Source of the DNA: Hydrogenobacter sp. T-2
GTDB lineage: Bacteria; Aquificota; Aquificia; Aquificales; Aquificaceae
Assembly: GCF_033971325.1 (NCBI RefSeq)
Contig: NZ_CP117180.1
Coordinates: 1,484,472-1,548,471, forward strand
Length of the DNA: 64,000 bases
Direction of reading: 5' to 3'
Shown here: positions 1-64,000 of the stretch, piece by piece
Layout of the letters: every line of letters starts with the position of its first letter
Numbering within the stretch: position 1 is the stretch's first letter
Made by a program: the position numbers and the translations under genes
The notes under the pieces: generated by a model
The model's database searches: none
What the model was told of the DNA's origin: nothing
The model's input: the letters and a program-made list of their open reading frames with translations, nothing else

Positions 1-452
1 CTGGCAAGAGACCTTTCCATGTCCCTTCTTCTATCCTTTAGATAAGAAATAAGGCTTTGTGCGGAATTTAATAGCTCACTCCTCGCTCCTTCGTTGGTGG
101 GCTCTTTCATAAGGTTCTGATAGACGGTAAAGAAGCGGTTTACATATTCGCTACCACCGAGCCCCTGAGTAAACTCCTGAAAAAGGTTTTCCACTTGAGA
201 GTTTCCCTTTATGGTGGTATCAAGAGCAGAAACCAGAGAGAGCTTTTGATTTCTCAAAGACATGTAGTAGAAATTCTGACTTCTTATTATGTCTTCCAGC
301 CTTATACCCACAGGAGCAAAGCTCTTTACCACGGGGTCTTCTTGGGCATAGTCTGGATTGTTAGCGTTAAGTATGTTTCTGTTTCTTATGTCCGCAGACT
401 TCCTAAAAAGCTCAAGTCCCTGAGCTACTATCCCAAAGGTAGCACCAAACAT
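1..452 (-). CDS. flgK: Flagellar hook-associated protein FlgK, N-terminal part (cut by window edge)
   Basis: About 150 N-terminal residues are visible; the gene runs off the left edge. FlgK joins the flagellar hook to the filament and is exported by the flagellar type III system. The start is ATG at 452, preceded on the minus strand by a good ribosome site (GGGAGG). The N-terminus reads MFGATFGIVAQGLELF followed by a helix with RNRNILNANNPDYAQED, which resembles the rod/hook signature NIANANTPGYSRQ. A later stretch (FFTVYQNLMKEPTNEGAR) matches the FlgK pattern of a helical segment before an Arg that follows a P-x-N/D turn. The identification rests on these two motifs only; FlgE or another axial protein is less likely because of the second motif. 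Its presence suggests a motile organism. Confidence 0.72.
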   Translation of the reverse strand, partial: MFGATFGIVAQGLELFRKSADIRNRNILNANNPDYAQEDPVVKSFAPVGIRLEDIIRSQNFYYMSLRNQKLSLVSALDTTIKGNSQVENLFQEFTQGLGGSEYVNRFFTVYQNLMKEPTNEGARSELLNSAQSLISYLKDRRRDMERSLA

Positions 453-512
453 ATAAACCTCCCTCTTAATAGTATCGTAAAATAGGATCTAAAATTTAGC
501 AACTTTTTCCTC

Positions 513-1304
513 TTAATATCGTGGCACATATACTCCTTCCCTTATCTTTATAAGGTGATGCTTTCTTCCCGTGTCTTCAAGAAGAGTTTCTTCAGAGGTC
601 ATCTCCTCCCTTAACTCTTCCGCAAGCTCAATGGCATCCTGTGGAGCTTCTTCACAGACCTCAAGGTTAAAGTCCTTGGAGAACTCCTTAAGGAGAGCTT
701 CCGTGACTTCCTTTAGGTTAAAAATCCTGCACAACTCTCTTTCTAACCACGATATGTTTTCCCAGAGGCTTTGTCTCACCTTCTCCCTCGCATACTTGTT
801 TGGAAGATTAAAAAGCTCCGCCATAAGGTCTGGGTCAAACCTAAGGAGTATGTTTCCCACAAAGACAAAAAACTTTCCTACATCTCCAGCACCCTGACCG
901 CTTATCTTTCTTTGAGATGAATTTACTACGAGGTCGTTTATGGGCTTGTATTCCACCTCAAGCCCAAGCCTTGCGTAAGCCCTTATAACAGGTTGTGAAA
1001 GTTTTCTGTAGGCATCTTCTACCTTGAAGGGAACAACCTCTTTGGGAAGTATGAGTTGATAAAAAACCTGACCTGGTGATAACAAAACCGCACCGCCACC
1101 CGTCTGCCTTCTTATGAGACCTATACCCAAATCCTTGCATTTTTTAAGGTCAATAAGTTCATAGGCTCTGTCAAAGTAGCCAAGACTTACGTAGGTATCC
1201 TCTGGTTCACAGAGTATGAGACCCTCATAGCCCAGCTGTGCCATAGCGTGGAAAAGCGTAGTAGACAGCATGCGAGGAAGTTTGCCAAGAAGGTAAGCCT
1301 TCAT
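513..1304 (-). CDS. Lipoate-protein ligase A / octanoyltransferase family protein
   Basis: A 263-residue protein of the biotin/lipoate A/B ligase fold, which attaches lipoyl or octanoyl groups to lysines of carrier proteins. Visible family marks are the RRQTGGGAVLLSPGQVFYQ loop (about residues 65-84), which binds lipoyl-AMP, and RKISGQGAG (about 132-140), whose Lys is the conserved catalytic lysine. The C-terminal 80 residues form an acidic helical extension ending IREGVYVPRY, roughly where LplA carries its small domain. No Shine-Dalgarno is present; a TAAAAT box sits about 6 nt before the start, so the mRNA may be leaderless. It is divergent from atpC. Whether it acts as ligase (LplA) or transferase (LipM) cannot be decided from sequence alone. 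Confidence 0.82.
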   Translation of the reverse strand: MKAYLLGKLPRMLSTTLFHAMAQLGYEGLILCEPEDTYVSLGYFDRAYELIDLKKCKDLGIGLIRRQTGGGAVLLSPGQVFYQLILPKEVVPFKVEDAYRKLSQPVIRAYARLGLEVEYKPINDLVVNSSQRKISGQGAGDVGKFFVFVGNILLRFDPDLMAELFNLPNKYAREKVRQSLWENISWLERELCRIFNLKEVTEALLKEFSKDFNLEVCEEAPQDAIELAEELREEMTSEETLLEDTGRKHHLIKIREGVYVPRY

Positions 1305-1321
1305 GGTATAATTTTAACGCC

Positions 1322-1723
1322 ATGATAAAGGTAGAAATAGTTACACCTCAAGGGCTTCATTTTTCAAGGGAGGTCAACTCTGTAAACATACCCACTGCAG
1401 AGGGCGAAATAGGTGTTCTTGAAAAACACATGTATCTTATGACCATGTTAAAACCTGGACTTGTCTACTTTGATGGAAAGCAAGAAAATGGTATAGCGGT
1501 AACTTATGGCTTTGTGGATGTAACACCCGAGAAGGTCATCATACTTACGGAGGAAGCCTATAACATAGGAGAAATTGACCCCGGCAAAGAGAAGGAGCTC
1601 TTTGACCAAGCGATGAAAAAGTTGGCAACTGCTCAGACCATGGAGGAAATAGAAGAGTTGGAAAAAATCAAGGAAAGGGCAAGAACTCTCCTTGAGCTTG
1701 TAGAGAGGTTTGGAAGGGTCTAA
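1322..1723 (+). CDS. atpC: F1Fo ATP synthase epsilon subunit
   Basis: A 133-residue protein with the normal two-part epsilon layout: an N-terminal beta-sandwich (MIKVEIVTPQGLHFSREV, then IPTAEGEIGVLEKHMYLMTMLKPG) and a C-terminal helical hairpin (TMEEIEELEKIKERARTLLELV). It couples the rotor to F1 and inhibits ATP hydrolysis. TATAAT at 1307-1312 ends 9 nt before the ATG and there is no Shine-Dalgarno, so it appears to have its own promoter and little or no leader. None of the other ATP synthase genes are next to it: the left neighbour is a divergent ligase gene and the right neighbour, overlapping by 14 bp, is a methyltransferase. This fits a dispersed atp gene set. Confidence 0.93.
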   Translation: MIKVEIVTPQGLHFSREVNSVNIPTAEGEIGVLEKHMYLMTMLKPGLVYFDGKQENGIAVTYGFVDVTPEKVIILTEEAYNIGEIDPGKEKELFDQAMKKLATAQTMEEIEELEKIKERARTLLELVERFGRV

Positions 1724-2414
1724 GGAGTTTGAATTTTTTAGGGGAAAAGTAAGGTTTAAACAGCCAAAGGCACACAAATTGTCAATAGTAGAAATACTCT
1801 TTGTGGCAAATCTCAAAGGAATAAGGAGAAGCTCAAAAGTCCTTGACCTTGGTGCAGGCTTTGGCACTCTTTCCATACTAATTTCCCTCAAATACTCTTG
1901 CAAAGTTTGGGCTATGGAAAGGAACCCTATTATGCTCCAGCTTCTCAGAGAAAACATAAAGCTCAACAAACTTGAGGATAAAATCCATGTTCTTGACCTT
2001 GATCTCAGACACATACAGGACTACCTAAAGGCTCAGAGTTTTGATGTGGTTGTTGCCAATCCACCCTTTTATAAGGGTAGTCTTTCAACCAACGAGTATC
2101 ATCACGAGACGGATACAAGTCTTGAAGATTTCATAAAAACAGCGAGTTTTTTGCTTAAAGATGGTAGACATTTTAACCTTTTGGTAGCCTCGAATCGCCT
2201 TACAGAGGCTATTATATTTATGAAAAAATATAGATTAGAAATAGAGTCATTAAGGTTTTTCTATCCAAAGCTATATAAGAATGCAAAAATAGTGTGTATA
2301 CACGCACTAAAGAATCTAAGACCCTTGCCTGTCGTTGAAAAACCTCTAATAATTAACGAAGAGAGTGGTGAATACACGCAGGAAGTCAAAAGTCTTCTTG
2401 AGAGTTTTCTATGA
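1710..2414 (+). CDS. TrmN6-like class I SAM methyltransferase (tRNA adenine-N6 type)
   Basis: A 234-residue Rossmann-fold methyltransferase. The SAM-binding motif I is VLDLGAGFGTLSI (about 43-55) and the catalytic motif is VVANPPFYKG (about 114-123); NPPF is typical of amino-methylating enzymes such as tRNA1(Val) A37 N6-methyltransferase (TrmN6/YfiC), whose relatives also begin with a short FxxGxxxFKQPKxxHK-like segment, seen here as FFRGKVRFKQPKAHKLS. The only in-frame start is TTG at 1710, overlapping atpC by 14 bp, so translation is probably coupled to atpC. The AAGGAG at 1722-1727 lies inside the proposed reading frame, so a later non-standard start is possible. The substrate is not proven by sequence. 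Confidence 0.75.
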   Translation: MEGSKEFEFFRGKVRFKQPKAHKLSIVEILFVANLKGIRRSSKVLDLGAGFGTLSILISLKYSCKVWAMERNPIMLQLLRENIKLNKLEDKIHVLDLDLRHIQDYLKAQSFDVVVANPPFYKGSLSTNEYHHETDTSLEDFIKTASFLLKDGRHFNLLVASNRLTEAIIFMKKYRLEIESLRFFYPKLYKNAKIVCIHALKNLRPLPVVEKPLIINEESGEYTQEVKSLLESFL

Positions 2415-2443
2415 TATAATTGATAAGATTTAGGAGGCTGTGC

Positions 2444-2995
2444 ATGAGGCTACCTGAGAAACTTGTAGAGAGGATAGCGGATAGGATAATAAAAGAGCTC
2501 TATGAAAATGAAGGAATAATAGAACCAGAGGAGCCTTACACCTTTAAGAAAAAGATAATAGCCATATTTAAAGAAGCGGAAGAGCAAGAGAGAATGCTTG
2601 ACGAAAAAACTAAGGAAATACTCAAGGAAAAGCTCGAGCTTCTTGAAGAAACAAGCCTTGATTATAGGACTGCATATAAAACGGTTAGGAGTAAGCTTGC
2701 AGAGGAGATGAACATACACACATCAAGAAGGGAGAGGATGAATCAAATAGCACATAGAATAAAGGACATGATAATGGAAGACCCAGAGGTGGAAATATAC
2801 GAAGAGCCAAGTGTAATAAGGAATAGGATAAGGGAGATTCTCATGGAGGCGGTTAGAGAAGAGGAAGAGATAGACAAAGAAGTAAGAGAGAGAATAAGGT
2901 CTTACTCAAAGAGGATAGTGGAAGGCACCCCCGAGTGGAACCATCTCTACAGAAGAATATACGAAGATGCGCTAAGAAGAAGAGGTCTACTCTAA
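2444..2995 (+). CDS. DUF507 family protein
   Basis: A 183-residue, highly charged, all-helical cytosolic protein matching my memory of the DUF507 family, which is found in Aquificales and some other phyla and has no assigned function. The start is taken as ATG 2444 because TAGGAGG at 2431-2437 lies 6 nt upstream; an upstream TTG at 2420 would put that ribosome site inside the gene. The protein appears to be an internal duplication: residues near 10-55 (IADRI...EPEEPYTFKKKIIAIFKEAEEQE) echo residues near 97-140 (IAHRI...YEEPSVIRNRIREILMEAVREEE). It follows the methyltransferase gene by 29 bp and is probably cotranscribed with atpC. Confidence 0.7.
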   Translation: MRLPEKLVERIADRIIKELYENEGIIEPEEPYTFKKKIIAIFKEAEEQERMLDEKTKEILKEKLELLEETSLDYRTAYKTVRSKLAEEMNIHTSRRERMNQIAHRIKDMIMEDPEVEIYEEPSVIRNRIREILMEAVREEEEIDKEVRERIRSYSKRIVEGTPEWNHLYRRIYEDALRRRGLL

Positions 2996-3594
2996 GGCAG
3001 GTAGGCTATAGGGTTTTGCCTTATTCCGTACTTTAGAACCTCATAATGGAGATGTGGTCCAAAAGCTCTACCAGTAGTTCCTACGTTTCCTATTATCTGA
3101 CCCTTTACAACCTTGTCTGAGTAGGAAACCTTTATGTCCGATAGGTGCGCATAAAGGGTTGCAAAACCGTAACCATGATAGATGATAACTGTTTTGCCGT
3201 AGCCCCTTATCCATCCTGCGTATATTACCCTGCCGTCAGATGCAGCGACTACAGGTGTTCCATAAGGTGCGGATATATCTATACCAGTATGAAATTCTCT
3301 CCTTCCACCAAGTGTCCGCCAGCCATAGTCCGAGGTTATAACGCCTACCACTGGCCATATATCTGGTTTGACAGTCTCCACCGTCTTGACATTCAGAAGC
3401 TCTCTCATGGCTTCTTCTACAGACATCTCAGTGGCTATAATTTTGCTAACCGTATCTACGTCAAAAAGTTCCTCATCAAGTTCATTATTTTGGTAAGAGA
3501 CCTCTGAAGGGCCACCTATGCCTAAAGGAGACGCATCCATTATTGGCTTGCAGAGAGCTCCCACCAGGGCAAAGGCAAGGACAAATCTTTTCAT
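2992..3594 (-). CDS. Secreted M23-family (LytM) metallopeptidase
   Basis: A 200-residue exported protein. It begins with a signal-like segment (MKRFVLAFALVGALCKPI), then a linker, then an M23 domain from about residue 85: GWRTLGGRREFHTGIDISAP carries the zinc-binding H-x3-D, and GPHLHYEV carries the HxH pair. It should cut or bind peptidoglycan cross-links in the periplasm. The start ATG 3594 has GGAGG 9 nt upstream. A longer open frame runs to 3747 but passes antisense through the tRNA gene and is not credible. The stop codon overlaps the DUF507 stop by 4 bp in a convergent arrangement. The tRNA promoter lies back-to-back with its 5' end. Confidence 0.87.
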   Translation of the reverse strand: MKRFVLAFALVGALCKPIMDASPLGIGGPSEVSYQNNELDEELFDVDTVSKIIATEMSVEEAMRELLNVKTVETVKPDIWPVVGVITSDYGWRTLGGRREFHTGIDISAPYGTPVVAASDGRVIYAGWIRGYGKTVIIYHGYGFATLYAHLSDIKVSYSDKVVKGQIIGNVGTTGRAFGPHLHYEVLKYGIRQNPIAYLP

Positions 3595-3637
3595 GGCACT
3601 ACCTCCCTGGTTAAGTTTCCAAAACTCTACCATAGAG

Positions 3638-3666
3638 TTGCAAAGATTGTCAAGAGGTTTTATAAT
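3638..3666 (+). promoter_or_regulatory. Promoter of tRNA-Met
   Basis: TTGCAA at 3638-3643 and TATAAT at 3661-3666 are separated by exactly 17 bp, giving a sigma-70 type promoter whose start would fall near 3673, a few bases before the mature tRNA 5' end at 3679. Confidence 0.8.
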
Positions 3667-3678
3667 ATTTTTCCTGTA

Positions 3679-3750
3679 GGGTGCGTAGCTCAATGGCAGA
3701 GCGGGCGGCTCATAACCGCCCGGTTGGGGGTTCGAGTCCTCCCGCACCCA
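3679..3750 (+). tRNA. tRNA-Met (CAT anticodon), probably elongator
   Basis: A full cloverleaf is visible: acceptor GGGTGCG/CGCACCC (3679-3685 with 3743-3749), D stem GCTC/GAGC, anticodon stem GGCGG/CCGCC around loop CTCATAA with anticodon CAT at 3711-3713, and a T arm GGGGG-TTCGAGT-CCTCC. Discriminator A is at 3750. The 3' CCA is not encoded, so it must be added by tRNA nucleotidyltransferase. The anticodon stem lacks the three consecutive G:C pairs (GGG/CCC) next to the loop that mark initiator tRNA, so elongator Met is preferred; an Ile2 tRNA with lysidine-modified CAT cannot be fully excluded. The gene abuts the stop codon of the convergent membrane-protein gene at 3751. Confidence 0.93.
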
Positions 3751-4227
3751 TTAGTTTATAAATTTCCCAAGCACATCACCAAAGAAGACAAATATGCCTA
3801 TCCTAATAGCTCTTGCAATAAGGCTTGCCAAAAGAAAGCTCCAAACTGGCATATGAAAGAGACCAGCAAGCCAACAAACGAGCTTGTATGGTTCGCCTAT
3901 AAGCACCGCCCAAAAGCCATACCTATTAAAAAGAGCTTCTCCCTTGAGGTAGAGTCTCTGACCGAAGAGTTTCTTTACAAAGGTTTCTCCAAGAATTTTG
4001 GCAAGATAGTAGGCTACGATAGCACCCGCTATGTTTCCTACAAAGGCAATAAGCCCTGCCACGTAGGGACTTAGATTAAAGAGAGGAGCACTCACTATAA
4101 AGGGATAAGGTGGCACTGGTTGAATTATGGATTCTGTAAAGGAAAGAATGAAAAGTGCAGTATAGCCGTGCTCTTGGACAAAATTTTCTGCCCACTTTTT
4201 TAACTCGGGGAATAGGTGCTCTAACAT
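3751..4227 (-). CDS. YqaA/DedA-like (VTT domain) inner-membrane protein
   Basis: A 158-residue integral membrane protein with about four hydrophobic segments. The region FTESIIQPVPPYPFIVSAPLFN and the GNIAGAIVAYYLAKILGE segment resemble the SNARE-associated/VTT domain of the DedA and YqaA families, which are implicated in lipid carrier transport and membrane homeostasis. The start codon at 4227 shares a base with the stop of the upstream MBL gene, so the two are cotranscribed. The function in this organism is not known. Confidence 0.75.
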   Translation of the reverse strand: MLEHLFPELKKWAENFVQEHGYTALFILSFTESIIQPVPPYPFIVSAPLFNLSPYVAGLIAFVGNIAGAIVAYYLAKILGETFVKKLFGQRLYLKGEALFNRYGFWAVLIGEPYKLVCWLAGLFHMPVWSFLLASLIARAIRIGIFVFFGDVLGKFIN

Positions 4228-4982
4228 TAGAGCACCACCTCCATAAAATCTTTGGCGGATATCACTGGTATTCCATATTTTTGAGAAAGCTCCTCTGCAA
4301 CCCTTTCTGGGTCATACTGCAAAAGGAACTCATACCCAAAGTGGGTTAGGATGACCTTTTTAGGCTTTAGAACAGATATTAGCCTTTCTGCGTCTTCAAC
4401 GGTAAGGTGGTCTATAGGCTTTGTTTTCCTGTAAAGGGTTGTGTTGATTATCATAACTTCCACATTATGCGGGTAGAGTTTTAGCATTCTGTCCTCGTAT
4501 AAGGCACAAGAGACATACAGAATTCTATCGTTGAAGAGCAAGGCATAGGTTTCTGCACCATGATGGGTGTGTTTCATTACCGCTTTTACACTCACTGACT
4601 TGTAGGAGAGCACCTCACCCTCTTTTAGAAAACCTTCTAACGCAAGCCTTTCTCTTATAAAGGGGAGAACAACTCTGTGATGACCTTCAAAAGCAGAGCG
4701 TGGAGCAAACAAGGCTACGTGCTTTAGCTTTCCTCCATCTGTGGCAGATTCTATTACAGAGTTGACATCGGAAGAGTGGTCAAGGTGGATATGAGACAAG
4801 ACTACAAGGTCTATGTTTTTTGGGTCTATACCAAGTTGGTGAAGATATACAAAAGCACCAGGACCTGGGTCTACGTGCACCAGTGAGCCAGATAAAAAAA
4901 GTAGAAAGCCTCCAGACCTTCTTAAAAATCTAAAAACGCTTGCTCTACCGCCTGCAGTCCCCAGAAAAAGTATCTTATCCAA
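4227..4982 (-). CDS. Metallo-beta-lactamase-fold hydrolase
   Basis: A 251-residue cytosolic protein with the MBL zinc motif SHIHLDHSSD (HxHxDH, about residues 63-72), further candidate metal ligands at KHTHHG (about 137-142), and a C-terminal THFGYEF. The opening KILFLGTAGG is typical of the family branch that includes RNase Z and phosphodiesterase-like enzymes, but the RNase Z exosite is absent. The length is normal for a single MBL domain. The substrate cannot be named. It lies 1 bp after the second ferredoxin's stop on the same strand and overlaps the YqaA-like gene by one base, so the three may be one transcript read from the ferredoxin promoter. Confidence 0.8.
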   Translation of the reverse strand: MDKILFLGTAGGRASVFRFLRRSGGFLLFLSGSLVHVDPGPGAFVYLHQLGIDPKNIDLVVLSHIHLDHSSDVNSVIESATDGGKLKHVALFAPRSAFEGHHRVVLPFIRERLALEGFLKEGEVLSYKSVSVKAVMKHTHHGAETYALLFNDRILYVSCALYEDRMLKLYPHNVEVMIINTTLYRKTKPIDHLTVEDAERLISVLKPKKVILTHFGYEFLLQYDPERVAEELSQKYGIPVISAKDFMEVVL

Positions 4983-4983
4983 C

Positions 4984-5205
4984 TTAGTATAGGATTATAG
5001 AACCACTGGGGCAATCCTCTGCAGTTTGCAAAAGCTTTTCGTATACCCGCTCTATTGGGACCTTTATCATAACAAGGGGGATGCCATCCCCCCTATCAAC
5101 AAAAACCTCTGGTAGCCTATCGTAGCATAGCTCACAGGCGGTGCATGTATCTATGTCAATCTTTATATTTACGATTCCTCTGTTATTATTGACCCACTGG
5201 GACAT
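4984..5205 (-). CDS. Single-cluster [4Fe-4S] ferredoxin, second of a tandem pair
   Basis: A small acidic ferredoxin with CTACELC followed by a distant CPSGSI, giving the four cysteines of one [4Fe-4S] cluster (C-x2-C-x2-C...C-P). It is a clear paralogue of the neighbour at 5169-5387 (shared TCELCYDRxPEV and DCPSGSI blocks) but lacks its 'PGPDGW' loop. The only standard in-frame start, ATG 5205, adds about ten residues relative to the paralogue and overlaps it by 37 bp. An AGAGGA ribosome-like site at the paralogue's 3' end points to an internal start near 5167, where the codons are ATC, GTA or ATA. The true N-terminus is therefore uncertain. It probably donates electrons to reductive carboxylases. 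Confidence 0.85.
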   Translation of the reverse strand: MSQWVNNNRGIVNIKIDIDTCTACELCYDRLPEVFVDRGDGIPLVMIKVPIERVYEKLLQTAEDCPSGSIILY

Positions 5206-5387
5206 TCGTCGGTAACCTCTTTAACCTCGTTTTCAAGCTCCGCTGGCACTATCATCCATCCGTCCGGTCCAGGGCTTACCACTTCTGCTATTCCATCGCC
5301 CCTGTTTTTGTAGACCTCTGGCACTCTGTCATAGCAAAGCTCGCATGAAGTACAGGTATCTGGGTCAACTTTGGTCTTCAGAGCCAT
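5169..5387 (-). CDS. Single-cluster [4Fe-4S] ferredoxin, first of a tandem pair
   Basis: A 72-residue ferredoxin: MALKTKVDPDTCTSCELC supplies three cluster cysteines and DECPSGSI the fourth. The start ATG 5387 has a strong AAGGAGG 9 nt upstream. It lies downstream of sucCD on the same strand behind its own promoter-like sequence. From established knowledge, Aquificaceae such as Hydrogenobacter use low-potential ferredoxins for 2-oxoglutarate and pyruvate synthase in the reductive TCA cycle; succinyl-CoA made by the adjacent sucCD products is the substrate of the first of these. That link is inference from position, as no oxidoreductase genes are visible in the window. Confidence 0.92.
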   Translation of the reverse strand: MALKTKVDPDTCTSCELCYDRVPEVYKNRGDGIAEVVSPGPDGWMIVPAELENEVKEVTDECPSGSIITEES

Positions 5388-5417
5388 ATTAACACCTCCT
5401 TAAAAGTTTGGGTTTAT

Positions 5418-5445
5418 AAAATATATCACAGGTTCACTTTATCAA
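5418..5445 (-). promoter_or_regulatory. Probable promoter of the ferredoxin pair
   Basis: On the minus strand, TTGATA (5445-5440) and TATTTT (5423-5418) are 16 bp apart, about 30 nt before the first ferredoxin start and just after the sucD stop. The match is moderate, but it is the only candidate in this 69-bp gap. Confidence 0.42.
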
Positions 5446-5456
5446 CATAAACTTAA

Positions 5457-6338
5457 TCATAACTTTCCAATAGCCTCCGCTACAGTCTTCCCTATAAAGG
5501 CAGGGTTTTCTATTACTGTCACACCTGCTTCCTTTAAGGCTTGCATTTTTGCCTGTGCTGTGCCCTTACCTCCACTTATTATAGCACCTGCATGTCCCAT
5601 ACGCCTTCCCGGTGGCGCGGTTATACCTGCAATATAGGCAAACACTGGCTTTTTCACATGCTCTTTTATATACTCCGCAGCCTCCTCTTCCGCGGTCCCA
5701 CCTATTTCTCCTATCATAAGTATAGCCTCTGTTTCTGGGTCTTGGTTAAACATGGCTATAACGTCCTTGTGAGAAAGCCCATGGACTGGGTCTCCACCTA
5801 TTCCTACCGCAGTGGACTGTCCAAGCCCAAACTGTGTAAGCTGATAGGATGCTTCGTAGGTAAGCGTCCCACTTCTTGAAACTATGCCTATAGAACCTCT
5901 TTTGAAGATATGCCCTGGCATTATACCCACCTTTGCCTCGCCTGGGGTTATCACTCCTGGGCAGTTTGGACCTATGAGCTTGGCGTCTGGGTAGTTCTTT
6001 TTCATGTAGTCCTTTACCATCATCATATCTCTTACTGGTATACCCTCTGTGATACAGACCACGAGCTCTATGCCTGCATCAAGAGCTTCCACTATGGCAT
6101 CTCCTGCAAAGGCTGGCGGGACAAAGATAAGGGAGCAGTTAGCGGAGGTTTCTCTGACAGCCTCTTCCACGGTGTTGAAAACAGGTATGCCCTCTACAGA
6201 CTGACCTGCTTTGCCGGGAGTAACGCCTGCCACCACTTGAGTGCCATAGGCTTTGCATTGGGTAGCATGGAAAGAGCCTTCCTTTCCTGTTATGCCTTGA
6301 ACTAAGACTTTTGTGTTTTTGTCTACAAGGATTGCCAT
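5457..6338 (-). CDS. sucD: Succinyl-CoA synthetase (ADP-forming) alpha subunit
   Basis: A 293-residue subunit with a CoA-binding Rossmann domain at the N-terminus ([21 protein letters not shown]) and the phosphohistidine loop [10 protein letters not shown] (about residues 248-257), whose His carries the phosphoryl group. In autotrophic Aquificales the enzyme runs from succinate to succinyl-CoA in the reductive TCA cycle. The length matches SucD rather than the longer citryl-CoA synthetase homologue. Its ribosome site AAAGGAGG is formed by the last codons of sucC, 3 bp upstream, so the two subunits are translationally coupled. Confidence 0.96.
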
Positions 6339-6341
6339 GAC

Positions 6342-7499
6342 TTAACCTCCTTTGGATGCCAACTCCACCGCCTTCTTTGCACCATCCCACATATCCACTG
6401 CGTTTATAAAGTTTAGTCCAGACTCAGCCAGAAGTCTTCTCCCCTCCTCTACGTTTGTCCCTTCCATACGGACCACAACAGGGACTTTTATTTCCACCAT
6501 TTTTGCCGCCTCTATGAGACCATTGGCAAGCCTGTCGCATCTAAGGATGCCACCGAAGATGTTTATAAAAACCGCCTTTACATTTTGGTCTGCCATAAGT
6601 ATCCTAAAGGCGTTGGCTATCTGCTCCACATTGGCACCACCACCCACATCAAGGAAGTTGGCAGGCTCTCCCCCTGCAAGCTTTATTATATCCATTGTGG
6701 TCATAGCAAGCCCTGCACCGTTTACCATACACCCTATGTTTCCATCCAGCTTTATGTAGTTAAGGCTATACCTCTTTGCTTCCACCTCAAGAGGGTCAAG
6801 CTGAGTGAGGTCTTCAAGCTCTTCAAGGTCCTTGTGCCTTATTAGAGCATTGTCGTCAAGCTCCACCTTTGCGTCAAGAAGCACAAAGCTTCCTTCTTTT
6901 GTAAGGACAAGTGGGTTTATCTCCACAAGGCTTGCATCAAGGTCAATATACGCCTTGTAGAGAGCCAAGGCTATCTTTACAAACTCGTTTACAGGGAGTC
7001 CAAGCTTAAAGGCTATCCTTCTTGCTTGAGAAGGCATAAGACCCAAGGCTGGGTCTATGTGGAGCATGTGTATGGCTTCTGGTTTTTCCTTGGCAACCTC
7101 CTCTATTTCCATTCCACCCTCCGCAGAAGCCATCAAAACGGGTTTAGAAACTGCCCTGTCAAGGGTTATAGAGAGGTAGTATTCCCTTTCTATGTTGGTA
7201 GCCTTTTCTATCCATACCCTGCTTACAGGTTTTCCATCAGGGCACTGGAAGGTCTTAAGCACTTTCCCAAGCATGCTCTCCACCGCTTGCTGGAGCTCTT
7301 CTGCATTCTTTACCAACTTTACACCGCCAGCCTTTCCACGCCCACCGCAATGCACCTGAGCCTTTACCACAAGAGGAAACTCTCCAAGCTCTTCGCACGC
7401 CTGCAAGGCTTCTTGAAGGTTAAAGGCTACTCTTCCCTCTGGCACAGGAAGACCATATCTTTTCAAAAGCTCCTTTGCCTGATGCTCGTGCAGTTTCAT
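6342..7499 (-). CDS. sucC: Succinyl-CoA synthetase (ADP-forming) beta subunit
   Basis: A 385-residue subunit with an ATP-grasp domain at the N-terminus ([22 protein letters not shown], then [16 protein letters not shown]) and the C-terminal ligase domain with [10 protein letters not shown] (about residue 315) that faces the phosphohistidine of SucD. It is first of the sucC-sucD pair; ATG 7499 has GGAGG upstream. It supplies succinyl-CoA for carboxylation to 2-oxoglutarate, which needs the type of ferredoxin encoded just downstream. Confidence 0.96.
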
Positions 7500-7544
7500 G
7501 CCTGCCTCCGTAAAGGTTTGTGAGTTAAAAGATTATAGCAAAGC

Positions 7545-8804
7545 TCATAGACTTTTGCCACCAAGCTCAAAAACTAACTCCTTAAACCTCTCCCCTCTTT
7601 CCTTGTAGTCTCTAAACATATCAAAGGAAGCACAAGCTGGAGAAAAGAGAATAATGTCTCCCTGCTTGGCAAACTCAAAGGCTTTTGATACCGCAGACTC
7701 AAGGTCTTTTGCTAAATAGACCTCGCAACCCCGCCAAGCCTTTGCGATTTTCTCCCGTGCCTCACCTATGAGGATGCTGAGCCTTGTCTTTTTCTTAACA
7801 AGCTCCTTTATACCTTCAAAATCTCCACCCTTGTCCTTCCCACCTGCTATTAAGATAACCTTACCATCCTCAAAACTTTCAAGGGCAGACCTTAAGGCGT
7901 TAACAGTGGTAGACTTAGAATCGTTGTATACCTCTACACCACCAAAACTTCCCATATACTCCATCCTATATGGCAGTCCAGAAAAGCTGTAGAGAACTTC
8001 TTGTATTATTTCCCTTTCCACACCCATAAGCCTTGCCATAGCACCCGCAAAAAGGGCATTGTGCCAGTTGTGTTTTCCTCTTATTTTGAGCCTCTCCACT
8101 TCAAAAAGCTCCTCACCAAGAAAGTAGGCTTTGCCTTCCTTTATGTATCCTTGCATACCCTCTTCAAGGAGGAAAAACTTTTTTGCATCACTTGGAGTTT
8201 CTCTTATTCTTGGGTCTTTTGCGTTCAATAAGAGAAAGTCTTCTTCCCTTTGCCTTGAGAAGATGTTTCTTTTGCTCTCAAGGTAGTCTTGGAGGCTCGG
8301 ATGCCAATCAAGGTGGTCCTCAGAAAAGTTTAGAAAAGCACCTCCTATTGGTCTAAAGGTTTTTAAAGTTTTACCCTGAAAGGAGGAGACCTCAAGCACC
8401 GCAAGGCAAGAGGGATTGCTTAAGACTATCTCAGAGAGAGGCTTTCCCGCGTTTGCACCCTCTTCCACGTTGGCGTAGACCTCTTTTAGCATAAGGTATG
8501 TGAGCCGTGTGGTGGTGGACTTTCCGTCTGTGCCGGTGATAGCTAAGGCTTTGCCTTCAAAGAACCTCCAAGCGAGCTCCAATTCTCCTATAACCTCTAT
8601 CCCTTTCTCTTGTGCTTCCTTCCAGAGTGCGTGGTGTGGTGGTATGCCCGGAGAGAGAACTACCGTATCCACTATATGCAAGAACTCTTTAAAGTTATCA
8701 CCTCTTGCATCGTCCCCTGCGTACACTTCAAAGCCTTTAGCCTTCAAAAGGTTAAGGGCAGACCTTCCACTAACACCAAGACCCCAAAGGAGGACTCGTT
8801 TCAT
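7545..8804 (-). CDS. murD: UDP-N-acetylmuramoylalanine--D-glutamate ligase
   Basis: A 419-residue cytosolic Mur ligase adding D-Glu to UDP-MurNAc-L-Ala in peptidoglycan synthesis. The N-terminal dinucleotide-like motif LWGLGVSGRSALNLL, the ATP loop GTDGKSTTTRL (about residues 99-109), the HNWHNALFA block and the C-terminal YNDSKSTTVNAL block are all family marks. The start is placed at ATG 8804, where the conserved region begins; an upstream TTG at 8834 would run into the divergent gene. There is no Shine-Dalgarno, and a TAGAAT box lies 10 nt upstream on the minus strand. Only 18 bp separate it from the divergent methyltransferase gene. Confidence 0.94.
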   Translation of the reverse strand: MKRVLLWGLGVSGRSALNLLKAKGFEVYAGDDARGDNFKEFLHIVDTVVLSPGIPPHHALWKEAQEKGIEVIGELELAWRFFEGKALAITGTDGKSTTTRLTYLMLKEVYANVEEGANAGKPLSEIVLSNPSCLAVLEVSSFQGKTLKTFRPIGGAFLNFSEDHLDWHPSLQDYLESKRNIFSRQREEDFLLLNAKDPRIRETPSDAKKFFLLEEGMQGYIKEGKAYFLGEELFEVERLKIRGKHNWHNALFAGAMARLMGVEREIIQEVLYSFSGLPYRMEYMGSFGGVEVYNDSKSTTVNALRSALESFEDGKVILIAGGKDKGGDFEGIKELVKKKTRLSILIGEAREKIAKAWRGCEVYLAKDLESAVSKAFEFAKQGDIILFSPACASFDMFRDYKERGERFKELVFELGGKSL

Positions 8805-8822
8805 TAAGTTTAAAATTCTACC

Positions 8823-9359
8823 ATGGCACTTCAAGACAAAGAAAGGTGGGACTTTAAATATCTACAGGGTTGGCAAAGCACGCTCCACAAAGCCCTGGTC
8901 GAATTTTTCACCTATGCACCTGTTGGAAGGGCACTTGAGATAGCCTGTGGAACTGGAGAGAATGCGATTTTTCTTGCAGAGCAAGGTTTTACTGTAGATG
9001 CAATTGATATATCTATTGTTGCCCTCAAAAAGGCAAGAAGGCAAGCCTATGAAAGGAATCTTAGAGTGAATTTCATATGTGCTGACCTTGATTACTTTAT
9101 ATTGAAAGAAAACACATATACACTTGTTGTGAACTTCTATTATTTAAATAGAAGGCTTATACCCCAAATAAAGAAGGCTTTAAAGCCCAATGGTTTGATT
9201 ATCTTTGAAACCTACAATGAAAAGCATAGCCTTATAAAAAGAGATTTTAATCCCGATTACCTTCTTAAGGAAGGAGAGCTTTTCAGACTTTTTGAGGACT
9301 TTAGAGTAGTTTTTTACAAAGAAGAGCTTAACATATCCACGCTTGTAGCCTTTAAGTAA
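8823..9359 (+). CDS. Class I SAM-dependent methyltransferase (TehB-like)
   Basis: A 178-residue small methyltransferase. Motif I ALEIACGTGENAIFLA (about residues 38-53), the acidic end of strand beta2 (VDAIDIS) and motif IV-like VVNFYYLNRRLIPQI followed by the post-I LKPNGLIIFETYNE are all in place. It resembles TehB/thiopurine-type enzymes of unknown natural substrate. There is no Shine-Dalgarno; TAAAAT at 8811-8816 lies 6 nt before the ATG. Its 3' end overlaps the convergent mrdA by 8 bp. Confidence 0.75.
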   Translation: MALQDKERWDFKYLQGWQSTLHKALVEFFTYAPVGRALEIACGTGENAIFLAEQGFTVDAIDISIVALKKARRQAYERNLRVNFICADLDYFILKENTYTLVVNFYYLNRRLIPQIKKALKPNGLIIFETYNEKHSLIKRDFNPDYLLKEGELFRLFEDFRVVFYKEELNISTLVAFK

Positions 9360-11121
9360 GCTCCTTATGTATACCTTCCATGTATATCCTTTCAAGAATC
9401 TTTCTTGCTATAGGCGCTGCTGCCGCACCTCCAGAACCTCCATGCTCCACAAGCACTCCTATTATAAAAACAGGGTCTCTGTAAGGTGCAAAACCTACAA
9501 ACCACGCATGGTCTCTAAGATGATAGGGCAGGTTCCTTCTTATTGCACTTAGGGCGGACACTTGAGCGGTTCCAGTTTTGCCTGCTATTTCTACTATTCT
9601 TGAAAAGGCGGAAGTAGCAGTTCCTGACCTTACCACACTTCTAAGTGCTTCCCTAACTATGGCAAAATATTCTGGCTTTGCCTTCACTACCTTGTAAACG
9701 CTTCTTTTTGCCTTCCATATGGTATTGCCCTCCGCATCCCTTTTCTCCTTCACCAAAATAGGTTTATATATTACTCCATTGTTGGCTATCGCCATCATCA
9801 TAAGGGTTTGCTCAAAAAGAGTAGACTTCATGTATCCTTGCCCTATAGACATGTTAACCGTGTCTCCACCATACCAAGGCTCCTTCATTCTATTTCTTTT
9901 CCATTCGGGTGTGGGTATAAAACCCTTTGCAAGAGGAAGTTCAAAGGGTATTTCCTCGCCATAGGAAAAGCTCCTATAAACTCTCTCCATTTCTCTTGGA
10001 CCAAGCTTATAGTAGCCAAAGTGATAAAAGTAAACGTCGCAAGAATCTTTTATAGCCCCATGTAGGTTCTCCCAGCCATGTCCTGCTCTGTTCCAGCAGA
10101 AAAACTTCCTGTTTCCAAGCTCAAAGTATCCCCTACATACCACACCCTCCTTTGGAGATACACCCTTTTGGAGCAGAGCTATTCCCAAAGCAGGTTTTAC
10201 AACAGACGCTGGAGGGTATCTTCCTTGCGTTGCCCTATTGAAAAGGGGTTTGAACTTATCACTGTTGTATTGACTCCATAAGTCTGCTATTCTGTTTGGG
10301 TCAAAGGATGGATAACTAAGAAGTGTTAGCACCTCTCCCGTCCTTGTATCCATTATAAGAACCGCACCAGCCCTGTGTCCAGAGTCCCTAAAGACCTCGT
10401 AGGCTATTTTCTGTACTCTTGAGTCTATAGTGGTTAAGATGGTTATTCCTTTCTCTGGCTCTTTATAGCCAAGATTTCCTATAATCCTTCCCACCGCGTT
10501 TACCATAACTTCCTCCGCACCGACCTTGCCCAAAAGCTCTGTATCAATAGCTCTTTCAATTCCATACACACCCACCAGGCTTTGACTTCCTATCCTGTCT
10601 GCATATTGCTGATAGTGTCTTTCCGTTGGGTAAGAAACGTATCCCACCACGTGGGCGCATACCTCCCCCATAGGATAGTTTCTTGTTGGCACTGTGTTTA
10701 TAAAGACCCCTGGTAACTTGTAGCTGTAGTTATAAAATTTATCTATCTCCTCCTGTGTCCTTAGCTCTGTTAAGAAAACAGGTTCTATAGCCTTTCTCTT
10801 TTTTATGCTCTCATAGTCCAATTTTACTCCAAATATCTCTTCAACATTTGCTAAAACCTCCCTAAGATTACCCTCTTCTTGAAGTTTTTGATGGTCAAGG
10901 AGGAGTATATATTTCGGTGTGTCGTAGGCTAACTTCTCTCCTCTTCTGTCTAAAATATCTCCCCTCTGAGGATATATAATCCTTTTTCTTACATAATTCC
11001 TCTGTGCAAGTTTCTTGTAGTATTCACCCTTAAAAAGTTGAAGGTATACCAGCCTAAGAAAGATAAGAGCATAGACAAATGCACCAAAAAGCATAAGAAA
11101 CAAAAACCGTCTTCTACTCAT
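9352..11121 (-). CDS. mrdA: Penicillin-binding protein 2 (elongasome transpeptidase)
   Basis: A 589-residue class B PBP. One N-terminal membrane anchor (FLFLMLFGAFVYALIFLRLVYLQLF), the PBP dimerisation domain with IYPQRGDILDRRGEKLA, then a transpeptidase domain with all three motifs: SVVK (in YPPASVVKPALG, about residue 313), SCD (about 348) and KTGT (about 510). It cross-links peptidoglycan in the periplasm during side-wall growth with RodA and MreBCD. It is last of an mreB-mreC-mreD-mrdA operon in which each pair of genes overlaps by 4 bp. No rodA follows; the next gene is convergent. Confidence 0.95.
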   Translation of the reverse strand: MSRRRFLFLMLFGAFVYALIFLRLVYLQLFKGEYYKKLAQRNYVRKRIIYPQRGDILDRRGEKLAYDTPKYILLLDHQKLQEEGNLREVLANVEEIFGVKLDYESIKKRKAIEPVFLTELRTQEEIDKFYNYSYKLPGVFINTVPTRNYPMGEVCAHVVGYVSYPTERHYQQYADRIGSQSLVGVYGIERAIDTELLGKVGAEEVMVNAVGRIIGNLGYKEPEKGITILTTIDSRVQKIAYEVFRDSGHRAGAVLIMDTRTGEVLTLLSYPSFDPNRIADLWSQYNSDKFKPLFNRATQGRYPPASVVKPALGIALLQKGVSPKEGVVCRGYFELGNRKFFCWNRAGHGWENLHGAIKDSCDVYFYHFGYYKLGPREMERVYRSFSYGEEIPFELPLAKGFIPTPEWKRNRMKEPWYGGDTVNMSIGQGYMKSTLFEQTLMMMAIANNGVIYKPILVKEKRDAEGNTIWKAKRSVYKVVKAKPEYFAIVREALRSVVRSGTATSAFSRIVEIAGKTGTAQVSALSAIRRNLPYHLRDHAWFVGFAPYRDPVFIIGVLVEHGGSGGAAAAPIARKILERIYMEGIHKELT

Positions 11122-11567
11122 GGCTCTCTGCTAAGGTATCTTCCTGAGATAAGGTAAAGGAAAAGAACTTCAAGTGCAAGGCTCAAGGGCAAAAGCCAGA
11201 GGCTAAGGTCCGCATAGTATCTAATTCTAAACAAAAGGACCAGCCAAAGCTTTTCAAGCAGGGAGAGAAGAAAGTAGGCAAGCAACAAAGAAAGCCTGCT
11301 CGGAATTTCTATCCTCAGCCTCATTAGATTAAAAAGAATAGCAAAGAATATATGTCCTGACAGGTGCAATCCAAGAGAATCCTGAAATAGGTCAAGGAAA
11401 AAACCTGTAATAAACGCTTTTCTAAGCCATCCTTTGTCTTCCTTAAAGATATGAAGGAAAAGGTAAGCAAGGAGAAGATTAGGAGACACGAGCATGTTAT
11501 GAAAGATAGTGATCAGCACAGAACCCTGAAAATACGCAAGAAAGAATGCTATTATGTAAAACTTCAT
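11118..11567 (-). CDS. mreD: Rod shape-determining protein MreD
   Basis: A 149-residue, very hydrophobic inner-membrane protein with about five membrane segments, including FITGFFLDLFQDSLGLHLSGH, where an Asp-x3-Asp/Gly-rich loop resembles the MreD signature. The sequence is poorly conserved in the family, so the call rests mainly on its length, topology and position between mreC and mrdA, with 4-bp overlaps on both sides. It stabilises the elongasome with MreC. Confidence 0.85.
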   Translation of the reverse strand: MKFYIIAFFLAYFQGSVLITIFHNMLVSPNLLLAYLFLHIFKEDKGWLRKAFITGFFLDLFQDSLGLHLSGHIFFAILFNLMRLRIEIPSRLSLLLAYFLLSLLEKLWLVLLFRIRYYADLSLWLLPLSLALEVLFLYLISGRYLSREP

Positions 11568-12352
11568 AACCTTTCCCTTATGACAACAAGAAGGGAAACC
11601 TTTCTTATGTCCAAGTAGGGCTTGACCTTTACCTTTTTAAAAAAGCCCTTCCCATCATGGTATACTTCTTCAACAGTGCCAATTTTGAACTGAGGAAAGG
11701 TCCTACCTGGCACTCTCACATAAACCACATCACCAATATTAATCTCATCATCCAACTTGACATGTAGTAAAGACCCTGTAGGGAATCCTCCCCTGTATAT
11801 ATATGCCTTATCTCCAACTCCAGCACTAAGAGTGAATTCCTCAGAGAAAACTGTTCTTATTCTTGAGGAGCTTCCATAAACACTATCTACAATACCTACG
11901 AGACCCTCTCCAGAAAAGGACAACATACCCTCGGATATACCCTTATCTTGTCCTCTGTTTATGAGCACAAAGGTGTCCCTACCTGATGGGTCGTAGGCAA
12001 CCACGTTTGCATAAACTATTGAATATTTGCTTGGATTAAAGGGTATATTCATAGCTTGACTTAGGCTTTTAAGGTTGTTTTCGCAGGCGAAAAGCTGGGC
12101 TTTATACAATTTATATTCTTCAACTTCCTTTCTTAATCTGTTGTTTTCTTCGCTCACATTTTTCAAAAACAGGTAAGTCTCTACGATTCTTCTTGTGTTT
12201 TCTTGTATATTACCCTTTAACTCCAAGAGGGGATAAACCGCTAATCTAAGAAAGTTATAGACTTGGTTAAGATATGGTAGCGTAGAAAAGTTGATAAAAT
12301 AAACTACAACGCTCAATAATAAAGCAGTAAAAGGCACAACATAGCTTTTCAT
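11564..12352 (-). CDS. mreC: Rod shape-determining protein MreC
   Basis: A 262-residue periplasmic protein anchored by one N-terminal membrane helix (VVPFTALLLSVVVYFINF), followed by a coiled coil (residues about 50-100, ENTRRIVETYLFLKNVSEENNRLRKEVEEYKLYKAQL) and a beta-rich C-terminal domain with VVAYDPSGRDTFVLINRGQDKGISEGM and GLVGIVDSVYGSSSRIRTV, both typical of MreC. It scaffolds PBP2 and MreB. It overlaps mreB and mreD by 4 bp each. Confidence 0.93.
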   Translation of the reverse strand: MKSYVVPFTALLLSVVVYFINFSTLPYLNQVYNFLRLAVYPLLELKGNIQENTRRIVETYLFLKNVSEENNRLRKEVEEYKLYKAQLFACENNLKSLSQAMNIPFNPSKYSIVYANVVAYDPSGRDTFVLINRGQDKGISEGMLSFSGEGLVGIVDSVYGSSSRIRTVFSEEFTLSAGVGDKAYIYRGGFPTGSLLHVKLDDEINIGDVVYVRVPGRTFPQFKIGTVEEVYHDGKGFFKKVKVKPYLDIRKVSLLVVIRERL

Positions 12353-13380
12353 ATCATGGAAACTTTCCTTATCAGCTCTATGTTATCAAGAACCTTCCCT
12401 ACTCCTCGGGCAACTGCAGTTATAGGGTCTTCACAGTAGCTGGTCTTTATGCCTGTTTCACGTTCTATTCTAACGTTGAGGTTTCTGAGCAGAGAACCGC
12501 CTCCAGCCAAGGTTATGCCTCTTTCCGCTATATCAGAGGCAAGCTCTGGTGGAGTCCTTTCCAGGGTAGACTTAACTGCGTTTATGATAGAAGATAGCAC
12601 ATCCTCAAGGGCTTCTGTAACATCTCTATTGCTTATTCTTACAATCTTTGGGAGCCCTGTTATATCCCTTCCCTTTATCTCCATAGACCTCTCCTCTTCT
12701 TCGTATATGGCACTACCGAGCTCTATTTTTGCCTTCTCTGCGGTCTGTTCACCTATTAGGAGGTGATGTTTTTTCTTCACATGTTGTATTATAGACTCAG
12801 TCATCTCATCGCCTGCTACCCTTATGGAATTTGAAACTACTATACCCGCAAGAGAAATGACAGCTATCTCTGTAGTTCCCCCACCTACATCCACTACCAT
12901 ATTGCCTATAGGGTCTTCTATGGGAAGTCCAGCACCTATTGCAGCAGCCATTGGCTCAGCTATTAGGTATACTTCTCTTGCTCCTGCACTCTTTGCAGCG
13001 TCAATGACCGCCCTTTTTTCCACTTGCGTAACCCCAGAGGGCACGCCTATGACAACCCTCGGCTTTGCTTTGAATATGCTACCACCTATTGCCTTGTTTA
13101 TAAAGTAAGAAAGCATAACCTTTGTGGCTTCAAAGTCCGTTATAACACCGTCTCTGAGTGGTCTTACGGTCTGTATATTTTCCGGAGTTTTTCCGAGCAT
13201 TTCTTTCGCCTCTCTACCTACCGCCAAAACTCTCCCAGAACGCACATCTACCGCAACGATAGAGGGCTCATAAAGCACTATACCCTTTCCTTGTGCATAT
13301 ACTACCGTATTGGCTGTGCCAAGGTCTATGCCTATGTTGCTTGCAATAAAACCGAATAGATTTGCTAATTTGCTTAACAT
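12349..13380 (-). CDS. mreB: Rod shape-determining protein MreB (bacterial actin)
   Basis: A 343-residue actin-fold ATPase. Phosphate 1 motif IGIDLGTANTVVYAQGKGIVLYEPS, connect and phosphate 2 motif VVDVGGGTTEIAVIS, and the adenosine motif ITLAGGGSLLRNL are all present, with the usual length. It polymerises under the membrane and guides side-wall synthesis by MrdA. It heads the mre operon. A TATAAT box on the minus strand (13393-13388) ends 7 nt before the ATG, with no Shine-Dalgarno, implying a leaderless mRNA. Only 17 bp separate it from the divergent relA/spoT gene. Confidence 0.97.
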   Translation of the reverse strand: MLSKLANLFGFIASNIGIDLGTANTVVYAQGKGIVLYEPSIVAVDVRSGRVLAVGREAKEMLGKTPENIQTVRPLRDGVITDFEATKVMLSYFINKAIGGSIFKAKPRVVIGVPSGVTQVEKRAVIDAAKSAGAREVYLIAEPMAAAIGAGLPIEDPIGNMVVDVGGGTTEIAVISLAGIVVSNSIRVAGDEMTESIIQHVKKKHHLLIGEQTAEKAKIELGSAIYEEEERSMEIKGRDITGLPKIVRISNRDVTEALEDVLSSIINAVKSTLERTPPELASDIAERGITLAGGGSLLRNLNVRIERETGIKTSYCEDPITAVARGVGKVLDNIELIRKVSMI

Positions 13381-13397
13381 TCATAATATTATAAACT

Positions 13398-15491
13398 ATG
13401 GAAGCTACTCTAAATAAAAAATATGAGGAGAGACTCTTCAAGTCTCTTGGATACGAAGACAGCAAGGTTAAAAAGGCCGTTGAATTCATAGAAGAAAAAC
13501 ATGCAGGACAGTTCAGAAAGTCAGGTGAACCCTATGTGGTCCATCCTATAGAAGTTGCCATTATCCTTGCGGAGCTCTGTATGGATACGGATACGGTGGT
13601 TGCAGGGCTCTTACATGACGTGCTTGAGGATACAGAGACCACATATGAGGAATTAAAGGATAACTTTGGTAAGGATGTGGCGGATATAGTGGAAGGTGTA
13701 ACTAAACTGGGAAAGATACACTTCAAGGATGTGCAGACTCAAAAGGCGGAAAACTACAGAAAGCTCATCCTTGCCTTTTCAAAAGACCTAAGGGTGATAT
13801 TCGTAAAGCTGGCGGACAGGCTTCACAATATGAAAACCTTGCAGTATTTTAGCAAGGAAAAGCAGGTTAGAATAGCAAGAGAAACCCTTGAAATATACGT
13901 CCCCATAGCAAACCGGCTTGGTCTTTGGAAGATAAAAACAGAGCTTGAAGACCTGTGTTTTATGTATCTTTATCCAAAGGAATACGAAGAGGTAAAAAAC
14001 TTTGTGGGAAACACAAAAAAGGAACTTGAGGATTATCTCAAGAGGCTTTTTATACCAAAACTAAAGGAGGAGCTGAAAAGGGCGGGCATACGAGCACAGG
14101 TATTTTATAGACCAAAGCACTTATATGGCATATGGCAAAAAGCCTTGAGGAAAGGTATAAAACTTGAAGATGTGCATGATATCTTAGGTGTTAGGGTTAT
14201 AGTAGACACAGTTCAAGAGTGCTATCTTGTGCTTGGCTTAGTTCATAGCGTATTCAAGCCAGTCCCGGGAAAGTTTGATGACTATATCTCTCTGCCTAAG
14301 CCAAACCTCTACCAGTCCTTGCATACTACGGTTATAGGTCCAAAGGGTAGGATGGTGGAGGTGCAGATACGCACATGGGAAATGCACGAAAGGGCGGAAA
14401 AGGGTATTGCTGCACACTGGGCTTATAAAGAAGGCAAAAGCGTAAAGGATGGTGGAGTATACTCTTGGTTGAAGGGTCTTGTGGAAAGCATAAAGGGAAG
14501 CAAAAACCCTCAAGAGCTTTTGGAAAACCTAAAATTGGAGCTATTTTCTGAAGAAGTTTTTGTCTTTACTCCAAAGGGAGACCTTGTGGTTCTTCCAAAG
14601 GGTGCAACGCCTGTAGACTTTGCCTATCACATACACACAGATATAGGCAACCACTGTGCTGGAGCAAAGGTAAAGGGCAGGATTGTTCCTCTCAATTATA
14701 AACTTCAAAACGGAGATATGGTGGAGATAATAACCAATCCTAACAAGAAGCCTAATCAAGAATGGTTGAATTTTGTGGTTACCTCTAAGGCAAAAAGCAG
14801 AATAAAGGCGGTTTTAAAGGAGCTTGAAAGGGAGAAATACATACAGCTAGGAAAAGAGAAGTTTGAGCTGTACTTACAAAAGCTGGGTATTGGCAGAGAA
14901 ATTTTACTGAATAAACTCACTGAGGAGACAAAGGCAAAGACAGAAGAGGAGCTTTATCTACTTTTGGGAAGTGGAAAGCTCTCAAAGGAAAGGGTATTCT
15001 CCCTTTTTAGGAAAATCCAAAAGGAAAAGCCTCCAGAAAGGGTAGAAGATATAATCCACATAGACGGGCTTGGGAACGTGCTACATACCCTTGCGGAGTG
15101 CTGTAATCCCTTGCCGGGAGAGGAGGTTTACGGCGTCATATCAAGAGGCAAGGGCTTGGTTATACATTCAAAGGATTGCCCTAACCTAAAGCATCTATGG
15201 AGTGTATCACCAGAAAAGGTCATAAAGGTCTTGTGGAACAAGTCTCAGGGGTTGCATCCAGTAAGGTTAAGGCTTATAGTCAAAGACCGTATGGGTATTT
15301 TGGGAGAAGTGACTACCACCATAGCAAAATCTGGTGCAAACATAACAGAAGCCAAAACCAAAAGCCTACCCTCTGGTCAAGCACTAATGGATTTTACCCT
15401 TCAGTTGGAAAACTACCAGAGCTTTTTGAGGGTCAAGGAAGCACTAAAGGGTTTAGAGGGTGTGGAAAGTGTGCAGAGGTTGATGGGGTAG
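13398..15491 (+). CDS. rsh: Bifunctional (p)ppGpp synthetase/hydrolase (RelA/SpoT homologue)
   Basis: A 697-residue long RSH enzyme controlling the stringent response. Domains in order: HD hydrolase (about 25-180) with intact HAGQFRKSG, LLHDVLEDT and KLADRLHNMKTL; synthetase (about 230-345) with YRPKHLYGIW, LPKPNLYQSLHT and VEVQIRT; TGS (about 385-445, VFVFTPKGDLVVLPKGATPVDFAYHIHTDIG begins it); a Cys-rich zinc-finger-like region (AECCNPLPG); and a C-terminal ACT domain. The hydrolase residues look complete. The short synthetase motif that reads RFKD in bifunctional and EFDD in synthetase-only enzymes reads KFDD here (14271-14282). The start has no Shine-Dalgarno and TATTAT ends 5 nt upstream. 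Confidence 0.95.
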   Translation: MEATLNKKYEERLFKSLGYEDSKVKKAVEFIEEKHAGQFRKSGEPYVVHPIEVAIILAELCMDTDTVVAGLLHDVLEDTETTYEELKDNFGKDVADIVEGVTKLGKIHFKDVQTQKAENYRKLILAFSKDLRVIFVKLADRLHNMKTLQYFSKEKQVRIARETLEIYVPIANRLGLWKIKTELEDLCFMYLYPKEYEEVKNFVGNTKKELEDYLKRLFIPKLKEELKRAGIRAQVFYRPKHLYGIWQKALRKGIKLEDVHDILGVRVIVDTVQECYLVLGLVHSVFKPVPGKFDDYISLPKPNLYQSLHTTVIGPKGRMVEVQIRTWEMHERAEKGIAAHWAYKEGKSVKDGGVYSWLKGLVESIKGSKNPQELLENLKLELFSEEVFVFTPKGDLVVLPKGATPVDFAYHIHTDIGNHCAGAKVKGRIVPLNYKLQNGDMVEIITNPNKKPNQEWLNFVVTSKAKSRIKAVLKELEREKYIQLGKEKFELYLQKLGIGREILLNKLTEETKAKTEEELYLLLGSGKLSKERVFSLFRKIQKEKPPERVEDIIHIDGLGNVLHTLAECCNPLPGEEVYGVISRGKGLVIHSKDCPNLKHLWSVSPEKVIKVLWNKSQGLHPVRLRLIVKDRMGILGEVTTTIAKSGANITEAKTKSLPSGQALMDFTLQLENYQSFLRVKEALKGLEGVESVQRLMG

Positions 15492-15505
15492 TTAAACAAC
15501 CTACC

Positions 15506-15630
15506 TCGAGCAGGCTTTTATACCCACTTGATAAGGGTTTACGGAGTGCGGTGTAAACACCAACCCTACCTAACACGGTTAGGTAAGCTTTTGTCGGCAT
15601 CCACATTCCGCACCCCACTTTAAAAGCTAA
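15506..15630 (-). ncRNA. Structured repeat RNA candidate, copy 1
   Basis: A 125-bp element about 87% identical to a second copy at 15743-15868. Read on the minus strand it can fold into a rod of three stacked helices: 11 bp (GUGGGGUGCGG with CCGCACUCCGU), 12 bp (GUGGAUGCCGAC with GUUGGUGUUUAC) and 10 bp (CUUACCUAAC with GUUAGGUAGG) capped by CGU, followed by a 9-bp hairpin (UCAAGUGGG with CCUGCUCGA, one A-C mismatch). It has no convincing -35 box of its own, only a GATACT-like -10, so it may be reached by read-through from copy 2. There is no open frame of note and no U-run terminator. It begins 14 bp after the relA/spoT stop. No known RNA family was recognised. Confidence 0.62.
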
Positions 15631-15742
15631 GAGAGTATCCCTTAGTATAGACAAATATCCCTTTTAGGGACATTTATCCACACTTTGGGTTTAGGGGCTC
15701 ACCGACCCCAGTGCCTTACTCCAACTGCACTAATACCGCTCA
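15631..15742. other. Spacer between the two structured repeat copies
   Basis: A 112-bp non-coding stretch. It contains a short inverted pair around 15694-15708 (GGGG...CCCC), an inverted repeat TCCCTTTTAGGGA at 15659-15670, and a perfect DnaA-box nonamer TTATCCACA at 15674-15682. No gene is seen. If one transcript covers both repeat copies, this is its linker. Confidence 0.5.
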
Positions 15743-15868
15743 TCAAGCAGGCTTTTCATACCCACTTGATAAGGGCTTGCAGAGTGCAGTGTAAACACCA
15801 ACCTCACCTAACACGGTTAGGCGAGCCTTTGTCGGTATTCACGTTCCGCACCCCGCTTTAAAAACTAA
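15743..15868 (-). ncRNA. Structured repeat RNA candidate, copy 2 (promoter-proximal)
   Basis: A 126-bp element matching copy 1 with one inserted base and 15 substitutions, all transitions. On the minus strand the same rod forms: 11 bp (GCGGGGUGCGG with CUGCACUCUGC), 3x1 internal loop, 12 bp (GUGAAUACCGAC with GUUGGUGUUUAC), 5-nt bulge, and 10 bp (CUCGCCUAAC with GUUAGGUGAG) capped by CGU. All 33 pairs hold in both copies through compensatory or G-U changes. A 9-bp hairpin (UCAAGUGGG with CCUGCUUGA) follows. The predicted transcription start falls at about 15867, the first bases of the element. It lies in a gap between two converging genes, so it is not a leader of a protein gene. Function unknown. 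Confidence 0.7.
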
Positions 15869-15873
15869 AGAAT

Positions 15874-15902
15874 AATATACAACATTTATCTTCGTTTGTC
15901 AA
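15874..15902 (-). promoter_or_regulatory. Strong promoter reading into the structured repeat RNA
   Basis: On the minus strand TTGACA (15902-15897) and TATATT (15879-15874) are separated by exactly 17 bp. These are the same hexamers and spacing as the dnaK promoter in this window. The predicted start is about 7 nt downstream, at the boundary of repeat copy 2. No minus-strand protein gene follows before the end of relA/spoT. Confidence 0.8.
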
Positions 15903-15944
15903 CATTTTCAAAAACTAATCGCCAAGACCAGTTGCCAAGACTAC

Positions 15945-18899
15945 CTACAAGCTTACAAACTCCAACTTCCCATCCTTCAAATCCACCATTACCCTTTGCC
16001 CCTCTTTTATCTCACCCTTTATAATTAGGTTTGCCAGAGGAGTTTCTAAGTGCTTTTGCAGTGTCCTTTTGAGAGGTCTTGCACCATAGGCTGGGTCATA
16101 GCCGAGCTTTACAAGATGCTCCTTTGCCTTTTCTGTGAGCTCTATGGAAATGTTCCTCTCCGCCAGTCTTTTGTTTATACTTGCCACAAGCAGGTCTATT
16201 ATCTGGAAGAGCTCCTTCATGGTCAAGGGTTTAAAGACAATTATCTCATCTATCCTGTTTAGAAACTCTGGTCTGAAGTGATAACGCAGTTCTTCAAGCA
16301 CCCTTTCCCTTGCCCTTTCAAACTCCCTTTGAACCCTTTCTTCGTCTCCGTCCACAGGTATGCTCAAAAGATACTGAGAGCCTATGTTGGAGGTCATGAT
16401 TATCACCGTGTTTCTAAAGTCTACCGTCCTTCCGTGAGAGTCTGTGAGCCTTCCATCGTCCAAAACCTGCAAAAACAGGTCAAAGACCCTTGGATGTGCC
16501 TTTTCTACCTCGTCAAGGAGCAAGACCGAATAGGGTTTTCTACGAACCGCCTCGGTGAGCTTTCCTCCCTCTTCGTATCCCACATAGCCCGGTGGTGCAC
16601 CTATGAGCTTGGCTATGCTGTGCTCTTCTTTGAACTCGGACATATCAAGTCTTATTAAGGCATCTTCCTCTCCAAAGAGTAGCTCCGCAAGAGCCTTTGA
16701 AAGCTCCGTTTTTCCTACGCCCGTGGGTCCAAGGAATAGGAAGCTGGCTATGGGTCTTTTGGGGTCTTTTAGACCTGCCCTTGCCCTCCTTATGGCTTCT
16801 GCAACCGCAATTACCGCATGCTCTTGGTCTATTACCCTCTTGTGTAGTTCCTCTTCCAATTTGAGGAGCCTCTCCATCTCCTCTTCCTTTAGCTTTGTGG
16901 TAGGAATGCCAGTCCACTCGGAGACCACCTGTGCAATATCATCCCAGCCTACTACAAGCTCCTGAGCCTTTTTGCTTTCAAGCTCTTTTAATTCCTTTTC
17001 TAACTTCACCTTTTCTATCTTTAGGTTTGCTTCCTTTTCGTAGTCTCCTCTCTCGGATGCCTTGATTATCTCTTGGTCAAGCTCCTCTATACGCTTCTTT
17101 ATTTCCGATATTCTTGCCTCCGTCCCTCCTAACCTTGAAAGGAGTTCTTGCTTTTCCTTCTCAAGTTGAACCTTCTTTATCTTTAGTTGAGCTTCCTTTT
17201 CATAGTTGCCTTCAAGGTATGCCTTTTGTATCTCTTCCTCAAGGCTTCTTAGCCTTCTTTCTATTTCTTGAATCTCTGGAGGAACTGCTACCGCCATTAG
17301 CTTTTTGCGTGCAGATGCTTGGTCAAGGGCGTCTATTGCCTTATCGGGTAGCTTTCTAAAGGTCACATACCTTCTTGTGAGCTTTACCGCAGATTCTATG
17401 GCTTCGTCAGATATCTTTACCTTGTGGTGCTTTTCCAATTTTGGTCTTAGACCCTTGAGTATCTCTATGGTCTCTTCCTCTGTAGGCTCATCCACGTATA
17501 TGGGTTGAAACCTTCTTTCAAGGGCTGGGTCCTTTTCTATGTATTTGCGATATTCGTCCACCGTGGTTGCACCTATGACCCTTATTTCTCCTCTTGCCAA
17601 AGGAGGCTTTAGCATGTTGCCAGCATCTACCGCACCTTCTGCCTTGCCTGCACCCACCACGGTATGAATTTCATCTATAAAGAGTATTACATTACCCTTC
17701 TGTTTTACCTCTTCCAAAAGACTTTTAAAACGCTCCTCAAATTCTCCTCTGTATTTTGAACCTGCTATGAGAGAACCCATGTCTACGGATATAACCGCCT
17801 TGTCCTGAAGCTCTACAGGCACTTCCTTGTTAACTATCCTTTGTGCCAGACCTTCCACTATGGCAGTCTTTCCAACGCCCGGGTCTCCCACAAGCACAGG
17901 GTTGTTTTTCGTTCTTCTGAGTAGCACCTCTATAAGCTGGTTTATTTCCCTTTCTCTTCCTATCACTGGGTCAAGTTTGCCCTCCCTTGCCATCTGTGTG
18001 AGGTCCACACCAAACCTCTCAAGGGCGGACTTTTCCTCTTCCCTTAGCTCTTGTGCCACATCCTTCATTTTTTCACCTCCTGCTATATCTTCTAAAATCT
18101 TACCAGCAATAGTATCCTTTGCCTCCACAAGGCTTGCGACTATATGATAGGGTTCTACCTGAGAAAGACCCTCAGAGACCGCTTTGTCCTGAGCCTTCTC
18201 AAGGACTTTAATGAGGTTTTGAGAGTAGTCAAAGGCTGGTTCTTTGCCAAAGACTATTTTACCCACCGCATCTATGACCCTATCGGGAGATATGCCAAGC
18301 TCCTTGACCTGCTCTACAAGAGTTGATGTTTCAAGTGCTTTTCTTATAAGCCCGTCAATACTTAGCCTATTTTCAAGAAAGGCTCTCACATCCTCTAACT
18401 TAAAGACCGCAGAAAGGCTTCTTTCTACACCTTCGAGCTGACTTCTATATTGACCTTCAAGCCTCTCAAGCCGTGCCAGTTCCACCTGAAGCTCTTGCAA
18501 ACTCCAGTAATCTCCGTATTTTCTTGCCCTCTGAAGCTCTTGGTTTATCCTCTCCTTTGCCCTCTTTATCTTGTCCAACTCAATCTGCACCTGACCTATA
18601 TCAGACTTTACCTGCATTATCTTACTTCTTAGGTCAATAAGGTGCTGTGCTTCTTGCTGAACCGCCTTGTCTATTTGAGCGTGGAGCTTTTCAATGTATT
18701 CAGAGACCTTTTTGTAAAAGCCCTTTACATCCACACCTCTCTTTTCAATATACTTTGACAAAGGAGACTTTTCATCAGAAAGCATAAAGAGGAAAAGGTG
18801 GTCGGTATCCACCTTGCTATCTCCCCTCTTTTTTGCCAAGTCTTTTGCCCCGCTTAGGTATTCCAAAGACCTTGCGGAGAAAAGATTTTCACTAAACAT
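15945..18899 (-). CDS. clpB: ClpB disaggregase with enlarged N-terminal domain
   Basis: A 984-residue Hsp100 AAA+ chaperone that rescues aggregated protein with DnaK/DnaJ. Typical ClpB is about 860 residues; here the Clp N domain is split by a predicted coiled coil (about residues 65-165, rich in Gln, Lys and Glu) before the second N-repeat (about 220-290). NBD1 Walker A is GDPGVGKT (about 338-345), NBD2 Walker A GPTGVGKT (about 724-731). The middle coiled coil contains a tandem near-duplication ([18 protein letters not shown] at about 565 and [18 protein letters not shown] at about 619). ATG 18899 has a clear AAGGAGG. The promoter carries a HAIR-like repeat for HspR. Confidence 0.95.
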
Positions 18900-18928
18900 G
18901 CCTACCTCCTTACTTAATAGTAGTTTTT

Positions 18929-18957
18929 ATAATATGCTTTAGTATACCTTTGTCAAG
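18929..18957 (-). promoter_or_regulatory. clpB promoter with HAIR-like HspR operator
   Basis: On the minus strand TTGACA (18956-18951), a 16-bp spacer and TATTAT (18934-18929) form the promoter. Overlaid on the -35 is CTTGACA-N7-ACTAAAG (18957-18937), which matches the HAIR operator CTTGAGT-N7-ACTCAAG at CTTGA, the 7-bp spacer, and five further positions of the right arm plus its end. HspR is encoded at 55916-56299. The dnaK promoter has the same arrangement. Confidence 0.7.
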
Positions 18958-19043
18958 TTTTGGAAAAATTTAAACATTACACCGTCAAGTAGGATGTGGG
19001 TAGCTCTGAATTTGTTCTATGGTAAGCTTCTATGAGTAAGTCC

Positions 19044-19463
19044 CTACCTGTGCCTGCTTTCTACGTTCGCAAGCTCTGCTACGGTGGTAGTGGTGAGGTA
19101 TTCAAGTATCTGTTCTCTTAGTTCGGTCCATCTGTGATGAATAACGCATGGTGAGCTTTGCCACTCCTCGCACCTTCCGGGTCTGAGGGCACAGTAGTCT
19201 AATTTGTAGTCCTCATCAAGGTAACTTATTACGTCCATTAAGGTTATATTCTCAGGTGGAACCGCAAGGGTAAAGCCACCAGTTGGACCCTTATAAGACT
19301 TCAAAACCCTTTCCCTTGCCAGCTTATGAAATATTTTTGAAAGAAAGGGTTTAGGGATTCTTTGAGCCTCTGCTATCTCCTCCACCTTGACAAGCCTGTC
19401 CCTGTTGAGGGCAAGGTATGCCAAAGCCAATAGGGCATATTTAACAGTTTCTGAGTATATCAT
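19044..19463 (-). CDS. Rrf2-family transcriptional regulator, probable Fe-S sensor
   Basis: A 139-residue DNA-binding protein with the Rrf2 winged helix (MIYSETVKYALLALAYLA; then VEEIAEAQRIPKPFLSKIFHKLARERVLKSYKGPTGGF). Three cysteines at residues 91, 98 and 106 match the spacing used by IscR/NsrR-type members to hold an iron-sulfur cluster, so it probably senses Fe-S status, nitric oxide or redox. It is a single-gene unit, divergent from glnE. A perfect dyad TGTC-GGA-GACA sits inside its own promoter, consistent with autoregulation. The regulon beyond that cannot be inferred. Confidence 0.88.
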   Translation of the reverse strand: MIYSETVKYALLALAYLALNRDRLVKVEEIAEAQRIPKPFLSKIFHKLARERVLKSYKGPTGGFTLAVPPENITLMDVISYLDEDYKLDYCALRPGRCEEWQSSPCVIHHRWTELREQILEYLTTTTVAELANVESRHR

Positions 19464-19471
19464 GAAAATAA

Positions 19472-19499
19472 ATTATATGTCGGAGACAGATTTCTGCAA
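19472..19499 (-). promoter_or_regulatory. Promoter of the rrf2-like gene with embedded dyad
   Basis: On the minus strand TTGCAG (19499-19494), 16 bp, then TATAAT (19477-19472). The inverted repeat TGTCGGAGACA (19478-19488) lies in the spacer directly upstream of the -10, a position where a bound dimer would block RNA polymerase. Confidence 0.58.
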
Positions 19500-19519
19500 A
19501 GTGAAATTAGAATATTAGC

Positions 19520-22300
19520 ATGTTCCCCTCAGAATGGTGGAAAAGGGCAGAGGAAAGGGTATATAACCTAAATAGGGCAAGAGAAAGCCTTGAGGAGCTC
19601 CTCAAAAGGCATCCCAATCCTCAAAGCCTTTTGGACTATCTAAACGAAAGAAGGTTTATCTTGCTTTTGGAGCTTCTTGACCAGTCTGAGTGTATAAGGA
19701 AGTTTCTAATAAACCATCCAGAAGACTTTCAAAAAACCATACCTAGGCTTTGGTATGTCTTTAAGGACAAAAGAGCCTATCTTAAGGAATTGGAAGAGCT
19801 TACCTCTCAGAGCATGTCCGACGATGACCTTTCAAAAACCCTTGCTTATTACAGACACAGAGAGCTTATGAGAATATTTGCAAAGGAGATACTGGGAACC
19901 GCAAAGTATGAAGACCTTTTGCAAGAGTATTCAAACTTGCCAGATGCCATGCTTGAGCTTGCTTACAGAAGAGCTTATCAAGAAATGGTTGAAAGATATG
20001 GAGAACCTCTTGAGGAAAGTGGAAATCCAGCTACAGGTTGTATAATTGCTTTAGGAAAGCTCGGAAGCCATGAGCTCAACTACTACTCGGACATAGACAT
20101 AATGTTTATCCACTCCAGCGACAAGGGGCACGCAGGAAGGCTTACCATTAATGAGTTTTTTCAAAAGGTTTTCCAAAAGCTCTTTAAACTCATGACGCAG
20201 ATAACACCAGAAGGTAAGCCTTATGAGGTGGACCTTGACCTTAGACCCTTTGGAAAGTCAGGTCCTATAAGCATGTCCTTGAGGAGTGCGGAGCTGTATT
20301 ATGAGTCCTATGGAAGAACTTGGGAAAGGTTTGCACTTCTTAGGGCAAGATACTGTGCGGGAGATGAGGAGTTATATAGGGCTTTTGAGAGGGAAGTGAA
20401 AGAGCCTTTTGTCTTTAGAAAATCCGTTGACTATCGCATACTTGAGGAGATAAGGCTCATAAAGGCTCAGATAGCCAGCGAGGCAAAGAAAAGGCTTCTT
20501 GGTAAAAATAACATTAAGACAGGAGAAGGTGGCATAAGAGAAGTGGAGTTTACAGTCCAGTCTCTTGTTTTGCTACTTGGTGGAAAGTTTCCCTTTCTTA
20601 GAGAGAGCAACACCTTTAGGGCTATATGGAAGCTCAGCCAAAAGGGTGTTTTTTCTAACGAAGAGGCTATTTTTTTGGAAAGGGCTTATGAGTTTCTGAG
20701 AAGGCTTGAGCACAAGCTACAGCTCCATTCCTGCACTCAAACTCAGAGCTTCTCAGAAAACGACACAAGCAGGCTTGCAAGGCATATGGGAATGAAGGAA
20801 CAAGAGCTCAGAGCCAACTATGAAAAGTATACAAAGGGCGTAAGCCTCATCTTTTCTCAGATAATACCCTCTCAAGAGGAGGAAGACCTGCACCCCATAC
20901 AGAGGGCTTTGCTAAATGGAGACATTGAGGAAGCAAAAGAGATACTCATAAACTACCACTTTAGAGAACCCATCAGAGCCTTTAATATACTTTGGAGCTA
21001 CATAAGTGGAAGGGAAGGCATAAAGCTATCCACACAGGAAAAGCAAGCCTTTATAAGGCTTCTTCCACAGCTTCTTGAAAGCATGGCTCAAACCACAGAC
21101 CCAGATGAGACCCTTGCCAACTTTGACAAGTTCTTCTCTAACCCAACAGGCAGAAAAGTAATTTTGAGCCCTGCAAAAGAGGATATAAATAGGACTCTTT
21201 GCAAGGTATTTTCCTTGTCCTCTTATCTGTCCACTCTCATAAGCAGGTTTCCAGACCTTGTGGAGGATGTGCTCACTCTTTATCAAGACTTTCCAGATGA
21301 AGAGAGGTTAACTGAAGAGTTTGAAAAATACAAGGCTATCCTAAACTTAAGCCCTGAAAACCTTTATAGAAGGTTCAAAAGGGTTTGGGAGATAAGAATA
21401 GCCCTTGTATACTTAATGAAAAGAGAAGACAGATACAAGAAGCTCTTTAGCTTTTTTGAAAAGCTTTCGGACCTTGCGGACTTTCTCATGAAAAGGCTTT
21501 GGGAAAACTTAGGTCTTGAAGATACACTAATTCTCGCTCTTGGAAAGTATGGAAGCAGGGAACTAACTATCGGTTCCGACCTTGACCTTGTATTCGTCTG
21601 TGGGAGTGCAGGAGAAGAAAAAACAAAGAAGGCTCAAGAGTTTATAGCCTTTCTTACAAAACATACCTCAGAGGGCTATCTGTATGATGTGGACTTTAGA
21701 CTTAGACCCATGGGAAATGCGGGAGAAATAGCACCCTCTCTGAGCTTTTATAAGGAATACTTCCAGTTTAATGCAAGAACATGGGAAAGGCTTGCATGGA
21801 CAAGATGCAGGTATATTGCAGGACCAGAGGAGCTTGTGGAGGAGTTTGAAACTTTGCTTAAAGCCTTTCTCTTTGAGAAACCCCTTGGTGAGAAGGAAAG
21901 AAAAGAGATAAGGGATATGAGGTTTGCACTTGAGGTTAATGCGAAAAAGGGAAAGAGCTTTGTGGACCTTAAGTTTTCTCCTGGTGGTCTCATAGATGCG
22001 GAGTTTCTAATCCAGTATTACGTGCTTTTGGAAAGGCTTAGGGAGCCATCTATGATAAGGGCATGCCAGAGGCTAATAGGAAAGTATCCTATACTCAGAG
22101 AAACTCGCGAACATTACACCTTTCTAAGGCTTGTGGAGACAAGACTAAGGCTTTCAAAGGAAAGGGCTGGGTCTTTACTTGGACCTCAAGAAGGCAAAAG
22201 GGTAGCAAGCTCACTGGGTATGCAAGAGGATGAACTCAAAGAAAAAGTGGCTGATAGCATGAGAAGACTAAGGGAGATATTTCTTGAAGTTTTCGATTAA
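19520..22300 (+). CDS. glnE: Bifunctional glutamine synthetase adenylyltransferase/deadenylylase
   Basis: A 926-residue enzyme that adds and removes AMP on glutamine synthetase in response to nitrogen. It shows the duplicated nucleotidyltransferase layout: GKLGSHELNYYSDIDIMF (about 177-194) for deadenylylation and GKYGSRELTIGSDLDLVFV (about 676-694) for adenylylation, each followed by a D-x-R-LRP block (VDLDLRPFG and VDFRLRPMG) and a helical PII-uridylyltransferase-like linker domain. The length agrees with the family. TAGAAT at 19508-19513 ends 6 nt before ATG and there is no Shine-Dalgarno. glnA and the PII gene are not in this window. Confidence 0.95.
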   Translation: MFPSEWWKRAEERVYNLNRARESLEELLKRHPNPQSLLDYLNERRFILLLELLDQSECIRKFLINHPEDFQKTIPRLWYVFKDKRAYLKELEELTSQSMSDDDLSKTLAYYRHRELMRIFAKEILGTAKYEDLLQEYSNLPDAMLELAYRRAYQEMVERYGEPLEESGNPATGCIIALGKLGSHELNYYSDIDIMFIHSSDKGHAGRLTINEFFQKVFQKLFKLMTQITPEGKPYEVDLDLRPFGKSGPISMSLRSAELYYESYGRTWERFALLRARYCAGDEELYRAFEREVKEPFVFRKSVDYRILEEIRLIKAQIASEAKKRLLGKNNIKTGEGGIREVEFTVQSLVLLLGGKFPFLRESNTFRAIWKLSQKGVFSNEEAIFLERAYEFLRRLEHKLQLHSCTQTQSFSENDTSRLARHMGMKEQELRANYEKYTKGVSLIFSQIIPSQEEEDLHPIQRALLNGDIEEAKEILINYHFREPIRAFNILWSYISGREGIKLSTQEKQAFIRLLPQLLESMAQTTDPDETLANFDKFFSNPTGRKVILSPAKEDINRTLCKVFSLSSYLSTLISRFPDLVEDVLTLYQDFPDEERLTEEFEKYKAILNLSPENLYRRFKRVWEIRIALVYLMKREDRYKKLFSFFEKLSDLADFLMKRLWENLGLEDTLILALGKYGSRELTIGSDLDLVFVCGSAGEEKTKKAQEFIAFLTKHTSEGYLYDVDFRLRPMGNAGEIAPSLSFYKEYFQFNARTWERLAWTRCRYIAGPEELVEEFETLLKAFLFEKPLGEKERKEIRDMRFALEVNAKKGKSFVDLKFSPGGLIDAEFLIQYYVLLERLREPSMIRACQRLIGKYPILRETREHYTFLRLVETRLRLSKERAGSLLGPQEGKRVASSLGMQEDELKEKVADSMRRLREIFLEVFD

Positions 22301-22309
22301 TTGAGTTTC

Positions 22310-23266
22310 TCAGAGGAGTAGAGAAGCAACAAGGAAGTAAATAAACACTGATATTATATCCTGTATCACAGTGGCGAGAGGTCCACTTCCGTGAGCTGGG
22401 TCTAATCCAAGCCTTTTGAAAAACAGAGGTAATAAGGACGCAACAAACCCTGCAACAGAGGAAGCAATAAGTATAGCAAGAGAGACGACAAAAGCTATTT
22501 TAAAATCCTTCCAAAAAAGCCATATGGTTATAAGACTAAAGAGAAAAAGCACAAAACCTATAGCAGTGCTTGTTTTGGTTTCTTTTCTTATATCAGCAGG
22601 AAGCCCCAGCGCGAAGGCTCTGACCACAAGAGCCTCTGTCTGTGTTCCTACCGCATCCGCAAGGTAAACCACCGTTGGTATGAAAAAGGCAAGTGCTACA
22701 TGTTTTTCCAATTCCTTTTCAAACATTCCAACAACTCCTGCAGCGAAAAATCCACCCGCAAGACCTACTAAAAGCCAGGGCAATCTGTAGACTACCCTCT
22801 TTTTCATGGGTGCACCTGAGTAGGAGACTGCGGTGCTATCCGGCCCAAGTATACCAGCCATTCTTGAAAGGTCTTCTTCGTGTTCCTGAAGTAGAACCTT
22901 AAGCAAGGTATAAGGCGGAATAAGCCCAAGGAAGTATCCATAATGATCCACAACAGGCATGGCGTATTCGCCCCTTTGCACTGCTTGCCAGGCTACCACT
23001 TCTTGGTCTGTGTCAGGGCTCGCCCTCGGGGGGTCCTTATCCATTATATGACCTATTCTGTCCTCTGGGTTTGCACTAAATAGGTCTTCTGCGGTTACTA
23101 TCCCCACGAGCTTTCCTCCCTCAAGCACCACTATATGAGAGGCGGATGCATACTTTTTGCCCAGTATCCTTTCAATGGTCTCTTTCACAGTGTTCTCAGG
23201 GTGTGCCACTGGCACATCAACAACAGCAAGGGACTTTGCAGTCTCGTAGAAGCTTTCTCTTTCCAT
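22310..23266 (-). CDS. MgtE-like divalent cation transporter lacking the N domain
   Basis: A 318-residue protein: two CBS domains (about residues 10-125) followed by a five-helix membrane domain with LAFFIPTVVYLADAVGTQTEALVVRA and GLDPAHGSGPLATVIQDI, the pore signatures of MgtE magnesium channels. The usual N-terminal superhelical MgtE_N domain, which gates with the CBS pair, is absent, so the protein is about 130 residues shorter than classical MgtE. ATG 23266 is preferred to a TTG two codons upstream. It converges on glnE with 9 bp between stops. Mg2+ (or Co2+) is the likely ion by family. Confidence 0.85.
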   Translation of the reverse strand: MERESFYETAKSLAVVDVPVAHPENTVKETIERILGKKYASASHIVVLEGGKLVGIVTAEDLFSANPEDRIGHIMDKDPPRASPDTDQEVVAWQAVQRGEYAMPVVDHYGYFLGLIPPYTLLKVLLQEHEEDLSRMAGILGPDSTAVSYSGAPMKKRVVYRLPWLLVGLAGGFFAAGVVGMFEKELEKHVALAFFIPTVVYLADAVGTQTEALVVRAFALGLPADIRKETKTSTAIGFVLFLFSLITIWLFWKDFKIAFVVSLAILIASSVAGFVASLLPLFFKRLGLDPAHGSGPLATVIQDIISVFIYFLVASLLL

Positions 23267-23307
23267 AAGCAAAGTTTAATAGTCTATTGTTAACTTTTTG
23301 TTAAAAC

Positions 23308-24717
23308 TCAGCCCAAAATTTCCAAGGCTTTTATTACCCTATGTAAAACTCTCTCTTTTGGAAGCACATCGCACATAATGTCCACACCTATACCCTCTAA
23401 CTCTCCAGTAAGACATGCCCTAAGTGCGTGCCATATCTCCTTTGCCTTTAGATTAAGCTCCTTTTGTATCTCTTTGGCTATTTCCTTTACCCTTTGAGCG
23501 TTTATGTCTCCCTCTTGCACCTTTTGTAAGAAAAGCTCAAGAACTCTTCTTGAAGGCTCATTTTCAAGGACAGCCATAGCTTCCTCTGAATAGCTCACCT
23601 CTTGGACAAAAAAGGGCTTAAGCCTTTCCACACCTTCTGTTAAGGTCTCAAAGGAGTCCCTGGTCTTTTCCAAGACTTTTCTTACAAAGTCCTTGTCCGC
23701 TTTGTATCCTGCCTTCTCAAGGAAAGGCATAAACTCCTCCACAAGCCTGTCAAGAGAAAGCACCTCTCTTATATAAACTCCGTTCATCCACCTTAGCTTT
23801 TCCTTGTTAAAGACCGCAGGTGCGGAGTTTACCCCTTCCAAAGTAAACAAGTCTATAAGCTCCTTTTTGGAGAATATCTCCCTTCCTTCTTCTGGTGGAG
23901 ACCAGCCAAGAAGACATAGAAAGTTAAAAAGTGCAGGAGACAGATAGCCCTCTTCCCTGTAGTTTCTCACAGAAACCGCACCATGACGCTTTGAAAGTTT
24001 GCTTCTGTCCTCTCCCAGTATAACAGGCAGGTGGGCAAACTTAGGAACCTCAAAGCCAAGGGCTTCGTATATGAGTATCTGCTTGGGTGTGTTAGGAATG
24101 TGGTCTTCCCCTCTTACCACGTGTGTGACCCCCATGAGGGCATCGTCCACAACCACCACAAAATTGTAAGTGGGCGTTCCATCGCTCCTCACTATAACAA
24201 AATCTCCAAAATCATCCACATTTATAGCTATATGACCCTTTATAAGGTCTTGAAAGACCACAACCCTGCCATCTGGCACTCTAAAGCGTATAGTATAGGG
24301 TTTGCCTTGTCTTTTGAACTCTTCCACTTCTTCTTTGCTTAGGGCTCTACACTTGCCAGAGTATCTATAAGGCACTCCCTTTTCTTCTGCCTTCTTCCTT
24401 TCTTCTTCAAGCTCTTCCACAGTGCAAAAACAGGGATAGGCATGTCTGCTTTGCACGAGCTTTTCCGCATATTCTCTGTATATGTCAAACCTCTCTGACT
24501 GTCTGTAGAATTCATCCCATTCTATGCCAAGCCACTTAAGGTCCTCAAGGAGCATTTCCTCAAACTCCTTTGTAGACCTTTCTCTGTCTGTATCTTCTAC
24601 CCTGAGGATAAACTTCCCGCGGTGGTGTTTGGCAAAAAGGTAGCTAAATATAGCAGTCCTTGCGTTTCCAAGATGCAAATATCCCGTAGGACTTGGTGCA
24701 AAGCGTGAAACTACCAT
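23308..24717 (-). CDS. gltX: Glutamyl-tRNA synthetase
   Basis: A 469-residue class I aminoacyl-tRNA synthetase. HIGH-type motif GYLHLGNART (about 12-21), KMSKS-type motif SKLSKRHG (about 240-247) and the C-terminal anticodon-binding helices are in place. A CFCTVEELEEERKKAEEKG segment (about 98-116) carries part of a zinc-like site. It charges tRNA-Glu, also the precursor for tetrapyrroles through HemA, encoded elsewhere in the window. TATAAT on the minus strand (24731-24726) ends 8 nt before the ATG and overlaps the stop of the preceding methyltransferase gene. Organisms of this group can have a second, non-discriminating GltX, so discriminating status is unknown. Confidence 0.95.
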   Translation of the reverse strand: MVVSRFAPSPTGYLHLGNARTAIFSYLFAKHHRGKFILRVEDTDRERSTKEFEEMLLEDLKWLGIEWDEFYRQSERFDIYREYAEKLVQSRHAYPCFCTVEELEEERKKAEEKGVPYRYSGKCRALSKEEVEEFKRQGKPYTIRFRVPDGRVVVFQDLIKGHIAINVDDFGDFVIVRSDGTPTYNFVVVVDDALMGVTHVVRGEDHIPNTPKQILIYEALGFEVPKFAHLPVILGEDRSKLSKRHGAVSVRNYREEGYLSPALFNFLCLLGWSPPEEGREIFSKKELIDLFTLEGVNSAPAVFNKEKLRWMNGVYIREVLSLDRLVEEFMPFLEKAGYKADKDFVRKVLEKTRDSFETLTEGVERLKPFFVQEVSYSEEAMAVLENEPSRRVLELFLQKVQEGDINAQRVKEIAKEIQKELNLKAKEIWHALRACLTGELEGIGVDIMCDVLPKERVLHRVIKALEILG

Positions 24718-24726
24718 GAGAAACTA

Positions 24727-25548
24727 TTATAACTTTTTAAGCCTCTTGTTCCAAAGCCCTTTCTTTTTCCTCTCCTCAAAGGTGAGGCTAACCTCATGAA
24801 GGGAAAGCTCATAAAGGACTCTATGCCTTTCCTTATCTGCGGATTCAAGCCTCTTTATAGCATAAGCCACATATTCTTCAGAAATATCTATTCCTACATA
24901 TGCCTTACCCAACAGCTTTGCAGATACCAGTGTAGTTCCCGTGCCACAGAATGGGTCTATGACTACACCGTATCTGTCTTCAAGAATAGAGTGGATTATC
25001 CTTGTAGGAAGCTCTATGGGAAAAACCGCAGGATGGCTTTTGTGTCCTTGTTCTGGTCTTATGTCCCATATGGATGTGAGTTTTGCATGCTGTGGTTTTA
25101 GTTCCGCAGGTTTGCCCTTTACGAGCCAATATATTCTTTCCTCAACCTGCCAAAACCTCCATCCTCTAATGTTCCCTGCTATTTTTCTGTTCCAAATAAT
25201 CTCCTGCCATATATTCCACTTGGTTTTTGTAAGCCACTCAAGAGGATGTATCATCTTTCCGTTTTCGTATCTAACCTTGTGGTTGTAGAAAAAACTGCCT
25301 CCTTCTTTTATCACTCTGTGTAGTTCATCTAAAACGTCTATCTGCCATCTTTGATAGTCTTCCTCCTTCATAGCGTCTTTGTAAGTTTTGTATATCACTT
25401 TTGGCACAAGCCAACCGCCATGTTTTTCCTTCTTGTTATAAGGCGGTGAAGTTATCCCAAGGTCTATGGAATCAGAAGGCATGTCCCTAAGAACTTCTAA
25501 AACATCTCCGCATATAACTCTGTTGAGAAACTCTTCTATGCTATGCAT
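24727..25548 (-). CDS. Beta-class N4-cytosine-type DNA methyltransferase
   Basis: A 273-residue modification methylase with the catalytic motif first (TSPPYNKKEKHGG, about residues 33-45; SPPY is typical of N4-cytosine enzymes) and the SAM motif near the C-terminus (VIDPFCGTGTTLVSAKLLGKAYVGIDI, shown here as two parts around FCGTGTT), which is the beta-class order. It should methylate duplex DNA at a specific site; the target cannot be read from sequence. No restriction endonuclease gene lies on either side. Its neighbour 8 bp upstream is endonuclease III, suggesting a methylation-repair pairing. Confidence 0.87.
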   Translation of the reverse strand: MHSIEEFLNRVICGDVLEVLRDMPSDSIDLGITSPPYNKKEKHGGWLVPKVIYKTYKDAMKEEDYQRWQIDVLDELHRVIKEGGSFFYNHKVRYENGKMIHPLEWLTKTKWNIWQEIIWNRKIAGNIRGWRFWQVEERIYWLVKGKPAELKPQHAKLTSIWDIRPEQGHKSHPAVFPIELPTRIIHSILEDRYGVVIDPFCGTGTTLVSAKLLGKAYVGIDISEEYVAYAIKRLESADKERHRVLYELSLHEVSLTFEERKKKGLWNKRLKKL

Positions 25549-25556
25549 TGCACTTT

Positions 25557-26210
25557 TTATTTACCGAGACTACTATAATAACCACACCACTTGCTTATTG
25601 GACATTCTCCGCACTTTGGCTTTATAGGTTTGCATATGGTTTGACCAAAGGCTACCAAAAGTCTGTTGTAGTCTCTCCAATACTCTCTTGGCAGTATTTC
25701 CATCAAAGCCTCTTCTGTATCTTCTGGAGTTTTTGTCTTTACAAACCCCCACCTGTTGCTTATGCGATGCACATGCACGTCTACTGCTATGGCTGGCTTT
25801 CCAAAACCCTCAGAAAGCACGATGTTTGCCACCTTTCTTCCCACACCCTTTAGCTTTAAAAGGTTTTCAAGGTTGTCTGGAACTTTACCATTAAAGTCTT
25901 CTACAAGCTGTTTTGCAAGCTCCTTTAATTGTCTTGCCTTGTTTCTATAAAAGCCTACGGGGTATATGAGTTTTTCAAGCTCCTCTTGGTCTATCTCCAA
26001 AAGGTCTTGTGGGTCTTTGACCCTTTGTAAAAATCTTTTGCAGACCTCTGCGGTTGTTTCGTCTCTTGTCCTTGTGGAAAGGAGAGCACAAAGAAGTGCA
26101 CTAAGAGGGTCTTTCCTCTTTTGTGCTATGAGTTTTACTATTGGTGCATGCCACTTTGGAAACTCCCTTTTCATTATCTCAAGCACTTCAGGAAGGTCTT
26201 CCCTGGTCAT
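25557..26210 (-). CDS. nth: Endonuclease III (DNA glycosylase/AP lyase)
   Basis: A 217-residue base-excision repair enzyme removing oxidised pyrimidines. The helix-hairpin-helix LKGVGRKVANIVL (about 122-134) carries the catalytic Lys, AVDVHVHRI the catalytic Asp, and the C-terminus holds a [4Fe-4S] cluster site C-x6-C-x2-C-x5-C (CKPIKPKCGECPISKWC). Its 5' end overlaps the MFS gene by 4 bp and the DNA methyltransferase gene follows after 8 bp. T:G-mismatch glycosylases of the same superfamily are close relatives, so that activity is a possible alternative given the neighbour. Confidence 0.94.
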   Translation of the reverse strand: MTREDLPEVLEIMKREFPKWHAPIVKLIAQKRKDPLSALLCALLSTRTRDETTAEVCKRFLQRVKDPQDLLEIDQEELEKLIYPVGFYRNKARQLKELAKQLVEDFNGKVPDNLENLLKLKGVGRKVANIVLSEGFGKPAIAVDVHVHRISNRWGFVKTKTPEDTEEALMEILPREYWRDYNRLLVAFGQTICKPIKPKCGECPISKWCGYYSSLGK

Positions 26211-27352
26211 TGGGTTTTATATTTTACGACAGCAAGAAGAAGTCCAATAGCTAAAAGATGTAGCCCTACAGAGTAGATTACGAGAAAAAAGTGGGAAAAC
26301 TGGTAAAGCAAACCCATCAGAGCACCGCCCAAGAAGGCAGAAAGCCCCATAAAGAAGTGGAAAAGACCATAAGCCTTTCCTCTTGCATCTTCTGAGGAAA
26401 GTTTAGCAACCGCAGACCTCATTATAGATTCTTGAACTCCAAGGCTTATACCCCAGAAGACCACTGCAAAAAGTGGCTGGCTTATAAGAAGGAGAAAGAG
26501 GGTAGAAAACATACCAATAGAAAGTCCAGCAATCAAAGACATAAAACCAACCCTATCGTAAAGAACACCAAAAAGAAGTGCGGACAGGGCATCCACTCCC
26601 ATAGCAAGTGCAAAGAAGAGGGCTACCTGCCAACCCTCAAAGTTTAGTTTTTGAGTTAGATGAAAACCTATAAGTGGAAACTGCAAAAAGCCAAGAGAAA
26701 CAAGACAGGAAGCAATAAGATATAGATAGAAAACTTTGCCAAGAGAAGCCTCTGACCCTCGTCTTTCCTTCTGCAAGTCTTTTACTTCCAAGCCTTTTGC
26801 CAGCAAGAGAAAGAGCATGGCAAAGACCGCAGGCACAAAAAGCAGTGCAAAGGCAAGCCTATAACCAAAACCAAGATAAAGCACAAGGGCAACCACAGAA
26901 GGACCAAGAACCGCACCAATTTGGTCAATAAACTCATGAAGACCAAAACCTTTTCCATGACCCACTACCTGAGTAGCCTTTGAAAGAAGGGCATCCCTTG
27001 AAGGAGTCCTTAGTCCCTTTCCCGTCCTCTCAAGAAACAAAAGAAGGCTTGCGGTCTGCCAACTGCTTGCAAGAGAGAGAAGAGGAACCGCAAAAAGGTT
27101 TAGGGCATACCCACTTAGGGTAAAAGCCCAGTAGCTCCTTAGTTTATCAGAAAGAAAACCAGAGAGAAGCCTAACCCAGTATCCCAGAAGCTCTGCCAGA
27201 CCAGACACAAGGCTAACCCAAAGAGCGGAAGCTCCGAGAAAGGCAAGGTAAGGACCTATAATACCCTTTGCACCCTCGTAGGTAAAGTCCGCAAAGAGAC
27301 TAACTACCCCCATAAGGACTATAAACCTGTATGCTCTTTTTTTATCCCACAT
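26207..27352 (-). CDS. MFS transporter
   Basis: A 381-residue polytopic membrane protein with about twelve hydrophobic segments. The MFS loop 2-3 motif is degenerate but visible (RLLSGFLSDKLRSYWAF), and RTGKGLRTPSRDALLSKATQ resembles a branch of MFS proteins often annotated as sugar or drug efflux permeases. The substrate is unknown. It overlaps the DUF4911-like gene upstream by 11 bp and nth downstream by 4 bp, so it is in one transcription unit running from dnaX to gltX. Confidence 0.85.
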   Translation of the reverse strand: MWDKKRAYRFIVLMGVVSLFADFTYEGAKGIIGPYLAFLGASALWVSLVSGLAELLGYWVRLLSGFLSDKLRSYWAFTLSGYALNLFAVPLLSLASSWQTASLLLFLERTGKGLRTPSRDALLSKATQVVGHGKGFGLHEFIDQIGAVLGPSVVALVLYLGFGYRLAFALLFVPAVFAMLFLLLAKGLEVKDLQKERRGSEASLGKVFYLYLIASCLVSLGFLQFPLIGFHLTQKLNFEGWQVALFFALAMGVDALSALLFGVLYDRVGFMSLIAGLSIGMFSTLFLLLISQPLFAVVFWGISLGVQESIMRSAVAKLSSEDARGKAYGLFHFFMGLSAFLGGALMGLLYQFSHFFLVIYSVGLHLLAIGLLLAVVKYKTQ

Positions 27353-27593
27353 CTATGCTTTCTACCTCACCCACAAGATTAAGCTCGGGAAGGAAAGACC
27401 TGACCCCCTCAAGAACCTCTAAAAGTCCAGAAAAGGTGTCTGGCGTGGCTATAAGATAAACCTCTTCTGAGGATTTTTCCCTTGTCCTTACTATGGCATA
27501 CCTGCCAGACCCGTCTATGAGGGCTGTAAAAAGACCTATCTTTTCCTTAGGAACTTTTACCAGAAGAACCCTTGCCTTTACCTCTTTGTTCAT
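27342..27593 (-). CDS. Small conserved protein, possibly DUF4911
   Basis: An 83-residue soluble protein with an alternating beta-alpha pattern (VKARVLLVKVPKEKIGLFTALIDGSGRYAIVRT begins it; only part of it is family-typical). From memory it resembles DUF4911, small proteins of unknown function; this is tentative. ATG 27593 overlaps the 3' end of dnaX by 47 bp in another frame, and no good ribosome site is seen, so translation is probably coupled to dnaX. It overlaps the MFS gene by 11 bp. Confidence 0.6.
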   Translation of the reverse strand: MNKEVKARVLLVKVPKEKIGLFTALIDGSGRYAIVRTREKSSEEVYLIATPDTFSGLLEVLEGVRSFLPELNLVGEVESIDVG

Positions 27594-29010
27594 GGCTAAC
27601 TATCTTTGCACCAAATATGTCCTTTACCTTCTCCACAAAAGGTGGCAGACCGCCTTCTTCCTCCTTTTCCTCTACCACAAAGTCTATTTTAGGGTTCAAA
27701 GCCTTTATCTTTTGCATATCCTGTTCTGTTAGGTCTCCCTTTCTTACAAAAAAGACAAACTTGTCTTCCTTGACCTCATACTTTGACCTCTTAAGTGCTT
27801 CCATTAAAAGGATGTCCAACTTACCCTCAAGAGGTTTAAAAGGGTCTTCTTGCTCTACTTCTTGTTTAGTTTGCTCCTTTTGTGTAGGTTCTACGGGTCT
27901 TTCAGAGGACATATACCTTATAAGCTCTCCGATAGGAAGAATGTCTTTGATTATCTGTGTCTTTATTATGGCAAGCTCACAGGCTCTAAGAAAGTCCCTG
28001 CTCCTTGCATCAAGCCTTGCCATGTTGACTACCTTTTCTAAATAGAGCAGGGCATTTAATGGTTTGTCCGTGAAGCTCTTGTGGAAGTCTTCTACCCTCA
28101 TAACTTTCTCTGGGTTCTTTAGGCTTTTGTAGAGTATTAGGTTTCTTATCTCCTCTTCAAGAGAGTCCCAAAATCTTGTGAGATTAAAACCTCTCTGGCT
28201 TATATCTCTTATAAAGGCAAGGGCTTGGTCTGTTTCAGAGTTTAAGAGGAGTTTAAGAAAATCCCTTACCCTCTCTTGAGATACTATACCCAAAAACTCC
28301 TCAAGAACCTCAGAGTTTACCTTACCTTCACCGTAGGTGCTTGCTTGGTCAAGCAAAGAGACCGCATCCCTCATACCACCATCACTAAGTCTGGCTATGG
28401 TTATAAGAGCCTTCTCTTCACACTCAACACCCTCTTTTTCGCATATAGTCTTTAGATACCCTACTATTTCCTCCTCCCTTAGCTTTGTGAATATTATCCT
28501 TTGGCATCTTGAGAGTATGGTGGGCATTATCTTTTCGTATTCTGTGGTGCAAAGCACAAAAACAGTTCTTGGAGGAGGTTCTTCAAGGGTCTTTAAAAGG
28601 GCGTTAAAAGCCTCTTTTGTAAGCATATGGGCTTCGTCAAGGATGTAAACCTTGTATTTACCCTTTATGGGTGCGTAAGAGACCGCATCCCTTATGGCTC
28701 TTATATCGTCTATGCCTCGGTTGGATGCGGCATCTATCTCTATGAGGTCTGGAAAGTTCCCCTTGTCTATGGAAAGGCAGTTTTCACACCTTCCACAGGG
28801 TTCGCCCTCCTCTGGCTGGAGACAGTTTACCGCCTTTGTTAGTATCCTTGCAAGGGTGGTCTTCCCCGTTCCTCTTGGACCTGCAAAAAGATAAGCATGG
28901 GAGAGCTTGTTAAGCCTTACCGCATTTCTCAGCACACGCACTGCTACATCCTGACCTACCACCTCGGAGAACCTCTTTGGTCTATACTTCCTTGCAAAGG
29001 GAACATACAT
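27547..29010 (-). CDS. dnaX: DNA polymerase III gamma/tau subunit
   Basis: A 487-residue clamp-loader ATPase. Walker A GPRGTGKTT (about 45-53), the four-cysteine zinc module (C-x8-C-x2-C-x2-C, in NCLQPEEGEPCGRCENC), DEAH-like Walker B (YILDEAHML) and the sensor LKTLEEPPP are all present. The conserved start MYVPFARKYRPKRF fixes the ATG at 29010; the open frame upstream has no family similarity. A TATACT box on the minus strand ends 10 nt upstream and no Shine-Dalgarno is seen. The C-terminal part is short, so a full tau-length tail with polymerase-binding domain is doubtful. Divergent from clpC. Confidence 0.94.
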   Translation of the reverse strand: MYVPFARKYRPKRFSEVVGQDVAVRVLRNAVRLNKLSHAYLFAGPRGTGKTTLARILTKAVNCLQPEEGEPCGRCENCLSIDKGNFPDLIEIDAASNRGIDDIRAIRDAVSYAPIKGKYKVYILDEAHMLTKEAFNALLKTLEEPPPRTVFVLCTTEYEKIMPTILSRCQRIIFTKLREEEIVGYLKTICEKEGVECEEKALITIARLSDGGMRDAVSLLDQASTYGEGKVNSEVLEEFLGIVSQERVRDFLKLLLNSETDQALAFIRDISQRGFNLTRFWDSLEEEIRNLILYKSLKNPEKVMRVEDFHKSFTDKPLNALLYLEKVVNMARLDARSRDFLRACELAIIKTQIIKDILPIGELIRYMSSERPVEPTQKEQTKQEVEQEDPFKPLEGKLDILLMEALKRSKYEVKEDKFVFFVRKGDLTEQDMQKIKALNPKIDFVVEEKEEEGGLPPFVEKVKDIFGAKIVSHEQRGKGKGSSGKSS

Positions 29011-29085
29011 GCTGTTAAATAGTATAATCCTTATTGCAAAACTTTTTTCCTTCGTTATCTTTATCCTATAAGAGAGGTGTGAGAG

Positions 29086-31521
29086 ATGTTTGAGAAATTT
29101 ACCGAAAAGGCAAGACAGGTAATCCTCCAAGCAAGGGAGGAAGCCATAGAGCTTGGGCATACATACCTTGGCAGTGAGCATATACTGTTAGCCCTTATAA
29201 GGGAGGAAGACCTTCCCTCCCTTGTGCTTACACGCTTTGGGCTGACCCAGGAGAAGGTGCGTAAAGCCATAATGGGTCAGATAACCCGTGGAAGCCATGC
29301 GGGTGAGATACTTTTTGCACCCGACGCCAAAAGGGTCCTTGAGTTTGCGGTGGAAGAAGCACGCATACTCCACCACCAGTTTGTGGGACCCGAGCACCTG
29401 CTTATAGGCATCGTCAGAGAAAAGACGGGCTTGGGCGGAAGGATACTCAGAGGCTTTGGCCTTGACGAATATTCTGTCAGAAGGGAGGTTCTGCAAATTC
29501 TTGGAGAGCTTCCTCCTCAAGAGACCACCAAGTATGCCCCCACTCCAAACCTTGACAGATTCTCAAGAGACCTCACGCAGATGGCAAGGGAAGGTAAGTT
29601 AGACCCTGTCATAGGAAGGGAGAAGGAAATAGAAAGGGTCATACAGATACTGGTCAGAAGAAGAAAGAACAATCCTGTCCTCCTTGGCGACCCTGGTGTT
29701 GGAAAAACCGCCATAGTGGAAGGGCTTGCACAAAGAATAGCCTACAAACAGGTTCCAGACCCTCTCCTTAACAAAAGGGTTGTAGCCCTTGACCTTGCAG
29801 CCTTGGTGGCTGGGACAAAGTATAGAGGTCAATTTGAAGAGAGGCTCAAAAATATCCTCAAGGAGCTTGAAAAGGCACCTAACGTGATACTCTTTATTGA
29901 TGAGATACATACCCTTGTGGGTGCGGGTTCTGCGGAAGGTTCAATCGATGCCAGCAACATGCTAAAGCCAGCCTTGGCAAGAGGTGAAATACAGGTTATA
30001 GGTGCCACAACCCTTGACGAATATAGGAAATACATAGAGAAGGATGGTGCCCTTGAGAGAAGATTTCAGCCTGTCATAGTAGATCAACCATCTCAAGAAG
30101 ACACTATCAGAATACTGTATGGGCTTAAAGCCAAGTTTGAAGAGTTTCACAGCGTAGAATACACACCCGAAGCGATAGAAAAGGCGGTCATATTATCTGA
30201 AAGATACATAACAGAAAGAAACTTGCCAGACAAGGCAATAGATGTTTTGGATGAGGCAGGCTCTCTGGTAAAACTCAGGGCATACCAGCTACCACCCGAC
30301 CTAAAAGAAATAGAAGATAAGATAAGAGAAATTGAGGAGAAAAAGGAAGAAGCTGCCAGCGAACAAGACTACGAAAAGGCTGCAAGGCTAAGAGATGAAG
30401 AGTTAAGGCTTAGGGCAAAACTTGAGAGCCTCAAAGCCAAGTGGAGACAAGAAATGTCTGTCAACAGACCAAAGGTTAATGAGGAGGATGTGGCGGAAGT
30501 TGTAGCCAGATGGACAGGCATACCTGTCAAAAGGATACACGAAAACGATATGGAAAAACTCCTACACATTGAGGAAGAGCTTCACAAGAGGGTTATAGGG
30601 CAAGATGATGCCATAAAGGCTATAGCCAAAGCCATAAGAAGGTCAAGGGTGGGACTAAAGGGTAGGCACAGGCCCATAGGCGTTTTCCTTTTCCTCGGAC
30701 CAACAGGCGTGGGAAAGACCGAAACCGCAAAAGCCCTTGCGGAGTATCTCTTTGGCTCTGAGGAAGCACTCATTAGGTTTGATATGTCTGAGTATATGGA
30801 AAAGCATACTGTCTCAAGGCTTGTGGGTGCACCTCCGGGATATGTGGGTTACGAGGAGGGTGGACAGCTCACAGAAAAGGTCAGAAGAAGACCCTACTCA
30901 GTGCTACTCTTTGACGAGATAGAAAAGGCTCACCCAGACGTGTTTAATATCTTCCTCCAGATATTTGATGACGGAAGGCTCACCGATGCCATGGGAAGAA
31001 CGGTGGACTTTTCCAACACCATAATCATAATGACCTCCAACCTGGGTGCAAGGCTAATAGCCCATGGCTCTCAGATGGGCTTTGAGAAGAAGTTCGGCAT
31101 GATAGACTACGAGCAGATGAAAAAGAATGTGCTTGACCAAGTCAAGAGGACCTTCAGTCCAGAGTTCCTCAACAGGCTTGACGAGGTCATAGTATACAGA
31201 CCCCTTGAGAAGGAGGATGTGGTAAAGATACTGGAGCTACAGCTTGAACAGGTCAACAAGAACCTTCAGGAGTGGAATGTGAAGGTCAGGCTTCACAAGA
31301 GCTTCATAGACTGGATAATAGACAAGGAATACAAGCCAGAGTATGGTGCAAGAAGTCTAAAGAGAGCCCTTCAGCATCATGTGGAGGACTTGCTGGCAGA
31401 AGAGCTTCTCAAGGGAAGCCTTGCAGATGTGGAAGTGGTAGAGATAAAGGTCAAGGATGATAAGCCTTACATAAAGCCTGTGAAAAAGAAGGAGAAGCTG
31501 GAAGCCATCTTCAACCAGTAA
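29086..31521 (+). CDS. clpC: ClpC-type AAA+ unfoldase of the Clp protease
   Basis: An 811-residue Hsp100 ATPase that feeds ClpP. Two Clp_N repeats ([37 protein letters not shown]), NBD1 Walker A GDPGVGKT, a short middle region with a UVR-like segment ([19 protein letters not shown]) that distinguishes ClpC from ClpB, and NBD2 Walker A GPTGVGKT. The ATG at 29086 follows AGAGAGGTGTGAGAG. Its 3' end overlaps the convergent smc gene by 11 bp. No HAIR-like operator was seen upstream, unlike clpB. A ClpP-binding loop of LGF type was not securely located. Confidence 0.94.
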
Positions 31522-34500
31522 GAAGCTGGGCTGGGTTTTCTAAGGCAAAGACCTTGGAGACCCCGCCCCTTCCGCTAACACCTATCACCTTGTCTGCAAA
31601 ACTTGCGAGGACTTCCCTCAAGGTGACCACTATAAACTGAGCTTCCTTTGACCTCTCCTTTATAAGCTCTCCCACCCTTCTGGCGTTTGCTTCATCAAGG
31701 TGTGCGTCCACCTCATCAAAGTAATAGAAGGGTGACGGTCTGTAGTCTTGTATGGCGAAAATAAGAGAAATAGCAGCAAGTGTCTTTTCACCACCAGATA
31801 TGGCTTCTAAGTATTGCACTTCCTTTCCTCTTGGCTTTACTACCAAGCTCACACCACCAGAGAATGGGTCATCCTCTCTCTCAAGCACCATGTATGCCCT
31901 TCCACCAGGAGAAAGCTCAGAGAAAATGTGCCTAAGGTTTCTATCCACTGCCTGAAAGGTTTCCATAAAGGCTCTTAGCTTTTTTGTCTCTATTTCCTGT
32001 ATGAGTTCTTTTATAGACTCCTTTTCCTCTTTTAGCTTTTTGTATCTTTCCTGATAGTCTGTGTATCTCTCCTCGTATTCCCTGTATTCCTCCTCCGCCT
32101 TGAAGTTCACACCGCCGATAGAAGAAAGTTCCTTTAGTATTTTTGAAAGCTCTTCTTTGAGTTTACCAAACCCCTCTTTTACTTCTACCACATCACCCTC
32201 ATAGTGGAGGTCTCTCAATTTGCTGAGGCTCTCCTCGTATCTTTCTTCAAGTTTTGCCCTTTCAAGCCCAAGCCTATGAAGTTCTTCTTTTATGGTCTCT
32301 TCGTGAAACTTCAACTTTCCAAGTTCTGACTGAAGGATTCTTTGTTCTTCTTCCAGTTTGTCCTTTTTTTTGTAAAGCTCGTAAGCCTGCATATTGACCT
32401 GCTTTAGTTCTTCTTCCATCTCTTCTCTCTTTCTGTGTAGTCCTTCCAGCTCTTGGTTTAGTCTTTTAATCTCATCCTGGGCACTGTCAATAAAGGCGAG
32501 TTTTCTGCCTATTTCCTTCTGTAAGCTCTCTCTTTCCATCTGTAGCTCTTTTAGTTTTAGCTGTTCTAGGTGTATGGACTCCTTTAGCCTTTCTATCTTT
32601 TGCTTTTGTTTTTCATATTCCCTTCTTAGGTTTTCCACTCCAGACTCCTTGTAGTGGGTAAGAACCGACTGCCTTTTTATGTTGAGGTTTTCCAGCTTTT
32701 CCTCAAGGTAAGCTATTTCTTCTTTTAAAGCCTGTGCTTTCCTTTTGGTCTCTTGCGATTCTTGTTCCAATATCTGAAGATATTCTTCCGCCTTGCGAAG
32801 TTTTTCTTCTATATCTTTAAGTCTCTCATAGCCAGCTTTATCGGACTCTTCCACTTCCTCAAGCCTTCTTTTAAGTATGGCTATGATGCTTTCCTTTTCA
32901 AGAAGCTCATCCCTGAGAGCTTTTAGGAGCTTTTCCTCCCTTTGTTCCTCTTCCTTCAATTTCTGTTCAAGCTCCAAAAGTCTGTTTAGCTCCTCAAGAT
33001 AAAAGGCTCTTCCAAGTTCACCCCTTTCTTCGCTATGCCCTCCACTTATGACGCCACTTTTCTCAAAAAGCTCCCCATCAAGGGTCACCATCCTATAAGC
33101 ATTTCCAAGAGCCTTTGCAGTCTCAAAGCTGTCCACAAGGAGCGTATCTCCAAAGATAAACCTTATTGCCTTTTCAAACCTTCTGTCGTATTCCAAGAGG
33201 TTCACCACAAAGTCTATAACACCTCTTTGTCTTGGTGGATAGGATGGCAGGTTCGTTTCCCTTATCCTGTTCAAAGGTATAAAGTTTAGCCTTCCCCATT
33301 TTAGCTCCTTGAGCCTCTGTATGCACCTTTTTGCTACCTCCTCGTCCTGCACCACCACATAAGAAAGCCTTCCACCCCCTGCGGTCTCAACCGCCCTGAG
33401 ATATTCAAGGTCTTTAACTCTTATAAGGCTTGACGCTCTGCCGTAAACTCCTTCTATGCCCTCAAAGGGTAGGTCTTCTGGTGGCATGCTTGCCAGCCTA
33501 CCCTTAAGCATAGAGATTTCCTTAATGATCTCTTCTCTTTCTTGTCTTATTTTCTTGAGCCTTTCCTCTTGGCTTTGGTATTTATCCTTCTTTGTCCTTA
33601 TGGACTTCTCTTCCTCCTTTAACATCTTCTGGTAATTTTCCCTCTTCATAAGGGATTCGCCCATGCTTGCCTTTATTTTTTTCTCCTCTTCCCTTAGCCT
33701 TTCCATATCTTCTCTAACTTTCTCCTTTTTAAGCTCCAGCTCTTTCAGTTTCAGTTCCATCCTTGAAAGCTCTTTCCTTGCATCTGCCAAAGTATTAGAA
33801 AGCTCTTTTAGTTTCTCCTCTGTCCTTTCCATCTCTTCAAGGGAAACCTTTAGGCTCTCCTCCCTTTCTTTTATACTCTTCCAAAGAAGGTTTGTAGCCT
33901 CTTCCAAGCCCAAGAGTTCCATCTCCTGCCCCTCAATCTCTCTCAGAATCTCCTCCTCTTCCCTTTTTAGAGACTCCTTTTGGGCTTCAAGAGATCCCAT
34001 CTGTTCCTGTGTATAGAAGACCTCCTTCTCAAGGTTTTCAATTTTCTTTTTATGTTTTTCTATCTCTTGGCTGAGGACTTCAATAGACTGCGACAGCCTG
34101 CCAACCCTTTCCCTATAAGGAAAGAGACTCTCGCTTACGCTCTTTAGCTCCTCTTCTAAAAGGGTGAGCTTTTCTTCGTATTCTCTAAGCATCCCTTTGA
34201 GTTTTCCAAGCTCTTCCTCCTTCTGAGCCATAGTTTGGGATGTTTGCTGTATTGATTTTTGAAGGTCATAGGCGGTCTTTAGATTGAGCTTTATCTCCAA
34301 AAGTCTTCTCTTTTCCTCTAAGTCTCTGTATAGGTTTAGCCTCTTTAGCTCCTCTTTGAGCTTTTCCATCTGCACTTCCATCTCATCCATAAGAAGCCTA
34401 AGCTCCCTTAGCTTTAGCTCCACTTCTCCAAGGTCCGCAAGAGCCTTTTGCTTTTTCTCCTCATACTCTTCTATACCCGCTATCTCCTCAAGGAGCTTCC

Positions 34501-34972
34501 TCCTCTCCACAGGCATCATTTTCAAAAACCTTACTATGTCTCCTTGAAGGACCACATTGTAGGCATTTTCATATATACCCGCCTTTGAAAGAAAGTCCAT
34601 CAAATCCCTTTCCCTTACCACCGCACCGTTTATTCTAAAGACCGTTCTACCATCCTGATAGACTTTCCTTGAGATAACTATATCCTCTTCCTGAAGAGGG
34701 AAAAGCCCGTAGTTTTTAAAATGCACCTCCACATAGGCGTAATCCGCTCTGTCGGAGTTTTTTGAGTATATAAGGTAAGAGAGGTTTTTTGCCCTAAGGG
34801 TCTTTGCGGTAGCTATGCCAAGGGCGAAGGATATGGCATCACCTATGTTAGACTTACCTGCACCATTTGGACCAACAACACCTATAAAGCCCTGACCCAA
34901 AGGTATTTCAATCCTCTCTTTCCCGTAAGATTTAAACCCTTCTAATGTTATTTTTTCTATCCAAGCCTTCAC
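31511..34972 (-). CDS. smc: Chromosome partition protein SMC
   Basis: A 1153-residue condensin core. N-terminal head with Walker A GPNGAGKSN (about 34-42), long antiparallel coiled coils, a hinge near residues 490-640 (GIEGVYGRASSLIRV; FGDTLLVDSFETA; TLDGELFEKSGVISGG), and the C-terminal head with ABC signature EAISGGEKTLAAISLIFA and Walker B YYFDEVDAHLD. It organises and segregates the chromosome with ScpA and ScpB. The start is GTG 34972; a TATACT box ends 8 nt upstream. The gap to the divergent GGDEF gene is 21 bp and the two -10 boxes overlap. Confidence 0.97.
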   Translation of the reverse strand: MKAWIEKITLEGFKSYGKERIEIPLGQGFIGVVGPNGAGKSNIGDAISFALGIATAKTLRAKNLSYLIYSKNSDRADYAYVEVHFKNYGLFPLQEEDIVISRKVYQDGRTVFRINGAVVRERDLMDFLSKAGIYENAYNVVLQGDIVRFLKMMPVERRKLLEEIAGIEEYEEKKQKALADLGEVELKLRELRLLMDEMEVQMEKLKEELKRLNLYRDLEEKRRLLEIKLNLKTAYDLQKSIQQTSQTMAQKEEELGKLKGMLREYEEKLTLLEEELKSVSESLFPYRERVGRLSQSIEVLSQEIEKHKKKIENLEKEVFYTQEQMGSLEAQKESLKREEEEILREIEGQEMELLGLEEATNLLWKSIKEREESLKVSLEEMERTEEKLKELSNTLADARKELSRMELKLKELELKKEKVREDMERLREEEKKIKASMGESLMKRENYQKMLKEEEKSIRTKKDKYQSQEERLKKIRQEREEIIKEISMLKGRLASMPPEDLPFEGIEGVYGRASSLIRVKDLEYLRAVETAGGGRLSYVVVQDEEVAKRCIQRLKELKWGRLNFIPLNRIRETNLPSYPPRQRGVIDFVVNLLEYDRRFEKAIRFIFGDTLLVDSFETAKALGNAYRMVTLDGELFEKSGVISGGHSEERGELGRAFYLEELNRLLELEQKLKEEEQREEKLLKALRDELLEKESIIAILKRRLEEVEESDKAGYERLKDIEEKLRKAEEYLQILEQESQETKRKAQALKEEIAYLEEKLENLNIKRQSVLTHYKESGVENLRREYEKQKQKIERLKESIHLEQLKLKELQMERESLQKEIGRKLAFIDSAQDEIKRLNQELEGLHRKREEMEEELKQVNMQAYELYKKKDKLEEEQRILQSELGKLKFHEETIKEELHRLGLERAKLEERYEESLSKLRDLHYEGDVVEVKEGFGKLKEELSKILKELSSIGGVNFKAEEEYREYEERYTDYQERYKKLKEEKESIKELIQEIETKKLRAFMETFQAVDRNLRHIFSELSPGGRAYMVLEREDDPFSGGVSLVVKPRGKEVQYLEAISGGEKTLAAISLIFAIQDYRPSPFYYFDEVDAHLDEANARRVGELIKERSKEAQFIVVTLREVLASFADKVIGVSGRGGVSKVFALENPAQLLTG

Positions 34973-34993
34973 AGTTTAATAGTATAATTTAAT

Positions 34994-36217
34994 ATGGCAA
35001 TGAGTAGATATACAAAAACTATAGAAAGGGATAGGTTGGAGGAATTGAAAGGAGGGCTCTTAAAAATACTAAAGAGATTCCTAACAGAGGAGTCCTATAA
35101 AGTCATTGAACTCAAACACTTAGATGGTTTTTTGAAGCTCTTAGCATGCGAGGACTTTGATAGGAAAAGTTTTAGGAGGCTTAGGGCTATATCCAAGTTC
35201 CTTATAGGCTTGCGTATTCCAGAAACAGCCTTAATACAAGCCTATAAGCTTATAAAGAACTACGCACTTTTAGAGGGAAAGGACAAACTTTTGTCAAATA
35301 TAGAATTTATATTCAAAAATCTATATAAACCTTATTTAATTCTGCATAAACTGGAAAGACTACAAGATGTTCACTTTCATTTAGAGGGTGACCTGTTATA
35401 CCAAATGAATAAGCTAAAAGAAATCTACCTTAGAGAGCACAAAAGGCTAATTGGTGATATATTCAGCGATGACAGGGTTTTAAACTTAGATTCAGAAGTG
35501 GACTCACTGCTTTCTTCACTGGAAGCTTACTTTAAGGATAGTAAAGTTTATAGTAGACTTTTAAGCTTACACGAGCTTTATAAAAGAACCCTTACATCTA
35601 TTGCGGTTGTTGAAAGCGACTTTATAAGCCTGTATACACTTACAAAAGATGTGGAGCTTATATTTAAGGATATAATAAACCTTATAGATGAGGCTATAAT
35701 AAGTCTTCTTTCAGAGACCGCCTTCTTAGACGTGCTTACAGGGGTGTATAGTAGAAACTACCTTCAGCTGATTCTTGGAAAGGAAATAAGCTTTTGCAAA
35801 AGACATAACATACCAATCTCGGTTATACTTTTGGATGTGGATGATTTCAAATTAATAAATGACAAATACGGTCATGACGTGGGTGACCTTGTGCTTAGAT
35901 TCTTAGGAGAGTCCATAAAACGCATAATTAGGTCTTCAGATATACCAGTAAGGTATGGAGGTGAGGAGTTCCTTATACTACTGCCCTTTACTTCTTTAGA
36001 AGGAGCCTATACAGCGGGTGAAAAGGTAAGGTCTTATTGTGAAAGTAAGACCTTTACACACAATTCTTTATCTATAACTATAACCATAAGTGTAGGTGTT
36101 GCCCAGGTAGAGGACTTTGAAAATCCATGGCAGGATATTAAGAGAGCAGATAAGGCTCTTTATATGGCTAAGTCTCTTGGCAAAAATATGGTAATGATCG
36201 CAAGCAATGATATCTGA
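34994..36217 (+). CDS. Diguanylate cyclase (GGDEF) with uncharacterised helical N-domain
   Basis: A 407-residue soluble protein. Residues about 1-240 are helical and not recognised (possible sensory domain, no transmembrane segment). The C-terminal GGDEF domain (about 245-405) has DVLTGVYSRNYL, LLDVDDFKLINDKYGHDVGD and the active loop RYGGEEFLILLP. An RSSD inhibitory site lies exactly five residues before GGEEF, so c-di-GMP feedback inhibition is expected. TATAAT at 34983-34988 ends 5 nt before the ATG; a second ATG at 35000 is also possible. The following membrane-protein gene overlaps by 11 bp. Confidence 0.9.
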   Translation: MAMSRYTKTIERDRLEELKGGLLKILKRFLTEESYKVIELKHLDGFLKLLACEDFDRKSFRRLRAISKFLIGLRIPETALIQAYKLIKNYALLEGKDKLLSNIEFIFKNLYKPYLILHKLERLQDVHFHLEGDLLYQMNKLKEIYLREHKRLIGDIFSDDRVLNLDSEVDSLLSSLEAYFKDSKVYSRLLSLHELYKRTLTSIAVVESDFISLYTLTKDVELIFKDIINLIDEAIISLLSETAFLDVLTGVYSRNYLQLILGKEISFCKRHNIPISVILLDVDDFKLINDKYGHDVGDLVLRFLGESIKRIIRSSDIPVRYGGEEFLILLPFTSLEGAYTAGEKVRSYCESKTFTHNSLSITITISVGVAQVEDFENPWQDIKRADKALYMAKSLGKNMVMIASNDI

Positions 36218-36632
36218 GCTTTTCCTATGTATATATGCAGGCTCTCTTTTCTGTATGGTTTTTTTGGTTGCACCAACACTCTTAAGAACCAGTGAGAATA
36301 AAAACCTTTTAGGAAGCCTATACGGAAAAATACTTTGGAGGTTTTACAAGGTTGCTTTTTTTATGCTTTTGTTTTATCTTATCTTAGGTAATGCAAAACT
36401 TGATGCTATACTTCTTATGCTGGGTCTTGGGTTGAACGTGGGAACTTCATACTGGCTGAAAAACTACAAGAGAAGCTTAGGGAACATAGACCTTCTTGAT
36501 TACGATGAACCCAGAAGGGTGCTCTTTAGAAGGGTTTCCATGCTTTCAACCTTTATTCTTTTTATGAACTTCTTGCTTTCTATGTATGTGCTTATAAAAC
36601 ACCTAAAAGGAGGTTCACTTGCAGGAGTATAG
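36207..36632 (+). CDS. Small four-helix membrane protein, DUF4149-like
   Basis: A 141-residue integral membrane protein with about four hydrophobic segments: residues 4-25, 45-65, 67-82 and 113-132. The pattern of F/W-G..F....VAPTLL near the N-terminus is seen in DUF4149/TMEM205-like proteins of unknown function; the match is loose. ATG 36207 lies within the 3' end of the GGDEF gene and the gene overlaps the infC TTG start by 14 bp, so it sits in an operon with them. It resembles in size and topology the protein at 43870-44316. Confidence 0.6.
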   Translation: MISELFLCIYAGSLFCMVFLVAPTLLRTSENKNLLGSLYGKILWRFYKVAFFMLLFYLILGNAKLDAILLMLGLGLNVGTSYWLKNYKRSLGNIDLLDYDEPRRVLFRRVSMLSTFILFMNFLLSMYVLIKHLKGGSLAGV

Positions 36633-37134
36633 GGTCAACAAACAGATAAAAGCTAAGGAGGTAAGGTTAATAGACGAAAACGGAAAGCAGGTGGGCATAG
36701 TTCCACTGCAGGAGGCTCTTAGAATAGCCAGTGAAAAGGGTCTTGACTTAGTAGAAGTAGCACCTCAGGCAAACCCTCCTGTTTGCAAGATACTGGATTA
36801 TGGTAAGTTCCTTTATGAGCTAAAGAAGAAGGAAAAGGAAGCGAAGAAAAAGCAAAGGGAGCATGCAATAGAGATAAAGGACATGATGCTTTCAGTAAGA
36901 ATTGATGATCATGACCTGAAGGTAAAACTAAAGCACATGAGGGAGTTCCTCATGGATGGAGACAAGGTAAGGGTAAGGATTCGCTTTAGAGGAAGAGAAC
37001 ATCTCCACCCAGAGCTTGGTGATAAGTTAGCAAACAGGATAGTGGAAGAGTTATCCGATGTGGGACAACTTGAATCTCCAATAAAGAAAGAAGGGAACTT
37101 TTTGATCTTTGCACTACTTCCTAAGAAGAAATAA
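36619..37134 (+). CDS. infC: Translation initiation factor IF-3
   Basis: A 171-residue IF-3. The N-domain (YRVNKQIKAKEVRLIDENGKQVG, of which this is the start) and C-domain (IEIKDMMLSVRIDDHDLKVKL, KVRVRIRFRGREHLHPELG) are both complete. The start is TTG 36619, five nt after a strong AAGGAGG (36607-36613). Non-ATG starts are a known theme of infC, used in E. coli for autoregulation through IF-3's discrimination against rare starts; the same logic may hold here. The rpmI-rplT genes that usually follow infC are absent; a GGDEF protein follows instead. Confidence 0.95.
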   Translation: MQEYRVNKQIKAKEVRLIDENGKQVGIVPLQEALRIASEKGLDLVEVAPQANPPVCKILDYGKFLYELKKKEKEAKKKQREHAIEIKDMMLSVRIDDHDLKVKLKHMREFLMDGDKVRVRIRFRGREHLHPELGDKLANRIVEELSDVGQLESPIKKEGNFLIFALLPKKK

Positions 37135-37146
37135 AATTCTAATATT

Positions 37147-39630
37147 ATGCTAAGCCTGAGGGTAGGTGAGCTTGTTAAAGGTGAAGAACCGCTTATCTCT
37201 TACGAGTGCAGTCTAAGGGAAGCCTTCGAGAAAATGAGAGAAAAGGGAAGGGGTTATATACTCCTTATGAGGGAAAAATATCCAGCAGGTATACTAACAG
37301 AAAGAGACCTTATTAGACTTATTGAGCAAGGTGTCTCCTTTGAAGAAAGAGCCATAGATTATGCCTCAAAAAGACTAATTCATGTTAGAGATTACAGAGA
37401 CCTATATTATGCCCTTAGCCTTATGGTAGAAAACAACATAAGAAGGTTAGTGGTTGTAGATAAGGATGGTAACTTTCTTGGAACCCTTACCATGGAAGAG
37501 GTTTTGGCTCAAGCGGAGGAAGATATATTTAAAAAGAAGCTTAAAGTCAGGGAAATACTCTTGGACAAGGAGTTTGTCTGGGTTTCTGCGAAAACAACCC
37601 TTTCTGAGTGTTTAAGGCTTATGAAGGAAAAAAATATCGGTGCCCTACCGGTGCTAAAAGATGGTATGCCTGTAGGCATAATAACAGAGAGAGATATAGT
37701 TAAGCTCTTTGATAGGATAAACCTATCAGACCCTGTGGAGCTTTATATGAGCAAGCCAGTTATAACCATAAATGAGGACGCTCTGGCGGAATTAGCCCTA
37801 AGGATTATGGAGGAAAACAGAGTAAGAAGGCTTGTGGTTGTGGACGATAAAGGTTTTGCGGTAGGTATAATAAGCAACAGAGATATTGCAAAGAACGCTT
37901 ACGAAAGCTACTGGAAATTCCTTGAGACCAAGTTAAGGCACGCAAAAGATGTGCTTAATCTTCTACCCGAACCCACCTTTGAAGTGCTTGACCTATTCTC
38001 AAGCCAAGTTATTGTGTGGATGAACGCAAAGGCCATAGAACTCTTTGGTAGCCTTATAGACCATGATATAACAGAGGTAATCCCAGTAAAGGATTGGTCC
38101 TATATATACTCAACACTTTTAAAAGATAGAAGGGTTGAGAGGCAGAGGTTTAATATTGGGGACAAAGCCTATGAGCTATCCGCCAGTTATCTTTTTATGG
38201 AGACAGAGAAGGTCAAGGGCAGAATAAAGCTGATGCTCAGAGACATAACTCAGGACCTGCACTCACAGAGAATAATGGAGAGGGAGTTAAGTAACTATAT
38301 GAGGATTATGAACTCTACAGAAGATATGATAATCGTATACGAATCGGATAGTGGAAAAATAAAGTTTGTAAACAGGGCGGCGATAAGAAAGCTCGGCTAT
38401 ACGGAGGATGAGCTCAAAAACATGACCATATTTCAGATAGTGGATGCAGACCCTGAGTTTATAAGTCAAAACATACAAAGAATTGTGAGAAAAGATGAGG
38501 TCATAAGAGGTAGGAGGTTTTACAAGGATAGCTATGGGAACAGACTACCAGTGGATATAACTGCCACAAAGGTGCATATGAATAGCGTTCCATACATACT
38601 TATAGTGGCGAGAGATATATCGGATAGACTAAAATTAGAAGAGGAGATAGAGAGGAAAACAAGGGAGCTTGAAAACCTACACGATTTTATCCTTAACCTA
38701 AACAGATGTAGCTCAGAGGGCGAAGCTTACAATCTTTTAGCACATATGTTGGTAAAAATTGCCGGGGTTGATGCCCTTGCAATATACAGAATAAACCCAT
38801 CTTTGAATAGGGTCGTTGACAAACTATTTTATGGAAGTATGGAATACGCAGAATGTCTTGAGGAAGGTGAAGAGCCTTCTGCGTGTAAGGTTTTCCAAAG
38901 TGCCCAGCCTTTTCTTGTTAGAGATAAAAAAGCCTATTCATGTCCTCTTTTCAAGTCCGAATATGGCTCTTATATGTGTATGTCTGTAGTATCTGGAGGA
39001 AAAACCATTGCACTGCTAAGTATGGTATCTCAGAAGGAAGACTTTTTTGATAGAGAGAAACTGGACTTTATAGAAAACATAGTTAACACCTTTGCACCTT
39101 TTTTGTCTAACCTAAGACTTATAGAGATAAACAAAGAGCTATCCATAAGAGACCCTCTCACAAACCTCTATAACAGAAGATTCATTACAGAGTTCTTGCA
39201 TAAAAAGATAGAAGAGGCAAAAAGGACTAAGTCCCAGTTTGCTTTACTGCTTTTGGACCTTGACCACTTTAAAAAGATAAACGACACTTATGGACATCAG
39301 TTTGGCGACCTGTGTCTAAAAGTTCTTTCTGACGTTCTAAGAGACACAGTCAGAAGCATGGATATAATAGGAAGATGGGGAGGCGAAGAGTTTGTGGTTA
39401 TTTTGCCAAATACTGGAAGGCTAGAAGCGGTTGAAGTTGCAAACAGGATAAAGGAAAGTTTGAAGAAAAAGCTCCTCTACTCGGATAAGGGTATACCAGT
39501 AAGTATGACTGCAAGCATCGGTGTTGCAGTTTTTCCAGAGGATGGAGAGACTGTAGATGACCTTTTCAAGGTGGCGGATGATAAGCTGTATCTTGCAAAA
39601 AGTGAAGGAAGGGACATGGTAATTCCATGA
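37147..39630 (+). CDS. Multidomain sensor diguanylate cyclase (CBS-PAS-GAF-GGDEF)
   Basis: An 827-residue cytosolic signalling protein. Four CBS motifs (about residues 1-255) give two Bateman modules that typically bind adenine nucleotides; a degenerate PAS-like region (about 275-370) and a PAS domain (about 385-500, MNSTEDMIIVYESDSGKI is its start) follow; then a GAF domain (about 515-660) with several cysteines (ECLEE, SACKVF, SCPLF, MCMS); and a GGDEF domain with RWGGEEFVVILP and an RSMD inhibitory site five residues upstream. It should make c-di-GMP in response to nucleotide and redox or ligand cues. It follows infC by 12 bp and overlaps radA by 4 bp. Confidence 0.92.
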   Translation: MLSLRVGELVKGEEPLISYECSLREAFEKMREKGRGYILLMREKYPAGILTERDLIRLIEQGVSFEERAIDYASKRLIHVRDYRDLYYALSLMVENNIRRLVVVDKDGNFLGTLTMEEVLAQAEEDIFKKKLKVREILLDKEFVWVSAKTTLSECLRLMKEKNIGALPVLKDGMPVGIITERDIVKLFDRINLSDPVELYMSKPVITINEDALAELALRIMEENRVRRLVVVDDKGFAVGIISNRDIAKNAYESYWKFLETKLRHAKDVLNLLPEPTFEVLDLFSSQVIVWMNAKAIELFGSLIDHDITEVIPVKDWSYIYSTLLKDRRVERQRFNIGDKAYELSASYLFMETEKVKGRIKLMLRDITQDLHSQRIMERELSNYMRIMNSTEDMIIVYESDSGKIKFVNRAAIRKLGYTEDELKNMTIFQIVDADPEFISQNIQRIVRKDEVIRGRRFYKDSYGNRLPVDITATKVHMNSVPYILIVARDISDRLKLEEEIERKTRELENLHDFILNLNRCSSEGEAYNLLAHMLVKIAGVDALAIYRINPSLNRVVDKLFYGSMEYAECLEEGEEPSACKVFQSAQPFLVRDKKAYSCPLFKSEYGSYMCMSVVSGGKTIALLSMVSQKEDFFDREKLDFIENIVNTFAPFLSNLRLIEINKELSIRDPLTNLYNRRFITEFLHKKIEEAKRTKSQFALLLLDLDHFKKINDTYGHQFGDLCLKVLSDVLRDTVRSMDIIGRWGGEEFVVILPNTGRLEAVEVANRIKESLKKKLLYSDKGIPVSMTASIGVAVFPEDGETVDDLFKVADDKLYLAKSEGRDMVIP

Positions 39631-40961
39631 AAAAGGAAAAGACCTATTTTGTGTGTCAAGAATGCGGATACTCAAGCCCGAAGTGGCTGGGTAGATGTCC
39701 CTCCTGCGGTGCCTGGAACTCTATGGTGGAAGAGAAGGAAATAAGGTCTCTCTCTGGAAGGGTAGAAATAAAAACTACACCAAAGCCCCTTCATCTTTGG
39801 GAAGAGCAAAGGGCTATAAGGCTTAGCACAGGTTTTGAAAGTCTTGACTATGCTCTTGGTGGCGGGATAGTGAAAGGACAGGTTCTCCTCCTTGCGGGTG
39901 AGCCGGGCATAGGCAAGTCCACTCTTTTACTTCAGGTATGCGAGGGGTTTTCAAAGCTATATGGACCTGTTTTATATGTTTCTGGAGAGGAGTCTCCATC
40001 ACAGATAGCCCTCAGAGCAAAAAGACTAAGAGTTGGTTCAGAAAGCCTTTTAGTGTTTCCAGAAACTAACCTTGAGGAGATATTGCAGACCCTAAGGGAA
40101 GAAAGACCTTCTCTCCTTGTGGTGGACTCGGTGCAAACCCTTTATAGCTCAAGCCTTGAGTCTTCGCCTGGCTCTGTTGCACAAGTAAGAGAATGCACCT
40201 TTAGGCTCTCCGAGGTTTGCAAGGAGCTAAACATTCCCGTTTTTTTGGTGGGTCAGGTCAACAAAGAAGGCGTGCTTGCGGGTCCAAAGGTTTTGGAGCA
40301 TATTGTGGACACGGTTCTGTATTTTGAAGGAGAGAGGTTTAACTTCTACAGGGTGGTCAAGGCGGTTAAAAATCGCTTTGGTGAGTCTGGAAACATGGCA
40401 GTCTTTAGGATGACAGGACAGGGGCTTGAGGAGGTTCAAGAGCCTTCCGCCTTTTTCCTGCAAGAGAGGGTTGGCTCTCCTGGGAGCGTGGTTTTTCCTC
40501 ATACAGAAGGGAGCAAGCCAGTGCTTTTGGAGGTGCAAGCCCTCACCATACAGGCACTATACACCACACCTCAGAGAAAGACCCAAGGCTTTGACCCAAA
40601 TCGCTTAGCTTTAATACTTGCGGTGCTTGAAAAGGAAGCAAAGGTCTTTACAAGGGACAGGGATGTGTTCGTAAACGTAGTAGGTGGTGTAAGTGTGGAA
40701 GAGCCGGCTGTAGATTTGGCAGTCGCCCTTTCAGTGGTAAGCTCTGTAAAGGACAAGCCTGTTGGTGATTTGCTTATTTTTGGTGAGCTTGGACTTTCTG
40801 GTGAGGTAAGGTCTGTCCACTTTGCACAGGAGAGGCTAAGGGAAGGTCTTCGCTTTGGCTTCAAAAGGGCTATAGTTCCAGAGGGTTGCAGGGTAGAGTT
40901 ACAGGGTCTTGAAGTCCTTGGCGTAAGGCATATAAGAGAAGCCATTGAGTTTATAATCTAA
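39627..40961 (+). CDS. radA: DNA repair helicase RadA/Sms
   Basis: A 444-residue RecA-like motor in recombination branch migration. N-terminal C4 zinc finger (CQECGYSSPKWLGRCPSCGAW), Walker A GEPGIGKST (about residue 90), the RadA-specific KNRFG motif, and a C-terminal Lon-protease-like domain (DVFVNVVGGVSVEEPAVDLAV) without a catalytic serine-lysine dyad, as usual. The ATG overlaps the stop of the upstream cyclase gene. Confidence 0.96.
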   Translation: MKKEKTYFVCQECGYSSPKWLGRCPSCGAWNSMVEEKEIRSLSGRVEIKTTPKPLHLWEEQRAIRLSTGFESLDYALGGGIVKGQVLLLAGEPGIGKSTLLLQVCEGFSKLYGPVLYVSGEESPSQIALRAKRLRVGSESLLVFPETNLEEILQTLREERPSLLVVDSVQTLYSSSLESSPGSVAQVRECTFRLSEVCKELNIPVFLVGQVNKEGVLAGPKVLEHIVDTVLYFEGERFNFYRVVKAVKNRFGESGNMAVFRMTGQGLEEVQEPSAFFLQERVGSPGSVVFPHTEGSKPVLLEVQALTIQALYTTPQRKTQGFDPNRLALILAVLEKEAKVFTRDRDVFVNVVGGVSVEEPAVDLAVALSVVSSVKDKPVGDLLIFGELGLSGEVRSVHFAQERLREGLRFGFKRAIVPEGCRVELQGLEVLGVRHIREAIEFII

Positions 40962-40964
40962 AGT

Positions 40965-41612
40965 GTGAAGGTGCTCCTTGTAGAAGATGATAGGCTTTTG
41001 GGGGAGTCTCTTAAGGAGTATTTGGAGTCGGAGGGTTTTTTGGTGGACTGGATATACGACAGCAGGGAGTTTTTTGACCTTCTTGAGGTTTCCATATACG
41101 ATGCCATCGTGCTTGACCTTATGATGCCTCATGTAAGCGGTGAAGAGCTCCTTGGAAGGCTCAGGGAGAGGGGAAACACCACTCCCGTGCTTATACTTAC
41201 TGCAAAAGGCAGGTTAGAGGACAAGGAAAAGTGCTTTTCTCTCGGTGCGGATGACTATCTTACAAAGCCCTTTGAACCAAGGGAGCTACTCCTCAGGCTC
41301 AGAGCCTTGTACAGGAGAACCGTCAGACAAGAAAGGCTAAGGCTAAACAAGGTGGAGGTTGACCTAAAGGCTGGTAGGGTATGGGTAGATGGAAAAGAGA
41401 TAAAACTCAGTAAGAAGGAATGGCTGTTGTTTAAGTATCTTGTAGAAAACAGGGATAGGTTTGTCTCCACAGAGGAGCTCCTCAACTATGTGTGGGGCGA
41501 TGAGCCAGTGGGGGACGAGGTGGTGAGGGCTCACATAAAGAACCTCAGAAGACTCTTGCCAGAGGGCTTTATAGTCTCTCAAAAGGGAAGGGGCTATAGA
41601 GTTGAGGCGTGA
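40965..41612 (+). CDS. OmpR-family response regulator
   Basis: A 215-residue two-component regulator. Receiver domain with acidic pair VEDDRLL, phospho-acceptor Asp in IVLDLMMP (about residue 51), Thr/Lys switch LTAKG...LTKPF, then a winged-helix DNA-binding domain (LSKKEWLLFKYLVENRDRFVS, VRAHIKNLRRLL). The start is GTG 40965, 3 bp after radA, with no clear ribosome site. The histidine kinase gene overlaps its 3' end by 11 bp. Targets are unknown. Confidence 0.92.
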   Translation: MKVLLVEDDRLLGESLKEYLESEGFLVDWIYDSREFFDLLEVSIYDAIVLDLMMPHVSGEELLGRLRERGNTTPVLILTAKGRLEDKEKCFSLGADDYLTKPFEPRELLLRLRALYRRTVRQERLRLNKVEVDLKAGRVWVDGKEIKLSKKEWLLFKYLVENRDRFVSTEELLNYVWGDEPVGDEVVRAHIKNLRRLLPEGFIVSQKGRGYRVEA

Positions 41613-42579
41613 GAAATTCCTGCTTTATCTTTCTCTCTTTACCCTTTTGGTGGCTGGTTTTGGACTTATAAACCTCGTAGTGTTTCTTGAAATTAAGAGG
41701 CTCATTGAGGAGAACTCCTATAGGCTTGCCTATCAGCACTTTTTAACCCATCTCCAAAACCCACACCATATAGGAGACAAAGACTTTGTTATAAACCCAC
41801 CTGCAGTTGAAGGATACAGGTTTTATGTTTTTGAAGCTCCAGAAAACCCATTAAAGAGTGTAAGGGTCGGTGTAAGAGAGGAGTTTATTAAGGATAGAAC
41901 GGACAGCCTAATGAAAAGGCTTTTTGCGGTGGAATTTTTCCTAGTTTTTATGCTTGTTTTTCTCTATCAGAGGGTAATTGAGGAGTATTTTTCAAGGCTA
42001 AAGGGAAAGGAAGAGTGGATAAAGTCTCTTATGCTCTCCCTTACCCATAGACTTGGAAACTTTATAGCCACACAAAAAGTCCTCTTGGCTATGCTAAAAA
42101 AATCCTACCCTCAGGATGAAAAGATAAGGAAGTTAGAAAAAAGCCTCCACAAGGCTCAAAGGGAGCTAAGCCTGTTTATAAACCCAGTTAAGGAAGGGAG
42201 AGAAAACAAGAGAGAGAATATCCAGTTAGAGGACTCGGTAAGGGAGACCCTTAGCTTCTTTGAAGAGGAGTTGAAGGGTAAAAGACTTATACTTAGAAAT
42301 GAAAAGCTATTTGTATACATGAACAAGGAAGACCTTGAGGATGTGTTATACAATCTTATAGGTAATGCCATAAGGCACTCGAGGGAACTTGTCCATATAA
42401 AGGTGTGTGCAAAAAATCGCCTTTTGGTGATAAGGAATGACCTTGGTAGTGAGGTGAAGCACGGCATGGGATTGGGTGTAGAGCTTACACGTACTGTGTT
42501 AAGGAGATACAACTTTGGCTTAAGGATAAGCCTCAAGAGGCACTATACCGCCTTTGTCCTTTTCAAAAGGCAGGGCTAA
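41602..42579 (+). CDS. Sensor histidine kinase with unusual H-box
   Basis: A 325-residue membrane kinase: helix about 8-28, short periplasmic region about 30-95, second helix about 108-125, then the catalytic part. The phospho-acceptor region reads LTHRLGNFIATQKVLLAML, closer to the HRxxN box of HisKA_2/HWE kinases than to the HExRTP box normal for OmpR partners. The ATP lid keeps an N box (LYNLIGNAIRHS) and G2 box (GMGLG), but the first G box DxGxG is degenerate. TTG start at 41602 within the regulator gene. Its 3' end overlaps the convergent hisS by 17 bp. Confidence 0.83.
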   Translation: MRREKFLLYLSLFTLLVAGFGLINLVVFLEIKRLIEENSYRLAYQHFLTHLQNPHHIGDKDFVINPPAVEGYRFYVFEAPENPLKSVRVGVREEFIKDRTDSLMKRLFAVEFFLVFMLVFLYQRVIEEYFSRLKGKEEWIKSLMLSLTHRLGNFIATQKVLLAMLKKSYPQDEKIRKLEKSLHKAQRELSLFINPVKEGRENKRENIQLEDSVRETLSFFEEELKGKRLILRNEKLFVYMNKEDLEDVLYNLIGNAIRHSRELVHIKVCAKNRLLVIRNDLGSEVKHGMGLGVELTRTVLRRYNFGLRISLKRHYTAFVLFKRQG

Positions 42580-43777
42580 ACTCCACCCTTGTTTGAATGC
42601 CAGAATTAAGGTCCTTAAGGGTGTAGAAGCCACCAGCCATCTCCTCTTCTCCCACTATAACCGCATAGTCCGCCCTTATCTTGTTGGCAAGCTCAAGCTG
42701 TTTTTTGAGACCGCCTTTTTTGTAAGAAACCTCAACCCTTTTACCCTCTGCCCTGAGAGCCTTTGCCACCTGCAAGGCATAGGGTAGAACATCACCAAAA
42801 GGAATGACTAAGTAGAGGGGGTCTTCTGGAGGAAGGCTTTTCACAAGCATGGAGAGCCTCTCTAAACCCACTGCAAAGCCTATGGCTGGAGTGGGAGGTC
42901 CACCCATCTCCTCCACAAGGTAGTCATACCTACCACCTGCTATCACAGTAATATCAAGCTCCTCAGAGACCGCCTCAAAAACCGTCTTTGTGTAGTAGTC
43001 AAGTCCTCTCACAAGGTTTGGATTTTCTCTGTAGGGTATAGACATGGCATTTAAATATTCCTTTAGCTTTGAGTAGTGCTCTCTACATTCCTCGCACAGA
43101 AAGTTCACCATCTTAGGAGCATCCTTGACCGCAGACTTGCAGGTTGGCACTTTGCAGTCTAAGACCCTAAGAGGGTTTCTGTCCTTTCTATCAAGGCAGA
43201 CTTCACAGAGATGCTCCTCCACACCTGCAAGATAGGCACTCAAAGCATCTCTATAGGCAGGTCTACAAACCTTACATCCTATGGAGTTTATCTCTATAAC
43301 CACCTTAACGCCAAGTTCAGAAAGTATCTCATAAACAAGACCTATAAGCTCCGCATCCACCACAGGCTCAAGGCTTCCAAAAACCTCCGCACCCAGTTGA
43401 TGAAACTGTCTGTATCTGCCAGCCTGTGGACGCTCGTAGCGAAACATGGGACCCTCATAGAAAAGTTTCACATAAGGCTTTAAGGCATATAGCCTGTTTT
43501 GAACATAGGCTCTAACCGCGCCCGCAGTGCCCTCAGGTCTAAGGGCAAGCCATCTATCCTTTCTATCCTGAAAGGTAAACATCTCCTTTTGGACTATGTC
43601 CGTTGCCTCTCCTATGCTCCTTTGGAATACCTCCACATATTCCACCACAGGAAGAACTATCTCTTCAAAGTTATAAAGCCTTAGCTTTTCTCTTATGAGG
43701 TTAGAGAGGTATCTGAACTTTTTTAGCTCCTCTCCGTAAATATCGTGAAAGCCTCTTACACTTTGAAACTCAGGCAT
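42563..43777 (-). CDS. hisS: Histidyl-tRNA synthetase
   Basis: A 404-residue class II synthetase. Motif 1 (EEIVLPVVEYVEVFQRSIGE), motif 2 (RPEGTAGAVRAYVQN; GPMFRYERPQAGRYRQFHQLGAE), the His-specific GLDYYTKTVFEA and motif 3 (AIGFAVGLERL) are complete, with a C-terminal anticodon-binding domain. TATAAT on the minus strand (43791-43786) ends 8 nt before the ATG and there is no Shine-Dalgarno. A catalytically dead HisZ paralogue is excluded by the intact GLDYYTKTVFE motif. Confidence 0.96.
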   Translation of the reverse strand: MPEFQSVRGFHDIYGEELKKFRYLSNLIREKLRLYNFEEIVLPVVEYVEVFQRSIGEATDIVQKEMFTFQDRKDRWLALRPEGTAGAVRAYVQNRLYALKPYVKLFYEGPMFRYERPQAGRYRQFHQLGAEVFGSLEPVVDAELIGLVYEILSELGVKVVIEINSIGCKVCRPAYRDALSAYLAGVEEHLCEVCLDRKDRNPLRVLDCKVPTCKSAVKDAPKMVNFLCEECREHYSKLKEYLNAMSIPYRENPNLVRGLDYYTKTVFEAVSEELDITVIAGGRYDYLVEEMGGPPTPAIGFAVGLERLSMLVKSLPPEDPLYLVIPFGDVLPYALQVAKALRAEGKRVEVSYKKGGLKKQLELANKIRADYAVIVGEEEMAGGFYTLKDLNSGIQTRVEFSPAF

Positions 43778-43801
43778 AGAGAATAATTATAGTCCTCTGA
43801 G

Positions 43802-43829
43802 TTGACACTTTCCCAATTCTGCATAGAAT
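43802..43829 (+). promoter_or_regulatory. Promoter of the CopD/HemJ-like-cupin-hemA unit
   Basis: TTGACA at 43802-43807 and TAGAAT at 43824-43829 are 16 bp apart. The -10 lies within the first copy of the 23-bp tandem duplication, so a second identical TAGAAT occurs at 43847-43852. Confidence 0.6.
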
Positions 43830-43867
43830 ATAAGTAAGGATTTACATAGAATATAAGTAAGGATTTA
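43822..43867. repeat. Perfect 23-bp tandem duplication in a promoter/leader
   Basis: Copies at 43822-43844 and 43845-43867 are identical; each contains TAGAAT and a ribosome-site-like TAAGGAT. The second copy places its AAGGAT about 5 nt before the ATG at 43870. Confidence 0.95.
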
Positions 43868-43869
43868 CT

Positions 43870-44316
43870 ATGAAAGAGCTTGTGCTTTTCCTCCATATTG
43901 TCCTTGCCTCCCTATGGGTGGGAGGCATGCTATTTCTTGTTTTTGTCCTTGCCCCCTTTGTAAGAAAACTGCCAATTAGAGACCGAGCCTTTCAGGAAGT
44001 GGGGAAACGCTTTAGCTTCTATGGAACTCTTGGTTCACTCTCTTTACTTTTCTTGACAGGGCTTTTGAACATACACTACATAGTTGGTTTTTCAAGCCTC
44101 CTTGACCTCTCAAATCCTTATACTAAAACCCTTATGCATAAATTGGGCGTTTTTATATTAGTAGTCTTTGTTTCTCTGGTTCATGACCTTTACTTTGGAC
44201 CGAAGTCTGTAAGTTCATCCCTTCATAGAAATATGGCAAGGATTCTTGGATTTTTGAACTTGCTCCTTAGTCTTTTAATCGTCTATCTTGCAGTAAAACT
44301 TAGGTTTGGAGGTTAG
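43870..44316 (+). CDS. CopD/HemJ-like four-helix membrane protein
   Basis: A 148-residue integral membrane protein with about four helices and conserved-looking histidines at LFLHIVLASLWVGG (helix 1), NIHYIVG, LMHKLG and LVHDLYFGP. The helix-1 pattern LHIVxASxWVGGMLF is shared by CopD and by UPF0093/HemJ proteins, and the MHKLGVFILVVFVSLVHD helix resembles HemJ's H-x-K region. HemJ is a protoporphyrinogen oxidase; hemA lies two genes downstream in the same run of genes, which favours a heme-related role, but the family assignment is not secure. The start ATG 43870 follows AAGGAT. Confidence 0.6.
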   Translation: MKELVLFLHIVLASLWVGGMLFLVFVLAPFVRKLPIRDRAFQEVGKRFSFYGTLGSLSLLFLTGLLNIHYIVGFSSLLDLSNPYTKTLMHKLGVFILVVFVSLVHDLYFGPKSVSSSLHRNMARILGFLNLLLSLLIVYLAVKLRFGG

Positions 44317-44319
44317 AAA

Positions 44320-44622
44320 ATGGCAAAAATCTTAAAGGCAGAGGGTAGTTTTTCAGATTTTATGCCAGTGAAAAAAGCTATTCATGTAGAGGAAGGCTTA
44401 AGGTGTATCGCCTTTTATCTGAAGGCTGGTCAGAAGATAAACTTACACACATCCCCCCACAGGGTTATAACCATCGTCCTACATGGTGAAGGGGACTTTT
44501 TTGTGGGCTCAGAAGAAAACAGGGAGAGGCTAAGGGCGGGCGAAGCCCTTCTCTACGAACCCAACGAGCCCCATGGTTTTCAAGCGGTAGAGGACATGGC
44601 GGTCATGGCTATTGTAGTGTGA
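44320..44622 (+). CDS. Small cupin-domain protein
   Basis: A 100-residue single cupin. Metal-binding pattern: INLHTSPHRVITIVLHGEGDFFVG (first motif with two His) and EALLYEPNEPHGFQAV (second motif, one His). Such stand-alone cupins are often metal-dependent sensors or isomerases; the substrate is unknown. It starts 3 bp after the CopD/HemJ-like gene and ends at the beginning of hemA, so it is cotranscribed with both. Confidence 0.8.
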   Translation: MAKILKAEGSFSDFMPVKKAIHVEEGLRCIAFYLKAGQKINLHTSPHRVITIVLHGEGDFFVGSEENRERLRAGEALLYEPNEPHGFQAVEDMAVMAIVV

Positions 44623-44633
44623 TATATTTATAT

Positions 44634-45863
44634 ATGATGTATCACATATTTGTATGGGGTATGAACTTCAAAACCGCCCCAGTAGAACAGAGGGAGCTTT
44701 TGGCTTGTAGCAGGGAGGATGCTTATTATCTTTTACCACCCCTTAAAACCATAAGGGGTATAGTAGAGATAATGCTACTGTCTACCTGTAATAGGGTGGA
44801 AGTTTACACTGTTGCGGAAGACTACGAGCCTATGAACAGGCTAATCCTTGAGCTTCTACAACTAAAGGGTGTAGATACAAGGCTTAGGAGAAACTCCTTC
44901 TTTTTGGAGGACAGTTTTGCGGTCGCTCATGTCTTTAGGGTTGCGAGCGGGCTTGAGTCTATGGTGGTGGGAGAAACGCAGATAGTAAGCCAATTTAAAG
45001 AGGCATACAGAATAGCGAGGGAACTCCAATGCACTGGTAAGATTCTCAATAGACTATACGAGAAGGCTCTCAGAACTGCCAAGAGGGTTCGTACAGAAAC
45101 TGGCATAAGCAGGAATGCGGTCTCAGTAAGCTATGTGGCCGTAGAGCTTGCTAAAAGGATATTCGGGAGCCTTGCAAAGACAAAGGTTCTCCTTGTAGGT
45201 GCTGGTGAGATGGCTGAACTCTCTGCAAAATATCTCAAAAAACTCCAAGCACACCTTTTTATAACTAACAGAACATACGAAAGAGCAGTGGAGTTGGCGA
45301 GAGAGCTTGAGGGACACGTGCTAAGGTTTGAAGAGCTTTCTGAACATCTCCATGACTTTGACATAGTAATAGTCTCAACAGGGAGCAAGAAGTTTATCAT
45401 AGACACTCCTATGGTCAAAAAGGCGATAAAGAAAAGAAACTACAAACCTATATTTTTCATTGATATATCTGTTCCCAGAAATGTGGACCCTGAGGTGAAC
45501 GAGGTTGACGAGGTGTTTCTCTACGATATAGATGACCTACAAGAAGTTGCGGAAAAGAACCTAAAGGAGAGGTTAAAGGAAAAGGAAAAGGGAGAGATAA
45601 TAGTATGGGATGAGGTAAGTAAGTTTATGAAATGGTTGGAGTTTCTTGAGGTTGAAAGATACATAGTAAGCATAAAAAGGGCATGGAGAAAGGTGGAAGA
45701 AAGAGAACCAATGGTTAGAAAGCTGATTCACAATGCGGTGGAAGAGATAAGAAAAGACCCTTCCCTTGCAGAGAAGTTAGTTAAAATATTCTTGCAGGAG
45801 GTGGAATATGCAGACACAGAGCGAAGGTTACCCTATGTCTATAACAGAGCTCATGGAACTTGA
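44634..45863 (+). CDS. hemA: Glutamyl-tRNA reductase
   Basis: A 409-residue enzyme reducing Glu-tRNA to glutamate-1-semialdehyde, first step of C5 tetrapyrrole synthesis. Catalytic Cys in LSTCNRVEVY (about residue 49), the substrate motif ESMVVGETQIVSQFKEAY, a NADPH Rossmann domain (VLLVGAGEMAELSAKYL) and the C-terminal dimerisation helices are present. Two adjacent ATGs (44634, 44637) fit the family N-terminus (VWGMNFKTAPVEQRE); a GTG at 44619 overlapping the cupin stop is an alternative. The 3' end overlaps the next gene by 56 bp. Confidence 0.94.
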   Translation: MMYHIFVWGMNFKTAPVEQRELLACSREDAYYLLPPLKTIRGIVEIMLLSTCNRVEVYTVAEDYEPMNRLILELLQLKGVDTRLRRNSFFLEDSFAVAHVFRVASGLESMVVGETQIVSQFKEAYRIARELQCTGKILNRLYEKALRTAKRVRTETGISRNAVSVSYVAVELAKRIFGSLAKTKVLLVGAGEMAELSAKYLKKLQAHLFITNRTYERAVELARELEGHVLRFEELSEHLHDFDIVIVSTGSKKFIIDTPMVKKAIKKRNYKPIFFIDISVPRNVDPEVNEVDEVFLYDIDDLQEVAEKNLKERLKEKEKGEIIVWDEVSKFMKWLEFLEVERYIVSIKRAWRKVEEREPMVRKLIHNAVEEIRKDPSLAEKLVKIFLQEVEYADTERRLPYVYNRAHGT

Positions 45864-46103
45864 GAGCGAGTATTCAATAAAGGCTTACGTGCTTATAAAA
45901 GCAGACCCCAGAGAAATTCCTTCCATAATGCTTGCTTTGTCAACCTTTGAAGGAATAAAAACTGCGGATGTAGTAACAGGTCCCTATGACATAATCGTAT
46001 TTGCAGAGGTTAGGAATCAGGATGAACTCGGTAGGCTCGTAATAAGCAAAATACATTCCTTAGAGGGAGTAAAGGAAGCCCTTACCTGTGTGGTGGTAAG
46101 AAT

Positions 46104-46107
<4 letters not shown>
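45808..46107 (+). CDS. Stand-alone Lrp/AsnC ligand-binding (RAM) domain protein
   Basis: A 99-residue protein consisting only of the regulatory alpha-beta domain of Lrp/AsnC family (AYVLIKADPREIPSIMLALSTFEGI; TGPYDIIVFAEV; EGVKEALTCVV), with no helix-turn-helix. Such proteins bind amino acids as oligomers and may modulate partners. ATG 45808 has a strong AGGAGGT 8 nt upstream, which supports the start even though it lies 56 bp inside hemA. The next small gene begins at its stop codon (ATGA). Confidence 0.85.
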
Positions 46108-47966
<1,859 letters not shown>

Positions 47967-48001
47967 GGTAAGCACCTCCTTTAGGGTTTTACTGTAAAAT
48001 T

Positions 48002-48030
48002 ATTTTAGTCTTTTATTATAAAATGTCAAG
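48002..48030 (-). promoter_or_regulatory. hsp20 promoter sharing a 29-bp element with dnaJ
   Basis: On the minus strand TTGACA (48029-48024), 16 bp, TAAAAT (48007-48002). The whole 29-bp stretch matches the dnaJ promoter at 23 of 29 positions with no gap. It also contains a weak HAIR-like arrangement CTTGACA-N7-ATAAAAG (48030-48010), poorer than those at clpB and dnaK. Confidence 0.65.
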
Positions 48031-48056
48031 GGGTGTGAAGGCCTTTATACTACCTC

Positions 48057-48086
48057 TGACAGTCTGAGAGTATATAATGCTATAAT
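48057..48086 (+). promoter_or_regulatory. Promoter of the DsrE-like gene
   Basis: CTGACA at 48057-48062 and TATAAT at 48081-48086, 18 bp apart, about 33 nt before the start codon, with the ribosome site AGGAGG in the leader. Confidence 0.62.
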
Positions 48087-48118
48087 TCTATAAGAAGATT
48101 CTTAAGAGGAGGTTTAAC

Positions 48119-48493
48119 ATGGAGCAAAAGGCACCAGACCTTGTGATCATCCTACTAACAGGAAAGGAAAACGCCAAGAGGCTACCTTCTGCCTTTTTCC
48201 TTGCATCCACTGCGGCCGCAGAGGACATGAATGTGGTGGTATACTTCACAGGTCCATCTACAGAGCTCCTCAAAAAGGGTGTTGCGGACAGTATCTATCC
48301 AATGGAAGGCGGACAGCCACTTTCTTACTTTATTAAGCTTGCCCTTGACAATGGTGTGCATATGGTGGCATGCAAACAGTCCCTTGACCTCAATGGTATG
48401 AAAGAGGAAGACTTGGCTTACAGCTTCCCGGTTATGACGCCTACTCAAGCACTGCCTACTCTTGGAATGGCTGGAAGAGTTCTAACTTGGTAA
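48119..48493 (+). CDS. DsrE-family sulfur-carrier-like protein
   Basis: A 124-residue cytosolic alpha-beta protein of the DsrE superfamily. PDLVIILLTGKENAKRLPSAFFLASTAAAEDMNVVVYF begins the fold (a DsrE-like strand-loop-helix), and a single Cys in VHMVACKQSLDLNGM (about residue 84) is in the position used by DsrE-type proteins to carry persulfide. From family knowledge, such proteins pass sulfur in oxidative sulfur metabolism or tRNA thiolation; many Aquificaceae oxidise sulfur. It is a single-gene unit with a good promoter and AGGAGG ribosome site. Confidence 0.82.
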   Translation: MEQKAPDLVIILLTGKENAKRLPSAFFLASTAAAEDMNVVVYFTGPSTELLKKGVADSIYPMEGGQPLSYFIKLALDNGVHMVACKQSLDLNGMKEEDLAYSFPVMTPTQALPTLGMAGRVLTW

Positions 48494-48504
48494 TATAAAG
48501 TCTA

Positions 48505-48525
48505 GGTATGGGCTTTAGCCCTACC
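48505..48525. terminator. Possible bidirectional terminator hairpin
   Basis: GGTA-T-GGGCT-TT-AGCCC-TACC forms a 9-bp stem with one bulge between the converging DsrE and glycosyltransferase genes; it overlaps the latter's stop codon. No strong T-run follows on either strand, so the call is tentative. Confidence 0.35.
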
Positions 48526-49453
48526 CTCTTAAAAGTCTCTTAGCTACACTAAAGACTTCCTGTGGTGCTATCTCAAGACAAGGATAAGGATAATTTCCAA
48601 ACCTACATCCTCCTCTTCCATGAAGGTCGCAAGGTTGACAATATAAACCTTTGAAAAGATATACACCTTCCTGAGGGTCAAGGGCAAAGCCTAAGGTAGG
48701 ATGCGTTCCGCCGTATATCTGAATAGCCCTTGTCCCTGCCGCCCTCGCCAAATGTAGTAGTCCCGAGTCGTTGCCCACAAAGAGAGAAGCACCCTTTATT
48801 ATGCCAGCCACATCCAAGAGAGATAGCTCTCCACATAGATTAATGGCTTGCCAATCTTTAGTGAGCTCCCTATCCCTTCTGTCTCCCACGAGAATCACCT
48901 TGTAGCCTTCTTTGAGGAAAAGCTCTGCTAACTTTTCAAAGTATGGATATCTTTTCTTTTCATACCTTGCACCAGGAGCTATGCATATATAGTCTCCGAG
49001 CCTATCTTTCCAAGCCCTTAATCTCCCTTCGGAGATTATTATCTTTGGTCTTCCTTCCCTGTAGCCTATAGTTTCAAGGTAAGCCTTTACTACGCTATAG
49101 GGTTTTCTAAAGCTATCAAGGTAAATGGAAAGCCTTCGCCTAAGGGACTGCTTGTTATAGCTTTTCCACTTTCCACCGAGACTTATCCTCAAGAGGAGTG
49201 TTCTCAGATTTTTATGCATGTCAAGGTATAGGTCAAAGCCCTTTAGCCTTTGGACAGTATCCTCTCTGAAAAGTTCTTGCTTTTTTATCTGAAAAACTTC
49301 AAGTCTTGGGTCTTCTAAGAAGACTTCACCAAAGGGTTCAAAGGTCAAAAGATATGGCTTATATCCCAGTTCAAGTAAAGGGTCTATAAGGCAAGAAGTT
49401 AGCACCACATCGCCCAAAGAAGATAGTCTTATTATGAGAGCTCTCTTATCCAC
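48521..49453 (-). CDS. Glycosyltransferase family 9 (heptosyltransferase-like)
   Basis: A 310-residue GT-B enzyme. N-terminal LIIRLSSLGDVVLTSCLIDPLLE is the classical GT9 start; ICIAPGARYEKKRYPYFEKLAELF and VGNDSGLLHLARAAGTRAIQIYGGT (nucleotide-sugar binding, His/Asp pair) mark the C-domain. It should add a heptose or similar sugar to the lipopolysaccharide core at the cytosolic face. A Cys-rich C-terminal segment (LYCQPCDLHGRGGCRFGNYPYPC) is common in this family branch. It overlaps moaD by 8 bp. Confidence 0.88.
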   Translation of the reverse strand: MDKRALIIRLSSLGDVVLTSCLIDPLLELGYKPYLLTFEPFGEVFLEDPRLEVFQIKKQELFREDTVQRLKGFDLYLDMHKNLRTLLLRISLGGKWKSYNKQSLRRRLSIYLDSFRKPYSVVKAYLETIGYREGRPKIIISEGRLRAWKDRLGDYICIAPGARYEKKRYPYFEKLAELFLKEGYKVILVGDRRDRELTKDWQAINLCGELSLLDVAGIIKGASLFVGNDSGLLHLARAAGTRAIQIYGGTHPTLGFALDPQEGVYLFKGLYCQPCDLHGRGGCRFGNYPYPCLEIAPQEVFSVAKRLLRG

Positions 49454-49679
49454 CGCTTACTGGAGGTATAACCGCCACCACTTCCTCTCCCTTTAGCTCA
49501 AAATCTTCTCCAACATACTCATAATTAACCGCAAACCTTGAAACTTTTAAAATATCTTCAAGCTCGGGATACTTTTCAATTAAAAGCCTACGGAGCTCTG
49601 ACACTTTTCCGCTAAACTCAATTTCTTCAAACTCAGCCTTGAGCTTCTCTTTAAGGATGGAAAAGTAAAGGGCTTTCAT
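49446..49679 (-). CDS. moaD: Molybdopterin synthase sulfur carrier subunit (MoaD/ThiS family)
   Basis: A 77-residue beta-grasp protein (ALYFSILKEKLKAEFEEIEFSGKVSELRRLL begins it) ending in the diagnostic Gly-Gly (VIPPVSGG), which is thiocarboxylated to donate sulfur. Features such as VNYEYVGEDFELKGEEVVAVIPPVSGG match MoaD better than ThiS. Its usual partner moaE is not adjacent; the gene sits between a glycosyltransferase and a Uma2 gene, overlapping the former by 8 bp. Confidence 0.85.
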   Translation of the reverse strand: MKALYFSILKEKLKAEFEEIEFSGKVSELRRLLIEKYPELEDILKVSRFAVNYEYVGEDFELKGEEVVAVIPPVSGG

Positions 49680-49681
49680 TC

Positions 49682-50206
49682 TTAAAGCACCTCAGATAGT
49701 TTTATTTTAAGCTCTGGCAGAAGCTCAAACTCTTCGTCAAAGGAGTATACTTCCACAATGCCCTTTTTATGTAAAAATGCCTTCCTGAGTCTCGGGTCTA
49801 CCAGCAAAACCCTCTCCACACCAAAGTCCAAAAGTTCTTGCACCTTCTCCTCCATCTCCGTGTAGGTATTAGAGGGTGAGAGTATCTCTATTACGAGGTC
49901 TGGGGGAACTTGGAGTATTCCCTTTGGCTTTTCTTTTACCTTCTCCTTTGATATATATACCACATCCACCGCCCTTATGGTGAGCGGCTTCTTCCTTATG
50001 AGTATTCCTACCTCACCCACCGCAGTGTATCCTTTAATCCTGAGCTTTCCTCTTATGTAAGCACCAAGGTCAAGCTCATACCATCCATGGTCAAAGCTCG
50101 TAGGAGCCATTTCCACCACCTCTCCGTTGACTATTTCATACAAGCCTTCTGGGAGTTTTCCCTCAACCAAGTCTTGGTAAGTGTATAACTTCTCTACGGT
50201 CTTCAT
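49682..50206 (-). CDS. Uma2-family (DUF820) putative endonuclease, copy B
   Basis: A 174-residue protein of the Uma2/DUF820 family with a PD-(D/E)xK-type core (PPDLVIEILSPSNTYTEMEEK; then RVLLVDPRLRKAFLHKKG). These nuclease-like proteins are abundant in cyanobacteria and some thermophiles and their biological role is not established. Its last 80 or so residues are almost identical to the adjacent copy, while residues about 38-90 differ widely. It overlaps copy A by 4 bp and precedes moaD by 2 bp. Confidence 0.88.
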   Translation of the reverse strand: MKTVEKLYTYQDLVEGKLPEGLYEIVNGEVVEMAPTSFDHGWYELDLGAYIRGKLRIKGYTAVGEVGILIRKKPLTIRAVDVVYISKEKVKEKPKGILQVPPDLVIEILSPSNTYTEMEEKVQELLDFGVERVLLVDPRLRKAFLHKKGIVEVYSFDEEFELLPELKIKLSEVL

Positions 50207-50733
50207 TCCTCAATCACCTCAGATAGTTTTATTTTAAGATCTGGCAGAAGTTCAAACTCATCGTCAAAGGAATAAACTTCCACAATGCCCTTTTTGTGCA
50301 GGAACGCCTTCCTCAGCCTTGGGTCTACGAGCAAAACCCTTTCCACGCCAAAGTCTAAAAGCTCTTGCACTTTCTCTTCCATCTCCGTGTAAGTGTTAGA
50401 GGGTGAGAGTATCTCTATTACAAGGTCTGGAGGCACTTCAAGCATCCCCTTAGGTTTCTCTTTGAGCTTTTCTCTGCTTATGTAAGCTATATCAAGACCT
50501 CTAACTGTTAGAGGGTTCTTGCTCGTTATAAGTCCTACTTCACCGCAGACTACGTAAGCCTTTTTTCTTGCTTTTTCTTTTAGATGATAAACTATATCGC
50601 CTTCATAACCACCATGCTCAAAGCTCGTAGGAGCCATTTCCACCACCTCACCGTTGACTATTTCGTAAAGCCCTTCTGGAAGAGTTCCCTTCAGCACATC
50701 TTCGTAGGTATATGTCCTCTCCTTTACCTGCAT
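50203..50733 (-). CDS. Uma2-family (DUF820) putative endonuclease, copy A
   Basis: A 176-residue paralogue of the gene directly downstream, with the same YEIVNGEVVEMAPTSF opening and the same PPDLVIEILSPSN nuclease core. It follows purH by 10 bp on the same strand and seems cotranscribed with purH, copy B, moaD and the glycosyltransferase. The tandem arrangement suggests a local duplication. Both copies look intact. Confidence 0.88.
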   Translation of the reverse strand: MQVKERTYTYEDVLKGTLPEGLYEIVNGEVVEMAPTSFEHGGYEGDIVYHLKEKARKKAYVVCGEVGLITSKNPLTVRGLDIAYISREKLKEKPKGMLEVPPDLVIEILSPSNTYTEMEEKVQELLDFGVERVLLVDPRLRKAFLHKKGIVEVYSFDDEFELLPDLKIKLSEVIEE

Positions 50734-50743
50734 GAGTTTAAAT

Positions 50744-52261
50744 TTAGTGTCTAAAGTGTCTTGTGCCAGTAAAGACCATAGCCATGCTATGCTGGTTTAC
50801 CGCCTCTATTACTTCCTTGTCTCTTATAGACCCTCCAGGTTGAATTATGGCAGTTATACCTGCAGAATGAGCTATATCTACGCTGTCTCTAAAGGGTAGA
50901 AAGGCTTCAGAAGCAAGAACGCTTCCTCTTAACTCAAAACCAAACCTCTGGGCTTTTGCTATGGCACATCTTAAACTATCCACCCTTGAAGTATTTCCAG
51001 AGCCTATTGCCAAAGTCATACCTTCTTTTGCTATAACCACCGCGTTAGACTTTACATACTTGCAAACCTTCCACGCAAAGAGCATGTCTTCCTTCTCGGT
51101 TTCTGTGGGCTCTCTTTCCGAAACCACTTCAAATCTCTCATAATCAAGACTGTCCTCTTCCTGCAGAAGAAAGCCACCACTTATCTTTTTTATATCAAAG
51201 GAGTGGGAAAAGCCAAAGACCTGTATTAGCCTTAGGTTTTTCTTCTTTGAGAGAACCTCAAGGGCTTCCTCGGAAAACTCTGGAGCTATAACCACCTCAA
51301 GGAAGACTTCTGTGAGCCCTTGGGCTAAGTCCTTGTCTACCTTGTCGTTAAAGGCTACTATGCCTCCAAAGGAAGACTCGGGGTCTGAAGAAAAGGCTCT
51401 CTCGTAGGCTTCAAGCAGGCTATTGCCTAAGGCTACACCGCAGGGGTTGTTGTGCTTTACTATTACGCATGCAGGTTTTGAAAACTCACTTACGAGCCTA
51501 AGGGCAGAGTCGCTGTCAAGGTAATTGTTAAAGGACATTTCCTTTCCCTGCAAAACCTTAGAACGGGCAATACCAAGCTCCTCAAGGGGGTTGAGATAAA
51601 GCCAACCCTTTTGATGGGGGTTTTCTCCGTATCTTAGCTGGCTTGCTAACCTAATGGGTATGGCGGAGTATGTAACTTCTGTTTGCACCTCAAACATATT
51701 TGCCAAGGCTTTTGATATAAGAGCATCGTAGTAAGCGGTAAGGGAAAAAGCCTTTACCGCAAGGGCTTTTCTCTCTTCAAGGGTTAGACCACCTTCTTTT
51801 ATTCTCTCCGCTACCCATCCGTAGTCCTCAGGGTCTACCACTACCGCAACTCTGTAGAAGTTTTTAGCGGAAGCTCTGATAAGAGTTGGTCCACCTATAT
51901 CTATAAACTCCATAAGCTCCTGCTCTGTTAGGTCTTCTTTTAGTTTCTCTTCAAAGGGATATAGGTTAACCACCACAAGGTCTATGGGTTGTATGCCAAG
52001 GCTCTTTATTTCTTCCTTGTCCTTTTCTACCCAATCTCTGTAGAGAATACCGCCATGCACCGCAGGATGCAAGGTCTTTACCCTACCGTCCAATATCTCG
52101 GGAAAGCCTGTGAGCTCTTCCACCAGCTTTACCTTATAGCCAAGGCTTTGGATAAACTTTGCAGTGCCACCAGTGGATATGACCTCAAAACCCTTCTCAT
52201 AGATAGCCTGCAGAAGTTTTTCAAGACCCTCTTTGTAGTATACGGAGATAAGTGCCCTCAT
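50744..52261 (-). CDS. purH: Bifunctional AICAR formyltransferase / IMP cyclohydrolase
   Basis: A 505-residue enzyme for the last two steps of IMP synthesis. N-terminal MGS-like cyclohydrolase domain (GLEKLLQAIYEKGFEVISTGGTAKFI begins it; DGRVKTLHPAVHGGIL) and C-terminal formyltransferase domain with LRYGENPHQKG, VIVKHNNPCGVA and the catalytic Lys-His. Complete length. It starts the minus-strand unit that runs on to the Uma2 genes. Confidence 0.96.
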   Translation of the reverse strand: MRALISVYYKEGLEKLLQAIYEKGFEVISTGGTAKFIQSLGYKVKLVEELTGFPEILDGRVKTLHPAVHGGILYRDWVEKDKEEIKSLGIQPIDLVVVNLYPFEEKLKEDLTEQELMEFIDIGGPTLIRASAKNFYRVAVVVDPEDYGWVAERIKEGGLTLEERKALAVKAFSLTAYYDALISKALANMFEVQTEVTYSAIPIRLASQLRYGENPHQKGWLYLNPLEELGIARSKVLQGKEMSFNNYLDSDSALRLVSEFSKPACVIVKHNNPCGVALGNSLLEAYERAFSSDPESSFGGIVAFNDKVDKDLAQGLTEVFLEVVIAPEFSEEALEVLSKKKNLRLIQVFGFSHSFDIKKISGGFLLQEEDSLDYERFEVVSEREPTETEKEDMLFAWKVCKYVKSNAVVIAKEGMTLAIGSGNTSRVDSLRCAIAKAQRFGFELRGSVLASEAFLPFRDSVDIAHSAGITAIIQPGGSIRDKEVIEAVNQHSMAMVFTGTRHFRH

Positions 52262-52328
52262 GGAGTTAAGATTTTAACATCTTCTGAGCGTATTGGCATA
52301 AAGCCAACTTACGCATATTCTATAGATT

Positions 52329-53420
52329 ATGGAACTTCATCAAAGAATAAGGCTTATGTCAAGGCTTACCAGCTTTGAGAGGGATGGGGATTATAACTTT
52401 GAAAGCTGTGTCTTCTATGCTTCCACACCCAAAGGTAAAGTGCCTATCCTCAAGCTCATGCAAACAACCATGTGCGATAAAAACTGCGTGTATTGTGCCT
52501 TTAGAAGAGACAGGGACGAAACAATAAGGATAGCACTAAAACCTGAGGAAATAGCAAAGGGTTTTATGGAACTATACAAGGCGGGAAAGGTAAGCGGGCT
52601 TTTTCTTTCCTCGGGCATTTTCGGAAATCCAGACTTTACCATGGAAAGGATGATAGATACCGCAAAGATACTTAGAGAGAAATATGAATTCAAAGGCTAC
52701 ATACACCTTAAACTCATGCCCGGAGCTTCTTTGCAAAGTGTGGAAGAGGCAGTTAAAGTGGCAAGTAGAGTCTCCATAAACCTTGAGACTTCAAAGGAAA
52801 AGAGGCTCAAAGACATAGCAAAGGGCAAAAGCATACTTCAGGATATGCTTCCCAAAATAGAGTATGTGGATAGGCTTTTGAGAGGTCAAAAGGGTAAAAG
52901 TCAGATAAGTCAGATGATGGTAGGCGTTGGAGATGAAAAGGATGAGGAGATAATAAAAGCGGTAGATTATCTAAACAAACGCTTTAGACTGAGTAGGATA
53001 TACTTTAGTGCCTTTTTCCCCGTGAAGAACACCCCGCTTGAAAATAGACCAGCGGAGAACCCAAAAAGGGAACATAGGCTTTATCAGGTTGATTTTCTTA
53101 TAAGAGCGTATGGCTTTTCCTTTGAAGAGCTAAAGCCAGTGCTAATAGATGGCAATCTTCCTCTTGACAAAGACCCAAAAACTGCATGGGCTGAGGCAAA
53201 CATGCATCTATTTCCATTGGAAATAAACACTGCGGACTACGAAATGCTTATAAAAGTTCCCGGCATAGGAAAGAAGACCGCGAAGGAGATATTAAGGAGG
53301 AGAAAAGAGGGAAAGCTAAGCTCACCCAAAGACCTAAAAGGCATAAGAAATTTGGAAAAAATGCTTAATTACCTTACCCTTAACGGGAAATATTTTGGTC
53401 AAAGACTGCTGAAAGGGTAA
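52329..53420 (+). CDS. Radical SAM protein with C-terminal helix-hairpin-helix (putative DNA modification/repair)
   Basis: A 363-residue protein with the radical SAM cluster motif CDKNCVYC (C-x3-C-x2-C is the norm; here the spacing gives Cys at about 50, 54 and 57) and, at the C-terminus, a helix-hairpin-helix DNA-binding region (MLIKVPGIGKKTAKEILRRRK; DLKGIRNLEKML). This domain pairing matches the family known from databases as a putative DNA modification/repair radical SAM protein, often linked to a uracil-DNA glycosylase-like gene; no such glycosylase is adjacent here. The reaction is unknown. It converges on lysA with 1 bp between stops. Confidence 0.87.
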   Translation: MELHQRIRLMSRLTSFERDGDYNFESCVFYASTPKGKVPILKLMQTTMCDKNCVYCAFRRDRDETIRIALKPEEIAKGFMELYKAGKVSGLFLSSGIFGNPDFTMERMIDTAKILREKYEFKGYIHLKLMPGASLQSVEEAVKVASRVSINLETSKEKRLKDIAKGKSILQDMLPKIEYVDRLLRGQKGKSQISQMMVGVGDEKDEEIIKAVDYLNKRFRLSRIYFSAFFPVKNTPLENRPAENPKREHRLYQVDFLIRAYGFSFEELKPVLIDGNLPLDKDPKTAWAEANMHLFPLEINTADYEMLIKVPGIGKKTAKEILRRRKEGKLSSPKDLKGIRNLEKMLNYLTLNGKYFGQRLLKG

Positions 53421-53421
53421 A

Positions 53422-54666
53422 TTACAAAGCAACTATGTATTCGTAATCTTCCCTTTGCCTTATAACCCTGTATTTTCCTTTCTCCACAAGCACCTCACAG
53501 GCTCTTGGTCTCACATTGTAGTGAGAGGACATGGCAAAGCCATAAGCACCCGCAGACAAAACCGCCAAGTATTCACCCCTTTCTACCGCCTGAAGCTCTC
53601 TATCTAAGGCAAGAAAGTCTCCTGTTTCACATATTGGACCCACCACATCGGTCTTTATATAGGGTCTATCCTTTCTTTCCACTGGAACCATGTGATGGTA
53701 GGCTTCATACATGGCAGGTCTCACAAGGTCGTTCATGCCCGCATCCACTATAACAAAGTGCTTATGTCCTTTGTCTTTGATAAACTGAACCTGCGTCAAG
53801 AGTATGCCTGCGTTTCCTACCACAGACCTTCCTGGCTCAAGAATAATTTTAGCCTTTACCTCCTTGACTACCGGAAGTATGGCTTCTGCAAGGTCAGAGG
53901 GTTCTGGGTTTGACTGCTCTGGCTTATACTTTATCCCAAGCCCTCCACCGAGGTCAAGGTATTGGATATCAAAGCCCTCTTTAATAAGGTCATAATACAG
54001 CTCCACCACCTTTTGAGAGGCTTCAATGTAAGGAGAAACATCCAATATCTGGGAGCCTATATGACAGTGAATACCAACCACTTGCAGGTTTTTCAATTTT
54101 TTGGTGTGTTCGTATTCCTTCTTTGCGGTCTTTATATCCACTCCAAACTTACTCTTTTTCATCCCAGTGGATATGTAGGGATGCGTCTTTGGGTCCACGT
54201 CTGGGTTCACCCTTATGGCTATGCGAGCCTTTCTGCCAAGCTTTCCAGCGAGCTCGTCAAGCACTTCAAGCTCCATAAGAGATTCCACGTTAAACATAAG
54301 AATGTCTGAGCTTATGGCATACTCCAGTTCCTTGACCGTTTTCCCTACGCCTGCGTAGACTATCTTTGAAGGCTCTATTCCTGCTCTTAGGCTTATAAAT
54401 AGCTCACCACCAGAAACAATGTCGGCACCAGCACCCTCTTCCTTGACTAAGGTAACTATGTAAGGGTTAAAGTTTGCCTTTACCGCATAGCATATAAGTG
54501 CTTCAGGGAATGCTTCTGTGTATGCCCTTATTCTGTCTCTGATGTAGCTACCGCTGTAGACATAGAGCGGAGTGCCAAATTCTTCCGCAAGGGCTCTCAG
54601 AGAGACATCATCTAAGTAAAGGTCATCGCCCTTGTATTCAAGATACGGGTTGTATTCTTTTAGCAT
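53422..54666 (-). CDS. lysA: Diaminopimelate decarboxylase
   Basis: A 414-residue PLP enzyme making lysine from meso-diaminopimelate. PLP Lys in CYAVKANFNP (about residue 63), HCHIGSQILD, the Gly-rich phosphate loop DLGGGLGIKY and EPGRSVVGNAG, and the C-terminal GPICETGDFLA and AGAYGFAMSSHYN are complete. TATAAT on the minus strand (54680-54675) ends 8 nt before the ATG with no Shine-Dalgarno. Confidence 0.96.
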   Translation of the reverse strand: MLKEYNPYLEYKGDDLYLDDVSLRALAEEFGTPLYVYSGSYIRDRIRAYTEAFPEALICYAVKANFNPYIVTLVKEEGAGADIVSGGELFISLRAGIEPSKIVYAGVGKTVKELEYAISSDILMFNVESLMELEVLDELAGKLGRKARIAIRVNPDVDPKTHPYISTGMKKSKFGVDIKTAKKEYEHTKKLKNLQVVGIHCHIGSQILDVSPYIEASQKVVELYYDLIKEGFDIQYLDLGGGLGIKYKPEQSNPEPSDLAEAILPVVKEVKAKIILEPGRSVVGNAGILLTQVQFIKDKGHKHFVIVDAGMNDLVRPAMYEAYHHMVPVERKDRPYIKTDVVGPICETGDFLALDRELQAVERGEYLAVLSAGAYGFAMSSHYNVRPRACEVLVEKGKYRVIRQREDYEYIVAL

Positions 54667-54739
54667 AGTTGACTATTATAAACTATAAATCCTATTGTAG
54701 TCCTACTAAAGCAATAAACCTTCTACCCTTTGGCTACCT

Positions 54740-54768
54740 CTTGAAATTTGATAAAAGTTGACTAAAAT
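54740..54768 (+). promoter_or_regulatory. dnaJ-hspR promoter
   Basis: TTGAAA at 54741-54746, 16 bp, TAAAAT at 54763-54768, ending 8 nt before the dnaJ ATG. The 29-bp block 54740-54768 aligns without gaps to the hsp20 promoter (23 of 29 identical, including the terminal GACTAAAAT). The HAIR-like right arm seen at clpB and dnaK is not evident here. Confidence 0.62.
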
Positions 54769-54776
54769 CTTTTAAC

Positions 54777-55919
54777 ATGGCACAGTCAGCAAAAAGGGAC
54801 TATTACGAGATACTTGGCGTTCCGAGGAACGCAACTCAGGAAGAAATAAAGAAAGCCTACCGTAGGCTTGCAAGAAAATACCACCCAGACTTTAACAAAG
54901 ACCCAGAAGCTCAAGAGAAGTTCAAGGAGATAAACGAAGCCTATCAGGTGCTTTCAGACCCAGAAAAGAGAAAGCTCTACGACCAGTATGGACACACTGC
55001 CTTCGGAGCTCAGTCCGGTAGTCAGGAATACCAAGAGGTGGTTTTCCAAAACGTGGGAGACCTATTTGAAGAGCTTCTCAGGGGTTTTGGCTTCGAGGAC
55101 ATTTTTGAAAGGGCCACGCGTGGAAGAAGGCGCGAGCAAAGAAGACCCATAAAGGGCGAGGACATATACTACACGGTGGAGCTAAGCCTTGAGGAAGCCT
55201 ACAGGGGCACGGTGGTGAGCATTCCTCTGGTGAGAGAGGTTCTCTGCGATGCCTGCGGTGGAAGCGGTTACGACAAGAGCAAGGGAGAGAGGGTTTGTCC
55301 TACCTGTGGTGGAAGGGGTGAGGTGGTTCAAAGGCAGTTTTTCATGACCATAGCACAGACCTGTCCCACCTGTGGAGGTGAAGGTGTTGTAAGAGAACCA
55401 TGTTCCAAGTGCAGAGGCAGGGGAACCATTCCTCAAAGGGAAGAGGTGAAGGTAAGGATTCCAGCTGGTGTGGATACGGGCAGTAAGGTGCTGGCGGAGG
55501 GCAAGGGCAACGCAGGCATGTTTGGAGGTTCTCCTGGAGACCTTATCATAACCATAAAGGTAAAGCCTCATGCCCTCTTTGAAAGGAGGGGCAACAACCT
55601 CTATGTGGATGTAAACCTAAAGCTCACCGAAGCGGTTCTTGGGACAGAGCTTGAAGTTCCTACCCTTGAAGGTAAGAGTGTTAGGGTGAAGACTCCCCCA
55701 GGGGTGAAAGAGGGAGACACCATAAGGGTAGAAGGACATGGTATGCCAAAACTGATGTCAGAAGGAAGGGGAGACCTCTTTGTGAGGGTTCACATAGATG
55801 TTCCCAAGCTGGGGTTTATGGATAAACTCTTTGGCGATGGCAGGAGGATAAAACAGCTTCTTGAGGAGCTTGACAAACTCTTGCCAGAGCCAGAACGCAT
55901 AAGGGAGAGACAAACATGA
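54777..55919 (+). CDS. dnaJ: Chaperone DnaJ (Hsp40)
   Basis: A 380-residue co-chaperone that stimulates DnaK. J domain with HPD ([13 protein letters not shown], about residues 36-48), a Gly-poor linker with Arg-rich [12 protein letters not shown], four zinc-finger repeats ([32 protein letters not shown]) and the C-terminal substrate domains. It is first of a dnaJ-hspR pair overlapping by 4 bp, separate from dnaK 6 kb away. No grpE is in the window. There is no Shine-Dalgarno. Confidence 0.96.
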
Positions 55920-56299
55920 AAAGGGAAAGGACAAGGCTCTACACCATAGGCGTGGTAGCCAGCATGTTCAACATACACCCGCAAACCCTTAGGCTCTATG
56001 AAAGGGAAGGTCTTATAAAACCCACAAGGAGTAAGGGAAGGACACGCTACTATACGGAAGAGGACATACAAAGGCTTGAGATTATCCTTACCCTCAGCAG
56101 AGACTTGGGCGTAAACCTTGCAGGCATTGACATAATCCTTCGCATGAAGGAGCAGATTGAGGAGTTGGAGGTTCAAGTGCAAAAGCTCATAGAGTTTATA
56201 CAAAGGGAGGTTTCAGAAGTATACCAGAGGGATGAGGGCATAAAGTCCATAGTCCTTGCAGAGAGGAAGGACATACTCAAGTCCATAAGGAAGCGGTAA
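55916..56299 (+). CDS. hspR: HspR heat-shock repressor (MerR family)
   Basis: A 127-residue MerR-type regulator: [29 protein letters not shown] begins the HTH and wing ([13 protein letters not shown] follows), then a coiled coil. The HPQTLRxYExxGLxxPxR pattern is typical of HspR, which binds HAIR operators with DnaK as corepressor and is classically encoded next to dnaJ, as here. HAIR-like sites were found at the clpB and dnaK promoters in this window, a consistent in-window regulon. The start overlaps dnaJ by 4 bp. Confidence 0.92.
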
Positions 56300-56309
56300 A
56301 ATATAGTTT

Positions 56310-56795
56310 ATGGACATAAAAGAAACAGACTTGCCCGGCATAGGCAAGAAATATTCCATAAGCCTGAGAGAGGGGAGGGAGTTGGTGCTTGTAATATACA
56401 ACACAGGCAAGAGGGAAATATATCTCATGGAAGAGGAGGAGACTGCCTGTGTCTTTGAGCTAACAGAAGAGGAATCGAAGGAGCTTGGCTTTTTGCTTGC
56501 GGGAGCACTCTATCAGCCTATAAAGGCGGATAAAATGGAGCTTATCCTAAAAGAAGTGGTCATGGAATGGGTAAAGGTGGAGTCGGGGTCAAACTTTATA
56601 AACAAAACCATAGCGGAGCTTCAGATAAGAAGAACCACAGGCGTGTCTGTTATAGCCATAGACAGAAAAGGTAAGATTATACCCAGTCCAGACCCATACA
56701 AGGAAAGGATAGAGTTAGGGGACGTGCTAATAGTTGTGGGCACGCGTATGCAAATAAACCATTTTCTGGAACTCTGCGGAAGGTGTAGCACCTAA
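56310..56795 (+). CDS. khtT: KhtT-like regulatory subunit of a K+/H+ antiporter
   Basis: A 161-residue cytosolic protein with an N-terminal KhtT-type domain (LPGIGKKYSISLREGRELVLVIYNTGKREIYLM starts it) and a C-terminal RCK_C/TrkA-C domain (WVKVESGSNFINKTIAELQIRRTTGVSVIAI; ELGDVLIVVGTR). In Bacillus the equivalent KhtT gates the KhtU antiporter with c-di-AMP or nucleotide cues. It is followed after 1 bp by the antiporter gene. Confidence 0.83.
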   Translation: MDIKETDLPGIGKKYSISLREGRELVLVIYNTGKREIYLMEEEETACVFELTEEESKELGFLLAGALYQPIKADKMELILKEVVMEWVKVESGSNFINKTIAELQIRRTTGVSVIAIDRKGKIIPSPDPYKERIELGDVLIVVGTRMQINHFLELCGRCST

Positions 56796-56796
56796 G

Positions 56797-57966
56797 ATGC
56801 ACAATCCTCAAGACTTTATATTAGCTGGGGGAGTTTTTCTACTCCTTTTCTTTTCTGCTCTTATTCTCTCAAGGGTCAAAGTCCCATACATCCTCTCCTT
56901 TATGCTCGCAGGTCTTTTAGGTAAGTCCTTTTTACCTCATAGGGCTGAGGATGTATTGATAATCTTTGAATACTCTGCGGTTATCCTCCTCTTTTTCTTT
57001 ATAGGTCTTGAGTATTCCTTTGAAAGGCTGGCAGGCATGAAAAGGGTGTTAAAGCCTGGCTTCTTAGATTTCCTGTTTAACTTCGTGCCTGCCTTCATTA
57101 TCACTTACCTTTTCACGAAGGACTTGGTCTTCTCTCTTGTTATAGGTGCGGTGGTATATCCCAGTAGCACAGCCATAACCGCAAAGCTCCTTATGGACTA
57201 CAAAAGGCTTGTAAACCCAGAGGCGGAGCTGTTAATTGGAATACTAATTTTTGAAGACCTTGTGAGTATAGTGCTTTTGTCTGTGCTTACGGGTCTTACC
57301 TTTGGGGGTGAGCCAGATGTGATAAGTGTTTCAAGGGGCGTTCTGGCAGTCTTTTTGCTTTTTGGAATTTTTTACCTTTTGAAAGCTCCATCCCAAAGGG
57401 TGGTTGACTACCTTGATAAAAGGTTGGATGAGGGACTTGTGCCTTTCATGGTGCTTGGCTTTTTGCTCCTTTCTTCTGGAATAAGCCTCAAGTTAGGTCT
57501 ATCTGATGCTCTTGTTGCCTTTATGTTGGGTGTGCTCGTGCCAGAAAAGAGTAAGCTATTTGAGGTTATAGAAAAATCCCTGACAGACCTAAAGGAAATA
57601 TCGGTGGGAGTTTTCTTTTTCATGTTTACCTTTCATGCAAAACTTAGCTTTGATTTTAACCCTTGGCTATTGGCTTTGTTGATAGTAATGTCTGTGTTTT
57701 TTAAACTCGTCTCCACTTACTACGGTGCTATCCTATACGGATTTAACAAGAGGACCGCTATGAGGGCTTCTCTTTCCTTTATCCAGCGTGGAGAGTTTTC
57801 TGTAATTTTTGCCAGCTTTTACGCACCAGCCCAATCCCTTGCCTTTGCTTTGGTGCTTTCTACCGCATTGATAGGTAGCTTTAGCTTTCTTTTAGCTCCA
57901 AAGCTCTCTCAGAAAATCTTCCCAAAGAAAGAGAGGAAAGGACCTCTTCCAACTCCTCCCTCTTAG
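56797..57966 (+). CDS. khtU: CPA2-family cation/proton antiporter (KhtU-like)
   Basis: A 389-residue protein with about twelve membrane helices (Na_H_Exchanger family). The ion-binding region is visible as VYPSSTAITAKLLMD and ILIFEDLVSIVLLSVL (conserved acidic Asp in the latter), and SFIQRGEFSVIFASF is typical of KefB/KhtU-type antiporters. There is no C-terminal TrkA domain, which is instead supplied by the adjacent KhtT-like gene. The 3' end overlaps the convergent acyltransferase gene by 86 bp. Confidence 0.88.
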   Translation: MHNPQDFILAGGVFLLLFFSALILSRVKVPYILSFMLAGLLGKSFLPHRAEDVLIIFEYSAVILLFFFIGLEYSFERLAGMKRVLKPGFLDFLFNFVPAFIITYLFTKDLVFSLVIGAVVYPSSTAITAKLLMDYKRLVNPEAELLIGILIFEDLVSIVLLSVLTGLTFGGEPDVISVSRGVLAVFLLFGIFYLLKAPSQRVVDYLDKRLDEGLVPFMVLGFLLLSSGISLKLGLSDALVAFMLGVLVPEKSKLFEVIEKSLTDLKEISVGVFFFMFTFHAKLSFDFNPWLLALLIVMSVFFKLVSTYYGAILYGFNKRTAMRASLSFIQRGEFSVIFASFYAPAQSLAFALVLSTALIGSFSFLLAPKLSQKIFPKKERKGPLPTPPS

Positions 57967-58540
57967 CCTCTATGCTATCCTCTGGCAGAACCCATAGAGG
58001 ATTTCCAATCCTAACCTTTGCCCTTGAGAAGGGGATAGGGATAATTAGCCTATCCCAAGTTTTTAGCCTTATATACCATTCAAAGTCCACATATACTGGG
58101 ATTATTGGCACTCCTGTTTTCTGTGCCAATAAGATTACACCCGCCTTTACCTTCCCGTAGGGGCCCTTGGGCCCATCCACCGTTATGGCTACCGTGTTTC
58201 CCTCTCTGAGGACTTTTACCAACCTAAGAAGTCCTATGCTCCCACCCTTTTGTGGCTTTCCCTCTTCGCTTGAGCCTCTTACCACCCTGTAGCCAAGGCT
58301 AAGGAGAAACCTCTCTGCTATGTCTCCGTCTCTGAACCTACTCACCAAGGCGTAAATACCCCTGTCTATGCCAAGCATGGCAATACCAAGGGCGTTTCCA
58401 TGAAGAAGGGCTATTATCTTGCCCCTGTAGAGCTCGTAGTCTATTCTTTTGTCCCACCTTATAGTTTTATGAATTAGCCTTATTAGAAAAGCCACGAGAG
58501 GTGCCAAAAAGACAGAGAGCTTATATCTTAACCATTTCAT
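57881..58540 (-). CDS. DUF374 lysophospholipid acyltransferase family protein
   Basis: A 219-residue membrane-associated protein. An N-terminal hydrophobic helix (LSVFLAPLVAFLIRLIH) is followed by IIALLHGNALGIAML (degenerate acyltransferase His motif) and AITVDGPKGPYGKVKAGVILLAQKTGVPIIPVYV, the diagnostic DUF374 block. It probably acylates lipid A-type or lipid precursors at the inner membrane. It overlaps the M23 gene upstream by 4 bp and the convergent antiporter by 86 bp, so both C-termini are encoded on opposite strands of the same DNA. Confidence 0.86.
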   Translation of the reverse strand: MKWLRYKLSVFLAPLVAFLIRLIHKTIRWDKRIDYELYRGKIIALLHGNALGIAMLGIDRGIYALVSRFRDGDIAERFLLSLGYRVVRGSSEEGKPQKGGSIGLLRLVKVLREGNTVAITVDGPKGPYGKVKAGVILLAQKTGVPIIPVYVDFEWYIRLKTWDRLIIPIPFSRAKVRIGNPLWVLPEDSIEAKREELEEVLSSLSLGRFSERALELKES

Positions 58541-59859
58541 TTTGCATCAAGAACAAAGAGTATGTTGTCCCTTATCCATTTGGGGTCAAGCCACTGAAGT
58601 GGGTTTACCTCATAGCCTTGCACTAAAATGCCAAAGTGAAGATGGTCTCCAAGTGCAAGCCCAGTCTTGCCAGTCCTTCCTATGACCTCTCCCTTCTTCA
58701 CATACTGTCCTTCTTTTACCCTAATTTCTGAAAGATGACCATAAAGGCTCATAAGACCCATGCCATGGTCTATTACCACCGTGTTTCCATATATGCCAAG
58801 GTCTCCAGCAAAGACTACCACTCCTGAGTTGCTCGCTGGCACTTCCGCCCTCTCCACAGAGGCAAAGTCAAAGCCCATGTGCCTGCTTTCGCTTACCTTT
58901 TGTCCATCATAGTAATAGTGTCTTATCTCTCCATAACCTGCAAACACCTTGCTCCTTGGCAGTTGTAAAAAGGCACCCTCCCAAAGGACCCTTGGTTCAC
59001 TTTTCCTGCCTATCTCTTCAAGCCTTGCCATATCTCTTTGTCTCCAAAGCTCGTTTATTCTCTTAAAGGCTTGTAGGGGTTCAAGTCCTTTACCTTCTTC
59101 TCCAAGAAGTGGGTATATAACCCTGTTTATGAAGCTATCGTCTATGGTTATATTGTCTTCCTTAAACCTTACATTCCTTATCCTCAAGGAAAGGGTTTGT
59201 TGAGAGAGGTTTCCTGCTTTGTCTTTTACTGCCACTGTGATACTACTTAAGTTTTGTTGGTCAAGCCTTACGGGAAAGAGACCAAAATAATATCCATCAC
59301 CAAGAGAATAAAGCATATACTCATACTGTCCCATGAGCACAAAAGCCTCAACCTCTTCTTCAGTCCTTATCTTCACTGCAGAAGTTCCACCAAGCGTTGG
59401 AGAGGAGAGGTAAGATATAACACTAAACCTTGGGGGTATGGTATCCACAAGGGCGTCAAGGATGTATGTCCTGCTCTGTAAAAAGCCTGAGGAAAGCTCC
59501 ACGAAAAGCCTTGCATTACCATCTTTGAGACCCGCTTCCTTTGCCCTTAGGGTAAAAGTTATCTCCTTTGAGGGTTCTGTAGGCTTTGCTTTGAATATCT
59601 CCCTCTTTTGACCCTCTTGTTCTGCATAAATCCTTATCTCCTCTATGGGCTTGTTTGCTCTAAGCGTAAAGGTTTTTTCCGAAGGAATAAGGGACAGAGA
59701 CCTTAGGTCTTCTTCTGATATGCTTGGTCTTCCGCTTAGGAAGATAAAGAGTGTATAGAACATTATAAGGACGAAGGAAAAAATTGCCAGCCTCCTTATG
59801 AGCCTTACAAATCCAAGTCTTTTTTCCCTTCTTTCTTCAAGTCTGTATCTGTATCTCAT
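58537..59859 (-). CDS. Membrane-anchored M23-family metallopeptidase
   Basis: A 440-residue protein: Arg-rich cytosolic start, one membrane helix (about 25-45, LAIFSFVLIMFYTLFIFL), a beta-rich periplasmic region, and a C-terminal LytM/M23 domain with SRHMGFDFA (H-x3-D), GDHLHFG (HxH) and the YGNTVVIDHGMGLMSLYGHL block. All zinc ligands are retained, so it may be an active endopeptidase. It acts on peptidoglycan during growth or division. It overlaps prmA and the acyltransferase gene by 4 bp on each side. Confidence 0.9.
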   Translation of the reverse strand: MRYRYRLEERREKRLGFVRLIRRLAIFSFVLIMFYTLFIFLSGRPSISEEDLRSLSLIPSEKTFTLRANKPIEEIRIYAEQEGQKREIFKAKPTEPSKEITFTLRAKEAGLKDGNARLFVELSSGFLQSRTYILDALVDTIPPRFSVISYLSSPTLGGTSAVKIRTEEEVEAFVLMGQYEYMLYSLGDGYYFGLFPVRLDQQNLSSITVAVKDKAGNLSQQTLSLRIRNVRFKEDNITIDDSFINRVIYPLLGEEGKGLEPLQAFKRINELWRQRDMARLEEIGRKSEPRVLWEGAFLQLPRSKVFAGYGEIRHYYYDGQKVSESRHMGFDFASVERAEVPASNSGVVVFAGDLGIYGNTVVIDHGMGLMSLYGHLSEIRVKEGQYVKKGEVIGRTGKTGLALGDHLHFGILVQGYEVNPLQWLDPKWIRDNILFVLDAK

Positions 59860-60584
59860 AACACTACCGCAACGCCATACCAGTTTTCCAACCTCTTTAT
59901 TTTAGCAGGTCTTAGACCAAGTAGGTCAAGAAAAGCCCTTAAGTCCTCCTTTCCATAAAGTCCAGAAAAAATGCCAATCCTTTTGAAGAGTTTCGTAAGA
60001 TAAGCAAGCTCCCTTTTAAATATTTCTAACTCAAGGTTTGCCACAAGAAGGTCAAAGGTTTCCTTTATGTCTTCTGGTTTGGCATGCCAACACTCAATCT
60101 CAACGCAGTTCTCTTTGGCGTTATGCACACATTCTTGAACCGCAAGGGGGTCTATGTCTATGGCAACAACACTACCAGCCCCTAGTTTTTTGCAGGCTAT
60201 AGCAAGTATGCCCGTGCCAGTTCCCACGTCCAAAACAGACCAACCCTCTTGTAAATACTCTTGGATTAGCCCAAGACAGAGGCGGGTGGTAGCGTGTAGC
60301 CCAGTGCCAAAGGCTACTCCTTGTCTTATAACTATCGGCTTTATCCAAGAAGGTAAAACCATAAACTGCCCCACCCTGCGAGCCCTAAAAACCCTCTCCG
60401 GCGGAAGAGTTTCTACCTCAAAAAACTCTAAGGGTTCTAGCCCCTCATAGGGTTCATACAGTGCAAACTCTACAAAGGACTCACTTTCTGAAAGTATTTC
60501 CACACCCTTTCCATACTCTAAAAGAAACTGATAAAACCTTTCTGGTTCAAGCCTGTAGATATACTTTTTGTGCCTCTGCGTCAT
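59856..60584 (-). CDS. prmA: Ribosomal protein L11 methyltransferase
   Basis: A 242-residue SAM methyltransferase: substrate domain at the N-terminus, then the L11-type core with GVAFGTGLHATTRLCLGLI, WSVLDVGTGTGILAIACKKLGA and DLLVANLELEIFK (catalytic NxxxE). ATG 60584, with AAAGG 4 nt upstream, fits the family start; the open frame to 60749 is fortuitous and runs into transposon remains. It is first in a prmA-M23-DUF374 operon joined by 4-bp overlaps. Confidence 0.93.
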   Translation of the reverse strand: MTQRHKKYIYRLEPERFYQFLLEYGKGVEILSESESFVEFALYEPYEGLEPLEFFEVETLPPERVFRARRVGQFMVLPSWIKPIVIRQGVAFGTGLHATTRLCLGLIQEYLQEGWSVLDVGTGTGILAIACKKLGAGSVVAIDIDPLAVQECVHNAKENCVEIECWHAKPEDIKETFDLLVANLELEIFKRELAYLTKLFKRIGIFSGLYGKEDLRAFLDLLGLRPAKIKRLENWYGVAVVL

Positions 60585-60659
60585 GCCTTTAATTATAAGG
60601 GTTTGTATCTCGAGTGCGAAATTAGGGAGCGTTTCATCCACTGTGTAAAAATAAAGTAA

Positions 60660-61387
60660 GGAAGTCTTAGCGATAAACAGCCAAGCAAAGAAAAAGTAAA
60701 ACAATACCGCAAGGAGTTCAACGAGCCACTCAAAGACCTGATGGCTCAAACCATCGGCAAAATCCTACAGGCAGAATTGTACGAATTCCTCGGCTACGAA
60801 GAATACAAACGCTCCCATAACACTAACCTCCACAAATGGCTAATACAAAAAGCCATAAATATACCCTCAGGTCAAATCAAAGTCTCTGACAAACCCTTCC
60901 TCCTATACTCTAAAGGAGCGTATATCCCATGAGTGACCATCAGAAATGTCTTGTTCACAAGGTAAGGAACAGCCTAAAGAAGGTCAAATACAAAGACAGG
61001 AAGAGAGTAGCCAGTGCATTGAGGGCAATATACATGTCCTCCACACAGATGCAAGGGAAGGAGAACTTTGAAAGGTTTAAGAGGGAATACCAAGTAGAGT
61101 ATCTACAGGTAGTGAAGGAGTGGGAAAGGGAGGTTGAGGAGATATTGACCTTTTACAAGTATCCTTATGAGATAAGGAGGATGTTGGCGACTACAAACTT
61201 TGTGGAGAGTATAAACAGCAAGATAAGGAAGGTAATATATGGCAAGAGGATATTTCCAACGGATGAGGCATTGCTGAAGGTATGTTATGGAGTAGCTATG
61301 GACTTAGAGGAGAAGTGGAAGAAGCCTTTAAGGGATTGGGAGAGGATATATGCTCAGCTGATAATTCTTTTTAAGGGTAGGCTATGA
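60660..61387 (+). pseudogene. IS256-family transposase, internally deleted
   Basis: Two fragments of one mutator-type transposase. The first (60660-60932) holds ILQAELYEFLGYEEYKRS and NIPSGQIKV, the N-terminal region. The second (60929-61387) begins at HQKCLVHKVRNSLKKVKYKDRKRVASAL and includes TTNFVESINSKIRKVIYG, the C-terminal third. The middle, with two of the DDE acidic residues, is missing (an intact enzyme is about 400 residues), and the pieces are joined by a stop/ATG overlap. It cannot transpose. Candidate terminal repeats lie at about 60626-60651 and 61399-61425 but match only partially. Confidence 0.85.
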
Positions 61388-61446
61388 GGTGTGGTAGAAT
61401 TTATACAAATTTTGAAATGGTCACGTTTTCTGGCTACACCTTCTGT

Positions 61447-61632
61447 TTATCTATCGGATAGTCTGAGGGCAAACTTGAGGAACATGAGAAAGGGAATAAG
61501 GTTTCTGGGATAGAAGTGTGGTCTACCTCCTTTTGGGTTTTCCTGATGCTTTTGTTCTTCTTGGAAGAGGGAAGGGGTCAATAAAGAGTTAAACTCTTCT
61601 GACCAGTTCTTTGTTGTAGTCTTTTTTTGTCT
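61447..61632 (-). pseudogene. Fragment of an IS5-like transposase N-terminus
   Basis: A 61-codon open frame without a usable start, reading KNWSEEFNSLLTPSLFQEE, then KGGRPHFYPRNLIPFLMFLK, then LRLSDR and a stop. The pattern W-x-E-(Y/F)-N-x-x-L followed by KxGRP-x-x-YP-x-x-LI-x-FL resembles the N-terminus of IS5/IS1182-type DDE transposases common in Thermotogae and Aquificae. No catalytic region remains. The family call is from pattern memory only. Confidence 0.45.
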
Positions 61633-61729
61633 TTAATGTCTACTATTCTATCAGTAGTGTTCTTGGACAGAACATGTTCTTGTATTTTATTCCCTCCCTG
61701 GATAACTTCTAAAAACCTCACATAAAAAA

Positions 61730-61759
61730 CTTGACAAGACTACGCTAAAGTTTTATATT
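61730..61759 (+). promoter_or_regulatory. dnaK promoter with HAIR-like HspR operator
   Basis: TTGACA at 61731-61736, 17 bp, TATATT at 61754-61759. CTTGACA-N7-GCTAAAG (61730-61750) overlays the -35 and spacer with the spacing of a HAIR operator, as at clpB. A 30-nt leader with AAGGAGG follows. Confidence 0.72.
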
Positions 61760-61789
61760 AGATATCACACTCTAAAAAGGAGGTGCTTT

Positions 61790-63655
61790 ATGGCGGAGAA
61801 GATAATAGGCATAGACCTTGGGACAACAAACTCTGTGGTGGCGGTTATAGTAGGTGATGAACCAGTGGTTATTGCCAATCAGGAGGGCTCAAGGCTTACG
61901 CCCTCTGTGGTCTCTTGGACAAAGGAAAAGGAGGTGCTTGTGGGAGAGCCTGCAAAAAGGCGTGCCATACTTGACCCAGAAAACACCGTATATGAGTCTA
62001 AAAGGTTCATAGGCAGGAAATACGAAGAAGTGCTCGATGAGGCAAAACGTGTTTCTTACAAGGTAGTGCCAGATGACAAGGGAGATGCCAGTTTTGAGAT
62101 ACCAAACCTAGGTAGGAAGGTCCGTCCAGAAGAAGTAGGAGCACAGGTGCTTAAAAAGTTAAAGGAAGCTGCAGAGGCATACCTTGGAGAAAAAATAACA
62201 AAGGCGGTCATAACAGTTCCTGCCTACTTTAACGAAAGGCAAAGACAAGCTACAAAGGATGCAGGTAAGATAGCAGGGCTTGAGGTGCTTAGAATTCTTA
62301 ACGAGCCAACCGCTGCAGCACTTGCCTATGGACTTGATAAGAAAAGCGATGTGAGGATACTTGTTTACGACTTTGGTGGTGGAACCTTTGACGTTTCCAT
62401 TCTTGAAGTTGGAGAAGGAGTAATAGAAGCTAAGGTTCCGGGCGGAGATCCACATCTTGGTGGTGCAAACATAGACGAAAGGATAATGGAATGGCTGATA
62501 GAGGAGTTCAAGAAAGAGACTGGTGTTGACCTAAGAAAAGATAGGACCGCTTTGCAAAGGCTAAAGGAAGCCAGCGAGCAGGCAAAGAAGGAGCTATCCT
62601 TTAAGTTAGAAACAGAGATAAATCTACCTTTTATAACCATAGACCCATCCACCAATCAACCTTTGCACCTACAGAAAAAGCTTACAAGAGCAAGACTTGA
62701 AGAGATGATAAAAGACCTCATAGACAGAACTATGGATATTGTTAAAAAAGCCCTTGAGGAGGCCAAACTAAGACCTCAGGATATTGACGATGTGGTGCTT
62801 GTGGGAGGTTCTACGAGGATACCTCTTGTTCAGCAAAGGATAAGGGAATTCTTTGGTAAAGAACCACACAAGGGTGTAAACCCAGACGAAGTGGTGGCAG
62901 TGGGTGCTGCCATACAGGCTGGTGTGCTTTCTGGAGAAGTCAAGGAAATACTCCTTGTGGACGTAACTCCTCTATCTCTTGGTGTGGAAACCTATGGTGG
63001 CGTTATGACGGTTCTTATACCCAGAAACACACCCATACCCTACAGGAAATGTGAAACCTTTACCACAGCCAGCGATTATCAAACAGAAGTAGAAATCCAC
63101 GTGCTACAGGGCGAACGTCCAATGGCAAAAGACAACAAATCCCTGGGCAAGTTTTATCTCACTGGTATACCACCAGCACCCAGAGGCGTTCCAAAGATAG
63201 AGGTGTGTTTTGACATAGATGCGGATGGTATTCTCCATGTAACCGCAAAGGACTTAGGCACTGGCAAAGAGCAGTCCATAAGAGTTCAAGCATCTTCAGG
63301 TCTTACGCAGGAAGAGATAGAGAAGATGGTAAAGGATGCCCAGCTCCACGAAGAAGAAGACAGGAAAAAGAAGGAACTCGTGGAAGCCAAAAACCAACTT
63401 GACCAATATATTTACAACCTTGAAAAGACTCTAAAGGAAAACAAGGAAAAACTGCCCACGGATATGGTTTCAGAGATAGAAAGGACCATAGAAGAGGCAA
63501 GGAGGGTCTTTGAAAGCTCTCAAGATGTGCAAGAAGTAAGAAGGACTATTGAACGGGTGCTTGAGACCGCTGGTAAGATAGGAAGCTATATATATCAAGG
63601 ACAAACCACACAAAAGGGTGAAGGTGGAGACGTTATAGAAGGAAAGCCTATGTGA
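61790..63655 (+). CDS. dnaK: Chaperone DnaK (Hsp70)
   Basis: A 621-residue Hsp70. ATPase domain with [28 protein letters not shown] and [14 protein letters not shown]; substrate domain with [17 protein letters not shown]; and a helical lid. The bacterial loop after the first phosphate motif is present. It refolds proteins with DnaJ and GrpE and in HspR systems acts as corepressor. ATG 61790 has AAGGAGG about 6 nt upstream. It stands alone, flanked by transposon debris and an L,D-transpeptidase gene, away from dnaJ. Confidence 0.97.
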
Positions 63656-63663
63656 TATAATGT

Positions 63664-63693
63664 TGACCGCCCATGGCGGTCACTTTCTTTTTT
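63664..63693 (+). terminator. Intrinsic terminator of dnaK
   Basis: A perfect 8-bp stem TGACCGCC/GGCGGTCA with loop CAT (63664-63682), followed by C and TTTCTTTTTT, nine nt after the dnaK stop. The loop and first stem base contain the ATG of the next gene. Confidence 0.8.
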
Positions 63694-64000
63694 CTCGTCC
63701 TTTTCTTCTCAGATGTTCTCTTAGCCTACGATAGAAAGCTAAAGTTTCAACAACTCTATAAACTTCTCAATGTCAACTGCATATGGTACTGTGAAGGTCA
63801 GCCAACGGAAAACCTACAGAAACTTCAAGAAATACTCTCCTCTGCTATCTATCATGGACTTGACCCAGAGAGCTATAAACTTCCAAACAGTGCCAACCCA
63901 GAGTTTGCTACCACAGATATGTTTATTAACCTTGCCCATCACCTCTACTATGGAAGGGTAAGACCTTCAGACATATACAAGGAATTGAACCTGCCCCATA
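63673..64000 (+). CDS. YcbB-type L,D-transpeptidase, N-terminal part (cut by window edge)
   Basis: About 109 N-terminal residues are visible. A signal peptide (MAVTFFFLVLFFSDVLLAY) precedes a region with AIYHGLDPESYKLPN and NLAHHLYYGRVRPSDIY, which match the scaffold domain at the start of periplasmic L,D-transpeptidases of the YcbB/LdtD type. These form 3-3 cross-links in peptidoglycan; the YkuD catalytic domain lies beyond the window. ATG 63673 is the only in-frame start, since TGA precedes it at 63664. It has no ribosome site and sits inside the dnaK terminator hairpin; TATAAT at 63656-63661 could drive a leaderless mRNA. Confidence 0.78.
   Translation, partial: MAVTFFFLVLFFSDVLLAYDRKLKFQQLYKLLNVNCIWYCEGQPTENLQKLQEILSSAIYHGLDPESYKLPNSANPEFATTDMFINLAHHLYYGRVRPSDIYKELNLPH

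Follow-up and report, generated by a model that had tools for sequence, protein, structure and literature searches.

In the 64,000-nucleotide stretch analysed here (the window), the convergent gap between the stop codons of relA/spoT (15491, plus strand) and clpB (15945, minus strand) holds two similar copies of one sequence (copy A, 15516-15630; copy B, 15754-15868), which are 87% identical and lie 238 bp apart. No gene-like open reading frame of the window could be assigned to this gap, so the initial annotation was right about both the paired copies and their non-protein-coding nature. On the minus strand the two copies fold, far beyond chance, into the common structure described there, a rod of 11+12+10 bp (33 bp) with a CGU cap followed by a hairpin; fold z-scores were -5.2 for copy A, -8.1 for copy B and -11.7 for the whole gap, and only -2.4 and -1.3 on the plus strand. 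Our recount over 128 compared columns gave 17 substitutions and two single-base gaps between the copies instead of the 15 differences and one indel first counted. The estimate of about ten pairing-compatible substitutions in the rod proved exact (10 of the 17), all 33 rod pairs being intact in both copies. One true double change was found among these pairs (C:G to U:A, columns 56/74), and the remaining rod changes are one-sided, mainly to or from G-U. Two changes in the downstream hairpin disrupt pairs, in copy A only. Copy B additionally has a conserved part without counterpart in copy A (15633-15740) that comprises stem 1, a hairpin, a long terminal hairpin and the right end (Table 1). Neither this part nor the strong promoter-like site a little upstream figured in the initial annotation.

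Table 1. Features of the relA/spoT-clpB gap, in window coordinates.
Feature	Position	Strand	Remark
Copy B, complete 293-bp guide-RNA-only mini-element, TTGGCGATTAG ... GGGATACTC	15633-15925	-	Five more subfamily copies in two genomes, same ends, other flanks
GTC of the target/predicted TAM (GGTC), directly 5' of the copy B left end, inside the copy A left end	15926-15928	-	
Sigma-70 promoter-like site TTGACA-17-TATATT, predicted start near 15867, just before the rod	15874-15902	-	11 of 12 consensus bases
Copy B rod (11+12+10 bp with CGU cap), forming the 5' portion of the omega RNA	15779-15856	-	
Second hairpin of copy B, 14-17 bp	15739-15775	-	Consensus helix 4, 98.7% of cells paired
Omega RNA stem 1, with GAGUA (15717-15721), the proposed pseudoknot's 5' arm, in its loop	15711-15730	-	ISDra2 stem 1/pseudoknot layout (PMC10097598)
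Long terminal hairpin beside the right end	15639-15689	-	Consensus helix 7, 97.6% of cells paired
UACUC, final five bases of the element and the proposed pseudoknot's 3' arm; scaffold end and guide start	15633-15637	-	98.9% of cells paired, almost invariant
Predicted guide of copy B, flanking DNA TCTTAGCTTTTAAAGTGGGG, start of copy A	15613-15632	-	Adjoins the right end on its 3' side
Copy A, older mini-element that retains the rod and the second hairpin but has lost promoter, core and right end	15505-15630	-	
Left-end remnant of copy A, TTGGCAACTGGTC, landing site of copy B	15926-15938	-	

Searching 112 genomes of the order at the DNA level recovered dispersed copies, and most of the aligned homologues were the 3' ends of tnpB genes. 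The open reading frames of these genes (501-520 amino acids) give Cas12f1-like TNB (PF07282) and OrfB_IS605 matches, their products are related to Cas12f and TnpB structures, and the motifs ALDFG, LENL and HADVNA (D-E-D) are intact in the resident TnpBs. Two intact full-length TnpBs of this parent family are present in Hydrogenobacter sp. T-2 (G000; 602074-603555 and 1664352-1665833, L033/L034). Intact copies carry this rod within the tnpB 3' end, where it overlies the zinc-finger codons and those of the last RuvC motif (RuvC-III). The guide RNA of this TnpB family has an extended, structured 5' arm placed on top of catalytic codons; the stop codon of L033 stands 10 nt before the right end, so that its guide RNA is almost wholly coding sequence. 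An omega RNA is known to overlap the tnpB 3' end and to contain a pseudoknot (PMC10097598), and the full scaffold found here ends exactly at the right end of the transposon. Judged by its sequence, the RNA is no orphan: it belongs to a TnpB family as its omega RNA (reRNA). Comparison with Rfam gave only a tRNA elsewhere in the window at the gathering score and nothing credible at E-values up to 5, which agrees with the earlier failure to recognise a family; the accompanying proposal of an unknown stand-alone RNA does not survive, as the RNA of copy B belongs to a known mobile element end, the kind of match named at the time as evidence against it. Separately, in genome G036 tnpB is split by a frame change near residue 121 at two places (G036:C1:461048-462372 and 31636-32960), with the guide RNA intact.

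Several other identities were considered and discarded. The searches above exclude a known Rfam family, and a CRISPR-like repeat array is excluded by the presence of two copies only, the other homologues being single elements. A terminator pair for the convergent genes is excluded because the same gap in relatives is without such an element. IS607/RAGATH-18 was excluded since no serine recombinase (PF00239) matched in G000, G036 or G037, none adjoining these elements, and since the base that follows the right end can be T, C, A or G; such variation is a trait of IS200/IS605 and not of IS607 (PMC10711439).

The covariation in homologues that the initial annotation had suggested looking for was clearly present. 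In an alignment of 18 sequences (5 elements without tnpB and 13 tnpB copies) with 75 pairs in seven helices, 97.7% of the pair cells held standard pairs, compared with 33-44% when the partner was slid by 1-3 columns, and 33 of the 75 pairs showed double changes. None of 500 shuffles reached any of these measures; relatedness is disregarded by the shuffles but not by the slid controls, and the observed excess is large. Additionally, pairing between the loop sequence GAGUA and the terminal UACUC, located where ISDra2 has its pseudoknot, is possible in 98.9% of cells. Both segments are nearly invariant, so covariation speaks neither for nor against this interaction, and the pseudoknot is proposed from conservation and analogy.

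The arrangement of the two copies points to a nested insertion. The left-end remnant of copy A reads TTGGCAACTGGTC and copy B begins right after its GGTC, so that the supposed twin RNA is one copy inserted in another rather than an RNA of two domains; each of the remaining five members of the subfamily is single. Copy B would have inserted at GGTC in the left end of copy A, producing the twin at the cost of the promoter of copy A, and the 3' half of copy A would have been lost as well. Copy A, in which all rod changes still keep pairing although promoter and 3' half are gone, is an older, truncated copy and its rod a relic. The same gap carries other, unrelated ORF-like inserts in two relatives (G037:C96:10150-11300, L093; G046:C12:18000-19350, L094), together with a run of N and a repeated clpB end in G037, so the relA-clpB gap seems to be an insertion hotspot.

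Insertion sites elsewhere follow the same rule. Almost every identified copy has GTC or GTT before its left end, and at four homologous sites the native GGTC/GGTT is followed at once by the bases now found to the right of GATACTC. Insertion occurs 3' of a short fixed target without duplication; this is clean on both sides for the copy on contig C42 of G037, whose homologous site is cleanly empty in many relatives, and the three other sites are one-sided or have a nearby deletion. The G037 copies on contigs C14 and C50 were left out as two-sided empty sites because their flanks are not collinear with G000. One flank of each (L046, L193) matches the same G000 locus (L099), as if the elements had recombined with each other or the draft had been misjoined at repeats. 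GGTC is the predicted TAM and the right flank the predicted guide, an arrangement that fits the TnpB model (PMC8612924). The traits of a non-autonomous IS200/IS605-type element, fixed ends, several loci and no genes, are all present. Y1 transposase (PF01797) had no match in G000 and, among 14 genomes, was found only in G036. With neither a Y1 nor a serine transposase found in G000, the copies there look immobile now, and their movement has probably ceased, unless it relies on an enzyme that escaped recognition. The G037 draft, for its part, has four elements without tnpB and no intact tnpB, only pieces at contig ends.

A covariance-model search of the order gave matches in 22 of the 112 genomes. 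Fifteen copies, spread over six genomes, stand alone with no TnpB upstream (hereafter minis). Subfamily 1 consists of six copies in G000, G036 and G037, among them copy B; the other five, from two genomes, have the same ends in different flanks. Stand-alone copies of a second subfamily occur in G041 and G043, and of a third in G045. In a tree of 37 guide RNAs the three mini clades are each strongly supported and each nested with the tnpB copies of their own lineage, which forces at least three changes; on this tree, resident tnpB elements gave rise to minis on three or more occasions. The left end of copy B is common to tnpB elements and the right end GGGATACTC is invariant. Furthermore, the promoter, which ends about 18 bases before the rod of copy B, is found at the same place in most minis, its match being lost in some, and 14 tnpB-coding copies lack it at that position, immediately ahead of the rod. 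Gene loss apparently brought the promoter region at the left end of tnpB elements up against the guide RNA.

We also compared each mini with its closest tnpB copy, from which the structure was taken, and scored the changed pairs against random replacements. Pairing was kept at 18-21 of 23-30 changed pairs in subfamily 1, at 24-29 of 38-47 in subfamily 2 and at 16 of 28-29 in two of the three copies of subfamily 3, the third doing so weakly; for the window copy the value was 21 of 26, against a random mean of 8.8. Within subfamily 1, 15 of 22 distinct pair changes were kept (P = 0.0016 against an assumed 0.35 and 0.07 against 0.5), which makes this a modest test. Such values above random indicate that structural constraint likely persisted after the loss of tnpB, and part of the divergence between minis and coding relatives may predate that loss.

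All these data lead us to favour, with a probability of about 75%, the view that copy B is a guide-RNA-only parasite, a miniature non-autonomous IS200/IS605-type element that uses TnpB in trans. At the sequence level it is a tnpB-element left end, a target motif and a right end, without tnpB, enclosing a full covarying scaffold behind a promoter-like site. Its RNA would be transcribed from about 15867 through the right end and bound by TnpB in trans, with the flanking ~16-20 nt serving as guide. TnpB could then cut the empty donor site (GGTC plus guide target) left by excision, and repair from a sister copy would restore the element; action of TnpB at donor joints has been published (PMC8612924). 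TnpA, also in trans, must presumably have moved the element.

Short elements derived from IS605 are commonly interpreted as decayed ends, and the minis could be ordinary deletion derivatives (MITE/PATE), dead or mobilised by TnpA, whose hairpins are kept by youth or for the transposase as single-stranded DNA, with no guide function in trans. Such elements exist, as in the 271-nt PATE-like IS605 case of Halanaerobium, made up of a 28-nt left-end segment, a 58-nt piece of tnpB and the right end (PMC7290912), and copy A and the relics in G000 are clearly decaying. We nevertheless consider this explanation unlikely, since a complete omega RNA is kept in all three clades, including the rod 140-230 nt from the right end, changed pairs are kept well above random, many of them through G-U, which fits RNA better than DNA, and a promoter lies just before the RNA in most minis. 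A takeover by the host, with the RNA acting as a regulatory guide (TldR-like) or an sRNA, would agree with a stand-alone noncoding copy that has its own promoter and with the single full copy of the element in G000. This is very improbable, however, because related copies are multi-copy with unrelated guides, the core of the copy B guide, when searched in G000, has its sole exact match in itself, in its own flank, the gap of relatives is without such an element and the resident TnpBs retain their D-E-D motifs.

Beyond the parasitic nature of copy B, we lean slightly towards a recurrent class of transposons that have a TnpB omega RNA, under a promoter of its own, as their only gene and that exploit TnpB in trans for homing-type retention in the way MITEs parasitise transposases. 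Three independent origins of minis, in which the nuclease was shed and the guide RNA kept and remodelled behind a promoter, would be instances of it, and a search of the accessible literature returned no guide-only TnpB element. If these elements are functional, a guide RNA can by itself constitute a selfish replicating unit and one TnpB can serve many guides, and the separation of effector and guide, a step needed by CRISPR, becomes directly testable in thermophiles.

When 84,980 genomes were searched for the right-end pattern, the family turned up in Aquificota (Hydrogenobacter, Sulfurihydrogenibium and other Aquificaceae) and in hot-spring MAGs labelled as other phyla, and the acidobacterium Pyrinomonas methylaliphatogenes carries a tnpB 3' end with the guide RNA of the family (L216 2306-2659). 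This occurrence outside Aquificota suggests horizontal transfer among thermophiles. In G000 itself, two decayed copies in opposite orientation, about 1.7 kb apart (G000:C1:1316484-1316749 and 1318419-1318599; L035 4485-4750, 6420-6600), flank, as judged by eye, an apparent transposase fragment and an Rpn-like nuclease gene, and another right-end relic (G000:C1:1480871-1480930) lies about 3.5 kb to the left of the window.

Among known systems, the reRNA of RAGATH-18/IS607 is a TnpB guide RNA with pseudoknots (PMC11061315). The RNA of copy B resembles it in being a TnpB guide RNA with a proposed pseudoknot, and differs in having no Rfam match, no adjoining serine recombinase and a variable base after the right end. 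Altae-Tran 2021 reportedly described stand-alone IscB omega RNAs (HEARO) in Ktedonobacter, which, like the minis, are guide RNA loci away from the nuclease gene; nuclease and RNA family are different there, and the window has no HEARO match. PATE-like elements and MITEs of IS200/IS605 share with the minis their shortness, the lack of genes, both ends and presumably movement in trans, whereas the minis have the whole omega RNA, a promoter directly before it and signs of selection on structure; the published account of the Halanaerobium case mentions no more than the ends and the final 58 nt of tnpB (PMC7290912). A parallel in layout is ISDra2, whose reRNA of about 231 nt overlaps the tnpB 3' end, ends at the right end and forms a pseudoknot between its 3' end and the stem 1 loop, with the right flank as guide and the target 5' of the left end as TAM (PMC10097598, PMC8612924). 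The RNA described here is alike in the tnpB 3' overlap, the right-end terminus, the layout of the proposed pseudoknot and the predicted placement of guide and TAM. In contrast, the predicted TAM is GGTC/GTC and not TTGAT, the 5' half, disordered and dispensable in ISDra2, is a long covarying rod, and the RNA described here also exists without tnpB.

Follow-up and report, generated by a model that had tools for sequence, protein, structure and literature searches.

A near-consensus promoter in the clpB–relA/spoT gap of Hydrogenobacter sp. T-2 is probably the left-end promoter of a protein-less miniature TnpB-element derivative

What does a near-consensus promoter serve that is located between two convergent genes? 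The question is raised by a stretch of 64,000 nt from Hydrogenobacter sp. T-2 (GCF_033971325.1, NZ_CP117180.1, positions 1,484,472–1,548,471, forward strand), referred to here as the window. The neighboring genes, named from their translations via knowledge of the protein families, are presumably relA/spoT (13398–15491, plus strand) and clpB (15945–18899, minus strand). The initial annotation had described TTGACA-17-TATATT on the minus strand, with the hexamers and spacing of the dnaK promoter and a predicted start on the first bases of a repeat, and was borne out in these points. The motif (15902–15874) scores 11 of 12 against TTGACA/TATAAT-like hexamers, with a spacer of 17 nt (16–18 nt in sigma-70-type promoters), and its start at approx. 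15867 coincides with the edge of the repeat copy at 15754–15868. The pattern TTGACA-N16-18-TATAWT is found twice in the 64 kb compared to 0.07 occurrences expected by chance, and two occurrences were obtained in 0 of 100 shuffled windows. The second occurrence (61731–61759, plus strand) is located directly upstream of dnaK (61790–63655). This supports a real and near-consensus promoter, from which the repeat would be transcribed into a non-coding RNA.

The gap sequence was searched against 41 genomes from within the genus, the family and the order. Near-complete copies (89–97% identity over a matched unit of approx. 298 bp) were detected four times in genome G003 and once in G007, located at unrelated places and with similarity dropping sharply on both sides when aligned with their flanks. 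G007 additionally harbors paired ends approx. 1.45 to 1.6 kb apart. Among 112 genomes of the order, the miniature family is restricted to the genome of the window (G000), G007 and G003, and the orthologous clpB–spoT gap of G007 contains neither the element nor repeat copy 1. This distribution bears on an ordinary trans- or cis-acting small RNA, e.g. one antisense to the relA/spoT 3' end or acting on clpB. A transcript from 15867 would indeed head leftward to the convergent end of relA/spoT at 15491, but the unit is found at unrelated loci with unrelated neighbors and is absent from the orthologous gap, its conservation tracks the transposon rather than the locus, and Rfam assigned no family to the element RNA (the only hit in the window was a tRNA-Met), all of which renders such a small RNA very unlikely.

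The ends of the element were deduced from empty sites. An empty site in G000 reads CTCTAAAGGTC|TTCAAGAATC, while the filled site in G007 reads CTCTAAAGGTC[TTGGCG...GATACTC]TTCAAGAATC. Insertion takes place 3' of (G/A)GTC without target duplication, as seen at the clean empty site in G000 of the G007 element L031; the sites of L043 and of the miniature copies L040 and L041 agree with this. Since the empty sites fix the ends, the window element was set at 15925 to 15633, preceded by its target tetranucleotide (Table 1). Both ends are common to an autonomous element and no ORF of at least 50 aa is encoded on the minus strand within 15633–15925, as is characteristic of a non-autonomous element. 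The promoter lies in the left end of this 293-bp element and is not an orphan; it is probably the left-end promoter of a protein-less miniature derivative of an IS200/IS605-type TnpB element. The copies L040 (G003:C50) and L041 (G003:C14) have their flanks swapped relative to G000 and G007. Their sites correspond to 601 kb and 1229 kb in G000, and approx. 263 bp present at the 601-kb site are missing in the G003 counterpart; either recombination between copies or draft misassembly would account for the exchange.

Table 1. Features assigned in the gap between clpB and relA/spoT (window positions)
Feature	Position	Strand	Basis or remark
Left-end stump of the older copy, TTGGCAACTGGTC (putative)	15926..15938	-	11/13 match to consensus TTGGCGACTAGTC
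Target tetranucleotide GGTC, presumed TAM, directly 5' of the element	15926..15929	-	(G/A)GTC before most related elements
Complete non-autonomous IS200/IS605-like element, 293 bp, TTGGCGATTAG...GGGATACTC	15633..15925	-	dispersed copies; ends from empty sites
-35 hexamer TTGACA	15897..15902	-	within conserved left end; kept in left ends of tnpB elements
-10 hexamer TATATT, 17-nt spacer	15874..15879	-	predicted start approx. 15867
omegaRNA (reRNA) scaffold	15633..15856	-	homologous to tnpB 3' end and right end; alignment, covariation
Large 5' stem of the scaffold	about 15856-15779	-	
Second stem of the scaffold	about 15776-15736	-	
Right-end hairpin of the scaffold	about 15685-15645	-	
GATACT, last bases of the transposon right end (the "weak -10" noted for copy 1)	15634..15639	-	
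Guide position (TCTTAGCTTTTAAAGTGGGG), the 20 nt that immediately follow the right end	15613..15632	-	set by GATACTC; guide rule from PMC8612924
Repeat copy 1, 3'-truncated and without promoter; left over from an earlier copy of this element	15506..15632	-	87% identity to copy 2

The paired ends of G007 belong to autonomous elements of 1.45 to 1.6 kb, which have the same ends as the window element and encode a TnpB of 514 aa (L031). This protein was matched by NF040570 guided_TnpB with 104.8 bits (cut-off 100) and by Pfam Cas12f1-like_TNB (1.7e-18), and its PDB matches are Cas12f and TnpB (IS605 OrfB). The tnpB gene is encoded on the same strand as the sequence common to the window element, and its 3' end overlaps that sequence. 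The autonomous tnpB-only (IS1341-type) elements of the genus (L031–L034, L076 and L077) share ends, target preference and scaffold with the window element, from which they differ by the tnpB ORF of about 514 aa. In two of the four G007 copies this ORF is shortened. The genome of the window itself carries two tnpB genes (602014–603552 and 1664307–1665827), the products of which share 94% and 92% identity with the TnpB of G007 and contain intact RuvC D/E/D and zinc-ribbon motifs (LDFG, LVLE(D/N)L, HADVNAS and CxxC...CxxC), besides tnpB fragments and a more distant TnpB. The latter (L078, G000:C1:1465469–1466818; 44% identity) is a divergent third TnpB, which reads NAQVNSAKN at RuvC-III with the usual D missing and is possibly nuclease-dead. 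A covariance model of the right-end core retrieved six omegaRNA-like sites in the genome of the window. Two of these accompany an intact tnpB, one is the window element, two are remnants and one is a weak match.

Related elements retain this promoter architecture in their left ends. The aligned left ends of tnpB and miniature elements begin with GTCTTGGCGACTAGTCTyTGAAAATrTTGACA, followed 17 nt after the -35 hexamer by TAATTT, TAATGT, TAATCT, TAAATT, TAAACT or TATATT. The spacer sequence varies from subfamily to subfamily, and TTGACA-17-TAnnnT is retained in the left ends of tnpB elements (including those of G010 and G005) despite this divergence. In full-length elements the promoter is positioned ahead of tnpB. 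Among the miniature copies, TTGACA-17-TATATT is intact in three of six and one base off in two more. Left ends from a Thermodesulfobacteriota MAG retain the promoter as well, with a -35 hexamer that is off by one base. In the genome of the window, a left end with a spacer deletion (L079, G000:C1:592748–592936) is located beside a tnpB fragment of 63 codons ending in a stop. In other genera of the order, the left-end and promoter query gave weak matches (G080, G086, G104 and G109), which were inspected. One of them is a tRNA gene promoter and another is promoter-like DNA, and a miniature element was not among them. The same promoter form precedes a tRNA gene (L149) in another family of the order.

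The earlier statement that the promoter lacks a minus-strand gene applies to proteins, but not otherwise, as an omegaRNA scaffold was found downstream. From 15856 onwards, the element can be aligned over its full length to the terminal part of tnpB together with the right end, and the guide position comes directly thereafter, which is the layout of a TnpB omegaRNA. The reading frame is lost, since some gaps against tnpB have lengths not divisible by three; these indels disrupt the frame yet spare the stems. A conserved secondary structure is evident from alignment and covariation. In alignment A1 (18 sequences), 60 base pairs were assigned, for which 96.3% of the cells are paired and two-sided changes occur in 21 pairs; none of 500 shuffles scored as high, and structures slid along the alignment reached 32–49% pairing. 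The fuller, full-length alignment of 21 sequences yielded 73 pairs (96.4% paired, two-sided changes in 41 pairs), with 97.8% pairing in the miniature elements alone. A reservation comes from the fold of the window copy itself, on which the six miniature copies keep 24 changed pairs and break 22, many of the latter falling in one local helix (GGGG/CCCC) not common to all copies. The predicted transcript (15867–15632) folds at -116 kcal/mol (MFE z -9.4). The right-end hairpin is strong (z -3.5), while folding of the left end is no better than that of shuffles, and conservation of the hairpin could serve transposition rather than the RNA. The outermost stem (15856) follows 11 nt downstream of the predicted start, which places the edge of the internal deletion at the 5' end of the scaffold. 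Anatomy and homology, the past movement, the conservation of promoter and structure, and the presence of TnpB genes with catalytic motifs are read directly from these comparisons, and the anatomy of the element, a promoter and an omegaRNA scaffold with the protein gene lost, is well supported.

The two direct repeats (15516–15630 and 15754–15868; 87% identical, spaced by 238 bp) had been suggested to form a single tandem transcript or to have two promoters differing in strength. The sequence does not support this proposal; the repeats represent two generations of one miniature transposon, of which copy 2 is the complete one and has a promoter of its own. A tandem duplication of a small RNA would account for the identity and spacing of the repeats and for the -10-like GATACT ahead of copy 1, which exists at 15639–15634 at the position noted in the initial annotation. 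That hexamer, however, belongs to the transposon end, where GGATACT is invariant in 18 of 18 aligned omegaRNA copies. Furthermore, copy 1 has neither a left end nor the 3' half of the scaffold and resembles the 5' half only. A putative left-end stump is located beyond the other side of copy 2, as expected for a nested insertion. A tandem duplication is hardly credible on these grounds. The simplest reading of the sequence is that the newer copy inserted at (A/G)GTC inside the left end of the older one, with the GGTC of the stump as its probable target; the stump itself is preceded by AGTC (15942–15939). On this reading, the older copy also lost approx. 42 nt of its promoter region and its 3' half. 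In the hairpins retained, all 10 of the 10 pairs changed between copies 1 and 2 still pair, where approx. 40% would be expected per random change.

The guide TCTTAGCTTTTAAAGTGGGG falls in the older copy and corresponds to its start. No perfect match was found in the genome outside the locus itself. With up to three mismatches, copy 2 itself (three mismatches) and one further site at 767 kb (three mismatches) were retrieved, compared to one site with the reversed control, so that near matches elsewhere are at chance level. The absence of a target is as expected for an occupied site and equally for a dead element.

A second miniature element was identified in G008 (L172; C19, about 60.47–60.76 kb), where a left end is located only 186 nt upstream of an omegaRNA core. 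The unit of 288 bp is situated upstream of gyrB; its promoter is TTGACA-17-TAAACT, and its scaffold is complete (MFE -113.6, z -7.7). By both its left and its right end, it falls into the subfamily of the G010 tnpB element rather than that of the window element, and it looks separately derived. Shared ancestry of both miniature types is the alternative, in line with a few sequence states that they have in common (CCTAACCGTGTTAGG, GGTATTAG). The design of promoter plus omegaRNA may have arisen more than once in the genus, in the subfamilies of the window and of G008. The guide position of L172, TTGACTGTAAAGACTATGCG, overlaps a promoter-like TTGACT-17-TATAAT approx. 100 bp before the gyrB-like gene.

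The window element resembles a mobile guide-RNA gene standing on its own, which could make use of a TnpB encoded elsewhere in the genome. An internal deletion would have removed the nuclease gene as far as the 5' edge of the omegaRNA, so that the promoter would fire directly into a complete scaffold. The stand-alone omegaRNA would start at approx. 15867 and read past 15633 into flanking DNA, which would serve as guide. A TnpB from elsewhere in the genome would bind and trim it in trans, and the complex would cleave GGTC plus guide, i.e. copies of the locus without the element; repair from a filled copy would then restore the element at its site. Transcription, binding by TnpB, cleavage and the benefit for retention are proposed here by analogy with the TnpB literature. 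For a selfish, guide-RNA-only satellite of TnpB elements, equipped with a strong promoter of its own as well as a complete omegaRNA, and kept or restored at its site by the TnpB of other elements in trans, we estimate a probability of about 0.5.

The main rival is an inert transposon relic with a functionless RNA, in which the promoter simply survives from the tnpB left end and the 3' region of tnpB was retained for the sake of the right end, which transposition requires. Any non-autonomous IS200/IS605 element must keep both ends for mobilization, and elements akin to palindrome-associated transposable elements (PATEs) were presented earlier as passengers consisting of ends only (PMC7290912). 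In addition, no Y1 transposase was found in the genome of the window. Of the 13 other genomes of the genus, 12 likewise yielded none; G007 alone encodes one copy, which is split. The element has moved in the past, but its present mobility is doubtful, since this transposase was not found, and possible immobility weakens a present-day role in retention. Against the relic, approx. 224 nt of scaffold are kept, well past the right-end hairpin and including 5' stems from within the tnpB ORF, and the stems carry compensatory changes. The promoter state of the six miniature copies, the same architecture in the G008 subfamily and the decayed copy 1, which still retains every hairpin pair, likewise argue for more than preserved ends. 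An inert relic is considered unlikely, though less so than the other alternatives.

Parts of this arrangement are already known, both as PATE-like layout and as TnpB omegaRNA. A PATE-like element of Halanaerobium hydrogeniformans consists of a left end of 28 nt, the last 58 nt of tnpB and a right end of 160 nt, without transposase (PMC7290912). This member of the PATEs and MITEs of IS200/IS605 has the same layout of left end, tnpB 3' end and right end as the window element. It was presented as an ends-only passenger, with RNA unmentioned in the main text (PMC7290912), whereas in the window element a near-consensus left-end promoter is placed closely ahead of an omegaRNA scaffold of full length. 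Moreover, the latter is known from several copies in three species, and its RNA shows covariation. The reRNA of ISDra2 TnpB, about 150 nt or longer, is composed of the tnpB 3' end and the right end followed by a guide of approx. 16 nt from flanking DNA, and the TAM equals the insertion target (PMC8612924). For AmaTnpB and orthologs, the 5' side of the mRNA is trimmed by the very TnpB that it encodes (PMC10278001). The origin of these omegaRNAs is the same as that of the window scaffold; they overlap tnpB and are processed from its mRNA, in contrast to the window omegaRNA, which is predicted to be a separate unit without tnpB. The main text of an Aquificales ncRNA survey (PMC4227106) contains neither "transposase" nor "clpB". 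The novelty appears to be a miniature element of promoter and complete omegaRNA with covariation, present in two subfamilies; priority is uncertain, as some primary literature on TnpB and IscB guide RNAs lies outside this comparison.

The unexplained promoter and repeat have become a defined element open to test and a natural candidate for a trans-acting omegaRNA in thermophiles. TnpB, the presumed ancestor of Cas12, is usually met with a guide RNA that overlaps its own gene. A mobile unit of promoter and guide-RNA scaffold would illustrate how guide RNA and nuclease can split into separate genes, a step required towards CRISPR-like systems.

Related sequences were also found beyond the miniature family. 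The Thermodesulfobacteriota MAG (JAUQQL010000020.1) encodes two TnpB proteins, L081 (77% identity) and L082 (70% identity), with the same left end, for which cross-phylum transfer or a binning error is possible. In G005, twelve matches to the omegaRNA core were retrieved, while tnpB is present only as partial matches, several of them with stops; this genome possibly holds many solo omegaRNA remnants.
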